Shown: positions 1 through 64,000 of the stretch, piece after piece
Numbering within the stretch: position 1 is the first letter of the stretch
How the letters are laid out: every line of letters starts with the position of its first letter
Assembly (NCBI GenBank): GCA_022844405.1
Contig: JALHLV010000016.1
Location: 1 to 64,000 of the forward strand
Origin: Sphingomonadales bacterium
GTDB lineage: Bacteria; Pseudomonadota; Alphaproteobacteria; SMXS01
Direction: 5' to 3'
Length of the DNA stretch: 64,000 nt
The notes under the pieces: model-generated
The model's input: the letters and a program-made list of their open reading frames with translations, nothing else
Told to the model about the DNA's origin: nothing
Database searches by the model: none
Made by a program: the position numbers and the translations under genes

Positions 1-123
1 GACTTCATCCACACCTTCGTCAGGGACTACAATCGAACCAGACTGCGATGCCTCGGACACAAGGCACCTGCCGAAATCTTGGCTAACCTTCCGGGACACA
101 ACACCTTCGCCGGGATGACGGCT
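1..123 (+). pseudogene. Transposase C-terminal remnant (IS481/IS3-type integrase), partial
   Basis: The first frame reads DFIHTFVRDYNRTRLRCLGH, then KAPAEILANLPGHNTFAGM. This is the C-terminal end of a DDE integrase-type transposase: the YNxxRxxxxLGxxxPAE motif is typical, and NLxGHNTxAGM tails are known from IS481-like elements. The 5' part lies outside the window. No stop codon follows near the expected end; the frame stays open across the neighbouring gene, which suggests the element's right end is lost or lies at about 124-144, just before the TetR stop codon. The family assignment rests on this short tail only. Confidence 0.6.
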
Positions 124-144
124 GATGAGGTGGGAATGCGGGAA

Positions 145-780
145 CTACTTCCCGCCGATCATCCGGCCCATGACGCGCTTGAGCAGGTTGATCACCGCCT
201 GCTGGCGCTCGGACTTGTCGTGGCCGAACTCGGCGACGGACAGGCCTTCCAGCGACACCCGCAGCAGGTCGCGGGCGACGGCGAAGTTTGGGTCGTCGAC
301 CGAAGCGATCTCGCCATAGACCTCGCGGCCCAGTTCCAGCCGGCGCTCGTCATAGCGCTTGCCGGCTTCCTTGACGATCTCGCGCAGTTCCGGATCGGTG
401 CGGCCGGCCGCCTGCAGCTCCTGCCAGGCGACGAACAGCGGATTCTGGACGAAGCGCCAGTAGATATCGACGCCGCCCTGCAGCCGTTTCTCCTGGGCCG
501 GCATCTTGCGAAGCTCCTCGGCATAGGTCTCGATCCACTGGTCGATCATGTGGTCGATGGAGGCGCGCAGCACGTCGGGCGTCGTGGGGAAATAGTATTG
601 GACCGCGCCGCGCGTCACATTGGCGCGCTTGGCGATCTCGGTGGTCGTGGTGCGGTGGTAGCCGAGTTCCAGGAAGCACTGAATGGTCGCGTCCAGGATG
701 CTGTTCCGGGTCGCGATGCTTTTCTTGGTCTGGTGCCGGCGCGCGTCGCGGGCCAAGGATGCGTTTTCCTGAGTGGTCAC
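145..780 (-). CDS. TetR/AcrR family transcriptional regulator
   Basis: A 211-residue protein with a GTG start at 780 (VTTQENAS). The N-terminal helix-turn-helix contains ILDATIQCFLELGYHRTTTT and EIAKRANVTRGAVQYYF, the classic TetR signature; the C-terminal half is a ligand-binding helical domain. Upstream ATG-type starts in the same frame lead into low-quality sequence that reaches the dehydrogenase gene, so the short start is preferred. It lies downstream of an acyl-CoA dehydrogenase and an SDR on the same strand and probably controls that catabolic set in response to a CoA-ester or hydrophobic ligand (inferred). Its 3' end abuts the transposase remnant, but the length is normal, so it looks intact. 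Confidence 0.85.
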   Translation of the reverse strand: MTTQENASLARDARRHQTKKSIATRNSILDATIQCFLELGYHRTTTTEIAKRANVTRGAVQYYFPTTPDVLRASIDHMIDQWIETYAEELRKMPAQEKRLQGGVDIYWRFVQNPLFVAWQELQAAGRTDPELREIVKEAGKRYDERRLELGREVYGEIASVDDPNFAVARDLLRVSLEGLSVAEFGHDKSERQQAVINLLKRVMGRMIGGK

Positions 781-874
781 GGCTCGATCGATGTTGTTCG
801 TGGTGCGGTGAGCATAATGGTAAGCCCACCTGCCGCATAGCGATTTTCGGCAGCAGTGCTTTTTATTTCCTCGA

Positions 875-2074
875 TCACAGCCCGAGCACCAGCTTGGCCA
901 TAATGTCCCGCTGCACCTCGTTGGTCCCCGCATAGATCGAACCGGCGCGGGCGTTGAGGTAATGGGGGGCGGCGGGCGGCGCATAGTCCGGCCCGATGGG
1001 CTGCTGGTTGTGCTGGCGCGCGTCGTGGATGGTGAACGGCGCGGCGTAGTAGCCGACCGCTTCCATGGTCAGGGTCGTCACCTTCTGCATGGCTTCCGAG
1101 CCACGGACCTTGATCATCGATGCTTCCGGTCCGGGCGAGCCGCCCTTCGACAGCGCCGACATGATGCGCAGCTCGATCATCTCCAGCGCCATCAGCTCCA
1201 CCTCGGCCTCGTCGAGCCGGGCGGAGAAGGTCCGGTCGTCGGCGAGGCGGTCGCCGTCCGAGCGCTCGCTGGCCGCCATCCGGCGCAGATGCGTCAGGTC
1301 GGCGATCAGCCGCGGCGCCCAGGCGCCGGCGCCGCGCTCCCATTCCAGCAGGTACTTGGCATAGGTCCAGCCCATGTTCTCCTGGCCGATCAGACCGGAC
1401 TTGGGCACGCGCACATCGTCGAAAAACACCTGGTTGACCTCGTGGTCGCCGCCCAGGGTGATAATCGGCTCCACCTTGATGCCGGGCGTATCCATGTCGA
1501 ACAGCAGGAAGCTGATGCCTTCCTGCGCCTTGCCCCGGTCGCTGGTGCGCACCAGGCAGAACATGCGCTGGGCATATTGCGCGTAGGTGGTCCAGATCTT
1601 CGAGCCGTTGATGACATAGTGGTCGCCGTCGCTCACCGCCTTGGTGCGCAGCGAGGCCAGGTCCGAGCCCGCACCCGGTTCCGAATAGCCCTGCGCCCAA
1701 TAGTCGTCGCCCGACAGGATTCGCGGCAGGTACTTCTGCTGCTGCGCAGGCGTGCCGAACTTGATGATCACCGGCCCGACCATGCCTAGCCCGTTGGGCA
1801 GCGGCTTGGGCGCGTGGGCCTCGGTCATTTCCTTGTTGAACAGGTAGCGCTGCGGGATGCTCCAGCCGGTGCCGCCATGCTCCTTCGGCCAGGACGGCGC
1901 GATCCAGCCCTTGTCGTGCAGCACCTTGTGCCAGCGCATGGTGGGCTCGAACTCGGCGAAGATGGCGGTCTGGGTTTTTGCCGCGTGGCGCAGCTCGTCG
2001 GTCAGGTTCTGATCGAGGAACCGCCGCACCTCGTCGCGGAACGCAACGTCTTCCCGGCTGAAGTTCAGGTCCAT
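875..2074 (-). CDS. Acyl-CoA dehydrogenase family protein
   Basis: A 399-residue FAD-dependent acyl-CoA dehydrogenase. The N-terminal helical domain starts MDLNFSREDVAFRDEVRRFL, the middle domain carries YSEPGAGSDLA and INGSKIWTT (FAD/substrate contacts), and the C-terminal helical domain ends IYAGTNEVQRDIMAKLVLGL. In classical short-chain enzymes the catalytic base is the Glu of a YEGT motif; here that position is Ala (YAGT), as in many ACADs of steroid or aromatic-acid catabolism, so the substrate is not a simple short-chain CoA. The ATG at 2074 is four bases after the stop of the upstream SDR, implying co-transcription and translational coupling. Confidence 0.9.
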   Translation of the reverse strand: MDLNFSREDVAFRDEVRRFLDQNLTDELRHAAKTQTAIFAEFEPTMRWHKVLHDKGWIAPSWPKEHGGTGWSIPQRYLFNKEMTEAHAPKPLPNGLGMVGPVIIKFGTPAQQQKYLPRILSGDDYWAQGYSEPGAGSDLASLRTKAVSDGDHYVINGSKIWTTYAQYAQRMFCLVRTSDRGKAQEGISFLLFDMDTPGIKVEPIITLGGDHEVNQVFFDDVRVPKSGLIGQENMGWTYAKYLLEWERGAGAWAPRLIADLTHLRRMAASERSDGDRLADDRTFSARLDEAEVELMALEMIELRIMSALSKGGSPGPEASMIKVRGSEAMQKVTTLTMEAVGYYAAPFTIHDARQHNQQPIGPDYAPPAAPHYLNARAGSIYAGTNEVQRDIMAKLVLGL

Positions 2075-2078
2075 GGTG

Positions 2079-2849
2079 TTACACCGTGGTCGAGGAGCCG
2101 CCATCCATCGGGATGACGGCGCCGTGGACGTAGTCGCTGGCCCGCGAGGCAAGGAAGATGGCGACGCCCGCCGCGTCCTCCTGCTCGCCCAGCCGGTGCG
2201 CCGGCACCCGCGCCAGGATCTTGTCGCGGGTCTTTTCGATGGTCTCGGCCATCATCTTGCTCGGGAAGGGGCCGGGCGCGATGGCGTTGACGCGGATGTG
2301 GTCCTTGGCCAGCGCCTTCGCCAGCACGCGGGTCAGGTGGATCAGCGCCGCCTTCGACGACGAATAGGAATAGGTATCCATGTCCGGCACGGTCAGGCCG
2401 TTGATCGAGGCGATGTTGATCACCTTGGACGGCCGCTCGGCGCTGGCCGCCGCCTTCAGCGCCGCGCGCAGCTGCTGGATCAGGAAGAACGGCGCCTTGA
2501 CGTTCATGGCGTAGACCTTGTCCCAGCCGCTCTCGGGAAATTCGTCGAACGGCGCGCCCCAGGCCGCGCCCGAATTGTTCACCAGCACGTCGAGCTTGGG
2601 CTCCAGTTCCTTCATCCGGTCTGCCAGCGCGACAACGCCGGCATGTGTCGACAGGTCCGCCTGCAGCGGAATGCAGGTGCCGACCTTGGACAGCTCCTCG
2701 GCAACCTCCTCGCAGACCGCCAGCTTGCGCGAGGCGATGTAGGTCCTGGCGCCGTTGGTCGCGAAGCCCGTGGCGATCATCTTGCCGATGCCGCTCGATC
2801 CGCCGGTGACCAGCGCCACCTTGCCCGCGATGTCGAATAGGGCCTTCAT
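2079..2849 (-). CDS. SDR family NAD(P)-dependent oxidoreductase
   Basis: A 256-residue classical short-chain dehydrogenase. It has the cofactor motif TGGSSGIG at residues 15-22, NNSG at 91-94, the catalytic Ser near 148 and the YSSSK catalytic pair Y162/K166, and ends in a typical substrate-loop and GG-rich C-terminus. It is first in a leftward unit with the acyl-CoA dehydrogenase (gap 4 nt) and the TetR gene, which suggests a 3-hydroxyacyl or cyclic alcohol oxidation step in a CoA-linked pathway (inferred). It is divergent from the flavin oxidoreductase at 2945 across a 95-nt promoter region. Confidence 0.9.
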   Translation of the reverse strand: MKALFDIAGKVALVTGGSSGIGKMIATGFATNGARTYIASRKLAVCEEVAEELSKVGTCIPLQADLSTHAGVVALADRMKELEPKLDVLVNNSGAAWGAPFDEFPESGWDKVYAMNVKAPFFLIQQLRAALKAAASAERPSKVINIASINGLTVPDMDTYSYSSSKAALIHLTRVLAKALAKDHIRVNAIAPGPFPSKMMAETIEKTRDKILARVPAHRLGEQEDAAGVAIFLASRASDYVHGAVIPMDGGSSTTV

Positions 2850-2944
2850 GCGTGACTGTTCTCCGTTGATTTAGCCCGCTCACTATGCACGATAGGCGGC
2901 CTAAAAAAAGCCCGTAGAAATTCACTCTCAGGGAAGCCACCGAC

Positions 2945-3883
2945 ATGAACCGCGTCCTCGAACACCTCGGCACCAAATACCCGATCATCCAGTCACCCAT
3001 GGGATGGATCGCCCGCTCGCAGCTTGCCTCGGCCGTGTCGAACGCCGGCGCGCTGGGCATCATCGAAACCTCGTCGGGCGAGATGGAGCAGTGCATGGAG
3101 GAGATCCGCAAGATGCGGACGCTCACCGACAAGCCGTTCGGCGTGAACCTGGCGCTGCTGTTCCTGCGCGACGAGCGCATGGTCGACATGGTGATCGACG
3201 AGGGCGTGAAGTTCGTCACCACCTCGGCCGGCAGCCCGGCCAAGTACATCGACAAGCTGAAGAAGGGCGGCCTGGTCGTCTATCACGCGGTGCCAACCGC
3301 GGCGATGGCCATGAAGGCGGTCGCCGCCGGTGTCGACGGCCTGGTGGTCGAGGGCGCCGAGGGCGGCGGCTACAAGAACCCGGAAGAGGTTTCGCTCGCG
3401 GTGCTGCTGCAGAGCATCCGCGAGAAGAGCGACATTCCGATGGTGGCGGCTGGCGCCATCGTCGACGGCCGCGGCATGGCGGCGGCGTTCGCCTCTGGCG
3501 CCGAGGGCATCCAGATGGGCACCCGCTTCGTCAGCTCGCTGGAGAGCCCGGTGCACCGGAACTTCAAGCAGGCCATCGTCGACGGCGACGAGACCGGCAC
3601 CGTGGTGCTGAACAAGAAATCGACGCCCTGCGTTCGCGCGCTGAAAACCGAACGCTCCCTGGCCATCGCCGAAGCCGGCATCATGGACCGCTCGAAGGGC
3701 TTCGGCTCGATCCTCGATCTGTATTTCGGCGGTGACATGGAAGCCAGCCTGGGCCTCGCCGGCCAAGGTATCGGCCTGATCCACGAGGTCAAGCCGGTGA
3801 AGCAGATCATCGACGAAACCGTCGACGGCTTCTTCGCCATCGCCAACCAGTTCGCGGCCCGCGCGCAGGCGCACAGCTTCTGA
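2945..3883 (+). CDS. NAD(P)H-dependent flavin oxidoreductase (nitronate monooxygenase/FabK-like)
   Basis: A 312-residue TIM-barrel FMN protein of the 2-nitropropane dioxygenase / FabK superfamily. Characteristic stretches are PIIQSPMGWIARSQLASAVS near the N-terminus, VEGAEGGGYKNPEEVS, AAGAIVDGRGMAAAFASGAE and IQMGTRFVSSLES (FMN phosphate binding). In true nitronate monooxygenases and FabK the GGH motif supplies a functional His; here it is GGY, so classical nitronate activity is doubtful. Related proteins with an EGAEGGGF/Y signature occur beside CoA-catabolic genes and may act as 2-enoyl or ring reductases (inference). It is transcribed divergently from the SDR/ACAD unit. Confidence 0.85.
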   Translation: MNRVLEHLGTKYPIIQSPMGWIARSQLASAVSNAGALGIIETSSGEMEQCMEEIRKMRTLTDKPFGVNLALLFLRDERMVDMVIDEGVKFVTTSAGSPAKYIDKLKKGGLVVYHAVPTAAMAMKAVAAGVDGLVVEGAEGGGYKNPEEVSLAVLLQSIREKSDIPMVAAGAIVDGRGMAAAFASGAEGIQMGTRFVSSLESPVHRNFKQAIVDGDETGTVVLNKKSTPCVRALKTERSLAIAEAGIMDRSKGFGSILDLYFGGDMEASLGLAGQGIGLIHEVKPVKQIIDETVDGFFAIANQFAARAQAHSF

Positions 3884-3892
3884 TCAACGGCG

Positions 3893-4270
3893 CTATTTGC
3901 CGGCTGGCTGGTCCGACAACGAGGAGATAAAGGCCATCACCGCCTCGATTTCCTCGCGGCTCAGCGATATCTCCTTCATCGGGCCGTGAGGCCGCGTCAG
4001 GAAAGTCCGGTAGTGGTCCGGATTGGCGGCGACCATCGGTGACAACGCGACGAAGGGCGGCGCGGCGTCCATGCCGCTTTCCGGCGCCGCGACGCCGGTG
4101 ACATGACAGGCATTGCACCAGATGCGCGCCAGATCCGCGCCCTTTTGAGCCAGCGGATAGGTTTCGACACCCGGCGCCAGCGCGTCCTTGGCGTCATCCG
4201 CACGCGCGCCGAGTGTGGCGAGCATCGATAGCCCCAGGATCCAACTCGACGTTTTCAGTATTCTGCTCAT
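3893..4270 (-). CDS. Class I cytochrome c family protein, exported
   Basis: A 125-residue small c-type cytochrome. An N-terminal signal peptide (SWILGLSMLATLGARA, then DDAKDA) is followed by one heme-binding site WCNACHVTG; a downstream Met in RPHGPMKEISLS is the likely sixth axial ligand, and the C-terminal helix reads EEIEAVMAFISSLS. It should be a periplasmic electron carrier. The start at MSRILKTSS is chosen because it gives a compact signal peptide; a TTG further upstream (4318) would overlap the thiolase stop. It is downstream of and co-oriented with the thiolase-like gene and convergent with the flavin oxidoreductase. Confidence 0.85.
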   Translation of the reverse strand: MSRILKTSSWILGLSMLATLGARADDAKDALAPGVETYPLAQKGADLARIWCNACHVTGVAAPESGMDAAPPFVALSPMVAANPDHYRTFLTRPHGPMKEISLSREEIEAVMAFISSLSDQPAGK

Positions 4271-4314
4271 GGACGCCATCCTAGCCGGATCGGGCGGCAG
4301 CGTATTGCGCAGAA

Positions 4315-5859
4315 TCAACCGGGCACGAAAACATTTCGTCCGTCGTTGCTTGTGACGCTTCCGGGTCGGCCCAAACTGTCCTTGTCCATCAGCCCGTTCA
4401 GCGTTTCCGCATCGGCCGGCGTGTTGGCGACGAACCGCATGCCGTCCGCCTGCCGGCCGATGATGATGCCGCGTTCCGGCCCGGTCTTGCCGAAAACCAC
4501 CGTGTAGGTCTCGATGGTCGCGTTGCCTGCCGGGGTCTCGGTGAACGGCACGTCGGGCAGGGAATCGATTTCGCCCTGGTAGGACGACGGGTTCTCCCGC
4601 GCCCAGCGCCCTTGCGTCGTCGTCGTCGAATAGATGCCGGTGGCCTGCTTGCTGAGATAGCCGCCATTGGCGCCGATCAGGCCGTAGGAACCCGGTCTTG
4701 CGCGCAGCGTCGGCAGCATGGCGGCGATGGCGTTCAATGAATAGGAATTGCCCGGGCCGCCGAAGAACGGCAGGCCGCCGGTCACGGTCAGGCCGCGTCT
4801 GTCGTCATAGGCCAGGCCAAGCTCGTCGCAGGCCACCTCGACCGCCGACGGGAAGCAGCTATAGAGATCGATGAAGTCCACGTCGCCGATGCCGATGCCC
4901 GCCATGTCGAGTGCCTTGCGGCCGCTGAGCTGCATGGCCGGCGCGCGGTCGAGCCGCTGACGGACGCTGATCAGCTTCTCGACCGCCTCGCCGACGCCGT
5001 GGACGAACACCCACTTGTCCTGCGGAATGCCCAGCTCGCGCGCCTTGCCCACCGAGGTCATGATCACCGCCGAGCCCTGGTTGACGCCGTCCATGGCGTT
5101 CATCCATTTCGGATAGGGGAAGCTGATATAGCGGTTCGATCCGGTCGGAGTCGCCAGTTCCTCGGCGGTGCGCGCCGTGCCGTAGAACGCATAGGGATTG
5201 TCCGCCGCCACCTGGGTGAACGGCGCGAACAGTGCGCCCATGGCGCGCAGATGCTGGTCGACCGTGTGGCCCTGCCGGCCGCGGATGGCGTTCTCGAACA
5301 GCGGGTAGGTCTGGATCGGGATGCCGATGCCGTGGGCGAACTCGTGCGGCGTGATGAAACCCGCGCCGATGCCGCGATCCTCCAGCGAGCCTTCGTCCTC
5401 CTCCTGCCAGTCCAGCGTGATGCCCAGGCGCATGGCGTCCTTGGTGGTCTGGATCGCCTCGGCGCCGGCGATCAGTGCCATGCTGACGTCGCCGGCGGCG
5501 ATCCGCTCGCACATCTCGCTGACCAGCTTCTGCGGCGTGTTGCCGCCGACCTGGGTGTAAATGGCGTTGCGCGGGTTGGCGCCGATGCGCCGGGCGACCG
5601 CGCGCGGCGGGTTCTCGGCGCGGCCGAAACCGTGCGTGACCCGCGGCCTGTTGGTCGAATCAGGAAAAATGCGGATCATTGCCAGGGTACAGATGTGCGG
5701 CGCCAGCGCCGCGCCCAGTCCGGTGTCCGCCATGGCGGCCTTGGCGGCCTCGGCGGCGATGCCCATGGGCGGATGGGCCTTGTCGGGAGCGACGCCCTTT
5801 TCCGTGAACTGTCCGCCGCCAATCAGGATGGGCGTCGAGTCTTCCATGGCTGTCCCCAT
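4315..5859 (-). CDS. Thiolase-like protein (acetyl-CoA acetyltransferase, SCP2/TLP1 type)
   Basis: A 514-residue thiolase-superfamily protein. The thiolase core includes IYTQVGGNTPQKLVSEM, MALIAGAEAIQTTKDAM and DFIDLYSCFPSAVEVACDEL, and the late GGLPFFGGPGNSYSLNAIA segment is typical of SCP2-type thiolases. The long C-terminus (from about residue 420, TVVFGKTGPERGIIIGRQAD) matches the additional C-terminal domain of thiolase-like protein type 1. The conserved nucleophilic Cys of classical thiolases is not obvious, so the exact reaction (thiolysis or retro-Claisen) is open. The ATG at 5859 has a GGGAC purine run upstream; 5847 is an alternative. It is divergent from the acyl-CoA synthetase at 6087. 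Confidence 0.85.
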   Translation of the reverse strand: MGTAMEDSTPILIGGGQFTEKGVAPDKAHPPMGIAAEAAKAAMADTGLGAALAPHICTLAMIRIFPDSTNRPRVTHGFGRAENPPRAVARRIGANPRNAIYTQVGGNTPQKLVSEMCERIAAGDVSMALIAGAEAIQTTKDAMRLGITLDWQEEDEGSLEDRGIGAGFITPHEFAHGIGIPIQTYPLFENAIRGRQGHTVDQHLRAMGALFAPFTQVAADNPYAFYGTARTAEELATPTGSNRYISFPYPKWMNAMDGVNQGSAVIMTSVGKARELGIPQDKWVFVHGVGEAVEKLISVRQRLDRAPAMQLSGRKALDMAGIGIGDVDFIDLYSCFPSAVEVACDELGLAYDDRRGLTVTGGLPFFGGPGNSYSLNAIAAMLPTLRARPGSYGLIGANGGYLSKQATGIYSTTTTQGRWARENPSSYQGEIDSLPDVPFTETPAGNATIETYTVVFGKTGPERGIIIGRQADGMRFVANTPADAETLNGLMDKDSLGRPGSVTSNDGRNVFVPG

Positions 5860-6086
5860 TGTCGTCCCTGTTCCGGTTCCTGATACAAGGTTGCTCGGAG
5901 GTTGGAAAGGCACCCGTCATCGCCCGGCCGGGCAGGACTTGACCGGCGGACGGGAAAGGTTTCCAATAATTTTCCTAAAGTTGGTTTCCGGATGGTAATT
6001 ATTTTTCCCCTGGGCCTTGTCGCGGCTTGGAAACGGCCGCGCTTTCGCCTATCACGAGCCACAGGGACGACGAACGGGATGCAAGC

Positions 6087-7619
6087 ATGACCGCCATCTA
6101 CAGCGGCGAACGGATGCGGCCGCACGACGAGATCAACCAGAACGCCCTGCGCGCGGCGTCGGGCTTCCAGGCCATGGGCGTCGGAGCCGACAGCGGCGTG
6201 GCGGTCATGCTCCGCAACGATTTCACGTTCTTCGAGGCGAGCCGCGGCGCCACCTTCGCCGGCGCCTATGCCGTCCCCATCAACTGGCATTTCAAGGGCG
6301 AGGAGGTTGGCTACATCCTGCGCGATTCGCAGGCGCGGGCGCTGGTCGTCCACGCCGACCTGCTGCCGCAGGTCGATGGCGCGGTGCCCAAAGGTGTCGA
6401 CGTCATCGTCGTCGCGACGCCGCCCGAGGTTGCCGCCGCCTACGGCATACCGGCCCAACGCGCCGCGGTGCCCGCCGGGGCGATGGACTGGGACAACTGG
6501 CTCGCGTCGCTGCCGCCCATCGCCAACCCATCCATGGCCTCGCGCGGCGCCATGTTCTACACCTCGGGCACCACCGGCAAGCCCAAGGGCGTCAAGCGCG
6601 GCGTCGTCGACATCCAGCAGGTCATGGGCCTGATGATCCGCACCGCGTCCGAAGCCTGGGGCTTCACCGGCACCCATCACCGCGTGCTGGTCACCGGCCC
6701 GCTATACCATTCCGCGCCCAACGGCTATGCCAACGCATCCGCCGGCATGGGCAGCTACACGGTGCTGCAGCCGCGCTTCGACGCCGAGGACTTCCTGCGC
6801 CAGGTGGAGCGCCACCGCATCACCCATGCGGTGATGGTGCCGACCATGTTCGTGCGCCTGCTGGCGCTGCCCGACGAGGTCAAGGCGCGCTACGACACCT
6901 CGTCGCTGGAGTGGATCACCCACGGCGCCGCGCCCTGCTCGCCCGACGTGAAGCGGCGGATGATCGAGTGGCTCGGCCCGGTCATCAACGAGTATTTCGG
7001 CGGCACCGAGATCGGCCTGATCACCACGGCCAACAGCGACGACGCGCTGCGCAAGCCCGGCACGGTCGGCAAGGCGATCACCGGCGCCCGCATCAGCATC
7101 TTCGACGAGGCCGGCAAGCCGTTGCCGCCCGGCGGGATCGGTGAGGTCTATGTGTGGATGGAGGGCATGCCCGACTTCACCTATCACGGCCTCGACGAGA
7201 AGCGCGGCGAGATCGGCCGCGACAATCTCGTGTGCATCGGCGACATCGGTTATGTCGACGAGGACGGCTACCTGTTCCTGTGCGACCGCAAGATCGAAAT
7301 GGTGATCTCCGGCGGCGTGAACATCTATCCGGCCGAGGTCGAGGCGGCGCTGATCACCATGCCCGGCGTGCGCGACTGCGCCGTGTTCGGCATCCCGGAC
7401 GCCGAGTTCGGAGAAACCCTGTGCGCCTATGTGGAGCCCGAGCAGGGCGGGTCGCTCGACACCGGCGGCATCAGAGCGTTCCTGCGTGACCGGCTGGCCG
7501 GCTACAAGGTGCCGAGGGTAATCGAATTCACCGCCGAGCTGCCGCGCGAGGACTCCGGCAAGATCTTCAAGCGCAAGCTGCGCGAACCTTACTGGGCCGG
7601 CATGGAGCGGCGCATCTGA
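6087..7619 (+). CDS. AMP-binding acyl-CoA synthetase
   Basis: A 510-residue ANL-superfamily ligase that activates a carboxylic acid as an acyl-adenylate and transfers it to CoA. The P-loop YTSGTTGKPKG lies at residues 158-168, the A5-type motif is NEYFGGTEIGLIT, the hinge region is LCDRKIEMVISGGVNIYP, and the C-terminal catalytic Lys is in EDSGKIFKRKL (about K492). The start MTAIYSGERM is preferred over an upstream ATG at 6027. With the thiolase, dehydrogenase and SDR nearby it likely provides the CoA ester that enters this pathway; the substrate (fatty, aromatic or cyclic acid) cannot be deduced. Confidence 0.9.
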   Translation: MTAIYSGERMRPHDEINQNALRAASGFQAMGVGADSGVAVMLRNDFTFFEASRGATFAGAYAVPINWHFKGEEVGYILRDSQARALVVHADLLPQVDGAVPKGVDVIVVATPPEVAAAYGIPAQRAAVPAGAMDWDNWLASLPPIANPSMASRGAMFYTSGTTGKPKGVKRGVVDIQQVMGLMIRTASEAWGFTGTHHRVLVTGPLYHSAPNGYANASAGMGSYTVLQPRFDAEDFLRQVERHRITHAVMVPTMFVRLLALPDEVKARYDTSSLEWITHGAAPCSPDVKRRMIEWLGPVINEYFGGTEIGLITTANSDDALRKPGTVGKAITGARISIFDEAGKPLPPGGIGEVYVWMEGMPDFTYHGLDEKRGEIGRDNLVCIGDIGYVDEDGYLFLCDRKIEMVISGGVNIYPAEVEAALITMPGVRDCAVFGIPDAEFGETLCAYVEPEQGGSLDTGGIRAFLRDRLAGYKVPRVIEFTAELPREDSGKIFKRKLREPYWAGMERRI

Positions 7620-7695
7620 TGGCGATCGTTCATGCGCCGTTCAACCGGAGCGTCACATCGTCTGCGTCCGAGGTTATCCGCCTGAGGACGACACC

Positions 7696-7971
7696 ATGAC
7701 CACCGATTCGACCGTGCGTTCCTGTCTCGTGCTGGCCAGCGTGCTGGGCTTCGCGCTGATCGCCGCCGCGGCGCACGCCCAGAGCCACCCCACCGCCACG
7801 AACCCCACCGGCACGAGCGCGAAGCGGGCGAAGACGGTCCAGCCCGTCGCCGTGCAGGGTCCCAACCAGCAGACCGTCAAGACCGACGCCGAGGAACCCG
7901 ACATGATCCTGCTGCAGGAACCCTTCCGCTCCGGCGCCGCGACACCGGTGAGCGTCACGCGGAGCAGGTAA
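7696..7971 (+). CDS. Small exported protein of unknown function
   Basis: A 91-residue protein with a convincing signal peptide (RSCLVLASVLGFALIAAAA, then HAQ) and a short Thr/Ala/Pro-rich mature part without a recognisable domain. A GAGGACGACACC stretch precedes the ATG and supports translation. It lies 76 nt after the acyl-CoA synthetase and is followed by a large inverted repeat that may end the transcript. I do not recognise the family; it could be a periplasmic peptide or a lineage-specific ORF. Confidence 0.5.
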   Translation: MTTDSTVRSCLVLASVLGFALIAAAAHAQSHPTATNPTGTSAKRAKTVQPVAVQGPNQQTVKTDAEEPDMILLQEPFRSGAATPVSVTRSR

Positions 7972-7980
7972 TACTCTAGC

Positions 7981-8086
7981 CGTCATCCCGGCGAAGGCCG
8001 GGACCCAGACCTCTTCTTACGAAATACCAGCGCGTAGCGCACAACGTACTCGCCAAGACTGGGTCCCGGCCTTCGCCGGGATGACG
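7981..8086. repeat. Intergenic inverted repeat, GTCATCCCGGCGAAGG family
   Basis: Arms 7981-8008 (begins CGTCATCCCGGCGAAGGC) and 8059-8086 are perfect reverse complements of 28 nt, separated by 50 nt. The same arm recurs at 26811-26838. The sequence type is a common dispersed extragenic palindrome of alphaproteobacteria. It sits between convergent genes and may act as a bidirectional terminator or RNA-stabilising element. Confidence 0.85.
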
Positions 8087-8093
8087 GTTAATG

Positions 8094-8960
8094 TTAGCCC
8101 GTCGCCAGCGCCTGGAGCGCCGTTTCATCGGCCCGTCCATCGTCACTCAACGCCTGGATGCACACCTGGTCCGCGCCAGCGTCCAGATGGGCTTGGATGC
8201 GCTTCTGGATCGTCGCCGCGTCACCCCAGGCCACGATGGCATCGACCAGCCGGTCCGAGCCGCCGCCGTCCATATCCGCGTCCGAAAATCCCAGCCGCAG
8301 CAGGTTGTTGCGGTAATTCGGCAGGCCCAGATAGATGGCGATGCCCTTCCTGGCAATGTCGCGCGCCTTCGCCGGATCGGCTTCCAGCACCACCTTCTGC
8401 TCGGGGCACAGCAGCTTGCCGGGTCCCAGGATGCGGCGGGCTTCCGCCGTGTGCTCGGGAGGCACCAAGTAAGGATGCGCGCCGTCGGACTTGTCGCGCG
8501 CCACCTCCAGCATCTTCGGCCCCAGCGCCGCGATCACCGTTTTCGGCGTATTGGCCGGCGCGGGCGCCATGTACTGGACCTGCGCCATGGCATCGAGATA
8601 GTCGGTCATGGCGGCGATGGGCTTGCCGTAGCTGTGGCCGCGGAAGCCTTCGACCAGCGGCTTGTGCGACACGCCCAGCCCCAGCAGGAAACGCCCGCCG
8701 GACTGCTCGTTGAGCGCCATCTGCGCGACCTTCGTGGTGCGCGCGTCGCGGCCGTAGATGTTGGTGATGCCGGTGGCGACGGTCAGGGTTTTCGTGTTCG
8801 CCAGCAGCCACGCCGCCAGCGACAGCGGCTCGCGGCCCAGCCCTTCCGGAATCCACAGTGTATCGTAGCCCCAGCCCTCGAGCCGCTGCGCGAAGGCGGC
8901 GGCTTGCGCCGCGGTGTAGCCGTCGAGGCCGGCCCAGACGGCGCGCTTGCCCATGCTCAT
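8094..8960 (-). CDS. LLM-class (luciferase-like) oxidoreductase, TIGR03620-like
   Basis: A 288-residue luciferase-like flavin/F420-type oxidoreductase. The start is MSMGKRAVWAGLDGYTAAQA, followed by the barrel motif GYDTLWIPEGLGREPLSLAA, VATGITNIYGRDA and LGLGVSHKPLVE, which match the LLM family and resemble TIGR03620 members. It likely oxidises or hydroxylates a small organic molecule with reduced FMN or F420; the cofactor is not determinable here. The ATG at 8960 begins one base after the stop of the upstream VOC gene, so the two are translationally coupled. The downstream end borders the inverted repeat at 7981-8086. Confidence 0.85.
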   Translation of the reverse strand: MSMGKRAVWAGLDGYTAAQAAAFAQRLEGWGYDTLWIPEGLGREPLSLAAWLLANTKTLTVATGITNIYGRDARTTKVAQMALNEQSGGRFLLGLGVSHKPLVEGFRGHSYGKPIAAMTDYLDAMAQVQYMAPAPANTPKTVIAALGPKMLEVARDKSDGAHPYLVPPEHTAEARRILGPGKLLCPEQKVVLEADPAKARDIARKGIAIYLGLPNYRNNLLRLGFSDADMDGGGSDRLVDAIVAWGDAATIQKRIQAHLDAGADQVCIQALSDDGRADETALQALATG

Positions 8961-8961
8961 G

Positions 8962-9519
8962 TCAGGGAACCTTGTAGCTGCCGTCGGGCTGGTTGATGCG
9001 GATGGGATCGGTCTTGCCGTCCCAGCTCTCGGCCGCCTCGCGCACCCGCTTGAACGCGGCGAGGATGGCGTCGTTGGGCTCGACGATCTCGAGGAAGATG
9101 TCGAAGTCCTTGCGCGCGTCGAAATACGCAAAGCGCGGCGCGCTGCCGTCGCCGCCGCCATAGGTCGTCGCCGGATAGCCGGCCGCCGGATAGGCCTTCA
9201 TGTCGCTGTCATAGTCGCTGCTCCAGACGCAGCAATGGTGGAAGCCGTGCTGGCCCTTCTTGTACATGTCGCGGTAGGCGCTGTTGCTGTCGCTGTGCTG
9301 CTCGATCAGCTCGATCTGCACGTCGCCGGCCTGGGCGAGTCCGACCGACATCCGCAGCTCGCCCGGCGCGCCGCGGTACTGCACGTTGCCGATGGTCAGG
9401 TTCTGGGTGACGTAGAACGGCCCGACGCCGTAGAACTTGATCCAGCGGTTGCAGGCGGCCATGAGGTCGTCGACGACCCACGCGTTCTGGAAAATCTTGC
9501 GCTCGCTCGGCATTGCCAT
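8962..9519 (-). CDS. VOC (glyoxalase/dioxygenase) family protein
   Basis: A 185-residue vicinal oxygen chelate protein. Two beta-alpha-beta-beta-beta repeats are visible; candidate metal or substrate residues include the Glu in VQIELIEQHS and the His cluster in GQHGFHHCCVWSSDYD. Such proteins act as glyoxalases, extradiol-type dioxygenases or epimerases. The start ATGGCAATG at 9519 has a GGGGAGAG ribosome-binding site; longer starts lack one. It forms a two-gene leftward unit with the LLM oxidoreductase (1-nt gap) and is divergent from the EthD gene. Confidence 0.8.
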   Translation of the reverse strand: MAMPSERKIFQNAWVVDDLMAACNRWIKFYGVGPFYVTQNLTIGNVQYRGAPGELRMSVGLAQAGDVQIELIEQHSDSNSAYRDMYKKGQHGFHHCCVWSSDYDSDMKAYPAAGYPATTYGGGDGSAPRFAYFDARKDFDIFLEIVEPNDAILAAFKRVREAAESWDGKTDPIRINQPDGSYKVP

Positions 9520-9598
9520 CGATCTCTCCCCTGATGACGGTTCGCTGCATAGTGGCGCATACTGGCGGGCAACGCCAACATGGCAAACGGGGAACGTC

Positions 9599-9988
9599 AT
9601 GCTCAAGCTCACCTTCTGCCTCCGCCGTCAGGCGCATCTGACCCGCGAGGAATTCCAGCGCTACTGGTACGAGAACCACGGACGGCTCGGCCAGCGGCTG
9701 ATGCAGCACATCGGCATGGTCCGCTACGTGCAGACCCACACGTCCGACAACCCGCTCAACAAGCTGTTCGTCGACGACCGCGGCGCGCCCGAGCCCTATG
9801 ACGGCGTCGCCGAGGCGTGGTGGCCCAGCCTGGAGTTCCTGCAGGAGCGGATGCAGGATCCGGCGGCGCAGGCCGCCATGGCCGAGGCGGTCGAGGACGA
9901 GGCGCGGTTCATCGACTTCGCCCGCTCGCCGATCTGGCTCGGGGAGGAGCGGGTGATCATCGACAACGGCAAACCCATTCCTTATTGA
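9599..9988 (+). CDS. EthD domain-containing protein
   Basis: A 129-residue dimeric ferredoxin-like fold protein. The signature MLKLTFCLRRQAHLTREEFQ followed by RYWYENHGRL is the classic EthD N-terminus (TREEFxxYWxxxHG). EthD proteins accompany oxidative degradation of ethers, polyketides and aromatics and may act as small cyclases, decarboxylases or monooxygenase partners; the role here is unknown. It is 25 nt upstream of an MDR reductase and probably in one operon with it and the ABM-domain gene. Confidence 0.85.
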   Translation: MLKLTFCLRRQAHLTREEFQRYWYENHGRLGQRLMQHIGMVRYVQTHTSDNPLNKLFVDDRGAPEPYDGVAEAWWPSLEFLQERMQDPAAQAAMAEAVEDEARFIDFARSPIWLGEERVIIDNGKPIPY

Positions 9989-10013
9989 TGACCGACATTT
10001 CAGGGAGGGAATG

Positions 10014-11033
10014 ATGGCCGACATCAACCGCGAATGGCTGCTGGTGCAGCGCCCGCAGGGCGAGCCGAAGCCGAGCGACTACCAATGGCGCGAGAGCCCG
10101 GTGCCGGAACCCGGCCCCGGCGAGTTCGTCGTCCGCGTGCTCTACGCCGCCATGGACCCGGCGATTCGCGGCTGGATGGACGCCGGGGGCAACTACATGC
10201 CGCCGATCCCGCTCGGCACGCCGGTGCGCTCGGTGGTGCTGGGCAGGGTGGTCAAGTCCAACGTCGACGCCCATCCCGTCGGCCAGATCGTCTCCGGCCT
10301 CGGCGCGTGGGCCGATTACGTGGTTTGCAGGCCGGGTTACGTGGGGCCGGTGCCGGTCGAATGGGGCCATGACCTCACCACCTACCTGCATCCGCTGGGC
10401 GCCGTTGGCGCCACCGCCTATTACGGGCTGTTCGAGGTCGGCCGGCTGAAGGACGGTGAGAATTTGCTGGTGTCGGGCGCGGCGGGCGGCGTTGGCTCGC
10501 TGGTCGGCCAGATGGGCAAGATCAAGGGTTGCAAGGTGGTCGGCATCGCCGGCGGCGCCGACAAATGCCGCTGGCTCACCGAGGAACTGGGCTTCGACGC
10601 CGCCATCGACTACCGCGCGACGAAGGACCTCTCGGCCGAGATCAGGAAGCATTTTCCGGGCGGTTTCGACGTCTATTTCGAGAATGTCGGCGGCCCGACG
10701 CTGGAGGCGGCCATGGACAACATGGCGCTGGGCGCCCGCATCGCCATCTGCGGCATGATCTCGGCCTACAACGACACCCACGACCCGCCGCCCGGCCCGC
10801 GCAACATGTGGAACATCCTGGTCAAGCGCGCCCATGTGGAAGGTCTGCTGGTGTCCGATTACATGCACCGCGCCATGCCCGGCTACCAGCAGATCAACGA
10901 CTGGATCAAGGCCGGCAGGCTGAAGTTCAAGGTCGACGTCCGGGACGGTCTCGAGAACGCACCGGACGTGTTCAACAAGCTGTTCACCGGCAGCCACGAC
11001 GGCAAGCTGCTGCTGAAGATCGCCGACGCGTAG
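10014..11033 (+). CDS. NADP-dependent MDR oxidoreductase (PTGR/CurA-like enoyl reductase)
   Basis: A 339-residue zinc-independent medium-chain dehydrogenase. The N-terminus MADINREWLLVQRPQGEPKP and the Rossmann motif SGAAGGVGSLVGQMGKIKGC match the prostaglandin reductase / 2-alkenal reductase group; no structural-zinc cysteines are seen. It probably reduces an alpha,beta-unsaturated carbonyl with NADPH. Of the two adjacent ATGs (10011 and 10014) the second is better spaced from the AGGGAGGGA ribosome-binding site. It sits between the EthD and ABM genes in a rightward operon. Confidence 0.85.
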   Translation: MADINREWLLVQRPQGEPKPSDYQWRESPVPEPGPGEFVVRVLYAAMDPAIRGWMDAGGNYMPPIPLGTPVRSVVLGRVVKSNVDAHPVGQIVSGLGAWADYVVCRPGYVGPVPVEWGHDLTTYLHPLGAVGATAYYGLFEVGRLKDGENLLVSGAAGGVGSLVGQMGKIKGCKVVGIAGGADKCRWLTEELGFDAAIDYRATKDLSAEIRKHFPGGFDVYFENVGGPTLEAAMDNMALGARIAICGMISAYNDTHDPPPGPRNMWNILVKRAHVEGLLVSDYMHRAMPGYQQINDWIKAGRLKFKVDVRDGLENAPDVFNKLFTGSHDGKLLLKIADA

Positions 11034-11047
11034 GAAGGGGAAGCATC

Positions 11048-11338
11048 ATGTTCGCACAGATCGTCACGGTCCGGGTCAAGCCGGGCAAGGAAATGGAATT
11101 CGCCGCCGTCGGCCGCACCATGAGCGGCGTGGTCGAGGCCAACGAGCCGGGAACCGTCGTCTACAAGCTGTTCCGCACCGAGGACCCGCTCGAATTCATC
11201 ATGATCGAGATCTACGAGAACGAGGCGGCGCTCCAGGCGCACCGCGACACGCCGCATGTGGCCGCGGTCCTGCCGCGCCTCGGCGGCGTGGTCGACGGCG
11301 CGCCGCAGGTCCAGAGATTGCACGAGGTCGAGCTCTGA
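11048..11338 (+). CDS. Antibiotic biosynthesis monooxygenase (ABM/YgiN-like) domain protein
   Basis: A 96-residue single-domain protein: MFAQIVTVRVKPGKEMEFAA, then YKLFRTEDPLEFIMIEIYEN and HRDTPHVAAVLPRL. This is the ABM fold (dimeric alpha-beta barrel), found in cofactor-free quinol monooxygenases and heme-degrading enzymes. The strategic His in HRDTPH is typical. It is 14 nt after the MDR gene, and its TGA stop overlaps the likely start region of the following DUF1491 gene. A role in detoxifying or oxidising a pathway intermediate is inferred. Confidence 0.85.
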   Translation: MFAQIVTVRVKPGKEMEFAAVGRTMSGVVEANEPGTVVYKLFRTEDPLEFIMIEIYENEAALQAHRDTPHVAAVLPRLGGVVDGAPQVQRLHEVEL

Positions 11339-11673
11339 GCCAGCCGCGTCTCAACGCCAAATTCTGGGTCCAGGCCTATATCCGCCTGTGCGAGATCCGG
11401 ACCATTCCCGCCATGGTCGTCCGCCACGGCGACGACACGGCGGGAACGGTGCTGATCAAGCTCTACCAGCACGGCATCGGCTCGACCGTGTTCGAGCGCA
11501 CCGTCGACATGGATGGCAACCGCGCATGGCTGCGCGCCACCGGTGCGGATCCGGTGCCTGACGTCGAGGCGGACGCCTTCATCGCCCGGCAGGTGAAATT
11601 CGATCCTGACCTGTGGGTCGTCGAGGTCGAATCCCGCGACGGCAGCCATCTGCTCGACGATCCCGTCATCTGA
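11335..11673 (+). CDS. DUF1491 family protein, probable CTG start
   Basis: A DUF1491-type protein of about 112 residues. Family members begin with a conserved block like RLxAKFWVQAYIRxCE; this block is encoded here at 11347-11394 (RLNAKFWVQAYIRLCE), upstream of the first ATG (11413). Between the ABM stop and that ATG there is no in-frame ATG, GTG or TTG; a CTG at 11335 overlaps the ABM stop (CTGA) and would add the residues LSQP before the block. The function of DUF1491 is unknown. Either CTG is used with translational coupling or the base sequence carries an error near the start. Confidence 0.7.
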   Translation: MSQPRLNAKFWVQAYIRLCEIRTIPAMVVRHGDDTAGTVLIKLYQHGIGSTVFERTVDMDGNRAWLRATGADPVPDVEADAFIARQVKFDPDLWVVEVESRDGSHLLDDPVI

Positions 11674-11739
11674 CCGGTTCAGTCTGGAACCTTGGCGCGG
11701 CACACCTATTTACCGTCCCGTGCGCGGTTGGAGGGTGCC

Positions 11740-12144
11740 ATGGAGTCGCTGAGCGTCGAGGTCGTTTCCTACATCATCGTCAAGGCCCGCGAGTTCGACG
11801 CCAAGGTCGAGCCCGTCGACGAGAAACCGGCTTCCGACGAGGCCGATGACGGCGACGCCATCATCCTCGAGGACTTCGCCGACGATCCCACTTACCAGGA
11901 GCTGCGCGAGGCCATCGAGGACCTCGACGAGGACGCCGGCCACGAGCTGGTTGCGCTGATGTGGATCGGCCGCGGCACCTACGACGCCGAGGACTGGGAG
12001 GAAGCCGTCGAAACCGCCCGCGACGAAGCCGTCAACTCTACCGCCGACTACCTGATCGGCACCCCGCAGCTCGGCGATTTCCTGGAAGAGGGGCTGGTCG
12101 CCATGGGCTACGAGTTCGATCCGGACGCGCTGAGGCATCTTTAA
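11740..12144 (+). CDS. DUF3775 domain-containing protein
   Basis: A 134-residue acidic protein starting MESLSVEVVSYIIVKAREFD with GGAGGG upstream. The C-terminal half (ELVALMWIGRGTYDAEDWEE, then ARDEAVNSTADYLIGTPQLG) matches DUF3775, an alphaproteobacterial family of unknown function often annotated only by domain. It is cytoplasmic and has no signal peptide. It stands alone, followed by an extragenic repeat. Confidence 0.8.
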   Translation: MESLSVEVVSYIIVKAREFDAKVEPVDEKPASDEADDGDAIILEDFADDPTYQELREAIEDLDEDAGHELVALMWIGRGTYDAEDWEEAVETARDEAVNSTADYLIGTPQLGDFLEEGLVAMGYEFDPDALRHL

Positions 12145-12180
12145 TCTCGCGCGATAGGAAGTGGGCCGCTTCGCGGCGTC

Positions 12181-12303
12181 CCCTCATCCGGCCGCCCTGC
12201 GGGCGCCCACCTTCTCCCACAAGGGGCGAAGGGATATGCGACGCACCCTGAAACCCTTCTCCCCGCCGTGGGAGAAGGTGGCGCGAAGCGCCGGATGAGG
12301 GGG
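12181..12303. repeat. Extragenic palindromic repeat, CTCATCCGGC family (copy 1)
   Basis: The element begins CCCTCATCCGGC and ends GCCGGATGAGG, so its ends are inverted repeats. Inside are further palindromes: CACCTTCTCCC at about 12210 and CCTTCTCCC-CGCCGT-GGGAGAAGG at about 12255-12280, with the marker GGTGGCGCGAAGCGCC near the right end. A second copy lies at 14203-14314. Such repeats are frequent between genes in alphaproteobacteria and often form terminator-like RNA hairpins. Confidence 0.8.
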
Positions 12304-12360
12304 CGCCGCAAAGCGGCCGGGATCCCACAACTATTTTGCGAATGAATCGCAAAATATCTG

Positions 12361-12389
12361 TTGCAAGCGATTCTTAACTGAGCTACATC
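12361..12389 (+). promoter_or_regulatory. Candidate sigma70-type promoter of the small RNA
   Basis: TTGCAA at 12361-12366 is separated by 17 nt from TACATC at 12384-12389, a reasonable -35/-10 pair in an AT-rich patch, placing transcription start near 12396. No protein-coding gene begins downstream before the terminator at 12548-12579. Confidence 0.45.
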
Positions 12390-12395
12390 TGTCTT

Positions 12396-12585
12396 CAGTT
12401 GAGAGACACTCGCAAGTTCCGGCTGGGCGGCACTGGTGACGGATTGACCCCGAAAGAGGATCATGCGCTCCCCGTCACCAGAGCCCCGACCGCCGGAAAA
12501 GGCGAATTCGATATCCCCGTGACGTCAGCCATGACGTCTCCTGAGCGAGCCCGCCGACTCCTCCCCGTGTCGGCGGGCTTAATCA
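12396..12585 (+). ncRNA. Candidate structured small RNA or terminated leader, about 190 nt
   Basis: The 498-nt gap between DUF3775 and the TPP enzyme contains a promoter-like pair followed by three strong hairpins. The first is CTGGTGACGG (12433-12442) pairing with CCGTCACCAG (12472-12481). The second is GACGTCA (12521-12527) with TGACGTC (12532-12538) around a 4-nt loop. The third is an 11-bp terminator stem at 12548-12579. A 63-residue TTG-initiated ORF (12399-12590) overlaps it but runs through the terminator and resembles no family. The unit could be a trans-acting sRNA or an attenuated leader of the acetolactate-synthase-like gene 60 nt further on. I do not recognise a known RNA family. 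Confidence 0.5.
12548..12579 (+). terminator. Rho-independent terminator-like hairpin
   Basis: AGCCCGCCGAC (12548-12558) pairs perfectly with GTCGGCGGGCT (12569-12579) around a 10-nt loop. It is followed by TAATCATTT, a weak T-rich tail. It lies 64 nt upstream of the next start codon. Confidence 0.65.
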
Positions 12586-12642
12586 TTTGAAACTACCCAC
12601 CTCGCGGCTACAGTCGGTCTTCTTGCCAAGGGGAGCCGCCAC

Positions 12643-14181
12643 ATGAACGGTGCGCAAGCACTGGTCGCCGCCGCCGTCAGCGAAGGCGTCGAGGTCTGTT
12701 TCGCCAATCCGGGCACGACCGAGATGCCGCTGGTGCTGGCGCTCGATTCGGTGCCCGGCCTGCGCGGCGTCCTCTGCCTGCACGAGAATGTCGCCACCGG
12801 CGCGGCCGACGGCTATGGCCGCATGACCCGCAAGCCCGCCATGTGCCTGCTCCATCTGGGGCCGGGCCTCGCCAACGGCCTCACCAACCTGCACAACGCA
12901 CGGCGCGCCTTCACGCCGGTACTCAACGTGATCGGCGAGCATGCCACCTGGCACCTGCCGGCCGATCCGCTGCTCGCCACCCACATCGAAGGGATCGCCT
13001 GCACCGTCAGCGACTATGTGAAGGAGAATCTGGGCGCGACCACCGTTGCTATGGACCTGGCCGACGCGGTCGAGGGCGCCAGGCAGAACGGCGGCCGCAT
13101 CGCCACATTGATCGTGCCGCACGATTCCCAGCTCGGCGACGCGGGCGAGGCGATCCCGGCGCGCCGGCCCGATCCGGTGAAGACCTTTTTCTCGGACAAC
13201 GTCATCCGCGCGGCCAAGGCGCTGAAGGCCGGACGCTGCGCCATCCTGCTGGGCGCCGAGGCGCTGTCCGAGGAGGGTGTGATGCTGGCCGGCCGGATCG
13301 CCTCGGCGACCGGCGCCGATCTGCTGGCCGACAGCTTCTTCGCCCGCATGGAGCGGGGCGGCGGCCTGCCTTACGTTGCGAAGATCCCGTATTTCCCCGA
13401 CCAGGCCATCGAACTCCTGCGGCGCTACGATCATGTCATCGTCGCCGGCACGCGGCGGCCGGTGGCGTTCTTCGGCTATCCGGGCATTCCAAGCCACGTG
13501 ACCACTGAGGCGCAGACCATCCTGCTCGCCACGCCGCGCGAGGATTCCGTCGGCGCGCTGCGGGCGCTGGCCGGGGAAGTGAGGGCGCCTGACGAGCCCG
13601 AGCCGGTCCATGGCGCGTTGCCCGACATGCCGACCGGCCATCTGGACGCGCAGTCGGTCGCCGCCGTTATCGCCCGGCTGCAACCGGAGAACTGCATCAT
13701 GATGGACGAGGCGCTGACAGTCGGCGTCCACTATTTCGAGGCATCCAGATACGCGCCGCGCTTCTCGCACCTGATGCTGACCGGCGGCGCCATTGGCGAA
13801 GGACCTGGCGCGGCGACCGGCGCGGCCATCGCCTGCCCGGACAGGAAGGTGATCAACTTCCAGTCCGACGGCTGCGGCGCCTATTCGGTGCAGGCGTTCT
13901 GGACCCAGGCCCGCGAGAATCTGGACGTGGTCACGATCATCGGCGCCAATCGGAGCTACAACATCCTCAACGTCGAGTTGCTGCGCGCCGGCGTGACCGA
14001 GCCGGGGCCGATCGCGCGCTCCATGGCCGGCCTCGACAAGCCGTTTCTCGACTGGGTCAAGATCGGCGAGGGCTTCGGCGTGCCGTCGGTCGCCGTCGAC
14101 ACGGTGGAAGGATTGGCGCGAGAGCTGGAGAAGGCGCTGGCCGGGAAGGGACCGCGGCTGATCGAAGCGATCATGGCGTAA
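12643..14181 (+). CDS. Acetolactate synthase large subunit-like TPP enzyme
   Basis: A 512-residue thiamine-diphosphate enzyme. The N-terminal PYR domain has the catalytic Glu (E48) in CLHENVATGAADGYGRM. The central domain is NAD/FAD-like, and the C-terminal PP domain carries the cofactor motif as SDGCGAYSVQAFWTQ (residues about 408-422) ending in GANRSYNILN; the more usual form is GDG...NN. It resembles the biosynthesis-independent acetolactate-synthase-like / benzoylformate-decarboxylase-like group, so the substrate is a 2-oxo acid of unknown identity. No small regulatory subunit gene is nearby, which argues against anabolic IlvB. Confidence 0.85.
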   Translation: MNGAQALVAAAVSEGVEVCFANPGTTEMPLVLALDSVPGLRGVLCLHENVATGAADGYGRMTRKPAMCLLHLGPGLANGLTNLHNARRAFTPVLNVIGEHATWHLPADPLLATHIEGIACTVSDYVKENLGATTVAMDLADAVEGARQNGGRIATLIVPHDSQLGDAGEAIPARRPDPVKTFFSDNVIRAAKALKAGRCAILLGAEALSEEGVMLAGRIASATGADLLADSFFARMERGGGLPYVAKIPYFPDQAIELLRRYDHVIVAGTRRPVAFFGYPGIPSHVTTEAQTILLATPREDSVGALRALAGEVRAPDEPEPVHGALPDMPTGHLDAQSVAAVIARLQPENCIMMDEALTVGVHYFEASRYAPRFSHLMLTGGAIGEGPGAATGAAIACPDRKVINFQSDGCGAYSVQAFWTQARENLDVVTIIGANRSYNILNVELLRAGVTEPGPIARSMAGLDKPFLDWVKIGEGFGVPSVAVDTVEGLARELEKALAGKGPRLIEAIMA

Positions 14182-14202
14182 GGCGGTGCCGGCTGCGGCA
14201 TA

Positions 14203-14314
14203 CCCCTCACCCTAACCCTCTCCCACAAGGGGAGAGGGGATTAACCAAGCAAGATCAGTGTTTTACCCTTCTCCCCTTGTGGGAGAAGGTGGCGCGAAGC
14301 GCCGGATGAGGGGG
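14203..14314. repeat. Extragenic palindromic repeat, CTCATCCGGC family (copy 2)
   Basis: This copy shares GGGAGAAGGTGGCGCGAAGC, then GCCGGATGAG, with copy 1. It contains two stems: CCTCTCCC-ACAA-GGGGAGAGG near 14216-14236 and CCTTCTCCC with GGGAGAAGG around a short loop near 14268-14290. It lies between two convergent genes and ends three bases before the Rieske oxygenase stop codon, so it probably serves as their shared terminator. Confidence 0.8.
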
Positions 14315-14316
14315 TC

Positions 14317-15666
14317 TCACCGCCCTGGCGGCTTGCCGTCCAGATAGTCGTGCAGCACTTCGTGGAAGCGCCGCACCCGGGTTTCCTGCGCGGCCAGGTA
14401 CGGCTCCTGGTAGCCGCGCGAGCGCCAGCCGGCCTGCTGGCCTTCGGTCAGGCCCCAGTCCTGGAACACCACCGTGTCCTCCAGATCCATGACGCCGCGG
14501 CCACCGTCATAGTCGCGGACCTCCAGCTCGGCTTCCTTGAATTCGTAGGGCTTCGAGGCGGTGCGGTGGACGTATTCGGTCTTTCCCTCGATGGGATAGG
14601 CCATCATCCAGTAGTCGAAATAGCACTTCTCCGGATCGCTCGGATGCGGCTCCCAGCGGAAGAACGACATGCCGTCGGGCGCCGCGCCGAACGCGATGTT
14701 GGGGAACAGCACGCCGAACGGGCTTTCGGTCAGGTCCTCGTCGGACATGTGCTCGTACTGCAGGAAGCCCTTTTCCTTCCACTGCTTGCGCTTGGCCGCC
14801 TTCAAGTCGAGCCAGCCCTGCATCGCCATGGTCTCGTAGTCCGGATACTGGTCGGGATCGATGCCCCAGAAGCGCAGCGTGGCCTTGTAGGGATGATCCT
14901 TGCCCTCGGGCACGCGATCCCGGAGAGAGGGCCGGCCCATCTGGATGATCCGCGCATGTCCCATCGGGAACATCTCGTAGCGCGAGGTGAAATGGTCCTG
15001 GTCGATCACCGCCGGCACCTGCGGATGGGCGGTGCGGGTGTGATAGGACTCGTTGAAATTGTCGCCCGAGAACTTCCAGTTGGTGTTGAGCGCCACGCGC
15101 ACCTGGCGGATGCGCACCAGCGTCTCGAACGGATGGTTCCTGTAGATCTCGGGCAGCGGCTCAAGGTACTTCAGCAGCGGCGGCGCCTCGTTGTCCATGG
15201 TGTACCAGACGAAGCCGCCCCAGGTGTCGACCCTCACGTCGATCAGGCGGATCTTGTCGACCGGATCGCCCTGCGGGAAATCGTCGCGATCACACGCGTC
15301 CAGCAGGCTGCCGTCGATGCTCCACTTCCAGCCGTGATACGGGCAGGTCCAGCTGTCCTGCGAGCCGCTCTCGCGCACCAGCTTCTGGGCCCGGTGGCCG
15401 CAGGCGTTGTAGAAGCCCTTCAGGCTGCCGTCAGCCTGCTTGGCGGTGATGACGGACTCGTGCATGAAGTTGTGCACGATGTAGTCGCCCGGCTCCTTGA
15501 TCTCGTTCTGGCGGCCGGCGATGTGCCAGACCTTGGTCCAGAGGTGATCCCATTCGCGCTGCATCCACTCGCGCGAATAGTAGCGCTCGGGCGTGATCAG
15601 GTCGCCGCGCAGGTTGCGCGGATCCTTGCCGTTCATGGCCATCGGATGGCTGATCGTCTCGGTCAT
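14317..15666 (-). CDS. Aromatic ring-hydroxylating oxygenase alpha subunit (Rieske)
   Basis: A 449-residue Rieske non-heme iron oxygenase catalytic subunit. The [2Fe-2S] Rieske motif is C89-G-H91 ... C108-P-Y-H111 (CGHRAQ and TCPYHGWKW). The mononuclear iron site is in GDNFNESYHTRTAHP, with H209 and H214 as ligands. Such enzymes hydroxylate or demethylate aromatic or alicyclic substrates and need a separate ferredoxin or reductase; none is adjacent. It is transcribed leftward, away from the MDR gene at 15853, with two palindromes in the shared 186-nt promoter region. Confidence 0.9.
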   Translation of the reverse strand: MTETISHPMAMNGKDPRNLRGDLITPERYYSREWMQREWDHLWTKVWHIAGRQNEIKEPGDYIVHNFMHESVITAKQADGSLKGFYNACGHRAQKLVRESGSQDSWTCPYHGWKWSIDGSLLDACDRDDFPQGDPVDKIRLIDVRVDTWGGFVWYTMDNEAPPLLKYLEPLPEIYRNHPFETLVRIRQVRVALNTNWKFSGDNFNESYHTRTAHPQVPAVIDQDHFTSRYEMFPMGHARIIQMGRPSLRDRVPEGKDHPYKATLRFWGIDPDQYPDYETMAMQGWLDLKAAKRKQWKEKGFLQYEHMSDEDLTESPFGVLFPNIAFGAAPDGMSFFRWEPHPSDPEKCYFDYWMMAYPIEGKTEYVHRTASKPYEFKEAELEVRDYDGGRGVMDLEDTVVFQDWGLTEGQQAGWRSRGYQEPYLAAQETRVRRFHEVLHDYLDGKPPGR

Positions 15667-15694
15667 GGTTCAGTTTCCCCGTATATGTACAGGC

Positions 15695-15732
15695 GATGCG
15701 GTCCGCACCGCATCGGTTGGTCGTTCGATCAA
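15695..15732. promoter_or_regulatory. Two candidate operator palindromes between Rieske and MDR genes
   Basis: GATGCGGT-CCGC-ACCGCATC (15695-15714) is a perfect 8-bp inverted repeat. Three bases later TTGGTCG-TT-CGATCAA (15717-15732) is a 7-bp inverted repeat with one mismatch. Both lie 29-66 nt upstream of the Rieske start in a divergent promoter region and have the size of TetR- or GntR-type operators. The binding protein is unknown. Confidence 0.45.
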
Positions 15733-15852
15733 TAATGCGGCGCGAGGGGACTGATTGCAAGCGGTCGACGCTCTCGCCATCGCAGGCTTGCAACGTGCAG
15801 GCGTGACTGTATTGTGGCGTCCGGATGCCAAACCGAACGGGGAAAGCGGCAA

Positions 15853-16833
15853 ATGAAAGCTGTGCTTTGCGACGAATATGGGTCGCCTGACGTCCTGAAG
15901 CTGGTCGATCTGCCGGCGCCGGAAATGAAGCCGGGCCATGTGCGCGTGCAGGTCCGCGCCGCCGGGGTGAACTTCCAGGACACGCTGATCATCAAGGGCA
16001 CCTACCAGTTCAAGCCGCCCATGCCGTTCATCCCGGGCGGCGAGGCCGCCGGCGTCGTCACCGAGGTGGCCAGCGACGTGACCGGTTTCGCGGTGGGCGA
16101 TCATGTGCTGGCGCTGACCAGCTGGGGCAGCTTCTGCGAGGAGATCGTCGCGCCGGCCGACCGCTGCGTGAAGTTCCCGTCGGGCATGGATTTCGCCGAG
16201 GCCGCCGGCTTCCTGACCAATTTCGGCACGTCCTATCACGCGCTCGTCCACCGCGCGAATTTGCAGAGGGGCGAGACGCTGCTGGTGCTGGGCGCAGCGG
16301 GCGGCGTCGGCCTCGCGGCGGTGCAGATCGGCAAGGCGCTGGGCGCGACGGTGATCGCCGCCGCCTCGAGCGGCGCCAAGCTGAAGATCGCGAAGGAGTC
16401 GGGTGCCGACCACCTGATCAACTACGCCGAGGGAGAGTACAAGGAGACGGTCAAGGAACTGACTGGAGGCCGTGGCGCCGACGTGATCTATGACGCGGTC
16501 GGCGGCGACTATTTCGACCAGGCGCTGCGCTGCGTGAACTGGAACGGCCGCATCCTCGTCATCGGCTTTGCCAGCGGCCGGATTCCCAGCGCGCCGGCCA
16601 ACCTGGCGCTGCTGAAGGGCTGCGCCATCGTCGGCGTATTCTACGGCCGCTTCAAGCAGGAGGAGCCGGAGAAGAGCCAGCAGGCGATCGAGGAAATCGT
16701 CGATTTGTATCGCCAGGGCAAGCTCAAGCCCCATATATCCCGGCGTATGCCGCTCGATCAGGCCAGGGAAGCCCTGAACCTGTTTGTCAATCGCGAGGCC
16801 GAGGGTAAGATCGTCCTCACAGCGGGCGCTTGA
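15853..16833 (+). CDS. NADPH:quinone oxidoreductase family protein (zinc-free MDR)
   Basis: A 326-residue medium-chain dehydrogenase starting MKAVLCDEYGSPDVLKLVDL. The substrate-domain motif GVNFQDTLIIKGTYQFKPP and cofactor motif VLGAAGGVGLAAVQIGKALG are typical of quinone oxidoreductase / 2-haloacrylate reductase-like enzymes; no zinc ligands are present. It probably reduces a quinone or enone with NADPH. It heads a tightly spaced rightward operon (HD protein 20 nt downstream, second MDR, NUDIX). The ATG at 15853 fits the family N-terminus better than the one at 15814. Confidence 0.88.
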   Translation: MKAVLCDEYGSPDVLKLVDLPAPEMKPGHVRVQVRAAGVNFQDTLIIKGTYQFKPPMPFIPGGEAAGVVTEVASDVTGFAVGDHVLALTSWGSFCEEIVAPADRCVKFPSGMDFAEAAGFLTNFGTSYHALVHRANLQRGETLLVLGAAGGVGLAAVQIGKALGATVIAAASSGAKLKIAKESGADHLINYAEGEYKETVKELTGGRGADVIYDAVGGDYFDQALRCVNWNGRILVIGFASGRIPSAPANLALLKGCAIVGVFYGRFKQEEPEKSQQAIEEIVDLYRQGKLKPHISRRMPLDQAREALNLFVNREAEGKIVLTAGA

Positions 16834-16853
16834 ACCAGTTAGGGAACGGGAAC

Positions 16854-17450
16854 ATGACGGATCACTCAGAGTCGCAGGAACTGTCGCAGTTCACGCGCAT
16901 GGACGAAGGCACCGCCGAGGATTGGGAAATCATCGGCCGCGAATACATGAAGATGGCCAGCGGCGTCGTCGACCGTGTCATCGAGCACATGAAGCTGCTC
17001 GACGGCGATTTCGGCGGCTTCCAGGTCGATCGCCTGACCCACAGCCTGCAGACCGCGACCCGCGCCTACCGCGACGGCAAGGACGAGGAATATGTCGTCT
17101 GCGCGCTGCTGCACGACATCGGCGACACCCTCGGCACCTATGCGCACGGCGCGGTGGCGGCGGCGATCCTGAAGCCGTTCATCTCCGAGGCAAATCGCTG
17201 GATGCTGGAGAACCACACCGACTTTCAAGGCTACTACTATTACGAGTTCGTCGGCCTGGACAAGAACCGGCGCGACAAGTTCATCGACAGCCCGTACTAC
17301 GAGTACACCAAGGAATTCATCGACAAGTACGACATGCCGGCGTTCGATCCGAACTATCCGACCATGACGCTCGACGAGTTCGAGCCGATGATGCGCCGGG
17401 TGATGCGCAAGCAGCTCAAGTCCAATATCGCGAAATACGCCGCCGAGTAA
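16854..17450 (+). CDS. HD-domain protein with PhnZ/MIOX-like metal ligands
   Basis: A 198-residue HD-superfamily protein. H63 (LTHSLQTATRA), H87-D88 (ALLHDIGD), H98 (YAHG), H121 (ENHTD) and D165 (AFDPN) form the six-ligand set expected for a dinuclear iron HD site. The H63-H87 spacing of 24 equals that of PhnZ (H34-H58). PhnZ and inositol oxygenase are mixed-valent di-iron oxygenases that cleave C-C or C-P bonds; other HD proteins are phosphohydrolases, so both activities remain possible. It lies between two quinone-oxidoreductase-like genes in one operon (gaps 20 and 9 nt), which suggests a redox pathway rather than nucleotide turnover (inference). Confidence 0.8.
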   Translation: MTDHSESQELSQFTRMDEGTAEDWEIIGREYMKMASGVVDRVIEHMKLLDGDFGGFQVDRLTHSLQTATRAYRDGKDEEYVVCALLHDIGDTLGTYAHGAVAAAILKPFISEANRWMLENHTDFQGYYYYEFVGLDKNRRDKFIDSPYYEYTKEFIDKYDMPAFDPNYPTMTLDEFEPMMRRVMRKQLKSNIAKYAAE

Positions 17451-17459
17451 GCCAGCGCC

Positions 17460-18446
17460 ATGCGCGCCTGGGTCTGTCGCGCCTACAGCGACTATCATGA
17501 TGTCGTGATCGACACCGTCCCCGACCCGGTTCCGGGTCCGGGACAGGTGCTGATCCGGCCGCGCGCGGCCTGCGTCACCTTCGTCGAGATGCTGCAGGTC
17601 CAAGGCCTGCACCAGCACAAATACCCCACGCCCTTCATCCCCGGCGGCGAATGCGCCGGCGAGGTGTTGGCGCTCGGTGACGGCGTCACCCGCTTCAAGC
17701 TGGGCGACAAGGTGATGGGCGGAGTCCGCACCGGCGCTTATGCCGAACTCGTCGTCGCCGACCAGAATGGCCTGCATCACCTGCCCGCGCCGTTCGACTG
17801 GTACACCGGCGCGTCCTTCGGCAGCGCCTACCGCACCGCCTGGGTGGGCATCGTCACCCGCGGCCAGATCCGGAAGGGCGAGACGTTGCTGGTTCATGCG
17901 GCCTCTGGTGGCGTCGGCCTGGCGGCGGTCGAACTGGGCAAGATCCTGGGCTGCACCGTCATCGGCACCGGCGGCGACGACAAGCGGCTCAAGATCGTAA
18001 AGAGAATGGGCGCCGACCACGTCATCAACTACCGCGAGACGCCGCGCTTCCGCGACAGGGTCAAGGAGCTGACCGGCGGCAAGGGCGCCGACGTGATCTA
18101 CGATCCGGTCGGCGGCGACGTGTTCGACGAGTCGATCCGCTGCATCGCCACCTTCGGGCGCATCCTGATCATCGGTTTCACCAGTGGCCGTATCCCGTCG
18201 CTGCCGGTGAACTATCCGCTGATCAAGCAGTTCTCGGTGATCGGCGTGCGCGCCGGCGAGTACGGCCGCCAGAACCCCGAGGGCGGCCGCAAGGTCACCG
18301 AGGACATCATGCGCATGGCCAATGACGGCGTATTCCATCCCCATGTGCACGCCGTCATGCCGTTCGAGGGCCTGATCGACGCGTTCGATGCGATCGCCGG
18401 CCGCACCGTGGCCGGCCGCATCGTGATGGAGATATCCCGTGACTGA
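17460..18446 (+). CDS. NADPH:quinone oxidoreductase family protein (second paralog)
   Basis: A 328-residue zinc-free MDR enzyme starting MRAWVCRAYSDYHDVVIDTV, with VHAASGGVGLAAVELGKILG as cofactor motif and TGGKGADVIYDPVGGDVFDE in the nucleotide-binding domain. It resembles the gene at 15853 in the cofactor half but differs at the substrate end, so the two are likely successive or parallel reductases in one pathway. Its last 8 nt overlap the start of the NUDIX gene, showing translational coupling. Confidence 0.88.
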   Translation: MRAWVCRAYSDYHDVVIDTVPDPVPGPGQVLIRPRAACVTFVEMLQVQGLHQHKYPTPFIPGGECAGEVLALGDGVTRFKLGDKVMGGVRTGAYAELVVADQNGLHHLPAPFDWYTGASFGSAYRTAWVGIVTRGQIRKGETLLVHAASGGVGLAAVELGKILGCTVIGTGGDDKRLKIVKRMGADHVINYRETPRFRDRVKELTGGKGADVIYDPVGGDVFDESIRCIATFGRILIIGFTSGRIPSLPVNYPLIKQFSVIGVRAGEYGRQNPEGGRKVTEDIMRMANDGVFHPHVHAVMPFEGLIDAFDAIAGRTVAGRIVMEISRD

Positions 18447-19119
18447 GGAAAAGCCGGTCGAGGCCTACAAGCTGAAGCCCAAGGACGCGGCGACGCTGCT
18501 GATCATCCGCGGCGGCGAGGAAGTGCTGATGGGCGTGCGCAGCGCCCGGCACGCCTTCATGCCGAACAAATACGTCTTCCCCGGCGGCCGGGTCGATCGC
18601 GCCGACGCGCTGGTGCCGCGGCCCATCGATCTGCGGCCCGACGTGGCGGCCAAGCTGGAGCGCGGCGCTTCGCCCAGCCGCTCGCGGGCGCTCGCCATGG
18701 CGGCGGTGCGCGAGACCTTCGAGGAAGCCGGCATGATCCTGGGCGCCGAGCACGCGCCGGTCCGCACCGGCTCGCCCCACTGGAAGCCGTTCTACGCCAG
18801 CGGTTTCGTGCCGGCGCTCGACAAGCTGGAATACATCGCCCGCGCGATCACGCCGCCGGGCCGGCCGCGCCGCTTCGACACCCGCTTCCTGATGGTCGAC
18901 GCCGACCATCTGCGCGGCGACATCGCCGGCAGCGGCGAGCTGCTGAACCTCAACTGGGTGAAGCTGAAGGAGGCCCAGAGCCTCGACCTGCCCAACATCA
19001 CCCGGCTGATCATCGAGATCGCCCGCCGCCGCATCCACGACGGCGAGCACCGCGGCGACGACGCGATGATCCCGTTCGTGCGCACCGTCAAGCGCCGCCA
19101 CATCATCGGCGACCACTAG
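18439..19119 (+). CDS. NUDIX hydrolase
   Basis: A 226-residue protein with a NUDIX box of the form GX5EX7REUXEEXGU: the conserved half AVRETFEEAGMILG is at about residues 92-105, preceded by the GG of FPGGRVDRADAL and a 40-residue insertion common in the CoA-type or RNPP-like subgroup. It hydrolyses a nucleoside diphosphate linked to another moiety (possibly a CoA ester). It overlaps the upstream MDR gene by 8 nt and is the fourth gene of this operon. Confidence 0.85.
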   Translation: MTEEKPVEAYKLKPKDAATLLIIRGGEEVLMGVRSARHAFMPNKYVFPGGRVDRADALVPRPIDLRPDVAAKLERGASPSRSRALAMAAVRETFEEAGMILGAEHAPVRTGSPHWKPFYASGFVPALDKLEYIARAITPPGRPRRFDTRFLMVDADHLRGDIAGSGELLNLNWVKLKEAQSLDLPNITRLIIEIARRRIHDGEHRGDDAMIPFVRTVKRRHIIGDH

Positions 19120-19141
19120 GTAGCCGAATATCCAGGGTGTC

Positions 19142-19414
19142 ATGTCAGTCCAACCCTACCGCTCCACACCGGTTTTCGATGAAAACACGCTCCCGGCGGC
19201 GCTCCGCGCCCGGCATGACACCAAGGCCGGTGTCTGGGGCGTCATCCGGGTCATCGAAGGCAGGCTGCGGCTGACCTATCTCGATCCGTCCCGGGACGTC
19301 GAACTCGACCCGGAAACGCCGGGCCTCTTGCTGCCGGGGCAGCCGCACTTCGTCGCGCTGCTGGGACCGGTGAAAATGCGCATCGACTTCTACGACCGTC
19401 CGCCCGACGTCTGA
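19142..19414 (+). CDS. DUF1971 domain protein (TehB-like cupin fold)
   Basis: A 90-residue single-domain protein, MSVQPYRSTPVFDENTLPAA with LRARHDTKAGVWGVIRVIEG and FVALLGPVKMRIDFYDRPPD. This matches DUF1971, the small beta-barrel domain also fused to tellurite-resistance methyltransferase TehB. Its biochemical role is unknown. It lies 22 nt after the NUDIX gene and may belong to the same operon. Confidence 0.85.
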   Translation: MSVQPYRSTPVFDENTLPAALRARHDTKAGVWGVIRVIEGRLRLTYLDPSRDVELDPETPGLLLPGQPHFVALLGPVKMRIDFYDRPPDV

Positions 19415-19506
19415 TCGCCTCCGGGAACGCTCGCGCCGCTCCGGCGTCGGTGTCATGCAAATGCTACGGATCGCCGATAGCATGCCGCGATATTGAAGGG
19501 AGCGTC

Positions 19507-22149
19507 ATGTCCGTTCGCAATCTGGAAAAGCTGTTCCGTCCCGCATCCGTGGCCGTGATCGGCGCTACCGACCGGCCCTCGGCGGTCGGCGAGGTGGTCA
19601 TGCGAAACATGCTCGCCGGTGGTTTCGGCGGCGCCGTCTGGCCTGTCAATCCCAGGCGTGGCAGCCTTTTCGGCCGGACCTGTTACCCGGACGTCGCCAG
19701 CCTGCCCGAGGCGCCGGACCTGGCCGTCATCTGTACACCGGCGTCCACGGTTCCCGACCTGATCGCCGGCCTCGGCGAGAAGGGCACGAAGGCGGCGGTG
19801 GTCATCACCGCCGGCGTCGACCGCAAGGCCATGCTGAACGCTGCCCGGCCGCACCTGCTTCGCATCCTGGGCCACAACTGCGTCGGTCTGCTGGTGCCGG
19901 GAATCGGCCTCAATGCCAGCTTCGCGCCGGGCACGCTCGGCGCCGGCGACATCGCCTTCGTCTCCCAGTCGGGCGCGCTGTGCACGGCCGTGCTGGACTG
20001 GGCGGCGGCGCGCGGCATCGGTTTTTCCCATTTCGTCTCGCTCGGCAACGGCGCCGACGTGGATTTCGGCGACGTGATCGACTACCTGGCGCAGGATCCG
20101 GGAACCCGCTCGATCCTGCTCTACATCGAGTCGGTGACCGACGCCCGCAAGTTCCTCTCCGCGTGCCGCGCGGCCTCGCGGGCCAAGCCGATCATCGCCA
20201 TCAAGGCCGGCCGTTTCTCCCAGGGCGCGAAGGCTGCCGCGTCCCACACCGGCGCGCTGGCCGGCCGCGACGACGTCTATTCGGCGGCGCTGGAGCGCGG
20301 CGGCGTGCTGCGGGTCGACACCACCGAGGAACTGTTCGAGGCGGTCGAGACCCTGGCCCGCGCGCGCCGGCCGCAGGGCGACGGTCTGGTGATCCTCACC
20401 AATGGCGGCGGGCTGGGCGTGATGGCGGCCGACGCGCTGGCCGCCCGCGGCGGCGCGCTCGCCGAACTCTCCGCGGCGACGGTCGCGGCGCTGGACAAGG
20501 TGCTGCCGCCGACCTGGTCACGGGCCAATCCGGTCGACATCATCGGCGACGCGCCGGGCGCCCGCTATGGCGATGCGCTCGACGTGCTGCTGGCGGCGCC
20601 CGAGGCCGACGCGCTTTTGGTCATGCACGCGCCGACCGGCATCACCTCGAGCGACGAGGTGGCGCGCGGCGTCGTGGAAAAGCTCGACGGCGCCGGCAAG
20701 ACCGTGCTGGCCAACTGGATGGGCGGCAAGGTGGTCGCGGCCGCCCGCGAGGCTCTGACATCCGCCGGCATTCCGTCCTTCGATACCCCCGGCGCGGCGA
20801 TCAGCGCGTTCAGCCAGCTCAGCGGCTACCGCAAGCTCCAGTCGCTGCTGTACGAGACCCCGTCCGCCAGCCCCGAACACTTCAGGCCCGACCAGAAGCG
20901 CGCCAGGTCGGTGATCGACACCGCGCTCGCCGATGGCCGCAGCCTGCTGACCGAAGTCGAGGCCAAGGAGGTGCTGGACGCCTACGAAATCCCCATCGTC
21001 GTCACCCGCATCGCCCGCGACGCGGCCGAAGCGGTACGCCTCGCCGACGGCATGGGCTATCCGGTCGTGGTCAAGATCCTGTCGCGCGACATCAGCCACA
21101 AGTCCGATGTGGGTGGCGTGGCACTCAACCTGAAGTCCGCCGAAGCGGTGCGGACGGCGGTCGAGACCATTGCCGCGCGGGTGGCCGAGATTCGCCCCGA
21201 CGCCACGCTGGACGGCTTCACCGTGCAGCAGATGGTGACCCGCCCGACGGCCCACGAGCTGCTGGCCGGCTGCTTTGCCGACGAGGTGTTCGGCCCGGTC
21301 ATCATGTTCGGCCACGGCGGCACCGCCGTCGAGGTGATCCGCGACCGCGCCGTGGCGTTGCCGCCGCTCAACATGGCCATTGCCGGGCGGCTCATTGCCG
21401 CGACGCGGGTCTCGCGCCTGCTCGAAGGCTACCGCGACCGGCCGCGCGCCGACATGGACGCGATCCGGCTGGTGCTGCTGAAGCTGGCGCAGCTCGTGAT
21501 CGACTTTCCCGAGGTCGCCGAGCTCGACATCAATCCGCTGCTTGCCGACGACAGGGGCGTGACCGCGCTCGATGCACGCGTCGTCGTCCGCGCCGCCGCC
21601 CCCGGCGTCACGCGCCTCGCCATCCGGCCCTATCCGGATGGCCTGGAGGAGGAGGTCAGGCTCGGCGGCGGCGAGACCGTGCTGCTGCGGCCGATCCGTC
21701 CCGAGGACGAAGCGGCCCACGCCGAGTTCTTCCGCCATCTGGAACTCGAGGATGTGCGGTTCCGTTTCTTCGCGGTGGTGAAGTCGCCGGACCACGACAC
21801 GCTCGCCCGCTTCACCCAGATCGATTACGACCGCGAGATGTGCTTCATCGCGACGCGACAAAGCGGCGGCGCGTCGGAGACGCTGGGCGTGGTGCGCGCT
21901 ATCGCCGATCCCGATAACGAGCGGGCCGAGTATGCGATCATCGTCCGCTCCGACGTCAAGGGCGCCGGGCTCGGCCAGTTGTTGATGGAGAAGCTGATCG
22001 CCTATGCCCGGGCACGCGGCACCGGGCAGTTGTGGGGCGACGTCCTGGCCGACAACGGCGCCATGCTCGATCTGGCGGCCCGCTTGGGTTTCCGCCTGGA
22101 CCGGGGCGCGGACGCGACGACGGTTCGGACCGTACTGACGCTGGCGTGA
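19507..22149 (+). CDS. Acetate-CoA ligase family protein fused to a GNAT acetyltransferase
   Basis: An 880-residue multidomain protein. The CoA-binding domain begins LFRPASVAVIGATDRP; succinyl-CoA-ligase-like domains follow, with the phospho-His region in SHTGALAGRDDVYSAALERG. The ATP-grasp domain has YPVVVKILSRDISHKSDVGG. From about residue 720 a GNAT domain follows (VLLRPIRPEDEAAHAEFFRH, SDVKGAGLGQLLMEKLIAYA). This is the arrangement of Pat-type lysine acetyltransferases, in which the ligase part is usually regulatory, so it may acetylate acetyl-CoA synthetase or other enzymes; a catalytic ADP-forming ligase remains possible. It is monocistronic. The start at 19507 follows a GGGAG. Confidence 0.9.
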   Translation: MSVRNLEKLFRPASVAVIGATDRPSAVGEVVMRNMLAGGFGGAVWPVNPRRGSLFGRTCYPDVASLPEAPDLAVICTPASTVPDLIAGLGEKGTKAAVVITAGVDRKAMLNAARPHLLRILGHNCVGLLVPGIGLNASFAPGTLGAGDIAFVSQSGALCTAVLDWAAARGIGFSHFVSLGNGADVDFGDVIDYLAQDPGTRSILLYIESVTDARKFLSACRAASRAKPIIAIKAGRFSQGAKAAASHTGALAGRDDVYSAALERGGVLRVDTTEELFEAVETLARARRPQGDGLVILTNGGGLGVMAADALAARGGALAELSAATVAALDKVLPPTWSRANPVDIIGDAPGARYGDALDVLLAAPEADALLVMHAPTGITSSDEVARGVVEKLDGAGKTVLANWMGGKVVAAAREALTSAGIPSFDTPGAAISAFSQLSGYRKLQSLLYETPSASPEHFRPDQKRARSVIDTALADGRSLLTEVEAKEVLDAYEIPIVVTRIARDAAEAVRLADGMGYPVVVKILSRDISHKSDVGGVALNLKSAEAVRTAVETIAARVAEIRPDATLDGFTVQQMVTRPTAHELLAGCFADEVFGPVIMFGHGGTAVEVIRDRAVALPPLNMAIAGRLIAATRVSRLLEGYRDRPRADMDAIRLVLLKLAQLVIDFPEVAELDINPLLADDRGVTALDARVVVRAAAPGVTRLAIRPYPDGLEEEVRLGGGETVLLRPIRPEDEAAHAEFFRHLELEDVRFRFFAVVKSPDHDTLARFTQIDYDREMCFIATRQSGGASETLGVVRAIADPDNERAEYAIIVRSDVKGAGLGQLLMEKLIAYARARGTGQLWGDVLADNGAMLDLAARLGFRLDRGADATTVRTVLTLA

Positions 22150-22155
22150 TGGGGG

Positions 22156-22977
22156 CTAGTGCGCCAGCAGCAGGGGCAGCTCCATGCCGCGCAGCAGGTC
22201 GCGGGTGACGCCGCCCAGGACGGTTTCCAGCATGCGGGAGTGGCCCCACGCGCCGCAAACCAGCAGGTCGGCGCCGAAGTCCTTGGCTTCGAGAACCAGC
22301 GCGTCCGCCGCCGGGCCGTCGAAGTCCGGCATGTGGTCGGCCTCGGCCTTCACGCCGTGCCGCGCCAGATGTTGGGCGATCTCGGCGCCCGGGATATGGC
22401 GGCTCTCATCGCCGCCGACGGTCAGCACCTTCACCGCATCGGCCTTCGCCAGGATCGGCAAGGCGTCGTTGAGCGCGCGCGTCGCTTCCTTGCTGCTGTT
22501 CCAGCCGATGATCACCCGCTTGCCGACGGCCGACGCGCCGCGCCACGGCACCACCAGCACGGGCCGGCCGGCGCTCAGCACCAGGTCGCCCGGCAGGTTG
22601 CTCGCGGGCCCGACAGGTACGTCGTCGCCGTTCCCCTGAGCCACCACGACCAGATCCGTGTAATGAGCGTGCTGGGCGAACACCGCGCGGACGTCGCCTT
22701 CGCGGTAGCGCCATTCGGTGCGGATGCCGGTTGCCGTCTCGCGCGCCTTCACGCGCGCCTCGATCTCGCGGGCGGCGGCGCGCGCCTCGTCCACATAGCT
22801 TTCCGCCAGGTTCGCGGGCACGTAGGGAACGACGTAGGACGGAATGGGCATGTTGTCGACCACGTTCAGCGCGGTCAGGCTGGCGCTATGGGTTTCGGCC
22901 AGGGCAAACGCCACGTCCTCGACCGACTTGCCGGCCTGTCCTTCGAACGCATGAAACAGAATGTTCCTGATCGCCAT
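22156..22977 (-). CDS. Universal stress protein (UspA family), tandem domain
   Basis: A 273-residue protein with two Usp-type segments. The first starts MAIRNILFHAFEGQAGKSVE. The second contains a Gly-rich nucleotide-binding end (LLVCGAWGHSRMLETVLGGV, then TRDLL) with the G-x2-G-x9-G-S/T pattern slightly modified. It is cytoplasmic and probably stress- or starvation-linked. The ATG at 22977 has an AGAAGG-type ribosome-binding site. It is convergent with the ligase/GNAT gene (6 nt gap) and so forms its own unit. Confidence 0.88.
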   Translation of the reverse strand: MAIRNILFHAFEGQAGKSVEDVAFALAETHSASLTALNVVDNMPIPSYVVPYVPANLAESYVDEARAAAREIEARVKARETATGIRTEWRYREGDVRAVFAQHAHYTDLVVVAQGNGDDVPVGPASNLPGDLVLSAGRPVLVVPWRGASAVGKRVIIGWNSSKEATRALNDALPILAKADAVKVLTVGGDESRHIPGAEIAQHLARHGVKAEADHMPDFDGPAADALVLEAKDFGADLLVCGAWGHSRMLETVLGGVTRDLLRGMELPLLLAH

Positions 22978-23058
22978 GACCTTCTCCCGGTTGTGCGGCT
23001 GTATCGCCACAGTATAAGTCACGATGGCACGCCGGGGCTAACGGGCAATTGATCGCGG

Positions 23059-23682
23059 TCAATAGCCCGCCTTGTTGCCCTGTGCCTTGGTCTTGGCTGC
23101 GATGGCGGCCATCAGGCCGTCGAAGCCCTGGGAGCGCAGCACGCCCGCGAATTCGGAGCGGCGCAGCGCCACCTCGCTGATCCGCCCGCCGAGATAGAGG
23201 TCCGACACCTTCCAGGCGTCGCCGGTCTTGCGCATCACATAGTCGATCGGGATCGAGGCCTCCTGCGGAATGCGCACCTCGCTGTTGACGATCACCGAGC
23301 CCGAGGGACCCGGCCGTTCGCCGGTCACCGCCAGGGTCTGGCCGGTGAAGGACTTGAAGCGGCTGGCGTAGATCGCGCACAGATACTGCTTGAACTTGCC
23401 CACATAGGTGGTGCGCTGGTCGTCGCTCCAGCTGTCCCAGACACTGCGGCCGATCGCCATGGCGCTCTGCAGTTTCACGTCCATCCTGGCCTCGAGCATC
23501 GGGCACAGCGCCTCGACCCGCGTCTCGAACGGCTGGCCGCTGGTCTGCTTCATGATGCCGAGCATGCCGGTCTGCAGTTCGTCGACGACCGCCTGTGCCG
23601 AACCGGGCGTCACCGACGCCTCGGCGCGGGCACCGGCAGAGAACACGGCCGCGATCAACAGCGCGGCGATAACGGATTTCAA
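23059..23682 (-). CDS. MlaC/Ttg2D-family phospholipid-binding protein, exported
   Basis: A 207-residue protein with a signal peptide (LKSVIAALLIAAVFSAGARA) and an MlaC-type core: DDQRTTYVGKFKQYLCAIYA, then SRFKSFTG, and DVKLQSAMAIGRSVWDSWSD. MlaC proteins carry phospholipids between inner and outer membranes. The TTG at 23682 is chosen because AGGAGG lies 8 nt upstream; other starts lack a ribosome-binding site. No mlaA, mlaBDEF genes are adjacent. A second MlaC-like gene lies at 58087 in this window. Confidence 0.8.
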   Translation of the reverse strand: MKSVIAALLIAAVFSAGARAEASVTPGSAQAVVDELQTGMLGIMKQTSGQPFETRVEALCPMLEARMDVKLQSAMAIGRSVWDSWSDDQRTTYVGKFKQYLCAIYASRFKSFTGQTLAVTGERPGPSGSVIVNSEVRIPQEASIPIDYVMRKTGDAWKVSDLYLGGRISEVALRRSEFAGVLRSQGFDGLMAAIAAKTKAQGNKAGY

Positions 23683-23853
23683 CCGGGTGGCCTCCTGAGC
23701 ATGGGCGGCACGGGGGCGCCGCCGCACGGAATATAGGGGCAGGGCGCCGCCGCCGCAAAGCCCACGTGGGTGCCCCGCATTTTGACAATCGCGGGTTCTT
23801 GCGCCAGCCTGTCACCTTCGCCGAGGCAACCGGCGCGCTTGGGGGAGTGAACG

Positions 23854-24429
23854 GTGTCCGTCTGGAAAAAGTTGCTTGTCGTCCTGCCGGCCTTCCTGAT
23901 CCTGCACCTCACCGCGACCGGTGCAATACCGTTGATCGACGGGCTCCGCGAGTTGTGGTCGCCTGGTGGCGTGGACGAAAGGTTTCTGCTGGCGGCGTTC
24001 CCGGCGGGCTACGCGATGGGCGCGGCCGTCGGCATGAGCGCCGCGCCCGGCGTGACAAGGCCGGTGCTGTCGTTGGCGCTGCTCCTGTCCCTCGCCGGGC
24101 TGTACGGGTTCGCCGAGCTGGCGAACGACTATGCCGGCGGCATGGCGGCGCTGGCGCTCTCCGGATTCGCCGCCGGCCTGGCCTTGCCGATCTGTGCCCG
24201 GGCGCTGGGCCTCACCCGCAACGTCATCGCCGGCATCCTGATGGCGTTGCTGGTCGCGGCGGGCTGGTGGCTGTCGATCCCGTTCGTCGACTTCTTCAAG
24301 CAGGGCCTGCCGATCGGCGGCATGCCCGGCTGGGCCGGCCCGTACTACGCGCAGGGCCTGCTCTGCCTGCTTTGGCTGCCGCTGGTGCTATTCCTCGGCG
24401 CAGATCGCAGCGCTGGGCGCAGACGCTAG
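23854..24429 (+). CDS. Multi-spanning membrane protein, half-MFS-like, unknown function
   Basis: A 191-residue hydrophobic protein starting with GTG ([20 protein letters not shown]), with about five or six predicted membrane helices and conserved Gly/Ala-rich packing ([20 protein letters not shown]). The topology resembles the C-terminal half of a major facilitator transporter, but the family is not recognised. A GGGGGAG ribosome-binding site precedes the GTG at 23854. Its stop overlaps the NAD kinase stop by 4 nt on the opposite strand. Confidence 0.7.
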
Positions 24430-25193
24430 GCCTCGAACTGCTCGGCCAGGATGCGTTCGGCCAGGTTGTGGCCGGGGTCGTAGAGCAGGCGAAGGGTCAG
24501 GTTGCGGTCTTCCTGCACCTCGACCCTCGACACGTCGCGCACCTCCAGATTGTCGGCGGTCGCGCTGACCGGTCGCTCCTGGGGATCGTCGACGATGAAC
24601 GCCACATGGGCGTCGTGCGGCAGCAGCGCGCCGCGCCAGCGGCGTGGGCGGAACGCGCTGATCGGGGTGAGGCACAGGATGTCGGAATCGATCGGCACAA
24701 TGGGTCCATGCGCCGACAGATTGTAAGCCGTGCTGCCGGCGGGCGTGGCGACCAGCACGCCGTCGCACACCAGCTCGGCCATGCGCGGCTTGCCGTCTAT
24801 GTGGATGGCCAGTTTGGCCGCCTGGTAGGTCTGACGCAGCAGCGAGACCTCGTTGATGGCGAGCGCCTCGGTGTACGACCCGTCGATTGCGTGCGCCCGC
24901 ATCCGCAGCGGATGCAGTTCGACCAGCTCGGCCGCCGCGATGCGCTCCAGCAGTCCGTCCTCGACATAGTCGTTCATCAGGAAGCCCAGCGAGCCGGCGT
25001 TCATGCCGTAGACCGGCAGACCGTGCTCGAGCACGCTGTGCAGAGTGCGCAGCATGAAGCCGTCGCCGCCCAGCGCGACGATCACGTCCGCCTGGTCCAG
25101 CGGCACGCTGTTGTAGCGCGCCGACAGGCTCCGCAGGATGGCCTGCGCCTTGGGCGTGGGGTTGGCGGCGAACGCGATGCGGAGCTGCGACAT
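24426..25193 (-). CDS. nadK: NAD kinase
   Basis: A 255-residue NAD kinase that phosphorylates NAD to NADP. The diagnostic GGDG motif is at residues 42-45 ([13 protein letters not shown]), NEVSLLRQ follows, and the second conserved patch [20 protein letters not shown] carries the substrate-binding loop. The length is typical of the alphaproteobacterial short form. It is followed downstream on the opposite strand by the membrane protein; upstream lies moaA in the same orientation with a 26-nt gap. Confidence 0.95.
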
Positions 25194-25219
25194 GGGGCTT
25201 TCGGACGGCGGGACGGACT

Positions 25220-26209
25220 CTAGCCGCCCGTCACGCTCATATGGCGCGATACGGCCGGCTTCTGGCGCCGCCGGTCTATCACGAAATCATGACCTTTCGG
25301 TTTCCGTCCGATCGCCTCGTCGATGGCGTCGTTGAGGGCCGTGTCGTCGGCATCGGCGCGCAGTGCGGCGCGCAAATCCGCCGAATCGTCCTGGCCCAGG
25401 CACATATAGAGCATGCCGGTGCAGGTGACCCGCACCCGGTTGCAGGATTCGCAGAAATTGTGGGTGAGCGGTGTGATGAAGCCGACGCGCTGGGCGGTCT
25501 CGGCGAGAGTCACATAGCGGGCGGGACCGCCGGTCGTGTGGGTCGACTCCAGCATGGTATAGCGCTGGCCGATCTGCGCCTTGACCAGCGACAGCGGCAG
25601 GTAATTGTCCACCCGGGCAACGTCCACCTCGCCCAGCGGCATGGTCTCGATGAACGTCAGGTCGAAGCCTTCCCGCCCGGCCCAGCCGAGCAGGTCGAAT
25701 ACCTCGCCGTCGTTCACGTCCCGCAGCGCCACGGTGTTGATCTTGATCTTCAGCCCGGCGTCCTTCGCCGCGCGCAGGCCGTCCTGCACCTGCTCCAGCT
25801 TGCCCCAGCGGGTGATGCGGGTGAATTTTTCCGCATCGAGCGTGTCGACCGAGACGTTGATCCGCTTGATGCCGGCCTCGACCAGGTCACCGGCATATTT
25901 CGCCAGTTGGCTGCCATTGGTGGTGAGGGTCAGTTCGTCGAGCGCGCCTGTCCGCAGGTGGCGGCCCAGCGAACGGATCAGGGTCATGATGTCGCGCCGC
26001 ACCAGCGGCTCGCCGCCGGTCAGCCGCAGCTTGCGCACGCCCTTGGCGATGAACGCGGTGCACAGCCGATCCAGTTCCTCGAGCGACAGCACGTCCGATT
26101 TGGGCAGGAACGTCATGTCCTCCGCCATGCAATAGACGCAGCGGAAGTCGCACCGGTCGGTCACCGATACGCGGAGATAACTGATGTGCCGCCCGAAGGG
26201 GTCGATCAA
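25220..26209 (-). CDS. moaA: GTP 3',8-cyclase MoaA
   Basis: A 329-residue radical SAM enzyme of molybdenum-cofactor synthesis. The N-terminal [4Fe-4S] motif CxxxCxxC is C20, C24, C27 ([17 protein letters not shown]). The C-terminal cluster is in [20 protein letters not shown], and the protein ends in a GG dipeptide (SVTGG) as required for activity. It acts with MoaC on GTP to make cyclic pyranopterin monophosphate. It is upstream of nadK on the same strand; no other moa genes are in the window. Confidence 0.95.
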
Positions 26210-26291
26210 GGCCGGTTCCCTGTTCCCATCACGGTTCCTTATATAGCAGGATACCGGCAGGATTTAAGGGGTTTCGGCGGGAGGGTTTCGC

Positions 26292-26786
26292 ATGGAGGTG
26301 AAGATCGATGACGCGACCACCGATGACCTGCCGGCCATCGCCGCCATCCTCAACGAGGCGATCGAGACCACCACGGCAGTCTGGTACGACGAGCTGCGCA
26401 CACAAGACTGGATGGACGCGTGGTTCGAACTGAAGCGCCTGAAGGGCTGGCCGGTGCTGGTGGCGCGGTTCGACGGACGGGTGGTCGGCTATGCCAGCTA
26501 CGGCGAGTTCAGGCCGCACGCGGGATACCGCGATACGATGGAGCATTCGGTCTATGTGGATACGTCGGTTCGTGGCACCGGCATCGGGCGAAAACTGCTA
26601 GCGGCGCTCATCGAGCGGGCAAGAACGAACAGCGTTCATGTGCTAGTTGGCGGCATCGCGGACGAGAACACGGCCAGCATCTCACTGCACCGGGCCTTGG
26701 GGTTTGAGGAGGTCGCGCGGATGCCGGAAGTCGGCCAGAAATTTGGGCGGTGGTTGACGCTAATCTTCATGCAAATGGTTTTATAA
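26292..26786 (+). CDS. GNAT N-acetyltransferase, phosphinothricin/methionine-sulfoximine type
   Basis: A 164-residue GNAT protein close to the phosphinothricin N-acetyltransferase / MddA group: DDATTDDLPAIAAILNEAIE at the start, EHSVYVDTSVRGTGIGRKLL as the acetyl-CoA binding motif A, and GGIADENTASISLHRALGFE. These enzymes acetylate methionine sulfoximine-like amino acid analogues. The ATG follows a GGGAGGG. It is followed by a nested extragenic palindrome. Confidence 0.88.
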   Translation: MEVKIDDATTDDLPAIAAILNEAIETTTAVWYDELRTQDWMDAWFELKRLKGWPVLVARFDGRVVGYASYGEFRPHAGYRDTMEHSVYVDTSVRGTGIGRKLLAALIERARTNSVHVLVGGIADENTASISLHRALGFEEVARMPEVGQKFGRWLTLIFMQMVL

Positions 26787-26810
26787 ACTCGATAGCTACC
26801 GAAAAATACT

Positions 26811-26983
26811 CGTCATCCCGGCGAAGGCCGGGACCCAGAGATGCCGATCTCAAATTTCACCGTGTCCCTGAGCTTGTCGAAGGGCTTTGCATCAGCACCG
26901 GTGCAAGGCCCTTCGACAAGCTCAGGGACACGGATATGGTTATCCTTGCACAAGAACAAGGTCCCGGCTTTCGCTGGGATGAC
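26811..26983. repeat. Nested composite extragenic palindrome
   Basis: The outer arms are 26811-26838 (CGTCATCCCGGCGAAGGCCG...) and 26960-26983, imperfect inverted copies of the repeat family also found at 7981-8086. Inside them lies a second family: CGTGTCCCTGAGCTTGTCGA... (26861-26885) with its perfect 25-nt reverse complement at 26908-26932, separated by 22 nt containing TTGCA/TGCAA. One repeat family has thus inserted in, or been assembled with, another. It separates two convergent genes. Confidence 0.8.
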
Positions 26984-27017
26984 AAACAAAAAAAAATTGA
27001 TCGAGAGAGGGCAAAAA

Positions 27018-30496
<3,479 letters not shown>

Positions 30497-30500
<4 letters not shown>

Positions 30501-30772
30501 CGCAATCCCTCGACGGTGAAATCGAATGCCCGAAGCAGATCCATCACCCTGGTTCGATGCGCCGCGGGAACCGGATCACGGCCGATCACCCAGCCATAGA
30601 CGTCCAGATCCTGTTCCTCGAGCAGCGCCGAGAACTGGTCGAGCTCCACGGCGCCGAACTGTGGCAGATAAGCGTCGGCGAACCGGCCCATCATCAGGTC
30701 GGCTTCCTTGGTGCCCCGGTGCCAGGCACGGAAGCGCAATTTCTTGCGCGTAACGTCGAGGGTCTCGGTCAT
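30497..30772 (-). CDS. sdhE: FAD assembly factor SdhE
   Basis: A 91-residue protein (start MTETLDVTRKKLRFRAWHRG) that promotes covalent flavinylation of succinate dehydrogenase. The family motif RGxxExD appears as RGTKEAD, followed by LMMGRFADAYL and the acidic LLEEQDLDVYGWV. Its stop overlaps the mfd start codon. It is divergent from recG across about 70 nt, a gene order common in alphaproteobacteria. Confidence 0.93.
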
Positions 30773-30842
30773 GGCGCTCGCTCCCTTCGCGGCCCCCGAT
30801 ATAATGTTTCCGCACCCGTCTGTCAGCACCCGGAAGGCTGCC

Positions 30843-32927
30843 GTGCGTCCCGAGGTCCTGTTTCCGCTGTTCAAACCCGTCACGTCGATCTCCGGCGTGG
30901 GTCCGCGCATGGCCAGACTGGTGGAAAAGGTGGCGGGCGACAAGGTCATCGACCTGTGCTGGCATCTGCCCACCGGCCTGATCGACCGGCGCTTCTCGCC
31001 CAAGGTTGCCGAGGCGCCCATCGGGCAGGTGGTGACCCTGACGGTGCGGGTGGACCGGCACGAGAGCCCCGGCAACGCGCGCAGCCCCTACCGGGTGCTG
31101 TGCAGCGACGACACCGGCTTCATCGCGCTCGTTTTCTTCAGCGCCCGCGACGACTACCTGCGCCGCATATTGCCGGAAGGCGCCACCCGCGTCGTCAGCG
31201 GCACCGTCGAGGAATTCAACGGCGGGCGCCAGATGAGCCATCCCGACTACATCGTCCGTCCCGAGGAAAAGGCCGGTATCCAGATCGTCGAGCCGGTCTA
31301 TCCGTTGACCGCCGGCCTGTCGCCCAAGCTCCTCACCAAGGCGGTTCGCGCGGCGCTCCTGACCGTGCCGGCGCTTCCCGAGTGGCTCGGCAAGGCGACG
31401 CTGTCGCGCGGTGGCTGGGTGGCGTGGGCCGAGGCGCTCAGGACGGCGCACAGCCCGGAAGCGGCGTCCGACCTGGATCCGAATGCAAGGGCGCGCCAGC
31501 GGCTCGCCTATGACGAACTGCTCGCCAACCAGCTCGCGCTGGCGCTGGTGCGCACCCGCATGCGGCGCGCCAGGGGGAGGCCGCTGAAGGGGACCGGCAT
31601 GCTCCGGGCGATGCTGGCAACGCTGCTGCCCTACGAGTTGACCGGCGCGCAGAACACCGCCATCGGCGAAATCCTCGCCGACATGGCCTCGCCGGACCGG
31701 ATGCTGCGCCTGCTGCAGGGCGACGTCGGCAGCGGCAAGACCGTCGTCGCGCTGCACGCCATGCTGACGGCCGTCGAGGAGGGCGCCCAGGCCGCGCTGC
31801 TCGCGCCCACCGAAATCCTCGCGCGCCAGCATTACGAGACCATCCGCCCCTATGCCGACCGGCTCGGCGTCCAGCTCCGGCTGCTGACCGGCCGCGACAA
31901 GGGCAAGGCGCGCGAGGCGCTGCTGGCCGAGCTGGCATCGGGCGCGGCGCAGATGATCATCGGCACCCACGCGCTGCTGCAGGAGGACGTGACCTACAAC
32001 GACCTGGCGGTGGCGGTGATCGACGAACAGCACCGCTTCGGCGTCCACCAGCGCCTCACCCTGTCGGCCAAGGGCGGCGGCCCGGTCGACGTGCTGGTGA
32101 TGACCGCGACGCCGATCCCGCGCACCCTGACGCTCACCACCTATGGCGACATGGACGTGTCGCGCCTGGCCGAGAAGCCGCCTGGCCGCACGCCGATCGA
32201 CACAAGGGCGATTCCCGCGACGCGCCTCGATGAGGTCGTCGCCGGACTGCACCGGGCGGTCGAGCGCGGCGCGCAGGCCTACTGGGTTTGCCCGCTGGTC
32301 GAGGAATCCGAGGTGCTCGACGTGGCCGCCGCCGAGCAGCGCTTCGCGGCGCTGCGGCGGCGTTTCGGTGACGAAGTGGGGCTTTTGCATGGCAGAATGA
32401 AGGCGGCGGAGAAGGACGCGGTGATGGAACGCTTCGCCACCGGCGCGCTGGCGATCCTGGTGGCGACCAGCGTGATCGAGGTCGGCGTCGATGTGCCGGG
32501 CGCCAGCATCATGGTGATCGAGCACGCCGAGCGCTTCGGTCTCGCCCAGCTTCACCAGCTTCGCGGCCGCGTCGGGCGCGGCACGGCACGCTCGTCCTGC
32601 ATCCTGCTCTACGGGTCGCCGCTGTCGGACACCGCCCAGCAGCGCCTCAAGGTGATCCGCGACACCGACGACGGCTTCGTTATCGCCGAGGAGGATCTGC
32701 GGCTGCGCGGCGCGGGCGAGCTGCTCGGCACCAGGCAAAGCGGATTGCCGGAATTCCGTTTGGCCGATGTTGAAGTGCACGGCGACCTGCTGCGCCTCGC
32801 GCGCGAGGACGCGGTGGCGATCGTGAAGGACGACCCGGAACTGAAGTCGTCGCGCGGCGAGGCGCTCCGCGTGCTGCTCTACCTGTTCGAGCGCGACGCG
32901 GCGATCCGGTATCTCACTTCTGGATGA
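30843..32927 (+). CDS. recG: ATP-dependent DNA helicase RecG
   Basis: A 694-residue branched-DNA helicase. The GTG at 30843 gives the family N-terminus RPEVLFPLFKPVTSISGVGP and has GGAAGG six bases upstream; longer frames start in the sdhE promoter. Wedge domain residues are followed by Walker A LLQGDVGSGKTVVALHAM, the DEQH box VIDEQHRFGVHQ and LHQLRGRVGRG. It processes replication forks and Holliday junctions. Length and motifs indicate an intact gene. Confidence 0.96.
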   Translation: MRPEVLFPLFKPVTSISGVGPRMARLVEKVAGDKVIDLCWHLPTGLIDRRFSPKVAEAPIGQVVTLTVRVDRHESPGNARSPYRVLCSDDTGFIALVFFSARDDYLRRILPEGATRVVSGTVEEFNGGRQMSHPDYIVRPEEKAGIQIVEPVYPLTAGLSPKLLTKAVRAALLTVPALPEWLGKATLSRGGWVAWAEALRTAHSPEAASDLDPNARARQRLAYDELLANQLALALVRTRMRRARGRPLKGTGMLRAMLATLLPYELTGAQNTAIGEILADMASPDRMLRLLQGDVGSGKTVVALHAMLTAVEEGAQAALLAPTEILARQHYETIRPYADRLGVQLRLLTGRDKGKAREALLAELASGAAQMIIGTHALLQEDVTYNDLAVAVIDEQHRFGVHQRLTLSAKGGGPVDVLVMTATPIPRTLTLTTYGDMDVSRLAEKPPGRTPIDTRAIPATRLDEVVAGLHRAVERGAQAYWVCPLVEESEVLDVAAAEQRFAALRRRFGDEVGLLHGRMKAAEKDAVMERFATGALAILVATSVIEVGVDVPGASIMVIEHAERFGLAQLHQLRGRVGRGTARSSCILLYGSPLSDTAQQRLKVIRDTDDGFVIAEEDLRLRGAGELLGTRQSGLPEFRLADVEVHGDLLRLAREDAVAIVKDDPELKSSRGEALRVLLYLFERDAAIRYLTSG

Positions 32928-32983
32928 TTGCCGATGCACTATATCCCTCGCAGGGTTTGCACATCCGGAGAGGGAGACTGGCT

Positions 32984-33904
32984 ATGCATGAGATCGACCG
33001 GCGCGCGGTGCTTGCCGGCCTGGGCGCGTTGGGCGCCGTTGCGCTGGCTCCCGCGCGCGGCTTCGCACAGGGCGAGCCGTTATTGAGAAAGCCCATTCCC
33101 GGCGCCGCCGAGACGCTGCCGGCTATCGGCCTGGGAAGCTGGCAGACCTTCAACGTGGGCGACGACCGCGAGGCGTTGGACCGCTGCGCCGCCGTCATCG
33201 CCCGGTTCTTCGCACTGGGCGGCACGGTGATCGACAGCTCGCCCATGTACGGCTCGTCGCAGGCGACCATCGGCCATGCGCTCGCCAGGCTTGGGAAGCA
33301 GCGCACGGTGTTTTCGGCCGACAAGGTGTGGACCTCGCCGGGCAGCGAAGGCCCCGCGCAGATCGAGCAGTCCCGCCGCTACTGGCAGGTGCCCTATTTC
33401 AACCTGCTGCAGATTCATAACCTGTTGTCGTGGGAGGACCATCTCCGCACTCTCCAGCGCATGAAGCAGGAGCGGAAGGTCCGCTATATCGGCATCACTA
33501 CCTCGCATGGCCGGCGCCACGACGAGTTCGAGGACGTGATGCGCAGGCACGACCTGGACTTCATCCAGGTCAGCTACAACGTGCTCGACCGCGAGGTCGA
33601 GCAGCGCATCCTGCCGCTGGCGCGGGAGAAGGGCATGGCCGTGATCATCAACCGGCCGTTCCGCCAGGGCGCGCTGATCGACGACGTGAAGCGCCACACG
33701 CTGCCGCCCTGGGCGGCCGAGATCGGCTGCGCCAACTGGGCCCAGTTCCTGCTGAAGTTCATCACTTCCCATCCGGCGGTCACCTGCGCGATCCCGGCGA
33801 CCAGCCGCATCGACCATCTGGAGGAGAACATGGGCGCCATGCGGGGGCCGCAGCCCGACGAGGCGACGCGCCGCCGCATGGCGGCCTATGTGGCGGACCT
33901 GTGA
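32984..33904 (+). CDS. Aldo/keto reductase with Tat-type signal
   Basis: A 306-residue aldo/keto reductase. The N-terminus HEIDRRAVLAGLGALGAVAL followed by APARGFAQ is a twin-arginine-like signal, so the enzyme is probably exported. The catalytic tetrad D84, Y89, K114 and H145 (TVIDSSPMYG, SADKVW, LLQIHN) is complete, and the barrel continues through PFRQGALIDD. Periplasmic AKRs of this kind reduce aldehydes or ketones. The following DUF6064 gene overlaps its stop codon by one base (TGATG). Confidence 0.88.
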   Translation: MHEIDRRAVLAGLGALGAVALAPARGFAQGEPLLRKPIPGAAETLPAIGLGSWQTFNVGDDREALDRCAAVIARFFALGGTVIDSSPMYGSSQATIGHALARLGKQRTVFSADKVWTSPGSEGPAQIEQSRRYWQVPYFNLLQIHNLLSWEDHLRTLQRMKQERKVRYIGITTSHGRRHDEFEDVMRRHDLDFIQVSYNVLDREVEQRILPLAREKGMAVIINRPFRQGALIDDVKRHTLPPWAAEIGCANWAQFLLKFITSHPAVTCAIPATSRIDHLEENMGAMRGPQPDEATRRRMAAYVADL

Positions 33905-34572
33905 TGGCAGACTGGCTGTCCTACAGCCTTTCCGATTTCCTGATGTTCACGCCGGACACCTATTGCCGGCTTTTCGAGCTGCATAACGCGGCGGTGTGGC
34001 CGGCGCAGCTTCTTGCGGGCCTGGCCGCCGCCGCCATCGCCGTGCTGCTGTGGCGGCAACCGCCGTGGCAGGGCCGGGCCATTGCCGCCATCCTTGCCGC
34101 GGCATGGCTGTTCGTCGGCTGGGTTTTTCTGCTGGAGCGATACACCACCGTTCTCCCGGCCGCGGTCTGGTTGGCGTGGCTGTTCTTTGCACAGGGCGCG
34201 TTGCTGGCCTGGCTGGCGCTGCGACGCGACCCGCCGCGCTTTGCCCTGTCCGATGACGCGGCCGGCCGGCTCGCCATCCTGCTGCTGGCGGTCGCGCTGG
34301 TCCTGCAACCGCTGGCCGGCCCGCTGGGCGGCCGGCCCTGGACCGGCGCCGAGCTGTTCGCTATCGCGCCCGATCCGACGGCGTCCGCCACCATCGCCGT
34401 GCTGCTGCTTGCCTCGGGACGCGGTGCGTGGCCGCTGCTCGTTCTGCCGTTGGCGTGGTGCCTGATCAGCGGGCTGACGCTGGCCGCGATGGACTCGCCG
34501 CATGCGCTGCTGATGCCCGTCTTCGGCCTGCTCGCCGTCTGCGGCGCGTTTATGGGATCGCGGCGCGCGTAG
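33904..34572 (+). CDS. DUF6064 family membrane protein
   Basis: A 222-residue integral membrane protein with a typical DUF6064 start, MADWLSYSLSDFLMFTPDTY, then CRLFELHNAAVWPAQL. About six to seven hydrophobic helices follow (AIAVLLWRQPPWQG, LLAVALVLQPLAGPLGG). The function is unknown. It is translationally coupled to the aldo/keto reductase, so it may anchor or supply electrons to that exported enzyme (inference). Confidence 0.8.
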   Translation: MADWLSYSLSDFLMFTPDTYCRLFELHNAAVWPAQLLAGLAAAAIAVLLWRQPPWQGRAIAAILAAAWLFVGWVFLLERYTTVLPAAVWLAWLFFAQGALLAWLALRRDPPRFALSDDAAGRLAILLLAVALVLQPLAGPLGGRPWTGAELFAIAPDPTASATIAVLLLASGRGAWPLLVLPLAWCLISGLTLAAMDSPHALLMPVFGLLAVCGAFMGSRRA

Positions 34573-34634
34573 CGGTTGGAGCGGCTTTCGGTTCTGTCGT
34601 ATACCTGCCGGAACTCAACGAGATGGAGCAGACC

Positions 34635-35108
34635 ATGGCATCGAGGCGCGACCAGATCACCATGACGCCGGACGAGCTGAAGGCGTTCATCCTGCGCGAG
34701 CACACGCTGATCATCGTCTCCAACGGCCCGCATGGGTTTCCGCATCCCATGCCGATGTTCTTTTACTACGACGAGCAGGGCCGCTTTCTGGTCTCCACCT
34801 ACGGCGCCAGCCAGAAGGTGGTGAACCTGCGGCGCGACCCCAAGGCGGCGATGCTGATCGAGGCCGGCCACGACTATGCCGAGCTGCAGTCCATGATGGC
34901 CGAGACCACCGCCGAGATCATCGACGACAACGATTTCGTCGTCGAAACCATGATGAATATCCGCCGTCAGCGCGACCCGTCGAAGAACGATTTCCCCGCC
35001 GAGGAGATGGAGGGCATCCGCCAGGCGGCGCGCAAGCGGGTGATCATCCGCTTCACCCCGGTGAAGACGATCAGCTGGGATCATTCGAAGCTGGGCGGGG
35101 CGTACTGA
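34635..35108 (+). CDS. Pyridoxamine 5'-phosphate oxidase family protein
   Basis: A 157-residue split-barrel flavin-binding protein: SRRDQITMTPDELKAFILRE, then HTLIIVSNGPHGFPHPMPMF, FLVSTYGASQKVVNLRRDPK and AAMLIEAGHDYAELQ. It matches the PPOX / F420-dependent-type small oxidoreductase class. The second ATG (34635) is preferred because GGAG lies 8 nt upstream; the ATG at 34623 is possible. It stands alone, followed by the vapBC promoter. Confidence 0.85.
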   Translation: MASRRDQITMTPDELKAFILREHTLIIVSNGPHGFPHPMPMFFYYDEQGRFLVSTYGASQKVVNLRRDPKAAMLIEAGHDYAELQSMMAETTAEIIDDNDFVVETMMNIRRQRDPSKNDFPAEEMEGIRQAARKRVIIRFTPVKTISWDHSKLGGAY

Positions 35109-35147
35109 AGTTTTGCCGTCGCTGTTGAAGCCTTGGAAATCGTGCTA

Positions 35148-35166
35148 TCTAGAAGGTGTTTCTAGA
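35148..35166. promoter_or_regulatory. Palindromic operator of vapBC
   Basis: TCTAGAA-GGTGT-TTCTAGA is a perfect 7-bp inverted repeat. It starts inside a TATCTA -10-like hexamer at 35146-35151 and ends 11 nt before the antitoxin start codon, a position suited to autorepression by the VapBC complex. Confidence 0.7.
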
Positions 35167-35177
35167 AAGGGTTCCCC

Positions 35178-35429
35178 ATGGCACTCAGTATCAAGACCGA
35201 AACCGCCGACCGGCTGGCGCGAGAACTCGCGCAGCTGACGGGCGAGACGATGACGGAAGCGGTTACCAAGGCGCTCGCCCAGCGGCTGGAGCTGGAACGC
35301 AAGGCGCGCCAGGCGGACCCTGAGGAAGTGCAGCGGCTGCTCGATCACGCTGCGCGGATGCGGGTAAATTATGACTGCAGCCCGGTGACCAAGGAGGAAT
35401 GGGACGAGGGTTGGGGCGATTGCGCATGA
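35178..35429 (+). CDS. vapB: VapB-type antitoxin (type II toxin-antitoxin)
   Basis: An 83-residue antitoxin of the Rv0623/PSK-like VapB family: MALSIKTETADRLARELAQL, then TGETMTEAVTKALAQRLELE. The N-terminal ribbon-helix-helix binds the operator and the acidic C-terminus (EEWDEGWGDCA) would neutralise VapC. AAAGGG precedes the ATG. The stop overlaps the toxin start as ATGA. Confidence 0.9.
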   Translation: MALSIKTETADRLARELAQLTGETMTEAVTKALAQRLELERKARQADPEEVQRLLDHAARMRVNYDCSPVTKEEWDEGWGDCA

Positions 35430-35836
35430 TCGTCGTAGATTCCTCGGCGGTCGCAGCCATTTTCTTCGGAGAACCCAGGGCGCCTGAATTGGTGAGGCGG
35501 CTTCTCGTTGAACCTGCGGATGCCCGGAAAATGTCTACTGCTTCCTATGTGGAAGTCGGTTCGGTTCTGGCAGGCCGAAGGATCACTGATCGGCCAGCCG
35601 CGATTACCGATTTGGAAAGGCACATTTCCACCTTCGGCATCGAATTGGAGCCGGTGGATCACGCTCAGGCGAGAATCGCATTGCGTGCGCGACTTGAGTT
35701 TGGGCGCGGGATGGGTCATGGAGGCGCGCTGAACTATGGCGATTGCTTTTCCTATGCATTGGCGAAGGTATTGAACGCGCCGCTACTCTATGTGGGGAAC
35801 GATTTCACGACGACGGATATCGCATCAGCGCTCTGA
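35426..35836 (+). CDS. vapC: VapC-type toxin, PIN-domain ribonuclease
   Basis: A 136-residue PIN-domain nuclease. The four acidic metal ligands are D5 (MIVVDSSAVA), E43 (SYVEVG), D106 (NYGDCFSYA) and D126 (YVGNDF). The ATG at 35426 overlaps the vapB stop (ATGA). VapC toxins cleave tRNA or rRNA when the antitoxin is degraded. Both genes look intact. Confidence 0.92.
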   Translation: MIVVDSSAVAAIFFGEPRAPELVRRLLVEPADARKMSTASYVEVGSVLAGRRITDRPAAITDLERHISTFGIELEPVDHAQARIALRARLEFGRGMGHGGALNYGDCFSYALAKVLNAPLLYVGNDFTTTDIASAL

Positions 35837-35867
35837 CTGCTGAAACGGGGAGAAGGGGAGGACGACC

Positions 35868-36662
35868 ATGCGCATAGACCTCAGCGGCAAGACCGCGCTG
35901 GTAACCGGCTCGACCGCCGGCATCGGCCGGGCGACCATCGAGGGACTGGCCGGTGCCGGCGCGCGGGTGATCGTCAACGGACGCACCCGGGCCGCCGTTG
36001 ACGGCGCGGTCGCCGAGATCAAGGTCGCGTTTCCGGGCGTGAGCGTCGACGGCGTCGCCGCCGATGTCTCCGGCGCCGCAGGCTGCGAGGCGCTGATCGC
36101 GGCGGTTAAGGACGTGGACATCCTGGTCAACAACGTGGCGACCTTCTCGGCCACGCCGTTCCTCGACTTGGCCGATGACGAGTGGAATCGCTACTGGGAA
36201 ACCAACGTCATGTCGGGTGTGCGCCTGTCGCGCGCCTATATGCGCGGCATGCTGGCGCGCGACTGGGGCCGCATCGTCTTCATCTCGTCGGAATCGGCGC
36301 AGCGGGTGCCGAAGGACATGGTCCATTACGGCACCACCAAGATGGCCCAGATCGCGCTCGCCCGCGGCCTCGCCGAGGCGGCGGCCGGCACCGGCGTCAC
36401 CGTCAACTCGGTATTGCCCGGCCCAACCACGTCGCGGGCCGTCGGCGGCTTCCTCGACGCGGTGGCGAAGAAACAGGGCGTGACGCCGGAGGAGATCGGC
36501 GCCGGATTCCTCAAGGCCAACAAGCCCACCTCGCTGCTCCACCGCTTCGCGACGCCCGAGGAGGTGGCCAACATGATCGTCTATGTCTGCTCGCCGCAGG
36601 CCTCGGCGACGACGGGCGCGGCCATGCTGGTCGAAGGCGGCGTGGTCGGGACGACGCTGTAG
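35868..36662 (+). CDS. SDR family oxidoreductase
   Basis: A 264-residue classical short-chain dehydrogenase. The cofactor motif TGSTAGIG is at residues 13-20, NNVA at 88-91 (variant of NNAG), the catalytic Ser at about 140 and the Y154-x3-K158 pair in HYGTTKMA. The C-terminus VEGGVVGTTL is typical. It lies 31 nt after vapC but is probably a separate unit, convergent with the ceramide-synthase gene (3 nt gap). Confidence 0.88.
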   Translation: MRIDLSGKTALVTGSTAGIGRATIEGLAGAGARVIVNGRTRAAVDGAVAEIKVAFPGVSVDGVAADVSGAAGCEALIAAVKDVDILVNNVATFSATPFLDLADDEWNRYWETNVMSGVRLSRAYMRGMLARDWGRIVFISSESAQRVPKDMVHYGTTKMAQIALARGLAEAAAGTGVTVNSVLPGPTTSRAVGGFLDAVAKKQGVTPEEIGAGFLKANKPTSLLHRFATPEEVANMIVYVCSPQASATTGAAMLVEGGVVGTTL

Positions 36663-36665
36663 CGC

Positions 36666-37817
36666 TTACAGCACCTTCTCGTACATCCTGTAGGTCTTGT
36701 AGTGCCGGCACAGGATCATCTCCAGAATCCGCTGCATCGGCACGTTGCTCTCCAGGATCCATGACAGCTCGGCGCGGCGGTAGCCGACCTCCTTGACTGT
36801 CGCCTTGCGGATTTCCTCGATCATCAGCAGCGCCATCGAGGCGCCGGCGAGCGTGCCCTGGAACTGCTGGCGCACGCCCATCAGCGGCACGCGGCAGCGG
36901 GTGGGCGACTTGACCAGCAGGCGCCACGCCAGCCTGGCCCAGCCGAGCGGCAGCATGTTGCCGTCCAGGTCGGCGGCGGCCTGGTTGATGTCGGGCACGG
37001 TCAGCATGAAGGCGGCGGGCACGCCGTCCCATTCGGCGATCATGCAGCCCTGTTCCTTGATGAACGGCTTCAGGTCCTTGCCCATCTTGTCGATCTCGGC
37101 GTCGGTCATGGGGATGAAGCCCCAGTTGTCGCGCCAGGCGTCGTTGAAGATGTCGATGATGATCTTCAGCTCGTTCGCGAAGTCCTTCTTGCGCATCCGG
37201 CGAAGCGTCAGCTTGTCCTGCTTGCGCGCCTTATCGAGGATGCGCTGCACGTTCGCGGGGAACTCGTGGGTGATGTTCAGGTCGTAGGCCCACATGTCCT
37301 GGACCTTGGCATAGCCCAGCTCTTCGACATGCTCGCCGTAATAGGGGCGGGCATGGCCCATCATCACCCTTGGCGGCTCGTCGAAGCCTTCGACCAGCAG
37401 GCCGGATTCCTCGTTGATCGACAGGCTGAACGGCCCTAGCACACAGGTCATGCCGCGCGCGCGCAGCCAGCTTTCGGCGGCCTCGAACAGGGCGTCGAAC
37501 ACCAGCGGGTCGTCGACCGCGTCGAGGAAGCCGAAATGGCCGGTGCCCGGCCTCTGATGCACCTGGGCGAGCTGGTCGACCTGGGCGCTGATCCGGCCGA
37601 CGGGTCTGCCGTCCATGCGGGCGACGAAATAGGCGGCCTCGGCGTGCTGGAAGTAGGGATTCTTGTCCCTGTCCAGAACGTCGCGCCGCTCGAAGCGCAG
37701 CGGCGGCACCCAGTAGGGATCGCCCCCGTAGATCACCCAGGGAACATTGATGAAGGTTTCAAGGTCGGCCTTGGTGGTGACCTCGGCGACCTGAACGCCG
37801 CCCTCGCCGAAGCTCAT
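36666..37817 (-). CDS. GNAT-fold acyltransferase, probable bacterial ceramide synthase (bCerS)
   Basis: A 383-residue GNAT-superfamily protein: VQVAEVTTKADLETFINVPW, then YWVPPLRFERRDVLDRDKNP; GHARPYYGEHVEELGYAKVQ lies in the middle and RRAELSWILESNVPMQRILE at the end. In Caulobacter crescentus the ceramide synthase bCerS is a GNAT-type protein encoded with spt and cerR; length, fold and location here agree. It would N-acylate 3-oxo-sphinganine. It is last in a five-gene leftward operon (lptF, lptG, flippase, hydroxylase, this gene; 5 nt from the hydroxylase). Assignment is by synteny and family, not by alignment. Confidence 0.75.
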   Translation of the reverse strand: MSFGEGGVQVAEVTTKADLETFINVPWVIYGGDPYWVPPLRFERRDVLDRDKNPYFQHAEAAYFVARMDGRPVGRISAQVDQLAQVHQRPGTGHFGFLDAVDDPLVFDALFEAAESWLRARGMTCVLGPFSLSINEESGLLVEGFDEPPRVMMGHARPYYGEHVEELGYAKVQDMWAYDLNITHEFPANVQRILDKARKQDKLTLRRMRKKDFANELKIIIDIFNDAWRDNWGFIPMTDAEIDKMGKDLKPFIKEQGCMIAEWDGVPAAFMLTVPDINQAAADLDGNMLPLGWARLAWRLLVKSPTRCRVPLMGVRQQFQGTLAGASMALLMIEEIRKATVKEVGYRRAELSWILESNVPMQRILEMILCRHYKTYRMYEKVL

Positions 37818-37822
37818 GGAGC

Positions 37823-38584
37823 TCAGGCCGCGTCGCGTCGGCGGTCGCGCGGCGTGCCCTTGGCCACGCCGCCCGACAGTTCCGCCACCCACGGATAGCG
37901 CGCCGCCATGGCGTCGTCGTAGCCCAAGTTGAACACGGTGGCGCTCTTGGGCGGCCGCCGCTCGTTGGTGTAGAGCGTGGCGAACACCCGGTCCCACAGG
38001 AAGTTGGTGATGCCGAAATTGCCCTGCTCGTTGTGGAAATGATGCGCCATGTGCAGCTGCTTCATGCGCACCAGGATCGGGTTCTTCGGCTTGTAGGACA
38101 GATGCTCGATGCAGTGGCAGAACTCGTAGAAGCAGGTGATGACGCAGCCGGTCGCCAGGCCGAACGCGGCACCTGGCCAGCCCGCGAAGTAGTAGCCCAC
38201 CGGCATGGTGACGATCGCCACCGTCGGCAGCGTGGTGTAGAGCGCCCCGAACAGGATGTGCAGGTCGTGCGGGTCCTGGTGGTGATCGTAATGGATGCGC
38301 TTCCACACCGGCGCGGTCAGTGGCGTCTTCGCCAGCCAGTTGCCGTGCAGGATGAAGCGGTGAATGCCGTACCAGGCGAGCGGATAGATCAGGATCGCGG
38401 CCAGACCGGTCCAGGCAAGCCCGGCCAGCGGCGCGCCCGCCGTCAGCGACCAGGCGTAGCCGGCGATGGCGACGACGATATAGGCCTGGATGGCGTAGTA
38501 CTGGAAATAGGCCTTCACCAACTCCCTCAGCGTCATCTTGTCGAGGTGATGACGCCGCCGACTCCAGAAACCGAGCTTGATCAC
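37823..38584 (-). CDS. Fatty acid hydroxylase/sterol desaturase family membrane protein
   Basis: A membrane-bound di-iron hydroxylase of about 253 residues (GTG at 38584; GTG at 38623 is possible). The His clusters HRFILH, HYDHH, HCIEH and HMAHHFH give the eight or more histidines of the superfamily, set among four hydrophobic segments. Relatives include sphingolipid C4-hydroxylase (SUR2) and fatty-acyl alpha-hydroxylase. Located between the flippase and bCerS genes, it most likely hydroxylates the ceramide long-chain base or N-acyl chain (inference). Confidence 0.85.
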   Translation of the reverse strand: MIKLGFWSRRRHHLDKMTLRELVKAYFQYYAIQAYIVVAIAGYAWSLTAGAPLAGLAWTGLAAILIYPLAWYGIHRFILHGNWLAKTPLTAPVWKRIHYDHHQDPHDLHILFGALYTTLPTVAIVTMPVGYYFAGWPGAAFGLATGCVITCFYEFCHCIEHLSYKPKNPILVRMKQLHMAHHFHNEQGNFGITNFLWDRVFATLYTNERRPPKSATVFNLGYDDAMAARYPWVAELSGGVAKGTPRDRRRDAA

Positions 38585-38688
38585 GATAGGTATCGTCCCA
38601 GATAGCCTGTCCGCTGCCCGCACTATAGCACGGACGGGCGGAAAATAGTCTCACCGGCGGCAATATCCAACCCGAAACACCGGAAGGC

Positions 38689-40260
38689 TCACCTGCGCAG
38701 CAGGAAGGGCAGGCGCCGGGCGAGTTTTTTCGGCACGACGAGCTCGGCGTCCTCGCGGGTGAAGCCGAACCGCACGAGAGCCAGCATGGCGACGATCAGG
38801 GTCAAGAGGCCCAGGACGAAATAGCCGGTGCGCCACATGCCCTCGGTCAGGTCGAACAGCAGCGCCATGGCCAGCGAAATGCCGGCCGACACGGCGAGGG
38901 GCCGGAACAGGCGGCGGTCATAGGGCTTGAGGCCGTATATGTAGCGTACCTGCAGGACGCCCAGCACCGCCGACACGTTGATGCCGCCCGCCGCGGCGAT
39001 GGCCGCCGCCACCATGCTGCCGCGCAGTCCGCCGCCGAAATATTCCGGATGCGGGATCAGCAGGAACGCCAGCAGCGCCGTCACGGCGACACCCGCCGCC
39101 GCATTGAGGAACGGAATCCGGTACTTGCCGATCATGGCGAGGATCGAGGTGGACGGCCCCCAGGTCACCTCGAGACTCCGGCCGATCACCAGGATCAGCA
39201 GCGCGCCGGCGCCGGCGACAAACTCCGATCCGCTCTGGCGCAGCAATTCGTGCCGGTAGCAGATGACCAGCGTCGCCAGCGGAATGAAGGCGGGCACCGA
39301 GACGCGGGTGGCGAAGGCCAGCATCTCGCGCAAATTGGCCCGGTCGTCCTTGCCGCTGTTGGCCGAGGCGAGCGGGGCGAGGACGTATTCGAAGCTCTCG
39401 CGGAACACGTTGAGCACGCTGACCAGCTTGCGCGCAGCGGCGTAGACGCCCGCAGCCTCGGCGCCGCGCGCGCCCGGCAGCATGACGTTGAGGAAGATCA
39501 CCGGCAGCCACGAATGCCACTTCTTGGCGAAGTTGGGCAGCATCATGCTCGACGAGTACGCCACCATTTCCTTGCCCAGCGCGTGGCCCAGACCGGTCCT
39601 GGCGACGAGGTGACCGAGGCCGTAATGCTTGTGCACCAGCCGGAAGGCGAAAGCCGCGGTGACCGCGAGGCCGATCAGGTGCGAGATGAACAGTCCGAGC
39701 GATACGATGCCGATCACCCAGAACAGCACACCGAAGATCAGCCGGAAGCCCTGTTCGTAGAAAATCCGCACCTTCACCTCGGGCCCGAAGATGCTGCGGG
39801 CGCGGATCGCGCCGGTCGCGACCTCGATCATCGACCAAAGCGGCACCGCCAGCGCGTAGATCTGGATGATCGTGACCAGATGGGCCGAATCCCGCTCGTT
39901 GGCGTTGATCACGCCGGCCAGCGCCGGCGCCGCCAGGAACATGCCCAGCGCGATCAGGCACGAGAAGGTGAGGGTGGTGTTGACCGCGTATTTCAGCACC
40001 CGGCCCGCGGCCACCTCGTTCTTGGCGCCGGGAATGAAGCGCTGCAGCGCCATGGTCATGCCGAAGTCGGACAGGATGGCGAGGCCCTGCACCAGGCCCC
40101 ACATCGTCATGAACAGACCGAAGGTCTGCGAACCGTACATCTGGGTGAACAGGAAGAAGCTGAACAGCTCGATCAGCGCGCCGCTCCGGCCCAGCAGCGC
40201 GAGTCCGGCGCCGCGTGCCATCACTGCCTTGGTGGAGGGGCCTGGCGGCGCCGAGGACAT
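38689..40260 (-). CDS. Polysaccharide/lipid flippase (MOP superfamily, Wzx-like)
   Basis: A 523-residue protein with about 12-14 membrane helices. The N-terminus GAGLALLGRSGALIELFSFF, then LFTQMYGSQTFGLFMTMWGL and LSDFGMTMALQRFIP, is typical of oligosaccharide flippases. It starts 7 nt after the lptG stop and is in one operon with lptF/lptG and the ceramide-modification genes. It may flip a ceramide-linked intermediate across the inner membrane (inference); a polysaccharide role cannot be excluded. Confidence 0.82.
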   Translation of the reverse strand: MSSAPPGPSTKAVMARGAGLALLGRSGALIELFSFFLFTQMYGSQTFGLFMTMWGLVQGLAILSDFGMTMALQRFIPGAKNEVAAGRVLKYAVNTTLTFSCLIALGMFLAAPALAGVINANERDSAHLVTIIQIYALAVPLWSMIEVATGAIRARSIFGPEVKVRIFYEQGFRLIFGVLFWVIGIVSLGLFISHLIGLAVTAAFAFRLVHKHYGLGHLVARTGLGHALGKEMVAYSSSMMLPNFAKKWHSWLPVIFLNVMLPGARGAEAAGVYAAARKLVSVLNVFRESFEYVLAPLASANSGKDDRANLREMLAFATRVSVPAFIPLATLVICYRHELLRQSGSEFVAGAGALLILVIGRSLEVTWGPSTSILAMIGKYRIPFLNAAAGVAVTALLAFLLIPHPEYFGGGLRGSMVAAAIAAAGGINVSAVLGVLQVRYIYGLKPYDRRLFRPLAVSAGISLAMALLFDLTEGMWRTGYFVLGLLTLIVAMLALVRFGFTREDAELVVPKKLARRLPFLLRR

Positions 40261-40267
40261 GGAAGCG

Positions 40268-41371
40268 CTATGCCTCCGTGTAGAACAATACGGAGGTTCC
40301 GAGGAAGAAGAACAGGAACAGCGGCGTCCAGGCCGCCAGCACCGGCGGGACGGTGCCGAACTGGCCGACGGCGAGCAGCAGATTATCGACCACGAAATAG
40401 CTGAAGCCGAACGCCATGCCGCCGATCACCCGCAGGAACATGGTGCCCGACCGCTGGACGCCGAACGCCGCCATGGCGCCCAGCAGCGGCATCAGGATAG
40501 TGCCGAGCGGCCCGGAAACCTTGTGGTGCAGCCAGGCGGTCAGCTTGCTGACGCTCATGCCTTCGCCCTTGAGCTGGCCGACGGCGTTCGCCAGCCGGCC
40601 GATCGGCACGGTTTCGGGGTCGATGGACAGCGCACGGAAGCGGGCCGGCGGGATTTTCGTGTCCCAGGTCATGCGCGGCGTCGCGGTGACCTTCATCTCG
40701 TCGACGTTGAACCGGGTCACGTCGAACATGGTCCACTGACCGTTGGAATAGGCGGCGAAGTTGGCCGAAGTGATGTGCTTGATCCGGCCGCCGCCGTCCA
40801 GCTTGTACAGCGTCACCTTGTCGAGGATGGTGCCGTCGCGGGCCACCGCCTGCGCCCGCACGCGGGTGTCGCCCTCGATCGCCCAGGCGTCGGACTTGGA
40901 CGGTGGCAACGTCACGTCGCCGACGGCGAAGCCGCTGGCGCGCCAGCGCCCGTACTCGTCGTTGGATTGGGCGACGATGGTCTCGTTCATGGCGAAGTGG
41001 AACACCGCCGCGACGGCGCATACGCCCATCATCGGAAAGATGATCTTGAACGACGACACGCCGCTCGACTGCATTACCGCGATTTCGCTGCTCTGCGCGA
41101 GCGTGGTGCAGGTGATCAGCGTGGCGAGCAGCGCCGAGAAGCCGATGACGTTGGACACCATCTGTGGGAAGCGCAGCACCGTGAAGCGCCAGATCGAGTC
41201 CATGCCCGCGCCGGCCGGCTCCAGGATGTCGCCGCTTTCCGACAGCACGTCGAGGGCCTGCATGATGATGGCGATGCCGAACAGCAGCACCAGGAAGCGC
41301 ACCAGGAACATCTTGGCGATGTATTCCAGAAGGACGGGGATCGACGAGCTGTGTTGCTGCAGTCTGGTCAT
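40268..41371 (-). CDS. lptG: LptG-family lipid export permease
   Basis: A 367-residue LptF/LptG permease: an N-terminal membrane pair, a periplasmic jellyroll domain (TLYKLDGGGRIKHITSANFA) and a C-terminal membrane set ending FFLGTSVLFYTEA. The ATG at 41371 overlaps the lptF stop (ATGA). Canonical lptF-lptG in proteobacteria pump LPS with LptBC; here the pair has no lptD neighbour but sits in a ceramide cluster, so it may be a dedicated paralog. Confidence 0.85.
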   Translation of the reverse strand: MTRLQQHSSSIPVLLEYIAKMFLVRFLVLLFGIAIIMQALDVLSESGDILEPAGAGMDSIWRFTVLRFPQMVSNVIGFSALLATLITCTTLAQSSEIAVMQSSGVSSFKIIFPMMGVCAVAAVFHFAMNETIVAQSNDEYGRWRASGFAVGDVTLPPSKSDAWAIEGDTRVRAQAVARDGTILDKVTLYKLDGGGRIKHITSANFAAYSNGQWTMFDVTRFNVDEMKVTATPRMTWDTKIPPARFRALSIDPETVPIGRLANAVGQLKGEGMSVSKLTAWLHHKVSGPLGTILMPLLGAMAAFGVQRSGTMFLRVIGGMAFGFSYFVVDNLLLAVGQFGTVPPVLAAWTPLFLFFFLGTSVLFYTEA

Positions 41372-42582
41372 GCCGGCTGGCCCTCAGCCCCATCCTTCTT
41401 GGGCCGGAAGAAGCTGATCTTCTGCACCGAGCCGATCAGCGTGTCCCAGCCGTTCTCGATCCAGGCCAGCGGCCTTATGCCGACCCGGAACGCCGTCGTA
41501 TAGAAGAAGAATCCGGACAATCCCACGAACACCACGAAAGGCATGAACAGGCCGACGAGCCCCGAGCTTTCGCCCAGGCTGGCCGCCGCGGTGCCGAACT
41601 CCAGCGTCTTGTGCAAGGTCAGCAGCAGGATGACGCCGACGACCAGGCCGAGCTGCTTCTGCTGCCGCTTGGCGCCCACGCCCAGGCCCACCGCCATGAA
41701 CGGCAGGATCAGGATGGTCAGCGAGCGCAGGATGCGGTCGAAGAACGCCGACATGTAGGTGCGCGCCTCACGCGGGTTGCTCGCGCTGTGCGACTGCGAC
41801 CACAGCTCGGGCAGGGTCAGTTCGCGCTCCTTGTTGCCGCGGGCGCGGAAGGCGGCGATCTGCGGCATCTCGAACGGATAGTCGTGCTGGGTGAAGGTGA
41901 ACACCCGCGGCGCCGGCTTGCGCGGCTCGACATCGACGATCACGCCCTCGCGCAGCCGCATCAGCACGGTGCGGCCGTCGGGCGTGGCGAGGAACGAGCC
42001 TTCCCGTGCGGTGATCGTCGAGACGTGGCCATCCGGGCGTTCCTTCTGGGCGAAGATGCCCTCGAGGCGCTGGCCGCCATCATGGGCCTTCTCGATCCGC
42101 AGGGTGAAACCGTCGCCCAGATAGCTGTACTCGCCGGGCCGGATGCTGGTGCCGAAGGCGCCCGACGTCAGGTCGAACAGCAGGCTCTGGTAGGTATAGA
42201 ACGCGCGCGGCTGGATGAAGCCCAGCAGCGCCAGGTTGATGATCATCAGCACGCCGGACAGCGCGATGGGCCCGCGCATCAGCCGGAACAGGCCAAGGCC
42301 GCCGGCCTGCAGCGCCTCGAGTTCGCTGTTGTTGGTCAGCTTGCGGAAGGCAAGCAGCACGCCGAGCAGGAAGCCCAGCGGCAAGGCGAGGCCGATATAC
42401 TGCGGAATCAGGTTGCCCAGCATCCTGAACACCACGCCGACCGGGCCGCCCTGGTTGGCCACCAGGTCGAACAGGCGCAACATTTTTTCCAGCAGCAGCA
42501 GCATGGCCGACACGCCGACGGTCATCAGCAGCGGCGTCATCACCTGGCGCAGGATGTAGATGTCGACCTTTCTGAACACGGT
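41368..42582 (-). CDS. lptF: LptF-family lipid export permease
   Basis: A 404-residue permease of the LptF type, GTG start at 42582 (VFRKVDIYILRQVMTPLLMT) with AAAGGA upstream. Transmembrane segments flank a beta-jellyroll domain (SYLGDGFTLRIEKAHDGGQR). It pairs with LptG by a 4-nt overlap. It is first of a five-gene leftward operon; the 208-nt gap to the divergent DUF2141 gene holds the promoters of both directions. Confidence 0.85.
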   Translation of the reverse strand, partial: TVFRKVDIYILRQVMTPLLMTVGVSAMLLLLEKMLRLFDLVANQGGPVGVVFRMLGNLIPQYIGLALPLGFLLGVLLAFRKLTNNSELEALQAGGLGLFRLMRGPIALSGVLMIINLALLGFIQPRAFYTYQSLLFDLTSGAFGTSIRPGEYSYLGDGFTLRIEKAHDGGQRLEGIFAQKERPDGHVSTITAREGSFLATPDGRTVLMRLREGVIVDVEPRKPAPRVFTFTQHDYPFEMPQIAAFRARGNKERELTLPELWSQSHSASNPREARTYMSAFFDRILRSLTILILPFMAVGLGVGAKRQQKQLGLVVGVILLLTLHKTLEFGTAAASLGESSGLVGLFMPFVVFVGLSGFFFYTTAFRVGIRPLAWIENGWDTLIGSVQKISFFRPKKDGAEGQPA

Positions 42583-42790
42583 CGGGCAGTCCTTTCGGCG
42601 GATGCGCATGGATCGACCGACGCGGCGCCATGCGATCACGCGGCAGCGGTTTCAAGTAAAGAGTGCCCCCCGTTGATTGCAAACGAATTCTGTAGCGAAC
42701 AATTCCCGCGCCCGGCCGTTCGGCCTAGGTTCATCCTCGCGCCTTAGGATGACGCGCGCTATGACCATGCATGCAGCAGGGAGACGAGAC

Positions 42791-43366
42791 TTGGCATCAA
42801 CGTCGCGACGGCACCGCTGGTTCACCGCCGTGGCGGCGACATGTGCCGTTCTGGCGGCCGGCACCGCCCGCGCCGGCGACGAGCAGCGCGTCCCCGTCCC
42901 CGAGCGCCTTCAGGGCCTGCAGCTTTCGGGCAAGGCGCTGGACGCGGTCGCCGGGCGGATCGATCCGTCCAAGCCGCTCGGCTGGTGCGATCCGGCGGAT
43001 ACCGGGCCGCGCATCCGGGTGATCGTGCCCAATGTGCGCAATGCCGAGGGCAACATCAGGCTCAGTCTGCACGGTCCCGACCCCGAGCAGTGGGTGGGCA
43101 AGAAGGGCGGCAAGCTGATCCGCTTCGACGTGCCTGCCCGACAGGGCCGCATGGAAATCTGCATGCCGCTGCCCTATGGCAAGCGCGTCTACGCCGTCGG
43201 CCTGTATCACGACGAGAACGCCAACGGGAAATACGGCTTCGCCGGCGAGGGCTACGGCTTCTCCAACGACGCCAGGGCCGGCGCGTTCGGCCCGGCCTCG
43301 CACAAGGCCGCGGCGTTCACCGCGGGCGACGCGACCACGGAGCTGACGATCAGCCTCCGCTATTGA
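42791..43366 (+). CDS. Exported DUF2141 domain protein (candidate CpgA-like)
   Basis: A 191-residue exported protein. The TTG at 42791 is supported by AGGGAG six to ten bases upstream and gives a clean signal peptide (RHRWFTAVAATCAVLAAGTA). The mature part has the DUF2141 signature (RVYAVGLYHDENANGKYGFA, then GEGYGFSNDARAG). It begins the rightward unit with the lipid kinase and the Tam41-like protein. In Caulobacter three genes beside the ceramide genes (cpgA, cpgB, cpgC) are needed for ceramide phosphoglycerate; the first-position match to cpgA is inferred from order only. Confidence 0.78.
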   Translation: MASTSRRHRWFTAVAATCAVLAAGTARAGDEQRVPVPERLQGLQLSGKALDAVAGRIDPSKPLGWCDPADTGPRIRVIVPNVRNAEGNIRLSLHGPDPEQWVGKKGGKLIRFDVPARQGRMEICMPLPYGKRVYAVGLYHDENANGKYGFAGEGYGFSNDARAGAFGPASHKAAAFTAGDATTELTISLRY

Positions 43367-43446
43367 GCATTCCGTCGCTTGTCGTTTGACCCGGAACCAA
43401 TTGCTGCCTAAGTTCGCGCCTTTCCAGCCACTTGGAACAGGTTCCG

Positions 43447-44415
43447 GTGACACTCGAAGAAATCGGCGTCATCAGCAATCCGGGCAGTACCCGGATGAAC
43501 AAGATGTTGCAGGAGTTCCGGCAGGTGGTCGCGGGTTATGCCGGCGTCGCCTACCGAGAGCTTTCCCATATCGACGACATGGAGCACATCCTGCGCGACT
43601 TTGCGGCGCAGGGAGTCAAGTTGCTCATTCTGAGCGGCGGCGACGGTACTCTGCAGCTCGGCGTCACCGCGCTGATGAACCACGACATCTTTCCTGACCC
43701 GCCAGTGATCGCCATCCTGCCCGGCGGCCGCACCAACATGGTGGCCGAGGCGCTCGGCATGTACGGTACGCCCAGTGAGTGCCTGCGCGACGTGATCGAC
43801 GGCGCGTTGAACGGCAGGCTCAAGACCGTCGACCTGCCGTTCATCCGGCTGCAGGTGAAACCGGACGCGGCCCCGGTGTATGGCGCGTTCTTCGGCGCCG
43901 CGACCATCGTCCGCGGCATCGAGTTCACCCGCAACGTGATCTATCCGCTGGGCATGCCCAATTTCCTGTCGCATGCCATCGCCATCGTTTACCTGGTCGC
44001 CAACGCGGCGTGGCCGTTCAAGGGGGCGAACGCGCCCATGCGGGCCGAACCCATGCACGTGAATTTCGGCGACAGCCCGCCGGAGGCGAAAGCCTACATG
44101 ATCGTGCTGGTGACCACGCTCAACCGGCTGATCCTGGGCCTGTCGTCGGCCTCGGCGGTGGGCGAGGGTGCGCTGCGCTACACCAGCATCGAATACACCG
44201 TCCCGGCCGCGGCGCGCGCCGCCTGGACATTTCTGTTCGGCCGTCCGTCGGCCAAACCGGTGCGCGGTCTGGTCCGCCGCCGCCTGCACGGCGTCGAGAT
44301 TCGCACCACCAGCCCGGTGACGCTCGACGGCGAGTTCTTCGTGCCCGATCCCGCCCATCCGGTGACGCTGGAGGCGACTCCGCCCTTCACCTTCGTCAGG
44401 CTGAAAGACGAATGA
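43447..44415 (+). CDS. Lipid kinase (diacylglycerol/ceramide kinase catalytic domain), CpgB-like
   Basis: A 322-residue protein of the DAGK_cat family. The GTG at 43447 follows GGAACAGG. Nucleotide-binding motifs are VISNPGSTRMNKM near the N-terminus and the glycine-rich GGDGT at residues 64-68 (LILSGGDGTLQL). Caulobacter CpgB, a ceramide kinase, belongs to this family and lies beside spt; here the gene also lies next to the serine palmitoyltransferase cluster. It probably makes ceramide 1-phosphate from ceramide and ATP. Its stop overlaps the next start (ATGA). Confidence 0.82.
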   Translation: MTLEEIGVISNPGSTRMNKMLQEFRQVVAGYAGVAYRELSHIDDMEHILRDFAAQGVKLLILSGGDGTLQLGVTALMNHDIFPDPPVIAILPGGRTNMVAEALGMYGTPSECLRDVIDGALNGRLKTVDLPFIRLQVKPDAAPVYGAFFGAATIVRGIEFTRNVIYPLGMPNFLSHAIAIVYLVANAAWPFKGANAPMRAEPMHVNFGDSPPEAKAYMIVLVTTLNRLILGLSSASAVGEGALRYTSIEYTVPAAARAAWTFLFGRPSAKPVRGLVRRRLHGVEIRTTSPVTLDGEFFVPDPAHPVTLEATPPFTFVRLKDE

Positions 44416-45368
44416 CCGGCGAGGGCGAGGATTTCCGGACAGTCATGGACCGGGTCCTGGTCGAACTGTACCAGCCGCTCTTTCCCGCCGCCGAGGCCGC
44501 CACGAAGGATCTGCTCGCCGCCCATCCCGGCGCGTCGGCGATCCTGTTCTACGGCTCGTGCCTGCGCACGGGCTCGGACGACGACAAGATCCTGGATTTC
44601 TATGTGTTGGCCGACGACCTCGCCGAAGCGAACGGCAGCGCGCTGCTGGGTTTCTTCAACCGCGTCCTGCCGCCCAACGTGTTCTACCGGGAGACGCCGT
44701 TCGACGGCCGCATGGTGCGCATCAAATACGCGCTGATGTCGACCGACGGTTTCGTCGAGTCCATGAGCCTGGATTGCCTCAACCCCAGCTTCTGGGCCCG
44801 CTTCGCCCAGCCCTGCGCGCTGGCCTGGGTGCGCGACCCGCGCACCGCCGGCTATGTGGCCGAAGCCGTTGCCCAAGCGGTGATCACGGCGGTCTCGGTG
44901 GTGGTGCCGGTCCATCCGTCGCCGTTCACGCCCGACGAGCTTTGGTCGCATGTGTTCCAGATGACCTATGGAGCCGAGCTCCGATCAGAGAATGCGGCCA
45001 CCAAGGGCGGCGAGATCTTCCGCGACTATCCCGACCGTTACCGCGACCTGGCGGTCCCGGCCATGCGGGCAGGCGGCATCCAGGTGGAGGTGGACGAGCA
45101 CGGATATTTGCGGACCACCGTGCCGCCGTCGCGCGGCCGGCAGGAGATGCGCCGGTGGCGCACAAGGCGGTTGCAGGGCAAGACGCTCAGCCTGCTGCGG
45201 CTGATCAAGGGCGCCTTCACCTTCACCGGTGGGCTCGACTACCTGGCGTGGAAGATGCGCCGCCATTCCGGCGTGGAAATCCCGATCAAGCCGTGGCACC
45301 GGCGCCATCCGATCATCGGCGGCCTGGTGCTGCTCCGGAAGGCGCGGCGCAAGGGTGGGTTCCGCTAG
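44412..45368 (+). CDS. Tam41/Mmp37-like CTP:lipid-phosphate cytidylyltransferase (CpgC-like)
   Basis: A 318-residue nucleotidyltransferase. The motif SAILFYGSCLRTG is followed by DDKILDFYVLADD (YGS at 47-49; D62 is a likely metal ligand). FDGRMVRIKYALMSTDGFVE, then DCLNPSFWARFAQP, matches the DGRxIKYGVxS and FWARFxQP-like regions of mitochondrial Tam41, which makes CDP-diacylglycerol. The translational overlap with the lipid kinase suggests it converts ceramide phosphate, or phosphatidate, to a CDP-activated lipid (inference). Its stop overlaps the spt stop by 4 nt. Confidence 0.75.
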   Translation: MTGEGEDFRTVMDRVLVELYQPLFPAAEAATKDLLAAHPGASAILFYGSCLRTGSDDDKILDFYVLADDLAEANGSALLGFFNRVLPPNVFYRETPFDGRMVRIKYALMSTDGFVESMSLDCLNPSFWARFAQPCALAWVRDPRTAGYVAEAVAQAVITAVSVVVPVHPSPFTPDELWSHVFQMTYGAELRSENAATKGGEIFRDYPDRYRDLAVPAMRAGGIQVEVDEHGYLRTTVPPSRGRQEMRRWRTRRLQGKTLSLLRLIKGAFTFTGGLDYLAWKMRRHSGVEIPIKPWHRRHPIIGGLVLLRKARRKGGFR

Positions 45369-46570
45369 GCCGCCGGCTGGCTGAGCACACTGTTCGACCG
45401 CGCCAGGCGCTCGAACGTATCCACGATCGTCTTGACCTGTTCCTCGGTATGGGCGGCGCTGAGGCTGCAGCGCAGCAGGTTCAGGCCCTGCGGCGTGGCC
45501 GGCGGCATGGCCAGGTTGACGTAGACGCCGTTGTTCAGCAGCTGCTCCCAAAGCCGCACCGCCATGTCGCGGTCGTCGATCTTCACGGCGACCACCGGGC
45601 TGGGCGCCGCGCCCAGGTTGAAGCCGGCGCGGGTGAGGCCTTCGTGGAGCTGCCGGGCGTTGCGCCACAGCTTCTCGCGGTGCTGCGGCTCGGAGCCCAG
45701 GATCTCGATCGCCTTCAGCGCCGAGGCGACCACCGACGGCGGCAGCGAGGCGGTGAACATGTAGGGGCGCGCGGCAAGGCGCAGGATCTCGAACTTGGGA
45801 TGGTTCGACACGCAATAGCCGCCGATGGTGCCGACGCTCTTGCTGAAGGTGCCGACGACGAACTCGACGTCGTGCATGACGCCGGCTTCCTGCACCACGC
45901 CGCAGCCGGTCTCGCCGAACACGCCGAGGGAGTGGGCTTCGTCCACCATCAGGGACGCGCCGTGCCGGTTCTTGACCTCGACCAGTTCCTTCATGGGCGC
46001 CTTGTCGCCCAGCATGGAATAGAGGCCCTCGATGACGATCAGCACGTTGGCGCCGGTGCCCAGGCGGCGCAGCCGTTTGTCCAGGTCGTCGGCGTCGTTG
46101 TGCTTGAAGCGGACGATGGTGGCGTCGGACATCTTGCAGGCGTCGTAGATGCTGGCGTGGCTGTCGGCGTCGATGACGATGACGTCGTCCTTGCCGGCGA
46201 TGGTGCCGATGCTCGCCATGTTGGCGAGGAAGCCGGTGCTGAACACCATGCAGTGCTGCGCGCCGTAGAGGTTCGCGATGGCGGCTTCCAACGCCTTGTG
46301 GCCGGTATAGGTGCCGTTCAGCACCCGCGAGCCCGTCGTGCCCGTGCCGGCCGCGTCGAGCGCCTCGTGCGCCGCCTGGATGCAGCGCGGGTCGAAGGTC
46401 AGGCCCAGATAGTTGTTGGTGCCGGCCAGGATCGTCCGCTTGCCCTTGATCACCGCCTCGGTGGGCGAGATGATCTGCTCCATGACGACGTCGATGGGGC
46501 TGGTGTCCTCGAAACCCAGCGCCTCGCGAGCCCGGATCATCGGGTCGAATTTGTCGAACAGGTCAGCCAT
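45365..46570 (-). CDS. spt: Serine palmitoyltransferase
   Basis: A 401-residue alpha-oxoamine synthase that condenses serine with a fatty acyl thioester to 3-oxo-sphinganine. PLP lysine K244 lies in GTFSKSVGT; D210 and H213 (MVDEAHSLGVFG) and the stacking His H138 (DADSHASIYDACK) are present. TGTTGSRVLNGTYTGHKALE is typical of the family. KBL and BioF share the fold, but the adjacent ACP, acyl-AMP ligase and epimerase genes match the Caulobacter spt locus. It overlaps the ACP gene by 8 nt. Confidence 0.92.
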   Translation of the reverse strand: MADLFDKFDPMIRAREALGFEDTSPIDVVMEQIISPTEAVIKGKRTILAGTNNYLGLTFDPRCIQAAHEALDAAGTGTTGSRVLNGTYTGHKALEAAIANLYGAQHCMVFSTGFLANMASIGTIAGKDDVIVIDADSHASIYDACKMSDATIVRFKHNDADDLDKRLRRLGTGANVLIVIEGLYSMLGDKAPMKELVEVKNRHGASLMVDEAHSLGVFGETGCGVVQEAGVMHDVEFVVGTFSKSVGTIGGYCVSNHPKFEILRLAARPYMFTASLPPSVVASALKAIEILGSEPQHREKLWRNARQLHEGLTRAGFNLGAAPSPVVAVKIDDRDMAVRLWEQLLNNGVYVNLAMPPATPQGLNLLRCSLSAAHTEEQVKTIVDTFERLARSNSVLSQPAA

Positions 46571-46808
46571 TCTTCTTCTCGATCAGGGTGTTGACCGCGT
46601 CGGCGACCTGGCCGACGGTCTCCAGGTCAGGCAGCAGGTTGAGCGGGATGATGATGTCGAAGTGGTCTTCCATCTCGGCGACGAAGTCCATCACGGTCAG
46701 CGAATCCCACTCCAGATCGGTGGCAAAAGTGCTCGACGGCGTTACCGCCACACCCTTGCGATTGAGGGGCGCGATCAGGGTGACGATCTCGTCCAGCGCG
46801 TTGCTCAT
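46563..46808 (-). CDS. Acyl carrier protein of the sphingolipid pathway
   Basis: An 81-residue ACP. S36 in DLEWDSLTVMDF is the 4'-phosphopantetheine site; the helix VAEMEDHFDIIIPLNLLPDL is typical. It is a dedicated ACP carrying the acyl group for Spt, loaded by the fatty acyl-AMP ligase two genes upstream. The start MSNALDEIV at 46808 follows AAGG. It overlaps spt by 8 nt. Confidence 0.9.
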   Translation of the reverse strand: MSNALDEIVTLIAPLNRKGVAVTPSSTFATDLEWDSLTVMDFVAEMEDHFDIIIPLNLLPDLETVGQVADAVNTLIEKKNG

Positions 46809-46886
46809 GAAGGGTCGGCCTGCCTGCAATTGTCCGGAGCGCGGGTTATAGCACTGGCCCGGATGAAGCCCAACCCGCGAATAGGC

Positions 46887-47819
46887 TCAGGGCAGGTCGC
46901 CATGGGCCTCATACCAGGCGCGGGTCTCGGCGAGGCCGCGCGACGCCGGAATCGATGCCCGCCAGCCGGCCTCGGCAAGGGTGGGGTCGCGGCAGACCCA
47001 GTCCGGATGGGCGAGCTCGCGCGCTTTTCCCGGCGTCAGCATCGGTACGCCGCCGGTGGCCAGGCTGGCCAGCCAGACGGCGCCGCCCGCCGCCCGCAGC
47101 AGGCCGCCCGGCACGAAGACCGGCCGAGGCTGGCCGGGGCCGCCGCCGATCATGCCCAGCACCTCGGCGAAGCTGTAGCCGTCGGCCGCCCCGTCATGGA
47201 CCTCGGCGGTCCGGCCCGAAAGGCCGGGCAGGGCGATGGCGGCGACGATGGCGGCGGCCAGGTCCGCCACATGCACCAGCGAAGTGCGATGACGCGGGCC
47301 GCCGGGCAGGAACGGGCGGCGGCGGCGCGCGGCCTTGAAGAACACCAGCGTTTCCCGGTCGCCGGGACCGTAGACCGCCGGCGGGCGCAGGATGGTCCAG
47401 TCGAGGCCCGGCGATGCCTGTACCAGCACTTCCGCCGCGGCCTTGCTGGCCGCGTAGCCGGACAGGGCAGGTTCCCGGGCGGCGAGGGACGACAGGTGGA
47501 TGAAACGCGCCTTGCGTCCGCCCAGCGCGGCGATCAACCGCGCGGTGCCGCCCTTGTTGACGGCGAAGAACTCGGCCCGGCGCCGCGCCTTGATCAGCCC
47601 GGCCACATGGATGACGGCGTCCGCGCCGGCGACCAACGTGCCAAGGGCCGGTTCGTCGGTCAGGCCGCCGGAAACCCAGGTGACACCGTCACGGGCCGGC
47701 TGCGCGCGGCGGGTCAGCGCGGAAACCAGAAAGCCCTGCTTCAGAAGTTCGTCCAGCACCGCGGCGCCGACGAAACCCGTCGGCCCGGTCAGCGCGACGC
47801 GTCTGGCGGGTCCGGTCAT
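46887..47819 (-). CDS. cerR: NAD-dependent epimerase-type reductase (CerR-like)
   Basis: A 310-residue extended SDR with the Rossmann motif TGPTGFVG (residues 11-18) and catalytic Y122-x3-K126 (YAASKAA). The motif PAVYGPGDRETLVFFKAARR follows. In Caulobacter, CerR reduces the 3-oxo group after N-acylation. It lies 4 nt downstream of the acyl-AMP ligase and 78 nt upstream of the ACP gene. Confidence 0.85.
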   Translation of the reverse strand: MTGPARRVALTGPTGFVGAAVLDELLKQGFLVSALTRRAQPARDGVTWVSGGLTDEPALGTLVAGADAVIHVAGLIKARRRAEFFAVNKGGTARLIAALGGRKARFIHLSSLAAREPALSGYAASKAAAEVLVQASPGLDWTILRPPAVYGPGDRETLVFFKAARRRRPFLPGGPRHRTSLVHVADLAAAIVAAIALPGLSGRTAEVHDGAADGYSFAEVLGMIGGGPGQPRPVFVPGGLLRAAGGAVWLASLATGGVPMLTPGKARELAHPDWVCRDPTLAEAGWRASIPASRGLAETRAWYEAHGDLP

Positions 47820-47823
47820 GGGG

Positions 47824-49605
47824 TCACTCCCCAGCGGCGGCCTTCAGCGGCGCGGCGTCTTCCCAGGGATAGGGATCGCTCCCTTCGAGCGGCTCCAGCA
47901 GGCCGGACATGAAGTTGGCGCGCGCCTTTACCCGGCTCAGCTTGCCCGAGGAGGTGCGTGGCAGGCTGCGCGGCTTCACCAGCGCCACGCGGCAGGCGAT
48001 GCCCACGTCCTTCTGCACCCGCCGCTTGATCTCGTCGACCAGCTTGCGACGCTCCTCCAGCTCGCTGACGCGCGGCTGGACCAGGATCATGGCCACTTCC
48101 TCGTTGCCCCGTCCCGGCACCGAGATGGCGGCGCTGTCGCCCGAGCGCAGACCGTCGATCTGCTCGACGGTCCATTCGATGTCCTGCGGCCAGTGGTTGC
48201 GGCCGTTCAGGATGATCAGATCCTTGGCGCGTCCGACGATGTAGAGCGCCGGGCCGATCATGTAGCCCATGTCGCCGGTGTCGAGCCAGCCTTCGCCGTC
48301 CAGCACGTTGCGGGTGCCTTCCGGGTCGTTGAAATAGCCCGACATCACCGACGGGCCGCGCACATAGATCTTGCCGACGCTGCGCTCGCCCACCGTGTCG
48401 CCGTTCTCGTCACGGATATCGAGGTCGTATTCCGGCATGGGGATGCCGCAATTGACCACTTCCCGGGTCTTGGCGGTGTCGGCGGTCGCCGGCACGGCCC
48501 GGTGCTCCGCCGCCAGCAAGCTCTCGTCGACGAGATCGACCTCGATGCCGCTGTCGATGGGCATGAAGCTCACCGCCAGCGTGCATTCGGCCAGCCCGTA
48601 GCTGGACAGGAACGCCTTGTCGTTGAACCCGGCGGACGCGAAGGTGCGGCTGAACTCGCGCATGGAATCGGCGCGGATCATCTCGGCGCCCAGGCCGGCG
48701 ACGCGCCAGGAACTCAGGTCCAGCTCGGCGACCTGTTCGGGCTTGGCCCGGCGGGCGCACAGCTCGTAGCCGAAGGTCGGGCTGTAGCTGATCGTCGCCC
48801 TGTTGCGGCTGATCAGCTCCAGCCACAACAGCGGGCGCCGGGCGAAGAACTCGGTCGGCAGATAGTCGGCGGTGACCTGCACCGCGACCAGGGTCAGCAT
48901 GGCGCCGACCAGGCCCATGTCATGGTAGAAGGGCAGCCACGACATCATCCGGTCGCCATCGCGCACCTCGATGCCGTGCACGCCGTTGCCGTGGCAGTTT
49001 GACATCACCGACGTCTGGGTCACCGCGACGCCGTGCGGGAAGCGGGTGCTGCCCGAGGAGTATTGCAGGTAGCAGATGTCGCCGGGACCCTGCGGCCGCA
49101 GATCCGGAGCGCCTTCAGGCAGCGCCAGCAATTCCTCCGCGGTCACCACCAGCTTCATGCCCAGCCCGTCGGCGGCCTGTACCAGCAGGTCCGACATGCC
49201 GGTGGGCGCGATGGCGGCGGCGGCGTGGCAGCTCGCCATCTGCTTGCCGAGTTGCTCGACGTAGCCGTCCTTGCCGCCGAACGAGGTCGGCAGCGGCAGC
49301 GGCACCGGCAGCAGGCCGGCGTACTGGCAGCCGAAGAAGGCGGTGATGAAGTCCGGGGTCGTGTCGGCGATCAGCGCCACGCGGCAGCCGCGTTCCAGGC
49401 CGGCGGTGATCAGCCGGCGCGCCGTGGCCAGCGCGCGGTCGCGCAGGTCGCTGAAGCTCAGGACGTCGACCAGTTCGCCGCGCGCCGAATAGAAGTTGAA
49501 CCCCCGGGCGCCCTGCGCTGCATAGTCCAGCGCGTCGACCAAAGTGGCGAAGTCGGCCATGCGCCGGGGCAGGCCGGGATCATCCGTCGGTAAAGGTGTC
49601 AGCAT
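47824..49605 (-). CDS. Fatty acyl-AMP/ACP ligase (FAAL family)
   Basis: A 593-residue ANL enzyme of the FAAL subgroup. The P-loop is QYSSGSTRFPHGV (residues 181-193) without the usual TSGTTGxPKG; LPFYHDMGLVG and SSYGLAECTLAVSF are typical of FAALs, as is the insertion SFGGKDGYVEQL. The C-terminal Lys is in PRTSSGKLSRVKAR. It activates a fatty acid to acyl-AMP and passes it to the dedicated ACP. It heads the leftward unit FAAL-cerR-acp-spt. Confidence 0.88.
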   Translation of the reverse strand: MLTPLPTDDPGLPRRMADFATLVDALDYAAQGARGFNFYSARGELVDVLSFSDLRDRALATARRLITAGLERGCRVALIADTTPDFITAFFGCQYAGLLPVPLPLPTSFGGKDGYVEQLGKQMASCHAAAAIAPTGMSDLLVQAADGLGMKLVVTAEELLALPEGAPDLRPQGPGDICYLQYSSGSTRFPHGVAVTQTSVMSNCHGNGVHGIEVRDGDRMMSWLPFYHDMGLVGAMLTLVAVQVTADYLPTEFFARRPLLWLELISRNRATISYSPTFGYELCARRAKPEQVAELDLSSWRVAGLGAEMIRADSMREFSRTFASAGFNDKAFLSSYGLAECTLAVSFMPIDSGIEVDLVDESLLAAEHRAVPATADTAKTREVVNCGIPMPEYDLDIRDENGDTVGERSVGKIYVRGPSVMSGYFNDPEGTRNVLDGEGWLDTGDMGYMIGPALYIVGRAKDLIILNGRNHWPQDIEWTVEQIDGLRSGDSAAISVPGRGNEEVAMILVQPRVSELEERRKLVDEIKRRVQKDVGIACRVALVKPRSLPRTSSGKLSRVKARANFMSGLLEPLEGSDPYPWEDAAPLKAAAGE

Positions 49606-49751
49606 ATTCGGGTGTATCGGTCTTCCTTGGTCCGTCGTGTCAGTCGTAACGGAGCACTTTCCTTCGAAAGCTCAAGTCATTTCCACCGTTTCGCGTTCGT
49701 GTCCGAACGGCGGAAGCGTAGCTCATTTTTGGGCGCAGCGGGTTCAAAAAT

Positions 49752-50387
49752 TTGCCATACTCGGTGCCCGCAAGGGCGAGGGCGCCGGTTCATAAGGGGA
49801 AACCGCTGGAAAGGCAAGAGTCCAGGAAGCAGGCCCACCCTGCGCCAGGCGACAATAGCCGCCGCGTGCCGCGCCGGTACGCCAGCGAAGCCTACCTGGA
49901 GCGCGCCGCCGCATATTATCTGGCGCGCTTTGCCTCGAGCGTCGGCAACTTCAAGGATGTGCTGTGGCGCAAGGTCGAGCGCCGCGGCCTGGCGGATGGT
50001 GTCGAGCGCGCCACGGCGCAGCAATGGATCGACGGCATCACCGACCGGTTCGTCGCCCTCGGCCTGCTCGACGACGACGCCTTCGCGCGGGTGCGCGCCG
50101 GCGCGCTGCTGCGGCGCGGCAAGCCGCGGCGGGTGATCCGGTCGGCGCTGGTGGCCAAAGGCGTGACCGCGGATGTCGCGGCCGGCGCGGTCGCGGCGTT
50201 GTCGGCCGACTCCGAGGATCCGGACCTCGACGCGGCGCTCGCCTTTGCCCGTCGCAAGCGGCTCGGCCCCTACGGCGCTGCCGGCACGGGCGACGACCGG
50301 CGCCGCAAGGACCTGGCCGCCTTTGCCCGGGCAGGATTCTCCTATCAGCTCGCACGCCGCGTGCTCGAGGGGAGTGGCGGCGAATGA
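49752..50387 (+). CDS. recX: Regulatory protein RecX
   Basis: A RecX-family protein (up to 211 residues) that modulates RecA filament stability. Family repeats: RYASEAYLERAAAYYLARFA, NFKDVLWRKVERRG, LGLLDDDAFARVRAGALLRR and RVIRSALVAKGV. The start is uncertain: TTG at 49752 gives the longest frame; in-frame GTGs at 49764 and 49866 or a CTG at 49806 (after AAGGGG) are alternatives. No recA is nearby. The stop overlaps the DUF192 start (ATGA). Confidence 0.82.
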   Translation: MPYSVPARARAPVHKGKPLERQESRKQAHPAPGDNSRRVPRRYASEAYLERAAAYYLARFASSVGNFKDVLWRKVERRGLADGVERATAQQWIDGITDRFVALGLLDDDAFARVRAGALLRRGKPRRVIRSALVAKGVTADVAAGAVAALSADSEDPDLDAALAFARRKRLGPYGAAGTGDDRRRKDLAAFARAGFSYQLARRVLEGSGGE

Positions 50388-50896
50388 GGGATGCGTCGCG
50401 GATCGTGGCGGCAGGGCTATGCGGGCTGCTGCTTCTGTGGGGTGACGCGGCCGGCGCCTTCTCGGCGGACCCGCCCCATACCGGCGTCGCCCAGTCCCTG
50501 CCGCTGGCGCCGCTGACAGTGGAGACAGGCAAAGGTTCCGTGGTGGTCCGGGTCCAGGTGGCCGATACCGACGTGACGCGCCAGACAGGACTGATGTTCC
50601 GCAGATCCATGCCCGAGAAGGAAGGCATGCTGTTCATCTTCCAGGAAGTTCGTCCGGTGGCGTTCTGGATGAAGAACACGATGCTGTCCCTCGACATCCT
50701 GTTCATCGACGACGCCGGCAGGGTGATGAACATCGCCCGGGGCACGACGCCGTTCTCGCTGGAGCCGATTCCGGCGGACGGTCCCACCCGCGCGGTCCTC
50801 GAACTCAACGCCGGCGCCAGCGCCCGTCTGGGTATCGAGGTGGGCGACCGTGTGCTCTACGAGCCGCTGTCACGGCCGTTGACCGCACCACCCTGA
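50384..50896 (+). CDS. DUF192 family protein, exported
   Basis: A 170-residue protein with a signal peptide (RIVAAGLCGLLLLWGDAAGA) and the DUF192 signature: RQTGLMFRRSMPEKEGMLFI, then FWMKNTMLSLDILFIDDAGR. The function is unknown; such proteins are periplasmic. It is translationally coupled to recX (ATGA). A 187-nt gap follows before the ligase gene, with no feature I can identify. Confidence 0.88.
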   Translation: MRDASRIVAAGLCGLLLLWGDAAGAFSADPPHTGVAQSLPLAPLTVETGKGSVVVRVQVADTDVTRQTGLMFRRSMPEKEGMLFIFQEVRPVAFWMKNTMLSLDILFIDDAGRVMNIARGTTPFSLEPIPADGPTRAVLELNAGASARLGIEVGDRVLYEPLSRPLTAPP

Positions 50897-51083
50897 GAGT
50901 CGCCTGATCCGTGACTATTCATCGCCAGCGGGCTTCGCGGAAGATCGCGGCACTTGACGCTGGGAATCATTGGCCTGTTTACTGGCGCCCAATGGGCCAA
51001 GTCGCGAGCCTGCTCGCAGATCGTTCCGCCGGGGCCGCAGGGCATTTGGAGGAGCGGAGGGGAAAATCAGGACATGCGTCTTC

Positions 51084-53207
51084 ATGCCGCTCCTTGAACT
51101 CAAGGAACTCAAGCGTCTCGGCTTTGGTTTCGGCATCAGGCAGCGGGGATTGCTAGCCAAGGCCGACCAGGCGCCCGCCACAGATTTTCCGTCGGGCGGG
51201 GACATGAGGGCTCTCGCGGAAAAAGTCCGGTCCTGTCTGGCGGACAGCGACAGCGTTGCCGCGTTCGCGGCGGGCGACCAGTTGTCGTTCCTCGATCTGG
51301 CGCACTGGGTGCTGTCGCTTCAGCGCCGCGCACGCATTCCTGTGTTCGCGCAGCCCATTCCGCTGTCTCCCAGCCCAGGCAAGGGTGGCAGGCTATCGGT
51401 TGGCGTTCTCGTGCCCTATGTCGATGTCGAAGCGACCCGGCTGGCGCTTGCCTGGGCAATCGGACTGGTCAACGCCTTTGCCGATGCGGCCGCGAAGGGT
51501 GAGACCGCCGCGGCGCTCGATGCCGTGTCCGCGCAGGTAGACGAAATAGTCGGCAAGCTCGGCCCGCACGTGCCGACCGGCGTCAATACTTACCGGATAT
51601 GCGAGGCCGCCTACCACGAGCGGATTCCGTTCACGCTGTTCTTCCGCGACATGCTGCTGCTTGGCGAGGGCATCAGGCTCAAGCGCATGCTGAGCACGAT
51701 CACCGATGCTGTCAGTCCGATCGGCGTCGCCATCGCCCGCAACAAGACGCAGTCGGCCTCGGCCCTGCGTCAGGCCGGCTTTCCGACCGTCCAGCATACC
51801 GCGGCCAAATCCGAGGATCATGCGGTCACCCTCGCCCGCAAGACCGGGTTTCCGACGGTGGTCAAGCCCGCCGACGCGGACGGCGGCGCCGGTGTGTCGG
51901 CGGGGCTGATGACCGAAGCGGCGGTGAGGTCTGCATACAGGAAGGCCCGAAAAGTTTCGAATAACGTGCTTGTCGAGGCCTTCGTCGCCGGCAACGACTA
52001 CCGCGTTACGATCTACAACGGCCGGATCGTCAAGACCACCGTGCGGCGGCCCGGCGGGGTAGACGGCGATGGGGTCAGCGACGTTCGAGCCTTGGTCGAA
52101 ATGAAGAAGGACGATCCGCAGTCGCAGCGGCGCAGACTGGAGCGCGGTCGCTTCCTGCTCGAACTCGACGACGAGGCGCGGGAACTTCTCGTCGATATGG
52201 GAATGACCGAGGAAACGGTTCCCCCGGCGGGGCAATTCGTGCCGCTTCGGCGGCGCTCGAATGTTTCGACGGGCGGTACGACGAAGGATATTCACGGCAC
52301 GTTGCACCCGGACAACGAGGCCATGCTGCTGCGCGTCGTCGACCTGCTCGGGCTGGACTTTGCCGGCGTCGACTATATCTCGCCCGACATTTCAAAATCA
52401 TGGACCGGCTTGCAGTCGGCGGTCCTCGAGATCAACGCCCAGCCGCAGCTCGACAACGACCTGAATCCGACCCTCTACAACGATGTGCTGCGCGACTATA
52501 TGGGCAGTAGCGGGCGCGTGCCGTGGGTCCTCCTGCTGAGCGGCGATTCCACGAGCGTGCAAGCGCGCTCGCTGGGCGAGTGCATCCGGCATGCCATGGA
52601 GCAACGCGTGCAGCCGGCGGTCGTCGCGTCGTCCACCGGCGTATGGCTCGGTTCGTCACGTATTGCCGGCGGGCAAGGATCGCTGGCGAGCGCCTGCGAG
52701 AGTGTCGTCATGGGCCGGTTCGCCGCTGCCGCCGTCGTGGTCGCCGATCCGTCGCGGGTGGTCGCTCAGGGGCTGCCGACGGAGGACCTGGATTTCGTCG
52801 TCCTGACCAACGATCCGCGGCCGTCCGCGGAAGCGTTCGAGCTCTGCCGCAAGCTCGTCGCGCCGCATATCCGCAAGGGGCTGCTGCTTGAGGTGGGCGA
52901 TCCGGCTTTCGGGATACTCAAGTCGGAACTGCCGGCGGATAAACTTTTCCTGGTTTGCCCCGGCTCGGCGGATGATGCCGTCCGGACGCACCTGGCCGGA
53001 GGTGGCCGCGCCGTATGGCTCGAAAGCACGCAAGAGTCGGCGGAAATCCGCGTCGTGCTCGGCGCGGGTCAAACCCGCCTCCCACTCGGCACGCTGAGGG
53101 CTGCGGGAGCCGACCGGCGGGCGATCCGGGATGTGATGATCGCCCGGGTTATTGAAGTCTACCTGCCGGCCAGGAAAAAACCCGGCGAGACGCAGCAAGG
53201 AACGTGA
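51084..53207 (+). CDS. Cyanophycin-synthetase-like ATP-grasp ligase with degenerate Mur-ligase domain
   Basis: A 707-residue protein. Residues 1-215 resemble the N domain of CphA (VPTGVNTYRICEAAYHERIP). Residues about 220-465 form an ATP-grasp domain: K261 in FPTVVKPADADGGAGVS, ENDYRV-like GNDYRVTIYNGRIV, VPPAGQFVPLRRRSNVSTGG and metal ligands E449/N451 in VLEINAQPQLDN. The C-terminal part aligns in order with the Mur-ligase centre of CphA, but the P-loop GTNGKT is replaced by SGDSTS (486-491) and the last domain is missing, so amide chemistry probably occurs only at the ATP-grasp site. The substrate is unknown. The sulfotransferase gene starts 5 nt downstream. Confidence 0.82.
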   Translation: MPLLELKELKRLGFGFGIRQRGLLAKADQAPATDFPSGGDMRALAEKVRSCLADSDSVAAFAAGDQLSFLDLAHWVLSLQRRARIPVFAQPIPLSPSPGKGGRLSVGVLVPYVDVEATRLALAWAIGLVNAFADAAAKGETAAALDAVSAQVDEIVGKLGPHVPTGVNTYRICEAAYHERIPFTLFFRDMLLLGEGIRLKRMLSTITDAVSPIGVAIARNKTQSASALRQAGFPTVQHTAAKSEDHAVTLARKTGFPTVVKPADADGGAGVSAGLMTEAAVRSAYRKARKVSNNVLVEAFVAGNDYRVTIYNGRIVKTTVRRPGGVDGDGVSDVRALVEMKKDDPQSQRRRLERGRFLLELDDEARELLVDMGMTEETVPPAGQFVPLRRRSNVSTGGTTKDIHGTLHPDNEAMLLRVVDLLGLDFAGVDYISPDISKSWTGLQSAVLEINAQPQLDNDLNPTLYNDVLRDYMGSSGRVPWVLLLSGDSTSVQARSLGECIRHAMEQRVQPAVVASSTGVWLGSSRIAGGQGSLASACESVVMGRFAAAAVVVADPSRVVAQGLPTEDLDFVVLTNDPRPSAEAFELCRKLVAPHIRKGLLLEVGDPAFGILKSELPADKLFLVCPGSADDAVRTHLAGGGRAVWLESTQESAEIRVVLGAGQTRLPLGTLRAAGADRRAIRDVMIARVIEVYLPARKKPGETQQGT

Positions 53208-53211
53208 GTAA

Positions 53212-54588
53212 ATGACGGTGAGAGCGCAGGCAATCGGTCGGGATTTCGAGTTTTCCGACGCCGCGGCGCGCATCGCGAAACTGCGCGAGTCGGCCTACAA
53301 CCGGCCGGTGGAGGAAGGCTTCCTGGGCTCGGTCCGCGAGATCGCGATGGTGCTGAGCAGTCCGCGCTCCGGCTCCAGCCTGCTGGCGTCGGTGCTGCGC
53401 CGGACCGACCAGGTGATGAATTTCCAGGGCGCGATTACGCCGTTTCTCGGCATGACCGACCTGCGCTATCCGGTCAGCGGCGACACCGATGCGCTGGAAG
53501 CGCACCAGGCTTCCGTCGCGCCATGGCTGGAGCCCTACCTGGCCCAGGAATGCGGCTATGCGCTCGAGCGGCTCGAAGGGCAGGCCGACCGCGACCAGTT
53601 CGCCGTCGACCTGGCGATCCGGCTGTCCATGCAGTGGCCCGACATCGCCTTCGCTCTCGACCACGTGCGCTCGGCCACCAATGTCGCGCTCGACGAGGCC
53701 GTGCGCGATTTCGGCTGGGCCGACGGCGAGTTCCGCGATCCCAAGCTGTTCCACGCCCTGCTGATCCGGCGGCTGCGTCCGGCCTATCCGGCGCTGAACC
53801 CGTATCTCTACGACATCGACGCGGCCATGATCCGCGACCTGATGCCCGAGGCGCCCGTGGTCGTCACGCTGCCGTCGGGCCGCTTCGTCGAGATGCCGCC
53901 GCTGATCACCATCCGGCCCTGGCGGCGCGCAACGGCCGCCGACCTGCGCGGCAAGCCGCTGGTGATGAAGACCGTCGCCAACACCTTCCGCATGCCGTTC
54001 CTGTCGGCGCTGTTCCCGTCGGCGCGGATGCGGGTCATGCACCTGACGCGCAGCGTCGCCGGCAGCGCCAACGGCATGTATGACGGGTGGATGCATGCGG
54101 GCTTCTGGGCGGCGCACATCGTCGACGGCGACCTGGCGATTCCTGGCTACTCGGACAAATTTCCGGAGTGGGGCCGGCACTGGTGGAAGTTCGGGCTGTT
54201 CCCGGGCTGGCAGGCGCACCGGGCGAGCAAGCCCGTCGACATCGCCGCCGCGCATTGGCGCACCTGCCACGAAACCATCCTGGCGTGGCTGGAGGCCCAT
54301 CCGGCGCAGCGGGCGGACTCCATCCGGGTGCATGGCGAGGACTTCCTCGACAACCCGCACAGGAAGGCCGGCACGCTTGCCCGGATCGCCGACTGGTTCG
54401 GCGTCGGCATGGACGAGGGCCTGTCCTACGCGGCGGAAAACGAGCTGCCGCTGCAGCTCGCCACGGTCAAGCCGGCGCCGCAGCGCTGGCGACAGCGCTA
54501 TGACGAACTGGAACACATCCTGAATGATCCCCGCAACGGCGACCTGATGGTGCGGTTGGGATACGATTCGGACCCAGAGACCTGGTAG
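53212..54588 (+). CDS. Sulfotransferase family protein
   Basis: A 458-residue protein with a PAPS-dependent sulfotransferase P-loop, MVLSSPRSGSSLLASVL (residues 46-62; S49-S56 as 5'-phosphosulfate loop). The 3'-phosphate region is RVMHLTRSVAGSANGMYDGW. It is longer than the usual 280-350 residues, with extra regions around MRPFGRFVEMPPL-type segments. ATG at 53212 follows AAGGA. It starts 5 nt after the CphA-like gene, so the two form an operon; the pair suggests synthesis and sulfation of an amide-type metabolite or polymer (inference). Confidence 0.82.
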   Translation: MTVRAQAIGRDFEFSDAAARIAKLRESAYNRPVEEGFLGSVREIAMVLSSPRSGSSLLASVLRRTDQVMNFQGAITPFLGMTDLRYPVSGDTDALEAHQASVAPWLEPYLAQECGYALERLEGQADRDQFAVDLAIRLSMQWPDIAFALDHVRSATNVALDEAVRDFGWADGEFRDPKLFHALLIRRLRPAYPALNPYLYDIDAAMIRDLMPEAPVVVTLPSGRFVEMPPLITIRPWRRATAADLRGKPLVMKTVANTFRMPFLSALFPSARMRVMHLTRSVAGSANGMYDGWMHAGFWAAHIVDGDLAIPGYSDKFPEWGRHWWKFGLFPGWQAHRASKPVDIAAAHWRTCHETILAWLEAHPAQRADSIRVHGEDFLDNPHRKAGTLARIADWFGVGMDEGLSYAAENELPLQLATVKPAPQRWRQRYDELEHILNDPRNGDLMVRLGYDSDPETW

Positions 54589-54644
54589 CCGCCCGCGGCC
54601 TTGAGGCGGGGCGGCAGTTCGTGTATCTCCTCGCCTGAGATTTC

Positions 54645-54721
54645 CGGGGTGTAGCTCAGTCTGGTAGAGTGCCTGCTTTGGGAGCAGGATGTCGTCGGTT
54701 CGAATCCGGCCACCCCGACCA
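54645..54721 (+). tRNA. tRNA-Pro (anticodon UGG)
   Basis: The acceptor stem CGGGGTG (54645-54651) pairs with CACCCCG (54711-54717), followed by discriminator A and an encoded CCA. The anticodon loop in CTGCTTTGGGAGCAG carries TGG. The D-arm (TAGCTCAGTCTGGTAGAG) and the T-loop (GGTTCGAATCC) are canonical. Confidence 0.97.
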
Positions 54722-54744
54722 GAACGAATGCAGGACGATAGGGT

Positions 54745-55047
54745 ATGCAGGCAACGATCTTCAAGCCGGCCAGGAACGCCATGCAGTCGGGCTGGGCGAA
54801 CACCCGCAAATGGCTGCTGGTCTATGAGCCGCAGCGCGCCAAGCGCATCGACGACCTGATGGGCTATACCAGCTCGGACGACACCTCGCGCCAGGTGCGG
54901 CTGACTTTCGACACCCAGGAGGAAGCGGTCGCCTATGCCGAGAAGCATGGGCTGGCGTACCGGGTGCAGGAGCCGCAGGCGCGCACGCTGAGAATCAAGG
55001 CCTATGCCGACAACTTCAAATACACGCGGCAGACCAGGTCTGCCTGA
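54745..55047 (+). CDS. NADH dehydrogenase accessory subunit, NDUFS4 family
   Basis: A 100-residue protein of the ETC complex I NDUFS4 (18 kDa) family: MQATIFKPARNAMQSGWANT, then RKWLLVYEPQRAKRIDDLMG, and FDTQEEAVAYAEKHGLAYRV. It is an accessory subunit of the peripheral arm of complex I, found in alphaproteobacteria and mitochondria. It is encoded alone between two tRNA genes, which is a common arrangement in this class. Confidence 0.93.
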   Translation: MQATIFKPARNAMQSGWANTRKWLLVYEPQRAKRIDDLMGYTSSDDTSRQVRLTFDTQEEAVAYAEKHGLAYRVQEPQARTLRIKAYADNFKYTRQTRSA

Positions 55048-55056
55048 ACCATATCG

Positions 55057-55133
55057 GACCCCGTAGCTCAACAGGATAGAGCACCTGCCTTCTAAGCAGG
55101 ATGTTGCGTGTTCGAGTCACGCCGGGGTCGCCA
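55057..55133 (+). tRNA. tRNA-Arg (anticodon UCU)
   Basis: The acceptor stem GACCCCG (55057-55063) pairs with CGGGGTC (55123-55129), then discriminator G and encoded CCA. The anticodon stem-loop CCTGCCTTCTAAGCAGG gives TCT. The T-arm (GTGTTCGAGTCAC) is canonical. Confidence 0.97.
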
Positions 55134-55151
55134 CGATCGCAGGGGAGAGCG

Positions 55152-55682
55152 ATGCCGAGGAGCCAGCTTGCCTATGTGTCCATGACCGGCCCAGACCGGG
55201 TGGGGCTGATCTCGGCGGTGACCGCCCGGCTGTTCGACCTGGGCGCCAATCTGGCCGACACCAATTTCGCGGTGCTCGGCACCGGCTTCGAGTTCAACGC
55301 CGTCTGCGAGCTGCCCGGCGATCTGCGTCTCGACGACATCGCCGGTGAACTCCGGTCGCTGCCGCAACTCGTTGGCGCCGAGGTGTCGGTGACGCCGTTC
55401 GTCCACGCCGCCACCCCTGCCGCGAACGCCCGCATCACCCATGTCATCGACGTGGTCGGCGGCGACCGCCCCGGGCTGGTCGCCCGCCTCACCGAAGCGT
55501 TCCAGGACTACGACGCCAACATCGTCCGCATGAACTCCGCGCGGCTCCCCGGCGCCGGCGTCGGCGCCGATTACGTGACCCGCTTCGAGGTCTACATTCC
55601 CGAGCGGGCCGATGCCTGCCTGGCGGCCATCGACAACACCGCCCAGCAGCTCGCCTGCGCCTGCCGCTGGCAGGTCGTCTGA
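55152..55682 (+). CDS. ACT-domain protein, GcvR-like
   Basis: A 176-residue protein with two ACT domains: the first starts RSQLAYVSMTGPDRVGLISA, the second THVIDVVGGDRPGLVARLTE. This is the layout of the glycine cleavage system transcriptional repressor GcvR and related amino-acid-sensing proteins. GGGGAGAG precedes the ATG at 55152. It lies 18 nt after tRNA-Arg. Target genes are unknown. Confidence 0.85.
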   Translation: MPRSQLAYVSMTGPDRVGLISAVTARLFDLGANLADTNFAVLGTGFEFNAVCELPGDLRLDDIAGELRSLPQLVGAEVSVTPFVHAATPAANARITHVIDVVGGDRPGLVARLTEAFQDYDANIVRMNSARLPGAGVGADYVTRFEVYIPERADACLAAIDNTAQQLACACRWQVV

Positions 55683-55746
55683 GCGTCTTTCCATTGCTTC
55701 CCTGACGTCGTCGGTGCCGCTGGTTTCCGGCGGCTACAGACGCTAT

Positions 55747-55761
55747 TGCAAATCGTTCGCA
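55747..55761. promoter_or_regulatory. Fur-box-like inverted repeat upstream of the TonB receptor
   Basis: TGCAAAT-C-GTTCGCA is a 7-1-7 imperfect palindrome (five of seven pairs) of the Fur class. About 50 nt downstream are a related half-site GAATCATTCGCA and a perfect 12-nt palindrome TTGCATCTGCAA (55826-55837). The position upstream of a siderophore receptor suggests iron repression. Confidence 0.5.
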
Positions 55762-55897
55762 TTTTTTCTTGACGGATGTTCGGGCGCTGTGCAAGGTGCC
55801 GGTCACTATTAGGAATCATTCGCAGTTGCATCTGCAACCGCGGACGGTTTCCCCGCCGGTGGTAACGACCGCCATGCAAGCCAAGAAGGGCATAAGG

Positions 55898-58066
55898 ATG
55901 AGGAAGCGTTTCGAACGAGAAGGGATGGGGCGTGTGTCTCACCGTGCCCTTGCCGCCGCGGCCTTCGGGCTGACGGTCGCCGCCATGCCCGCGCAGGGGC
56001 AGGAAACCGCGCCGGCCGGCGGTCCGGTGGTGCTGGGGCCGGTGCGGGTCGAAGGCGATGCGTTCAGCATTCAGCCCCCGGCCGACAAGGGCTACAAGGC
56101 CGCCCGGACGACCACGGCGACCAAGACCGATACGCCGCTGCTCGATGTTCCCCAATCCGTCTCGGTGGTCAACCAGGACCAGATCAGGGACCAGGCGGTC
56201 ACCAGCATGGCCGAGGCCGTCCGGTACACGCCGGGCCTCGGCTTCGCACAGGGCGAGGGCAACCGCGATACGCCGGTCTTCCGCGGCAACAGCTCCACCG
56301 CCGACTTCTTCGTCGATGGCATCCGGGACGACGTCCAGTATTTCCGCGACCTGTACAACATCGAGCGGGTGGAAATCTTCCGCGGACCGAATGCAATGAT
56401 CTTCGGCCGCGGCGGCGTCGGCGGCGTGATCAATCGCGTCAGCAAGCAGGCCAACTGGGACGCCGGCCGCGAACTGCGCGTCCAGGCGGGCAGCCACGAG
56501 CTGTGGCGCGGCACCATCGACCTGAACCAGCCGGTGAGCGATGCGGTGTCGCTGCGCCTGACCGGCCTCTATCACAACGCGGAGAGCTTCCGCGACGACG
56601 TGAAGTACGAGCGCTGGGGGCTGAATCCGACGGCGTCGTTCAGGCTGGGCGATCGCACGCTGCTGCAGGTCGGCTACGAGCATTTCGACGACCAGCGCAC
56701 CGCGGACCGCGGTATCCCGTCCTATCAGGGGCTGCCGTTCGAGACGAAGCGCTCCACCTTCTTCGGCGATCCGCAGGAAAGCCGGTCGACCGCCGCCGTG
56801 GATGCGGTCAACGTGGCCATCGAGCACCAGTTCAGTGACGTGCTCACGGTCCGCAACCGGTTCCGCTATTCGAGCGTGGAAAAATTCTACCAGAACATAT
56901 ACCCCGGCGCCGTCAACACCGCCGGTACGTCCGTCTCGCTGTTGGCATATAACGACACGACGCGACGCGACAGCTTCATCAACCAGACCGACCTGATCTG
57001 GAAACTCGAGACGGGGTCGATCAGTCACACGTTGTTGGCCGGCGTCGAACTCGGCCGGCAGGAGAACGACAACCGCCGCCTGACCGGCTTCTTCGGCTCG
57101 CCCACATCGACCGCGACCTCGATCCTGGTTCCGACGGCCAGTCCCAACGTGGATGCTCAGGTTTTCTTTCGTGCGGCCGCGGGGAACAACGACAACCACA
57201 GCGTGGCCAGATTCGTCGGCGTCTACCTGCAGGACCAGATCGAGTTCTCGTCCATGTTCGAGGCCGTCGTCGGCATCCGCTACGACAACTTCGACATGTT
57301 CTTCCTCAACAACAGCAACGGCCAGGAGCTGAACACCAACGACGATCTCTGGTCGCCACGCGCCAGCCTGATCTTCAAGCCGATCGAGCGCCTGTCGCTC
57401 TATGCCAGCTACAGCCGCACCTATCTGCCGCGCTCCGGCGAGCAATTGTCGTCGCTGACGGTCACCAGCGCTGCGCTCGCCCCGGAAAAATTCGACAGCT
57501 ACGAGGTCGGCGTGAAGTGGGACGCGTCGCCCGACCTGCAGCTTACCGCCGCGCTCTATCGGCTGGACCGCACCAATGTGGTGATCCCCGACCCGCTGGA
57601 TCCGACGCGCTCGATCCTCGCCGGCGCCCAGCGCAGCAAGGGGTTCGAGTTCGGCGCATCCGGCAGCATCACGCCCGACTGGAGCGTCATCGTCGCCTAC
57701 GCCTATCAGAACGGCAGGTTCACCAAGCCGATTTCGGCGACCGTGCCGGCCGGCGCGTGGCTCGCCAACCTGCCCAGGCACAATTTGTCAGTCTGGAACC
57801 GCTACGACATCCTGGACTGGCTGGGCGTCGGCCTGGGCGTCATCCATCAGACCAGGCGGTTCGCCGCGACCGACAATCTGGTGGCGCTGCCGGGCTTCAC
57901 CCGGGTCGACGCGGCCCTGTTCTTCGACATCACCGACGCCATCACCGCGCAGGTCAACATCGAGAACCTGCTCGGCGAGCGCTACTACGTGAACGCGCAC
58001 AACAACAACAACATCAGTCCCGGCGCCCCGTTCGGCGTCACGGTTTCCATCGGCGCAAGCTTCTAG
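55898..58066 (+). CDS. TonB-dependent siderophore receptor
   Basis: A 722-residue outer-membrane receptor. A signal peptide (HRALAAAAFGLTVAAMPAQG) is followed by the plug domain (LLDVPQSVSVVNQDQIRDQA, then ERVEIFRGPNAMIFGRGGVG) and a 22-strand beta-barrel ending VTVSIGASF with a C-terminal Phe. DVPQSVSVV and IFGRGGVGGVIN indicate the siderophore subfamily. The start at 55898 follows AAGG; 55874 is an alternative. It imports a ferric siderophore with TonB-ExbBD energy and is probably iron-regulated by the upstream Fur-like site. Confidence 0.92.
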   Translation: MRKRFEREGMGRVSHRALAAAAFGLTVAAMPAQGQETAPAGGPVVLGPVRVEGDAFSIQPPADKGYKAARTTTATKTDTPLLDVPQSVSVVNQDQIRDQAVTSMAEAVRYTPGLGFAQGEGNRDTPVFRGNSSTADFFVDGIRDDVQYFRDLYNIERVEIFRGPNAMIFGRGGVGGVINRVSKQANWDAGRELRVQAGSHELWRGTIDLNQPVSDAVSLRLTGLYHNAESFRDDVKYERWGLNPTASFRLGDRTLLQVGYEHFDDQRTADRGIPSYQGLPFETKRSTFFGDPQESRSTAAVDAVNVAIEHQFSDVLTVRNRFRYSSVEKFYQNIYPGAVNTAGTSVSLLAYNDTTRRDSFINQTDLIWKLETGSISHTLLAGVELGRQENDNRRLTGFFGSPTSTATSILVPTASPNVDAQVFFRAAAGNNDNHSVARFVGVYLQDQIEFSSMFEAVVGIRYDNFDMFFLNNSNGQELNTNDDLWSPRASLIFKPIERLSLYASYSRTYLPRSGEQLSSLTVTSAALAPEKFDSYEVGVKWDASPDLQLTAALYRLDRTNVVIPDPLDPTRSILAGAQRSKGFEFGASGSITPDWSVIVAYAYQNGRFTKPISATVPAGAWLANLPRHNLSVWNRYDILDWLGVGLGVIHQTRRFAATDNLVALPGFTRVDAALFFDITDAITAQVNIENLLGERYYVNAHNNNNISPGAPFGVTVSIGASF

Positions 58067-58086
58067 GGCCGGGTGTCGGCGGAGGG

Positions 58087-58707
58087 CTACTTGTAGGCCG
58101 CCGCCGACTGGGCCTTCATCACCTCGATCTTGCCCTTCATGGCGTCGAGCAGGCCGGCCATGCCCTTCTGGGAAACGATGCCGCCGAACTCCTCGCGGGT
58201 GGTGATCAGCATGCTGATGCCCTCGATCTTCACGTCGATGATCTTCAGGCCGCCGGCCATGGAACGCACCTGCCAGTCCATCTGGATCGGCTCGCCCTTG
58301 CCGATCACCTGGCTGGCCACGATGGTATCGTCCTTCGGCCCCTTGGTGGTGCCGGTGACCTTCACCGTCTCCTGCTCGAAGCGGGCGAGGCGCGAGGTGA
58401 TGGTGCGCAGCATGTAGTCGTCGAAGATGGTCGTGTACTGCTGGCGCTCGGCCTCCGTCGCGGTCCTCCAGTAGCGCGCCAGCGCCTGCTTGCCGAGGAA
58501 CTCCACGTCGATACCCTTGGCCATCAGGTCGCGGAACGCCTGGTCGCGCGCGGCGCCTTTGGTCTGGGATTTCAGCAGGCTGATGGTGTCGTCGGCCAGC
58601 TTCTGCACGAACGCGCCCGCCGGGTTGGTTCCCTGCGCCGCGGCGGGCAGGGACGGCAGCGCGAATGTCGCCACGAGCACAAGGATCAGGCCTCTGAGCG
58701 TCTTCAT
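58087..58707 (-). CDS. MlaC/Ttg2-family phospholipid-binding protein, exported
   Basis: A 206-residue MlaC-type protein with a signal peptide (LRGLILVLVATFALPSLPAA) and a typical core, MAKGIDVEFLGKQALARYWR, then EAERQQYTTIFDDYMLRTIT, and IIDVKIEGISMLITTREEFG. MlaC carries phospholipids across the periplasm. It is the second MlaC-like gene in the window and lacks mla transporter neighbours. It is convergent with the TonB receptor gene. Confidence 0.9.
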   Translation of the reverse strand: MKTLRGLILVLVATFALPSLPAAAQGTNPAGAFVQKLADDTISLLKSQTKGAARDQAFRDLMAKGIDVEFLGKQALARYWRTATEAERQQYTTIFDDYMLRTITSRLARFEQETVKVTGTTKGPKDDTIVASQVIGKGEPIQMDWQVRSMAGGLKIIDVKIEGISMLITTREEFGGIVSQKGMAGLLDAMKGKIEVMKAQSAAAYK

Positions 58708-58935
58708 CTCGTCGTTTCTCCGCAATGTCGGCGTCGTTTGAAGGTACTGATAACAGTTAGGAGGGCGAACCGCATCGTCCAATCGAACCGGTTGCGTTCC
58801 CCCCCAACGTCGGCCCGCATCGGCCTGTTCCGGGCACCCGGCCCGAGCGATTCTCGCTTTTCGCCCGTCTATCCGGTACATCATCGCAAGGGCCCGCGGG
58901 TGACGGGCCGTCCGAACCGGGGTCATCGCGAGCCA

Positions 58936-60243
58936 ATGCTGTATTTCGAGCTTCTCTTCGTGCTTCTCCTGACGCTGATCAACGGCGTCCTGTCCATGTC
59001 GGAGCTGGCGGTCGTGTCTTCGCGCAGCGCCCGGCTGAAGGATCTGTCCAATCGGGGCAGCCGCGGCGCGCGCGCCGCGCTGAAGCTGATCGAGGATCCG
59101 AGCCGCTTCCTGTCCAGCGTCCAGATCGGCATCACGCTGGTCGGCATCCTGGCCGGCGCGGTCAGCGGCGCCACGCTGGCCGAGCGTTTCGGTATCTGGC
59201 TGAACCAGTACGAGGTGATACAGAACCAGGGCGGCACCGTCGCCATCATCCTGGTGGTGTCGTGCATCACCTATGTGACGCTGGTGTTGGGCGAGCTGGT
59301 TCCCAAGCGCATCGCCATGGCCAATGCCGAACGGATCGCCGTGGTCGTGTCACGGCCCATGCAGGTCCTTGCCCGTATCGCCGCGCCGGCGGTGTGGCTG
59401 CTCAAGGGATCCACCGACTTCATCCTGCGTGTGATCGGACTGGCCCATGAGAAGCAGTCGGCCATCACCGAGGACGAGGTCAAGTCGCTGATCGCCGAAG
59501 GCACCCGCGAAGGCATCTTCGTGCCGCGCGAGAAGGAGATGATCGAAGGCGTCCTGCGCCTCGCCGACCGCTCGGTGATGGCGATCATGACGCCGCGCGT
59601 CGATGTCGCCTGGATCGACGTGGACGCGGGCACCGACGGTATCCTGGCGGCCATCGAGGAGCACCGCCACTCGCGCCTGCTGGTGTGCGAGGGCGTCGTC
59701 GACAAGCCCGTCGGTTTCCTGCAGACCAAGGATCTGCTGCCACTGGCGTTGCGCGGCCAGCAGTTTTCGCTGCGCGACATCATGACCCCGCCGCTGGTGG
59801 TGCCCGACCGCACCCCCGTCCTGGCGCTGCTGGAGCGTTTCCAGCGCGAAGGCATCCACATCGGCGTGGTGATCGACGAGTATTCCAGCCTGGAGGGCGT
59901 GGTCAGCGTCACCGACGTGCTCGAGGCCATCGCCGGCGAACTGCCGGAGCGCGGCCAGGAAGGCTCTCCCATGCTGGTGCGGCGCGACGACGGCTCGTGG
60001 CTGGTCGACGGCACCATGCCGGTCGACGAGTTCGAGGACCGCACCAACATCCGCAAGCTGCGCGGCAAGGGCGACTTCCACACCATCGCCGGCTTCGCCA
60101 TCAACGAGTTCGGCCACCTGCCGGGTGCGGGCGAGCACTTCACCTTCGGCCGCCACCGCTTCGAGGTGGTCGACATGGATGGCCTGCGCATCGACAAGCT
60201 GCTGGTCGCGCCGCTGATGCCGGACGAGCCGGAGCTGGGGTAG
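58936..60243 (+). CDS. CorC/HlyC-type CBS-domain protein (hemolysin family)
   Basis: A 435-residue membrane protein: an N-terminal DUF21 transmembrane domain (YFELLFVLLLTLINGVLSMS), two CBS domains (MAIMTPRVDVAWIDVDAGTD; IMTPPLVVPDRTPVLALLER) and a C-terminal CorC_HlyC transport-associated domain (GDFHTIAGFAINEFGHLPGA). Family members act in Mg2+/Co2+ efflux or stress resistance despite the hemolysin name. No metal regulatory site was identified. Confidence 0.92.
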   Translation: MLYFELLFVLLLTLINGVLSMSELAVVSSRSARLKDLSNRGSRGARAALKLIEDPSRFLSSVQIGITLVGILAGAVSGATLAERFGIWLNQYEVIQNQGGTVAIILVVSCITYVTLVLGELVPKRIAMANAERIAVVVSRPMQVLARIAAPAVWLLKGSTDFILRVIGLAHEKQSAITEDEVKSLIAEGTREGIFVPREKEMIEGVLRLADRSVMAIMTPRVDVAWIDVDAGTDGILAAIEEHRHSRLLVCEGVVDKPVGFLQTKDLLPLALRGQQFSLRDIMTPPLVVPDRTPVLALLERFQREGIHIGVVIDEYSSLEGVVSVTDVLEAIAGELPERGQEGSPMLVRRDDGSWLVDGTMPVDEFEDRTNIRKLRGKGDFHTIAGFAINEFGHLPGAGEHFTFGRHRFEVVDMDGLRIDKLLVAPLMPDEPELG

Positions 60244-60275
60244 GGTTCCTGTCCTGCTCCATGGGGATGGGGAAC

Positions 60276-63212
60276 TTACTGCAGCCGGTTGATGGCCCTG
60301 GCCAGCACCACGTAGAGCTTGCCCATGTCCGATGACAGCAGCGACGCCGACAGTGTGTCGGTGTGCTCGCTGTCCATGGACTGGTGCACCAGGCCCTCGA
60401 AGTGGGCGATGAACGTCATCACGTTCTCGCGGAACCGCGAATCGCTCTCGAACCGGCCGGAAATCTGGCGGTTCCAGCCCAGGCTGCTGGCCTTGACGAT
60501 ATGCCGGGCGAAGGCCTGGGTATCGCCGCTGCGATACTGGCGCCACACTTTTTCGGGTATGTCGGCGTTGGCGACGCGGTTGAGGTCGATGGACAGCGTT
60601 CCCAGCGTCTCCATCACCTTGCTCGCGGTGCGGGCGAACGCGGCGCCGGTCGTCTTGCGTTCCAAATCCTCCATGGACGTCAGCCGCTGGCCCAGGCTTT
60701 CGGCGAGGGCCAGCAGCCGGTCGGCGCGCTCACGGACCATGTCGTCCGTCTGACCGACGCTTTCGCGAGCCTGGCCCGCGGCGCTCGCCAGTGCGCGGGC
60801 GCCTTCGATCAGCGCGTCGGCGCGGGTACGGAACTGCTCGGCCTCGCGGGCGAATTCGGCGATGCGCGCGGCGTTGGCTTCGAGCGCGTCGCCGGTCCGG
60901 GCGACGCTGCCCACGGCGTCATCCGCCGCTTGCCTGACCTGGTGGCTGCGCGCATCGATTGTATCCGCCGAGCGGCCGATCTGGCCGGCGGCATCGCCGG
61001 CGGCGGCGCTCAGCCGCTGGCCCGCGGCATCGATCGCCTGGCCGGCCGCCGCCATCCGCGCCAGCGCATTGCCGCTCGCCGCCTGCGCCGCGCCGTCATG
61101 CTGCTTCAGGACGTCGTTGAGCCTCTCCAGCCGCTGGGCGGCGGTCTCGCTGCTTTCGCCCAGCGCCGCGGCGTTCTGTCCGATTCCCGCCGATGCCGCG
61201 GCCAGCTCGCGCAGCCCGTCCGCCGACGCGGCCTGCAGTTGCCGGATCTGCTCCAGCATGTCGGTGGTGGCGTCGTTGATGCGCCCGCGGGTGCCTTCCG
61301 TGGCCTGGGTCAAACCGCTTGCCGCCGCGCCGAGCGCCGCCTCGACCTGCTTGGCCTCGGCGAGCGCTTCCTGCATGACCCGGGCGATGGCGCCCGAGCC
61401 GCTGGTCACGGATTCGTCCAGCACGCGGGATTTCTCGGCGATCTCGTCGGCCAGTGTCCGCAGCATGTTGACGGTGCCGTCCACGGTCTGGCGCAGCGAC
61501 GAGATGCTGGTTTCGGTCTGGTCGATGGTGCCGGAGAACCGCTGCGCCTGGGCGGCGAACTCGTTGCCCAGCGCCTTGGTGCGCGTCGCGGCGGCGTCCG
61601 ATGCCGCTTCCAGCCGCCCGATCTGTTCGGCCAGCAGGTCGCGCGCCCGGTCCAGCGACCCGGCCGCCTCGGTCGATGCCGTGCCGATGTCGCCAGACGC
61701 CTCGCGCAGCGACTGCCGCAGCGCCTCGGCCCGGGCCATGGCGGCCTCCATGGCCTGCGTCATGCCGGTGGCGTCGGCGCCTACCTTCTCGCCCATGGCG
61801 CGCGACGCCTCGGCGATCCCCTCGGCCGCGCTGCCGGCGGCCTTCTCCATTTCGGCGGCGCGGTCGCGGAAGGCGCTGGCCGACTGGCTCGCCAGTTCCG
61901 TGGCGGCGGCGGCGGCGGTCTGCCATTCGGACGTGATCTGTTGGGCGGTCTGGCGCAGCCTGTCGCCGGACTGGTCCATGAAGCTGGTCGCCTCGCCGCT
62001 GCGCGCCTGCAGTGAGGAGGTGAGCGACATGAAGCGGCGTCCCGCGTCGTCGACCTTGCTGACCGCGTCGCCGATGCCGTTGTTGAGCCCCTGCAGCGCC
62101 TCGGCCGACAGGTTCTTCATGAACTCGGCCTGCAGGGTGAAGTGATCGGCGGTCTGGGCGATCCAGGCCTTGGTCTCGTTGGCGAGGCCGTTCAACCGCT
62201 TGCCATGGGCAGCGACCGTCTGTTCCATCCGGTCCGCCCGATCCCGGGTCCGGTCACCGGCATCCTCGATGGCGGCCACTTCCCGGCGCGCCAGTTCGGT
62301 GATGTCGCGCATTTTCGCCGCCAGCGCATCGCCTGCCGTCAGCATGGCCTGCGCCTGGCTCTCGTAGCCCAGGTTGATCTCGTCGATCTGCCGCGCCGCC
62401 CTGCCGGTCGCCTCGTCGAGCCGGCCGACGATGCCCACATAGGTCTCGCTGATCGCCTCGGTGCGACGCGCCGCGCGTTCGGCGGCGCTCAACAGGTCCT
62501 CGGAACGGTTGGCGAGCGCGGTCTGGGCCGAGCGGGTGTTCTCCAGCGACTGGGTCGAGATGCGCGACAGCGTCTCGGCCGCGCCGGCGATGGCGGTCTC
62601 GATGCCATTGGCGCGCTGGCGCAGCGCCTCGAGCGCGCCGTCGAGTGCCGTGGCCTGCGCCGTCAGCACGGCGCTCGCCTCGCCGCTGCCCTTGTCGACG
62701 CTGGCCGAAGCCTCGGCCAGCGTTTCCATCTGGCGGCGCAGCACCCTTTCCATGGCCTCGGTCCGGTCGCGCGCCATGTCGCTGGCCTTGGCCAGTTCGG
62801 CGGCCTGGGACTTGAGGGTCCGGACCAGTCCGGCCACCCGCTGCTGCGCGTCCTCGCCCGGATAGGTCATGGCGATGAGGCTGTCGTCGATCAGCCGGCT
62901 GGTGCGGGTCAACGCCCGCATCTGGATCAGGCTGATCGCCAGCAGCCAGACGGCCATGATCGGCAACACCGCGGCCATGCCGTAGAGAATGCCCTGCTCG
63001 AGCGTCAGATGGACCGATGCGTCGCGCGCAACCAGGTAGAGGGCGCACAGGATCAGCCACACGATGGAGACGGCGCCGGCGCCGGTCAGCAGCGGGCGCG
63101 CCGACGCGGGCGGTGCTGGGGCAGAAGGCGCGTCGGCGCGTGCCGCGCTGGCCGCCGCCAGTTGACCCTGGACGATCCTTACGTTCGCCGCGTCGACATC
63201 GACCTGCGCCAC
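60276..63212 (-). CDS. Membrane-anchored coiled-coil protein, TipN-like architecture
   Basis: A 978-residue protein. The GTG at 63212 follows GGAGG. Two membrane helices lie at about 44-62 and 74-97; then comes an Ala/Glu/Arg/Asp-rich coiled coil of about 750 residues. The conserved C-terminal domain contains IPEKVWRQYRSGDTQAFARH, RFESDSRFRENVMTFIAHFE and LLSSDMGKLYVVLARAINRL. This layout (two N-terminal helices, long coiled coil, short conserved C-terminal domain) matches the polarity factor TipN of Caulobacter; homology is inferred from architecture and partial C-terminal similarity. Its neighbours give no independent support. Confidence 0.7.
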   Translation of the reverse strand: MAQVDVDAANVRIVQGQLAAASAARADAPSAPAPPASARPLLTGAGAVSIVWLILCALYLVARDASVHLTLEQGILYGMAAVLPIMAVWLLAISLIQMRALTRTSRLIDDSLIAMTYPGEDAQQRVAGLVRTLKSQAAELAKASDMARDRTEAMERVLRRQMETLAEASASVDKGSGEASAVLTAQATALDGALEALRQRANGIETAIAGAAETLSRISTQSLENTRSAQTALANRSEDLLSAAERAARRTEAISETYVGIVGRLDEATGRAARQIDEINLGYESQAQAMLTAGDALAAKMRDITELARREVAAIEDAGDRTRDRADRMEQTVAAHGKRLNGLANETKAWIAQTADHFTLQAEFMKNLSAEALQGLNNGIGDAVSKVDDAGRRFMSLTSSLQARSGEATSFMDQSGDRLRQTAQQITSEWQTAAAAATELASQSASAFRDRAAEMEKAAGSAAEGIAEASRAMGEKVGADATGMTQAMEAAMARAEALRQSLREASGDIGTASTEAAGSLDRARDLLAEQIGRLEAASDAAATRTKALGNEFAAQAQRFSGTIDQTETSISSLRQTVDGTVNMLRTLADEIAEKSRVLDESVTSGSGAIARVMQEALAEAKQVEAALGAAASGLTQATEGTRGRINDATTDMLEQIRQLQAASADGLRELAAASAGIGQNAAALGESSETAAQRLERLNDVLKQHDGAAQAASGNALARMAAAGQAIDAAGQRLSAAAGDAAGQIGRSADTIDARSHQVRQAADDAVGSVARTGDALEANAARIAEFAREAEQFRTRADALIEGARALASAAGQARESVGQTDDMVRERADRLLALAESLGQRLTSMEDLERKTTGAAFARTASKVMETLGTLSIDLNRVANADIPEKVWRQYRSGDTQAFARHIVKASSLGWNRQISGRFESDSRFRENVMTFIAHFEGLVHQSMDSEHTDTLSASLLSSDMGKLYVVLARAINRLQ

Positions 63213-63478
63213 TTGTCCTCCATCGCGTCCGAGCCGCGATTTTCCTCCAACCTCGGCCGCCGGTCAATCGGCGAAGTCTAATGATTTCCGATACTCAGCG
63301 GGATTTCTGGCGATACGCTGTTAGCATCGCGGCGTTACTGTAGCCAGCTGCCCGTGCGGCGGCGCCCGGTCCTCGTGCACCGGCGCGTGTGAAATTCGGA
63401 TGAAATGCCCGGCGGCAGGGGCAATAGTGGCGACGAGCGGTGCCGGACGCCGTCTTGCCGCATCGAGGGGAGAAAGCC

Positions 63479-64000
63479 ATGACCAGCCTGATCGCCGCCT
63501 GCGCCTTGTTCTTTCTGATCCATTCGCTGATATCGGGGACCGGCCTACGCGGCGTCCTCACTGGCGCCATCGGCGAGAAGGTCTATCGCGGCCTGTTCGC
63601 GGTGGCCTCGCTGGGCGCCATCGTGTGGATGGCGATGAGCTACAACCACGTCTCGGAAGCCGGCTCCCGGTATCTGTGGAACCTGGGCCCTGCCGGTCAC
63701 GGCATCGCCCTGATCCTGGTCTTCCTGGCGCTGATCTGCGTCGTCGTCGGCGTTGCCACGAAAAACCCCACCGCCATGCAGCAGGAAGCCCTGCTCGCCC
63801 AGGCGGAGCCGGCGCAGGGGATCGTGCGCGTCACCCGGCACCCCTTCCTGGTCGGCGTCACCCTGTGGGCCGTGGCGCATGTGCTGACCAACGGCGACCT
63901 GGGATCGCTGGTCTTCTTCGGCACGTTCCTGCTGGTTTCGGTGGTCGGCATGGCCAATATCGATGCCAAGCGGCAAAAGCGCGACCCGGAAGGCTGGGCG
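63479..64000 (+). CDS. NnrU family protein (partial, runs off window)
   Basis: The first 174 residues of an NnrU-type membrane protein: MTSLIAACALFFLIHSLISG, helices through IVWMAMSYNHVSEA, and the family motif VRVTRHPFLVGVTLWAVAHV, then LTNGDLGSLVFFGTFLL. NnrU proteins are linked to nitric-oxide or nitrite respiration and to prenoid-like reductases; the exact role is unsettled. A GAGGGGAGAAAG precedes the ATG. The 266 nt between this gene and the coiled-coil gene hold no feature I can identify. Confidence 0.88.
   Translation, partial: MTSLIAACALFFLIHSLISGTGLRGVLTGAIGEKVYRGLFAVASLGAIVWMAMSYNHVSEAGSRYLWNLGPAGHGIALILVFLALICVVVGVATKNPTAMQQEALLAQAEPAQGIVRVTRHPFLVGVTLWAVAHVLTNGDLGSLVFFGTFLLVSVVGMANIDAKRQKRDPEGWA

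What the first reader, a model, noticed from the sequence alone, without database searches (positions are those of the whole stretch)
36666..49605. Complete ceramide/anionic sphingolipid island with modification and export genes
Seen: FAAL, cerR-like reductase, ACP and spt in one leftward unit; lipid kinase and Tam41-like genes in a rightward unit; lptF, lptG, flippase, hydroxylase and GNAT acyltransferase in a second leftward unit. Known: in Caulobacter crescentus spt, acp, acyl-ACP ligase, cerR and a GNAT-type bCerS make ceramide, and CpgA-C make ceramide phosphoglycerate. Inferred: this organism makes, modifies and exports an anionic sphingolipid, possibly as partial substitute for LPS.
Basis: partly seen in the sequence, partly recalled or inferred. 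Interest (0 to 1): 0.8.

Follow-up and report, generated by a model that had tools for sequence, protein, structure and literature searches.

The report
Sphingolipid island in lipid A-free bacterium
This stretch carries a set of genes for making, phosphorylating and exporting a sphingolipid, in a bacterium whose genome seems to lack key genes for lipopolysaccharide, so the sphingolipid probably takes that molecule's place on the cell surface.

Summary
SPT fits serine palmitoyltransferase, not KBL/BioF. The Tam41-like protein has the Tam41 fold (Z 19.1); the acyltransferase a tandem-GNAT fold. The same 12-gene order recurs in 10 of 80 related loci and resembles the published Caulobacter ceramide-phosphoglycerate cluster, without relatives of its CPG2 genes anywhere in the window.

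What was missed lies outside the window. LpxC is missing from the window's genome and 9 family relatives; LpxB and KdtA from all 8 of these tested; LptD is kept. Of 16 LpxC-less SPT genomes, 13 have exactly one LptF/LptG pair, 1 a contig-edge fragment, and 2 (the window's included) an extra accessory pair. The 13 of these in the tree carry no canonical LPS-type pair; the 2 LpxC-bearing SPT genomes examined (of 9) have both kinds. So "partial substitute for LPS" is too weak: the genes predict full replacement, with the Lpt bridge carrying sphingolipid. No lipid was measured.

The parts
36666..37817 (-). GNAT-type acyltransferase, candidate bacterial ceramide synthase (bCerS/CerS)
   Evidence: Acetyltransf_1 below cut-off; no NCBIfam match; model pLDDT 90.3 with tandem-GNAT fold, best 7q3a E 1.4e-14; in 53 of 80 related loci
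37823..38623 (-). fatty acid hydroxylase-family membrane enzyme, candidate ceramide hydroxylase
   Evidence: PF04116 5e-20; His motifs HYDHH and HMAHH
38689..40260 (-). Polysacc_synt-family flippase, candidate sphingolipid flippase
   Evidence: PF01943 4.8e-11; in 23 of 80 related loci
40268..41371 (-). LptG-type permease grouping with sphingolipid-cluster pairs (LptG2)
   Evidence: TIGR04408 283 bits, cut-off 240; tree
41368..42639 (-). LptF-type permease grouping with sphingolipid-cluster pairs (LptF2)
   Evidence: TIGR04407 213.8 bits, below the cut-off of 230; tree
42677..43366 (+). DUF2141 protein, signal-peptide-like N terminus by eye, divergent from lptF; role unknown
   Evidence: PF09912 4e-16; in 31 of 80 related loci
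43432..44415 (+). lipid kinase, candidate ceramide kinase (CpgB kind)
   Evidence: DAGK_cat 2e-15; GGDG at residue 69; in 74 of 80 related loci
44412..45368 (+). Tam41-like nucleotidyltransferase, candidate CDP-ceramide synthase (position and annotation of CpgC/CC_1161)
   Evidence: Model pLDDT 93.4; Tam41 7ecd Z 19.1 (rmsd 3.1, 229 aligned), 6ig4 Z 16.5, next unrelated row 7.7; PF09139 in 13 of 42 family members, not in the window protein itself
45365..46570 (-). serine palmitoyltransferase
   Evidence: NF047599 626 bits over cut-off 500; 508 bits to 2x8u; TFSKSVG around residue 243
46563..46829 (-). acyl carrier protein for SPT (first ATG at about 46808)
   Evidence: PF00550 2e-9; WDSL motif
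46887..47819 (-). CerR-like atypical SDR, candidate 3-oxo-sphingolipid reductase
   Evidence: PF01370 7e-25; 9g83_P E 1.5e-14
47824..49605 (-). fatty acyl-AMP/acyl-ACP ligase
   Evidence: NF006624 830 bits over cut-off 600

Best explanation
The island makes ceramide and exports it in phosphorylated form to the outer membrane of an alphaproteobacterium that has lost lipid A. FAAL loads a fatty acid on the dedicated ACP; SPT condenses it with serine; the GNAT-type synthase N-acylates the product; CerR reduces it; the hydroxylase adds a hydroxyl. The kinase makes ceramide-1-phosphate and the Tam41-like enzyme activates it with CTP to CDP-ceramide, to which a head group (glycerate or another) is added. 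The flippase and LptF2/LptG2, with the rest of the Lpt bridge ending in LptD, carry the lipid to the outer leaflet in the place of LPS. Shown: gene families, synteny, Tam41 fold, absence of LpxC/LpxB/KdtA matches, presence of LptD, and which kind of LptFG survives. Inferred: substrates, order of steps, head group, transport direction.
For: Gene families and folds. Identical order in 10 of 80 loci. SPT in all 10 family members: 8, G039 and G167. LpxC missing in 10 of 10 family genomes (two of them only 78 and 84 % complete); LpxB in 8 of 8; KdtA in 8 of 8, and in 20 of 20 LpxC-less genomes against 0 of 6 LpxC-bearing ones. LptD present in 13 of 13 tested. LptFG: of 16 LpxC-less SPT genomes 13 have exactly one pair, 1 a contig-edge fragment, 2 an extra accessory pair; the 2 LpxC-bearing SPT genomes examined have two pairs each. 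In the tree the window pair falls with sphingolipid-cluster pairs; the pairs of LPS-bearing genomes outside such clusters form their own group, 100/100 on the LptF and on the LptG side. Among 190 class genomes 16 of 25 with SPT lack LpxC against 18 of 165 without (p 2.4e-8).
Against: No lipid has been measured. 9 of 25 SPT genomes keep LpxC, so sphingolipid does not enforce loss of lipid A. 18 of 165 genomes without SPT lack LpxC too; of the 10 whose size is printed, 8 are 1.7 Mb or less, one is 2.5 and one 5.9 Mb. Fisher tests ignore ancestry; a rough count by family still gives p 8e-5, but the number of independent losses is unknown. The window genome is a 41-contig draft. LptA, LptB, LptC, LptE and the other lipid A genes were not tested. 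The step that attaches a head group to CDP-ceramide has no gene in the cluster. LptG scores over the LPS-export equivalog cut-off, so that model alone would call it an LPS transporter. The tree tool warned of a possible long-branch join.
Confidence: 0.72

Rival explanations
1. Caulobacter-like case: the organism makes LPS and the anionic sphingolipid is only an auxiliary outer-membrane lipid.
For: Caulobacter has both (abstract of PMC10331486; start of the abstract of PMC12275187); 9 of 25 SPT-bearing class genomes keep LpxC.
Against: LpxC, LpxB and KdtA have no match in the window genome and in all 8 family genomes tested for the three; its two LptFG pairs both lie outside the canonical group of the tree.
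Confidence: 0.07
2. The ceramide is made as described, but LptF2G2 of the cluster moves something else, or only helps, and the sphingolipid reaches the outer membrane by another route (AsmA- or Mla-like proteins).
For: No transport experiment was found in print: PMC11324152 says the route is not known and did not test LptC2F2G2; PMC11087976 had identified no transporter.
Against: The LptFG pair that remains in genomes without LpxC lies beside SPT or the kinase/Tam41-like genes, or (G194) beside the ceramide synthase, hydroxylase and flippase genes, and groups with the LptFG of sphingolipid clusters.
Confidence: 0.15
3. The head group is not phosphoglycerate: kinase and Tam41-like enzyme yield CDP-ceramide that receives another alcohol, or ceramide phosphate is itself the end product. 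(This concerns the product only and is compatible with the best explanation.)
For: No CC_1159/1158/1153/1152 relative in the window; the published CpgC step has no known mechanism (PMC12275187, passages).
Against: In Caulobacter the kinase and CpgC are the genes known to be required for CPG, the others for CPG2, though PMC11324152 thinks a further unknown enzyme may be needed. The rest of the window genome was not searched for these genes.
Confidence: 0.4

Closest known systems
Caulobacter crescentus phosphosphingolipid cluster CC_1168-CC_1152 (PMC11324152)
   Same: Five ceramide genes, ceramide kinase, a CC_1161-type protein, second LptF and LptG, flippase (by family and published gene list, not by alignment)
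   Different: Window has a hydroxylase in the cluster and no CC_1159, CC_1158, CC_1153, CC_1152 relatives; no LptC2 seen among the ORFs scanned; Caulobacter has LpxC and KdtA (controls), this genome has no match to LpxC, LpxB or KdtA
Sphingosinicella and Kordiimonas clusters (L071, L091, L052, L101)
   Same: Identical order and strands of all 12 genes
   Different: 32-60 % protein identity, gene by gene; LpxC not tested in these four genomes
LPS-lacking Sphingomonas with glycosphingolipid (passages in PMC11087976, whole text of PMC10964400, start of abstract of PMC11165598)
   Same: Natural absence of LPS with sphingolipid in its place
   Different: Glycosylated there; here kinase and Tam41-like genes predict a phosphate-linked lipid. 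The window's family differs in the tool's labels from that of G012, which groups with Sphingomonas in the LptFG tree; its name is unknown
Tam41, mitochondrial CDP-diacylglycerol synthase
   Same: Fold (7ecd Z 19.1, rmsd 3.1, 229 residues)
   Different: 14 % identity; substrate presumed to be ceramide-1-phosphate
Lpt-like system of LPS-lacking Borrelia burgdorferi (PMC10353723, start of abstract in search listing only)
   Same: Lpt-type bridge in a diderm without LPS
   Different: No sphingolipid genes are mentioned in the part seen

Membership tests
Phosphosphingolipid (CPG) cluster of the Caulobacter kind | Five ceramide genes (FAAL/aasR, cerR, acp, spt, cerS) | tested here: met
   by family and fold, direct alignment with the Caulobacter proteins not made
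Phosphosphingolipid (CPG) cluster of the Caulobacter kind | Ceramide kinase (CpgB) and CC_1161/CpgC-type protein | tested here: met
   DAGK_cat with GGDG; Tam41 fold; by family and fold, not by alignment with CpgB/CpgC
Phosphosphingolipid (CPG) cluster of the Caulobacter kind | CPG2 genes CC_1159, CC_1158, CC_1153, CC_1152 in the cluster | tested here: not met
   tblastn of 23 candidate relatives of the four from other loci: no real match in the whole window. One query, a read-through ORF from L123, matched inside the GNAT gene (2.9e-15) and is taken as an artefact. Rest of the genome not searched
Phosphosphingolipid (CPG) cluster of the Caulobacter kind | LptF2/LptG2 distinct from the canonical pair | tested here: met
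Phosphosphingolipid (CPG) cluster of the Caulobacter kind | LptC2 | not tested
   No LptC match among the ORFs scanned with Pfam; the genome was not searched
Serine palmitoyltransferase | Over curated cut-off and nearer to SPT than to KBL/BioF | tested here: met
Tam41 (CDP-lipid synthase) | Tam41 fold | tested here: met
Tam41 (CDP-lipid synthase) | PF09139 match of the protein itself | tested here: not met
   Window protein no match; 13 of 42 family members match, best 2.2e-9
Tam41 (CDP-lipid synthase) | CTP-dependent activity on a phospholipid or ceramide phosphate | not testable with these tools
   -
Bacterial ceramide synthase (GNAT type) | GNAT fold, linked to spt | tested here: met
   alignment with the Caulobacter enzyme not made
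Canonical LPS exporter LptFG | Groups with LptFG of LPS-bearing genomes; lipid A genes present | tested here: not met
Canonical LPS exporter LptFG | Over the curated LptG and LptF equivalog cut-offs | tested here: inconclusive
   LptG 283 over 240; LptF 213.8 under 230

The most novel reading that the evidence does not exclude
In many alphaproteobacterial families lipid A has been replaced outright by anionic sphingolipid, and the LPS transport bridge has been handed over: the canonical LptFG pair is lost with lipid A, the sphingolipid-cluster pair is the one that stays, and LptD serves it. In the window genome and one family relative a further module (ACP, ketoacyl synthase, LptF, LptG, glycosyltransferase, hydroxylase, second ceramide-synthase paralogue) would be a second, separate sphingolipid export line, possibly for a glycosylated form.
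Probability: 0.5. Interest if true: 0.78.

Novelty: new variant of a known kind. Interest (0 to 1): 0.63.

Why it matters
How sphingolipids reach the outer membrane is stated as unknown in print (PMC11324152, introduction passage; PMC11087976, results passage). Lineages without lipid A genes are a natural experiment: the LptFG that the examined ones keep in common is the one of the sphingolipid cluster. That gives a direct, testable answer, a predicted step (CDP-ceramide) for the unassigned CpgC reaction, and a named strain without LpxC and KdtA in which to test it (Aquibaculum arenosum CAU 1616). It also suggests that absence of LPS is more widespread among alphaproteobacteria of normal genome size than the Sphingomonas example.

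Tried and rejected
Rejected: that SPT is KBL or BioF (508 against 228 bits to the best KBL; NCBIfam 626 against 336 for bioF). Rejected: that the window LptFG is the relocated canonical pair. Considered and dropped: absence of LptFG beside LptD as a sign of loss, because the LPS-bearing G051 shows no window-type LptFG match there either (L139). Considered and dropped: the gene upstream of FAAL as LptC2; Pfam calls it RecX. Tam41 by single sequence gave nothing useful in the PDB or Pfam; profile and fold did. Naming the window organism failed: the nearest named record, L045, is titled Candidatus Kuenenia, which does not fit. Paper searches in whose listings I saw no report of the LptFG/lipid A pattern: (open-licence PubMed Central only; several listings were capped, e.g. 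20 of 94 papers, 12 of 67; one search had no hits). Zik et al. 2022 is not held. The earlier lipid A survey (PMC3087551, passages) names Nitrosomonas and Wolbachia among exceptions; the term 'Sphingomonas' has no occurrence in it. Not tested for lack of searches: LptA, LptB, LptC, LptE, LpxA, LpxD, LpxK, CpgA and CpgD elsewhere in the genome; LptFG in 7 of the 9 SPT genomes that keep LpxC (only G175 and G123 were done); LpxB in the LpxC-less genomes other than the 8 of the family, G037, G165 and G012.
Full report
WHAT IS THERE. The window's island at 36666-49605 holds twelve genes in three units. Leftward: FAAL, CerR-like SDR, ACP, SPT. Rightward: DUF2141 protein, lipid kinase, Tam41-like protein. 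Leftward: LptF, LptG, Polysacc_synt-family flippase, fatty-acid hydroxylase, GNAT acyltransferase. Kinase/Tam41 and LptG/LptF overlap by 4 bases and SPT/ACP by 8 on the listed ORF bounds.

IDENTITY OF THE PARTS. FAAL and SPT pass curated cut-offs (NF006624 830 of 600 bits; NF047599 626 of 500). The acyltransferase has no curated family match (Acetyltransf_1 16.9 bits, cut-off 20.7; no NCBIfam match), but its model (pLDDT 90.3) is a tandem GNAT (7q3a, E 1.4e-14). A tandem GNAT fold is shared by many acetyltransferases, so the ceramide-synthase reading rests on gene linkage. The Tam41-like protein has no Pfam match of its own, but 13 of 42 family members match PF09139, the family profile finds Tam41 6ig2 at 1.2e-5, and the model (pLDDT 93.4) aligns to CTP-bound Firmicutes Tam41 7ecd with Z 19.1 (rmsd 3.1, 229 residues) and to mitochondrial Tam41 with Z 16.5; the next unrelated row is 7.7. 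This makes a CTP-dependent activation of ceramide-1-phosphate to CDP-ceramide the likeliest reaction. PMC11324152 (conclusions section) suggests an NDP-activated ceramide for CC_1161 from its InterPro domain; PMC12275187 (passages) calls the CpgC mechanism unidentified.

CONSERVATION. One scan of named genomes kept the best 80 of at least 568 loci with a relative of the Tam41-like protein. By tblastn at 1e-5 the kinase is found in 74 of these 80 stretches, LptG-like in 56, GNAT in 53, LptF-like in 53, SPT in 50, FAAL in 48, ACP and CerR in 47 each, DUF2141 in 31, hydroxylase in 30, flippase in 23; many stretches end at contig edges. In 10 of 80 all twelve genes occur, and in all 10 in the same order and strands. 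Candidate relatives of the Caulobacter CPG2 genes (CDP-alcohol phosphotransferase, metallophosphatase, two NTP transferases; assigned by Pfam and position) occur in Dongia, Aerophototrophica and Nitrospirales clusters, but not in the clusters of G039 or G167 of the window's genus nor anywhere in the 64-kb window: of 23 queries the only strong match is a read-through ORF from L123 that hits the GNAT gene.

NO LIPID A. LpxC (PF03331) has no match in the window's genome (100 % complete, 41 contigs) nor in its 9 family relatives (10 of 10 lack it; completeness 78-100 %), while 43 of 50 other class genomes in that search have it. LpxB is missing from 8 of 8 family genomes and from G037, G165 and G012, and present in the 2 LpxC-bearing genomes of that search. 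KdtA is missing from 20 of 20 LpxC-less genomes (8 of this family) and present in 6 of 6 LpxC-bearing ones. LptD is present in 13 of 13. SPT is present in all 10 family genomes (8; G039 and G167).

WHICH Lpt PERMEASES REMAIN. Of 16 LpxC-less SPT genomes examined for PF03739, 13 have exactly two matches, i.e. one LptF/LptG pair (in G195 on two contigs), G190 has one fragment at a contig end, and the window genome and G194 have four. Apart from G194, where the cluster is split over two contigs, and the LptG of G195, the pair lies within about 8 kb of the SPT or Tam41-like gene. In G194 it lies beside the GNAT, hydroxylase, flippase and DUF2141 genes (L161). The two LpxC-bearing SPT genomes examined (G175, G123) have two pairs, one in the cluster and one elsewhere; the other seven of that kind were not examined. 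The two LpxC-bearing SPT-less genomes (G001, G051) have two matches each. In a tree of 56 LptF/LptG proteins those of G001 and G051 and the 'elsewhere' pairs of G175 and G123 form their own group on both the LptF and the LptG side (100/100 each); the window pair and the other cluster pairs lie outside it. On the LptF side the cluster proteins form one group with the accessory pair (95/90); on the LptG side they fall in two groups (97/98, with the window, and 83/92) whose order relative to the canonical group is open. The tool flagged a possible long-branch join and the root is arbitrary, so I rely on the grouping, not on the direction. The 13 LpxC-less genomes in the tree carry no member of the canonical group.

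CLASS-WIDE PATTERN. In an even draw of 190 class genomes, 25 have SPT at E 1e-110 or better and 21 the Tam41-like protein; 156 have LpxC. SPT genomes: 16 of 25 lack LpxC; others: 18 of 165 (Fisher p 2.4e-8). Tam41-like genomes: 13 of 21 lack it; others 21 of 169 (p 1.6e-6). The 16 fall in 11 of the tool's families and the 9 that keep LpxC in 8 others; family f29 holds both an SPT genome without LpxC (G159) and a genome with LpxC and no SPT match (G028). A rough count by family gives p 8e-5 (it puts each of the 18 in its own family and takes 127 families without SPT). Without a species tree the number of independent losses is unknown. G159 is Aquibaculum arenosum CAU 1616 by 100 % identity over 3861 bases to L083, and G037 and G165 (f38) are nearest to Dongia, 75 and 82 % DNA identity over the aligned parts.

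ACCESSORY MODULE. The second LptFG pair of the window genome (contig 12; L126) sits in ACP - ketoacyl synthase - LptF - LptG - glycosyltransferase - hydroxylase - GNAT; the last two are paralogues of the window's (47 and 45 % identity). G194 has the same order and strands (L162); in the other six family genomes no third or fourth PF03739 match was found, though G190 and G195 are fragmented. Its LptF and LptG fall outside the canonical group. The glycosyltransferase matches general GT2 models best and Glyco_transf_21 at 5e-9. A second export line for a glycosylated sphingolipid is a guess.

HOW IT LIKELY WORKS. Steps up to ceramide and ceramide-1-phosphate follow the published Caulobacter pathway (PMC11324152, abstract and sections 8 part 1, 9 and 13; PMC10331486, abstract and section 7). 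CDP-ceramide formation, the identity of the head group, and transport by LptF2G2 to LptD are inferences. Transport by LptC2/F2/G2 was proposed but not tested in PMC11324152, which says the route is not known. The new element here is the comparative one: where lipid A is gone, the canonical LptFG is gone too and the cluster's LptFG is there. A survey (PMC3087551, passages) notes Nitrosomonas europaea with only lpxK of nine lipid A genes, and PMC11324152 reports the cluster in N. eutropha, which fits the same pattern outside the class.

LIMITS. No lipid data. Absence calls rest on profile searches of draft genomes, although three genes agree in all 8 family genomes tested for them. Kordiimonas and Sphingosinicella were not tested for LpxC. 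Caulobacter proteins were not obtained for direct alignment.

Noticed in passing
L126 (own genome contig 12, 98001-117000), 6999-14340: Accessory module ACP - ketoacyl synthase - LptF - LptG - GT2 - hydroxylase - ceramide-synthase paralogue, with the same order in G194 (L162); no such extra pair found in six other family genomes.
   Followed up: partly
42677-43366: DUF2141 protein with signal-peptide-like N terminus, divergent from lptF; in 31 of 80 related loci. It may correspond to CC_1157, which PMC11324152 calls probably unrelated (position only, not aligned). Candidate periplasmic partner of the export system.
   Followed up: partly
L057, L063, L075 (Nitrospirales); L069, L116 (Desulfobacterota): Kinase plus Tam41-like pairs with ceramide-synthase, hydroxylase or SPT relatives nearby occur well outside the alphaproteobacteria.
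   Followed up: no
L045: Closest named record is titled Candidatus Kuenenia stuttgartiensis although its gene order and identity (67-96 % in the genes compared) place it beside the window's genome; the title looks wrong.
   Followed up: no
35178-35429: Rv0623-like transcription factor (PF07704, 7e-22), the kind found as antitoxin in VapBC pairs (recalled).
   Followed up: no
49752-50387: RecX-like gene divergent from FAAL; related ORFs in 21 of 80 loci.
   Followed up: partly
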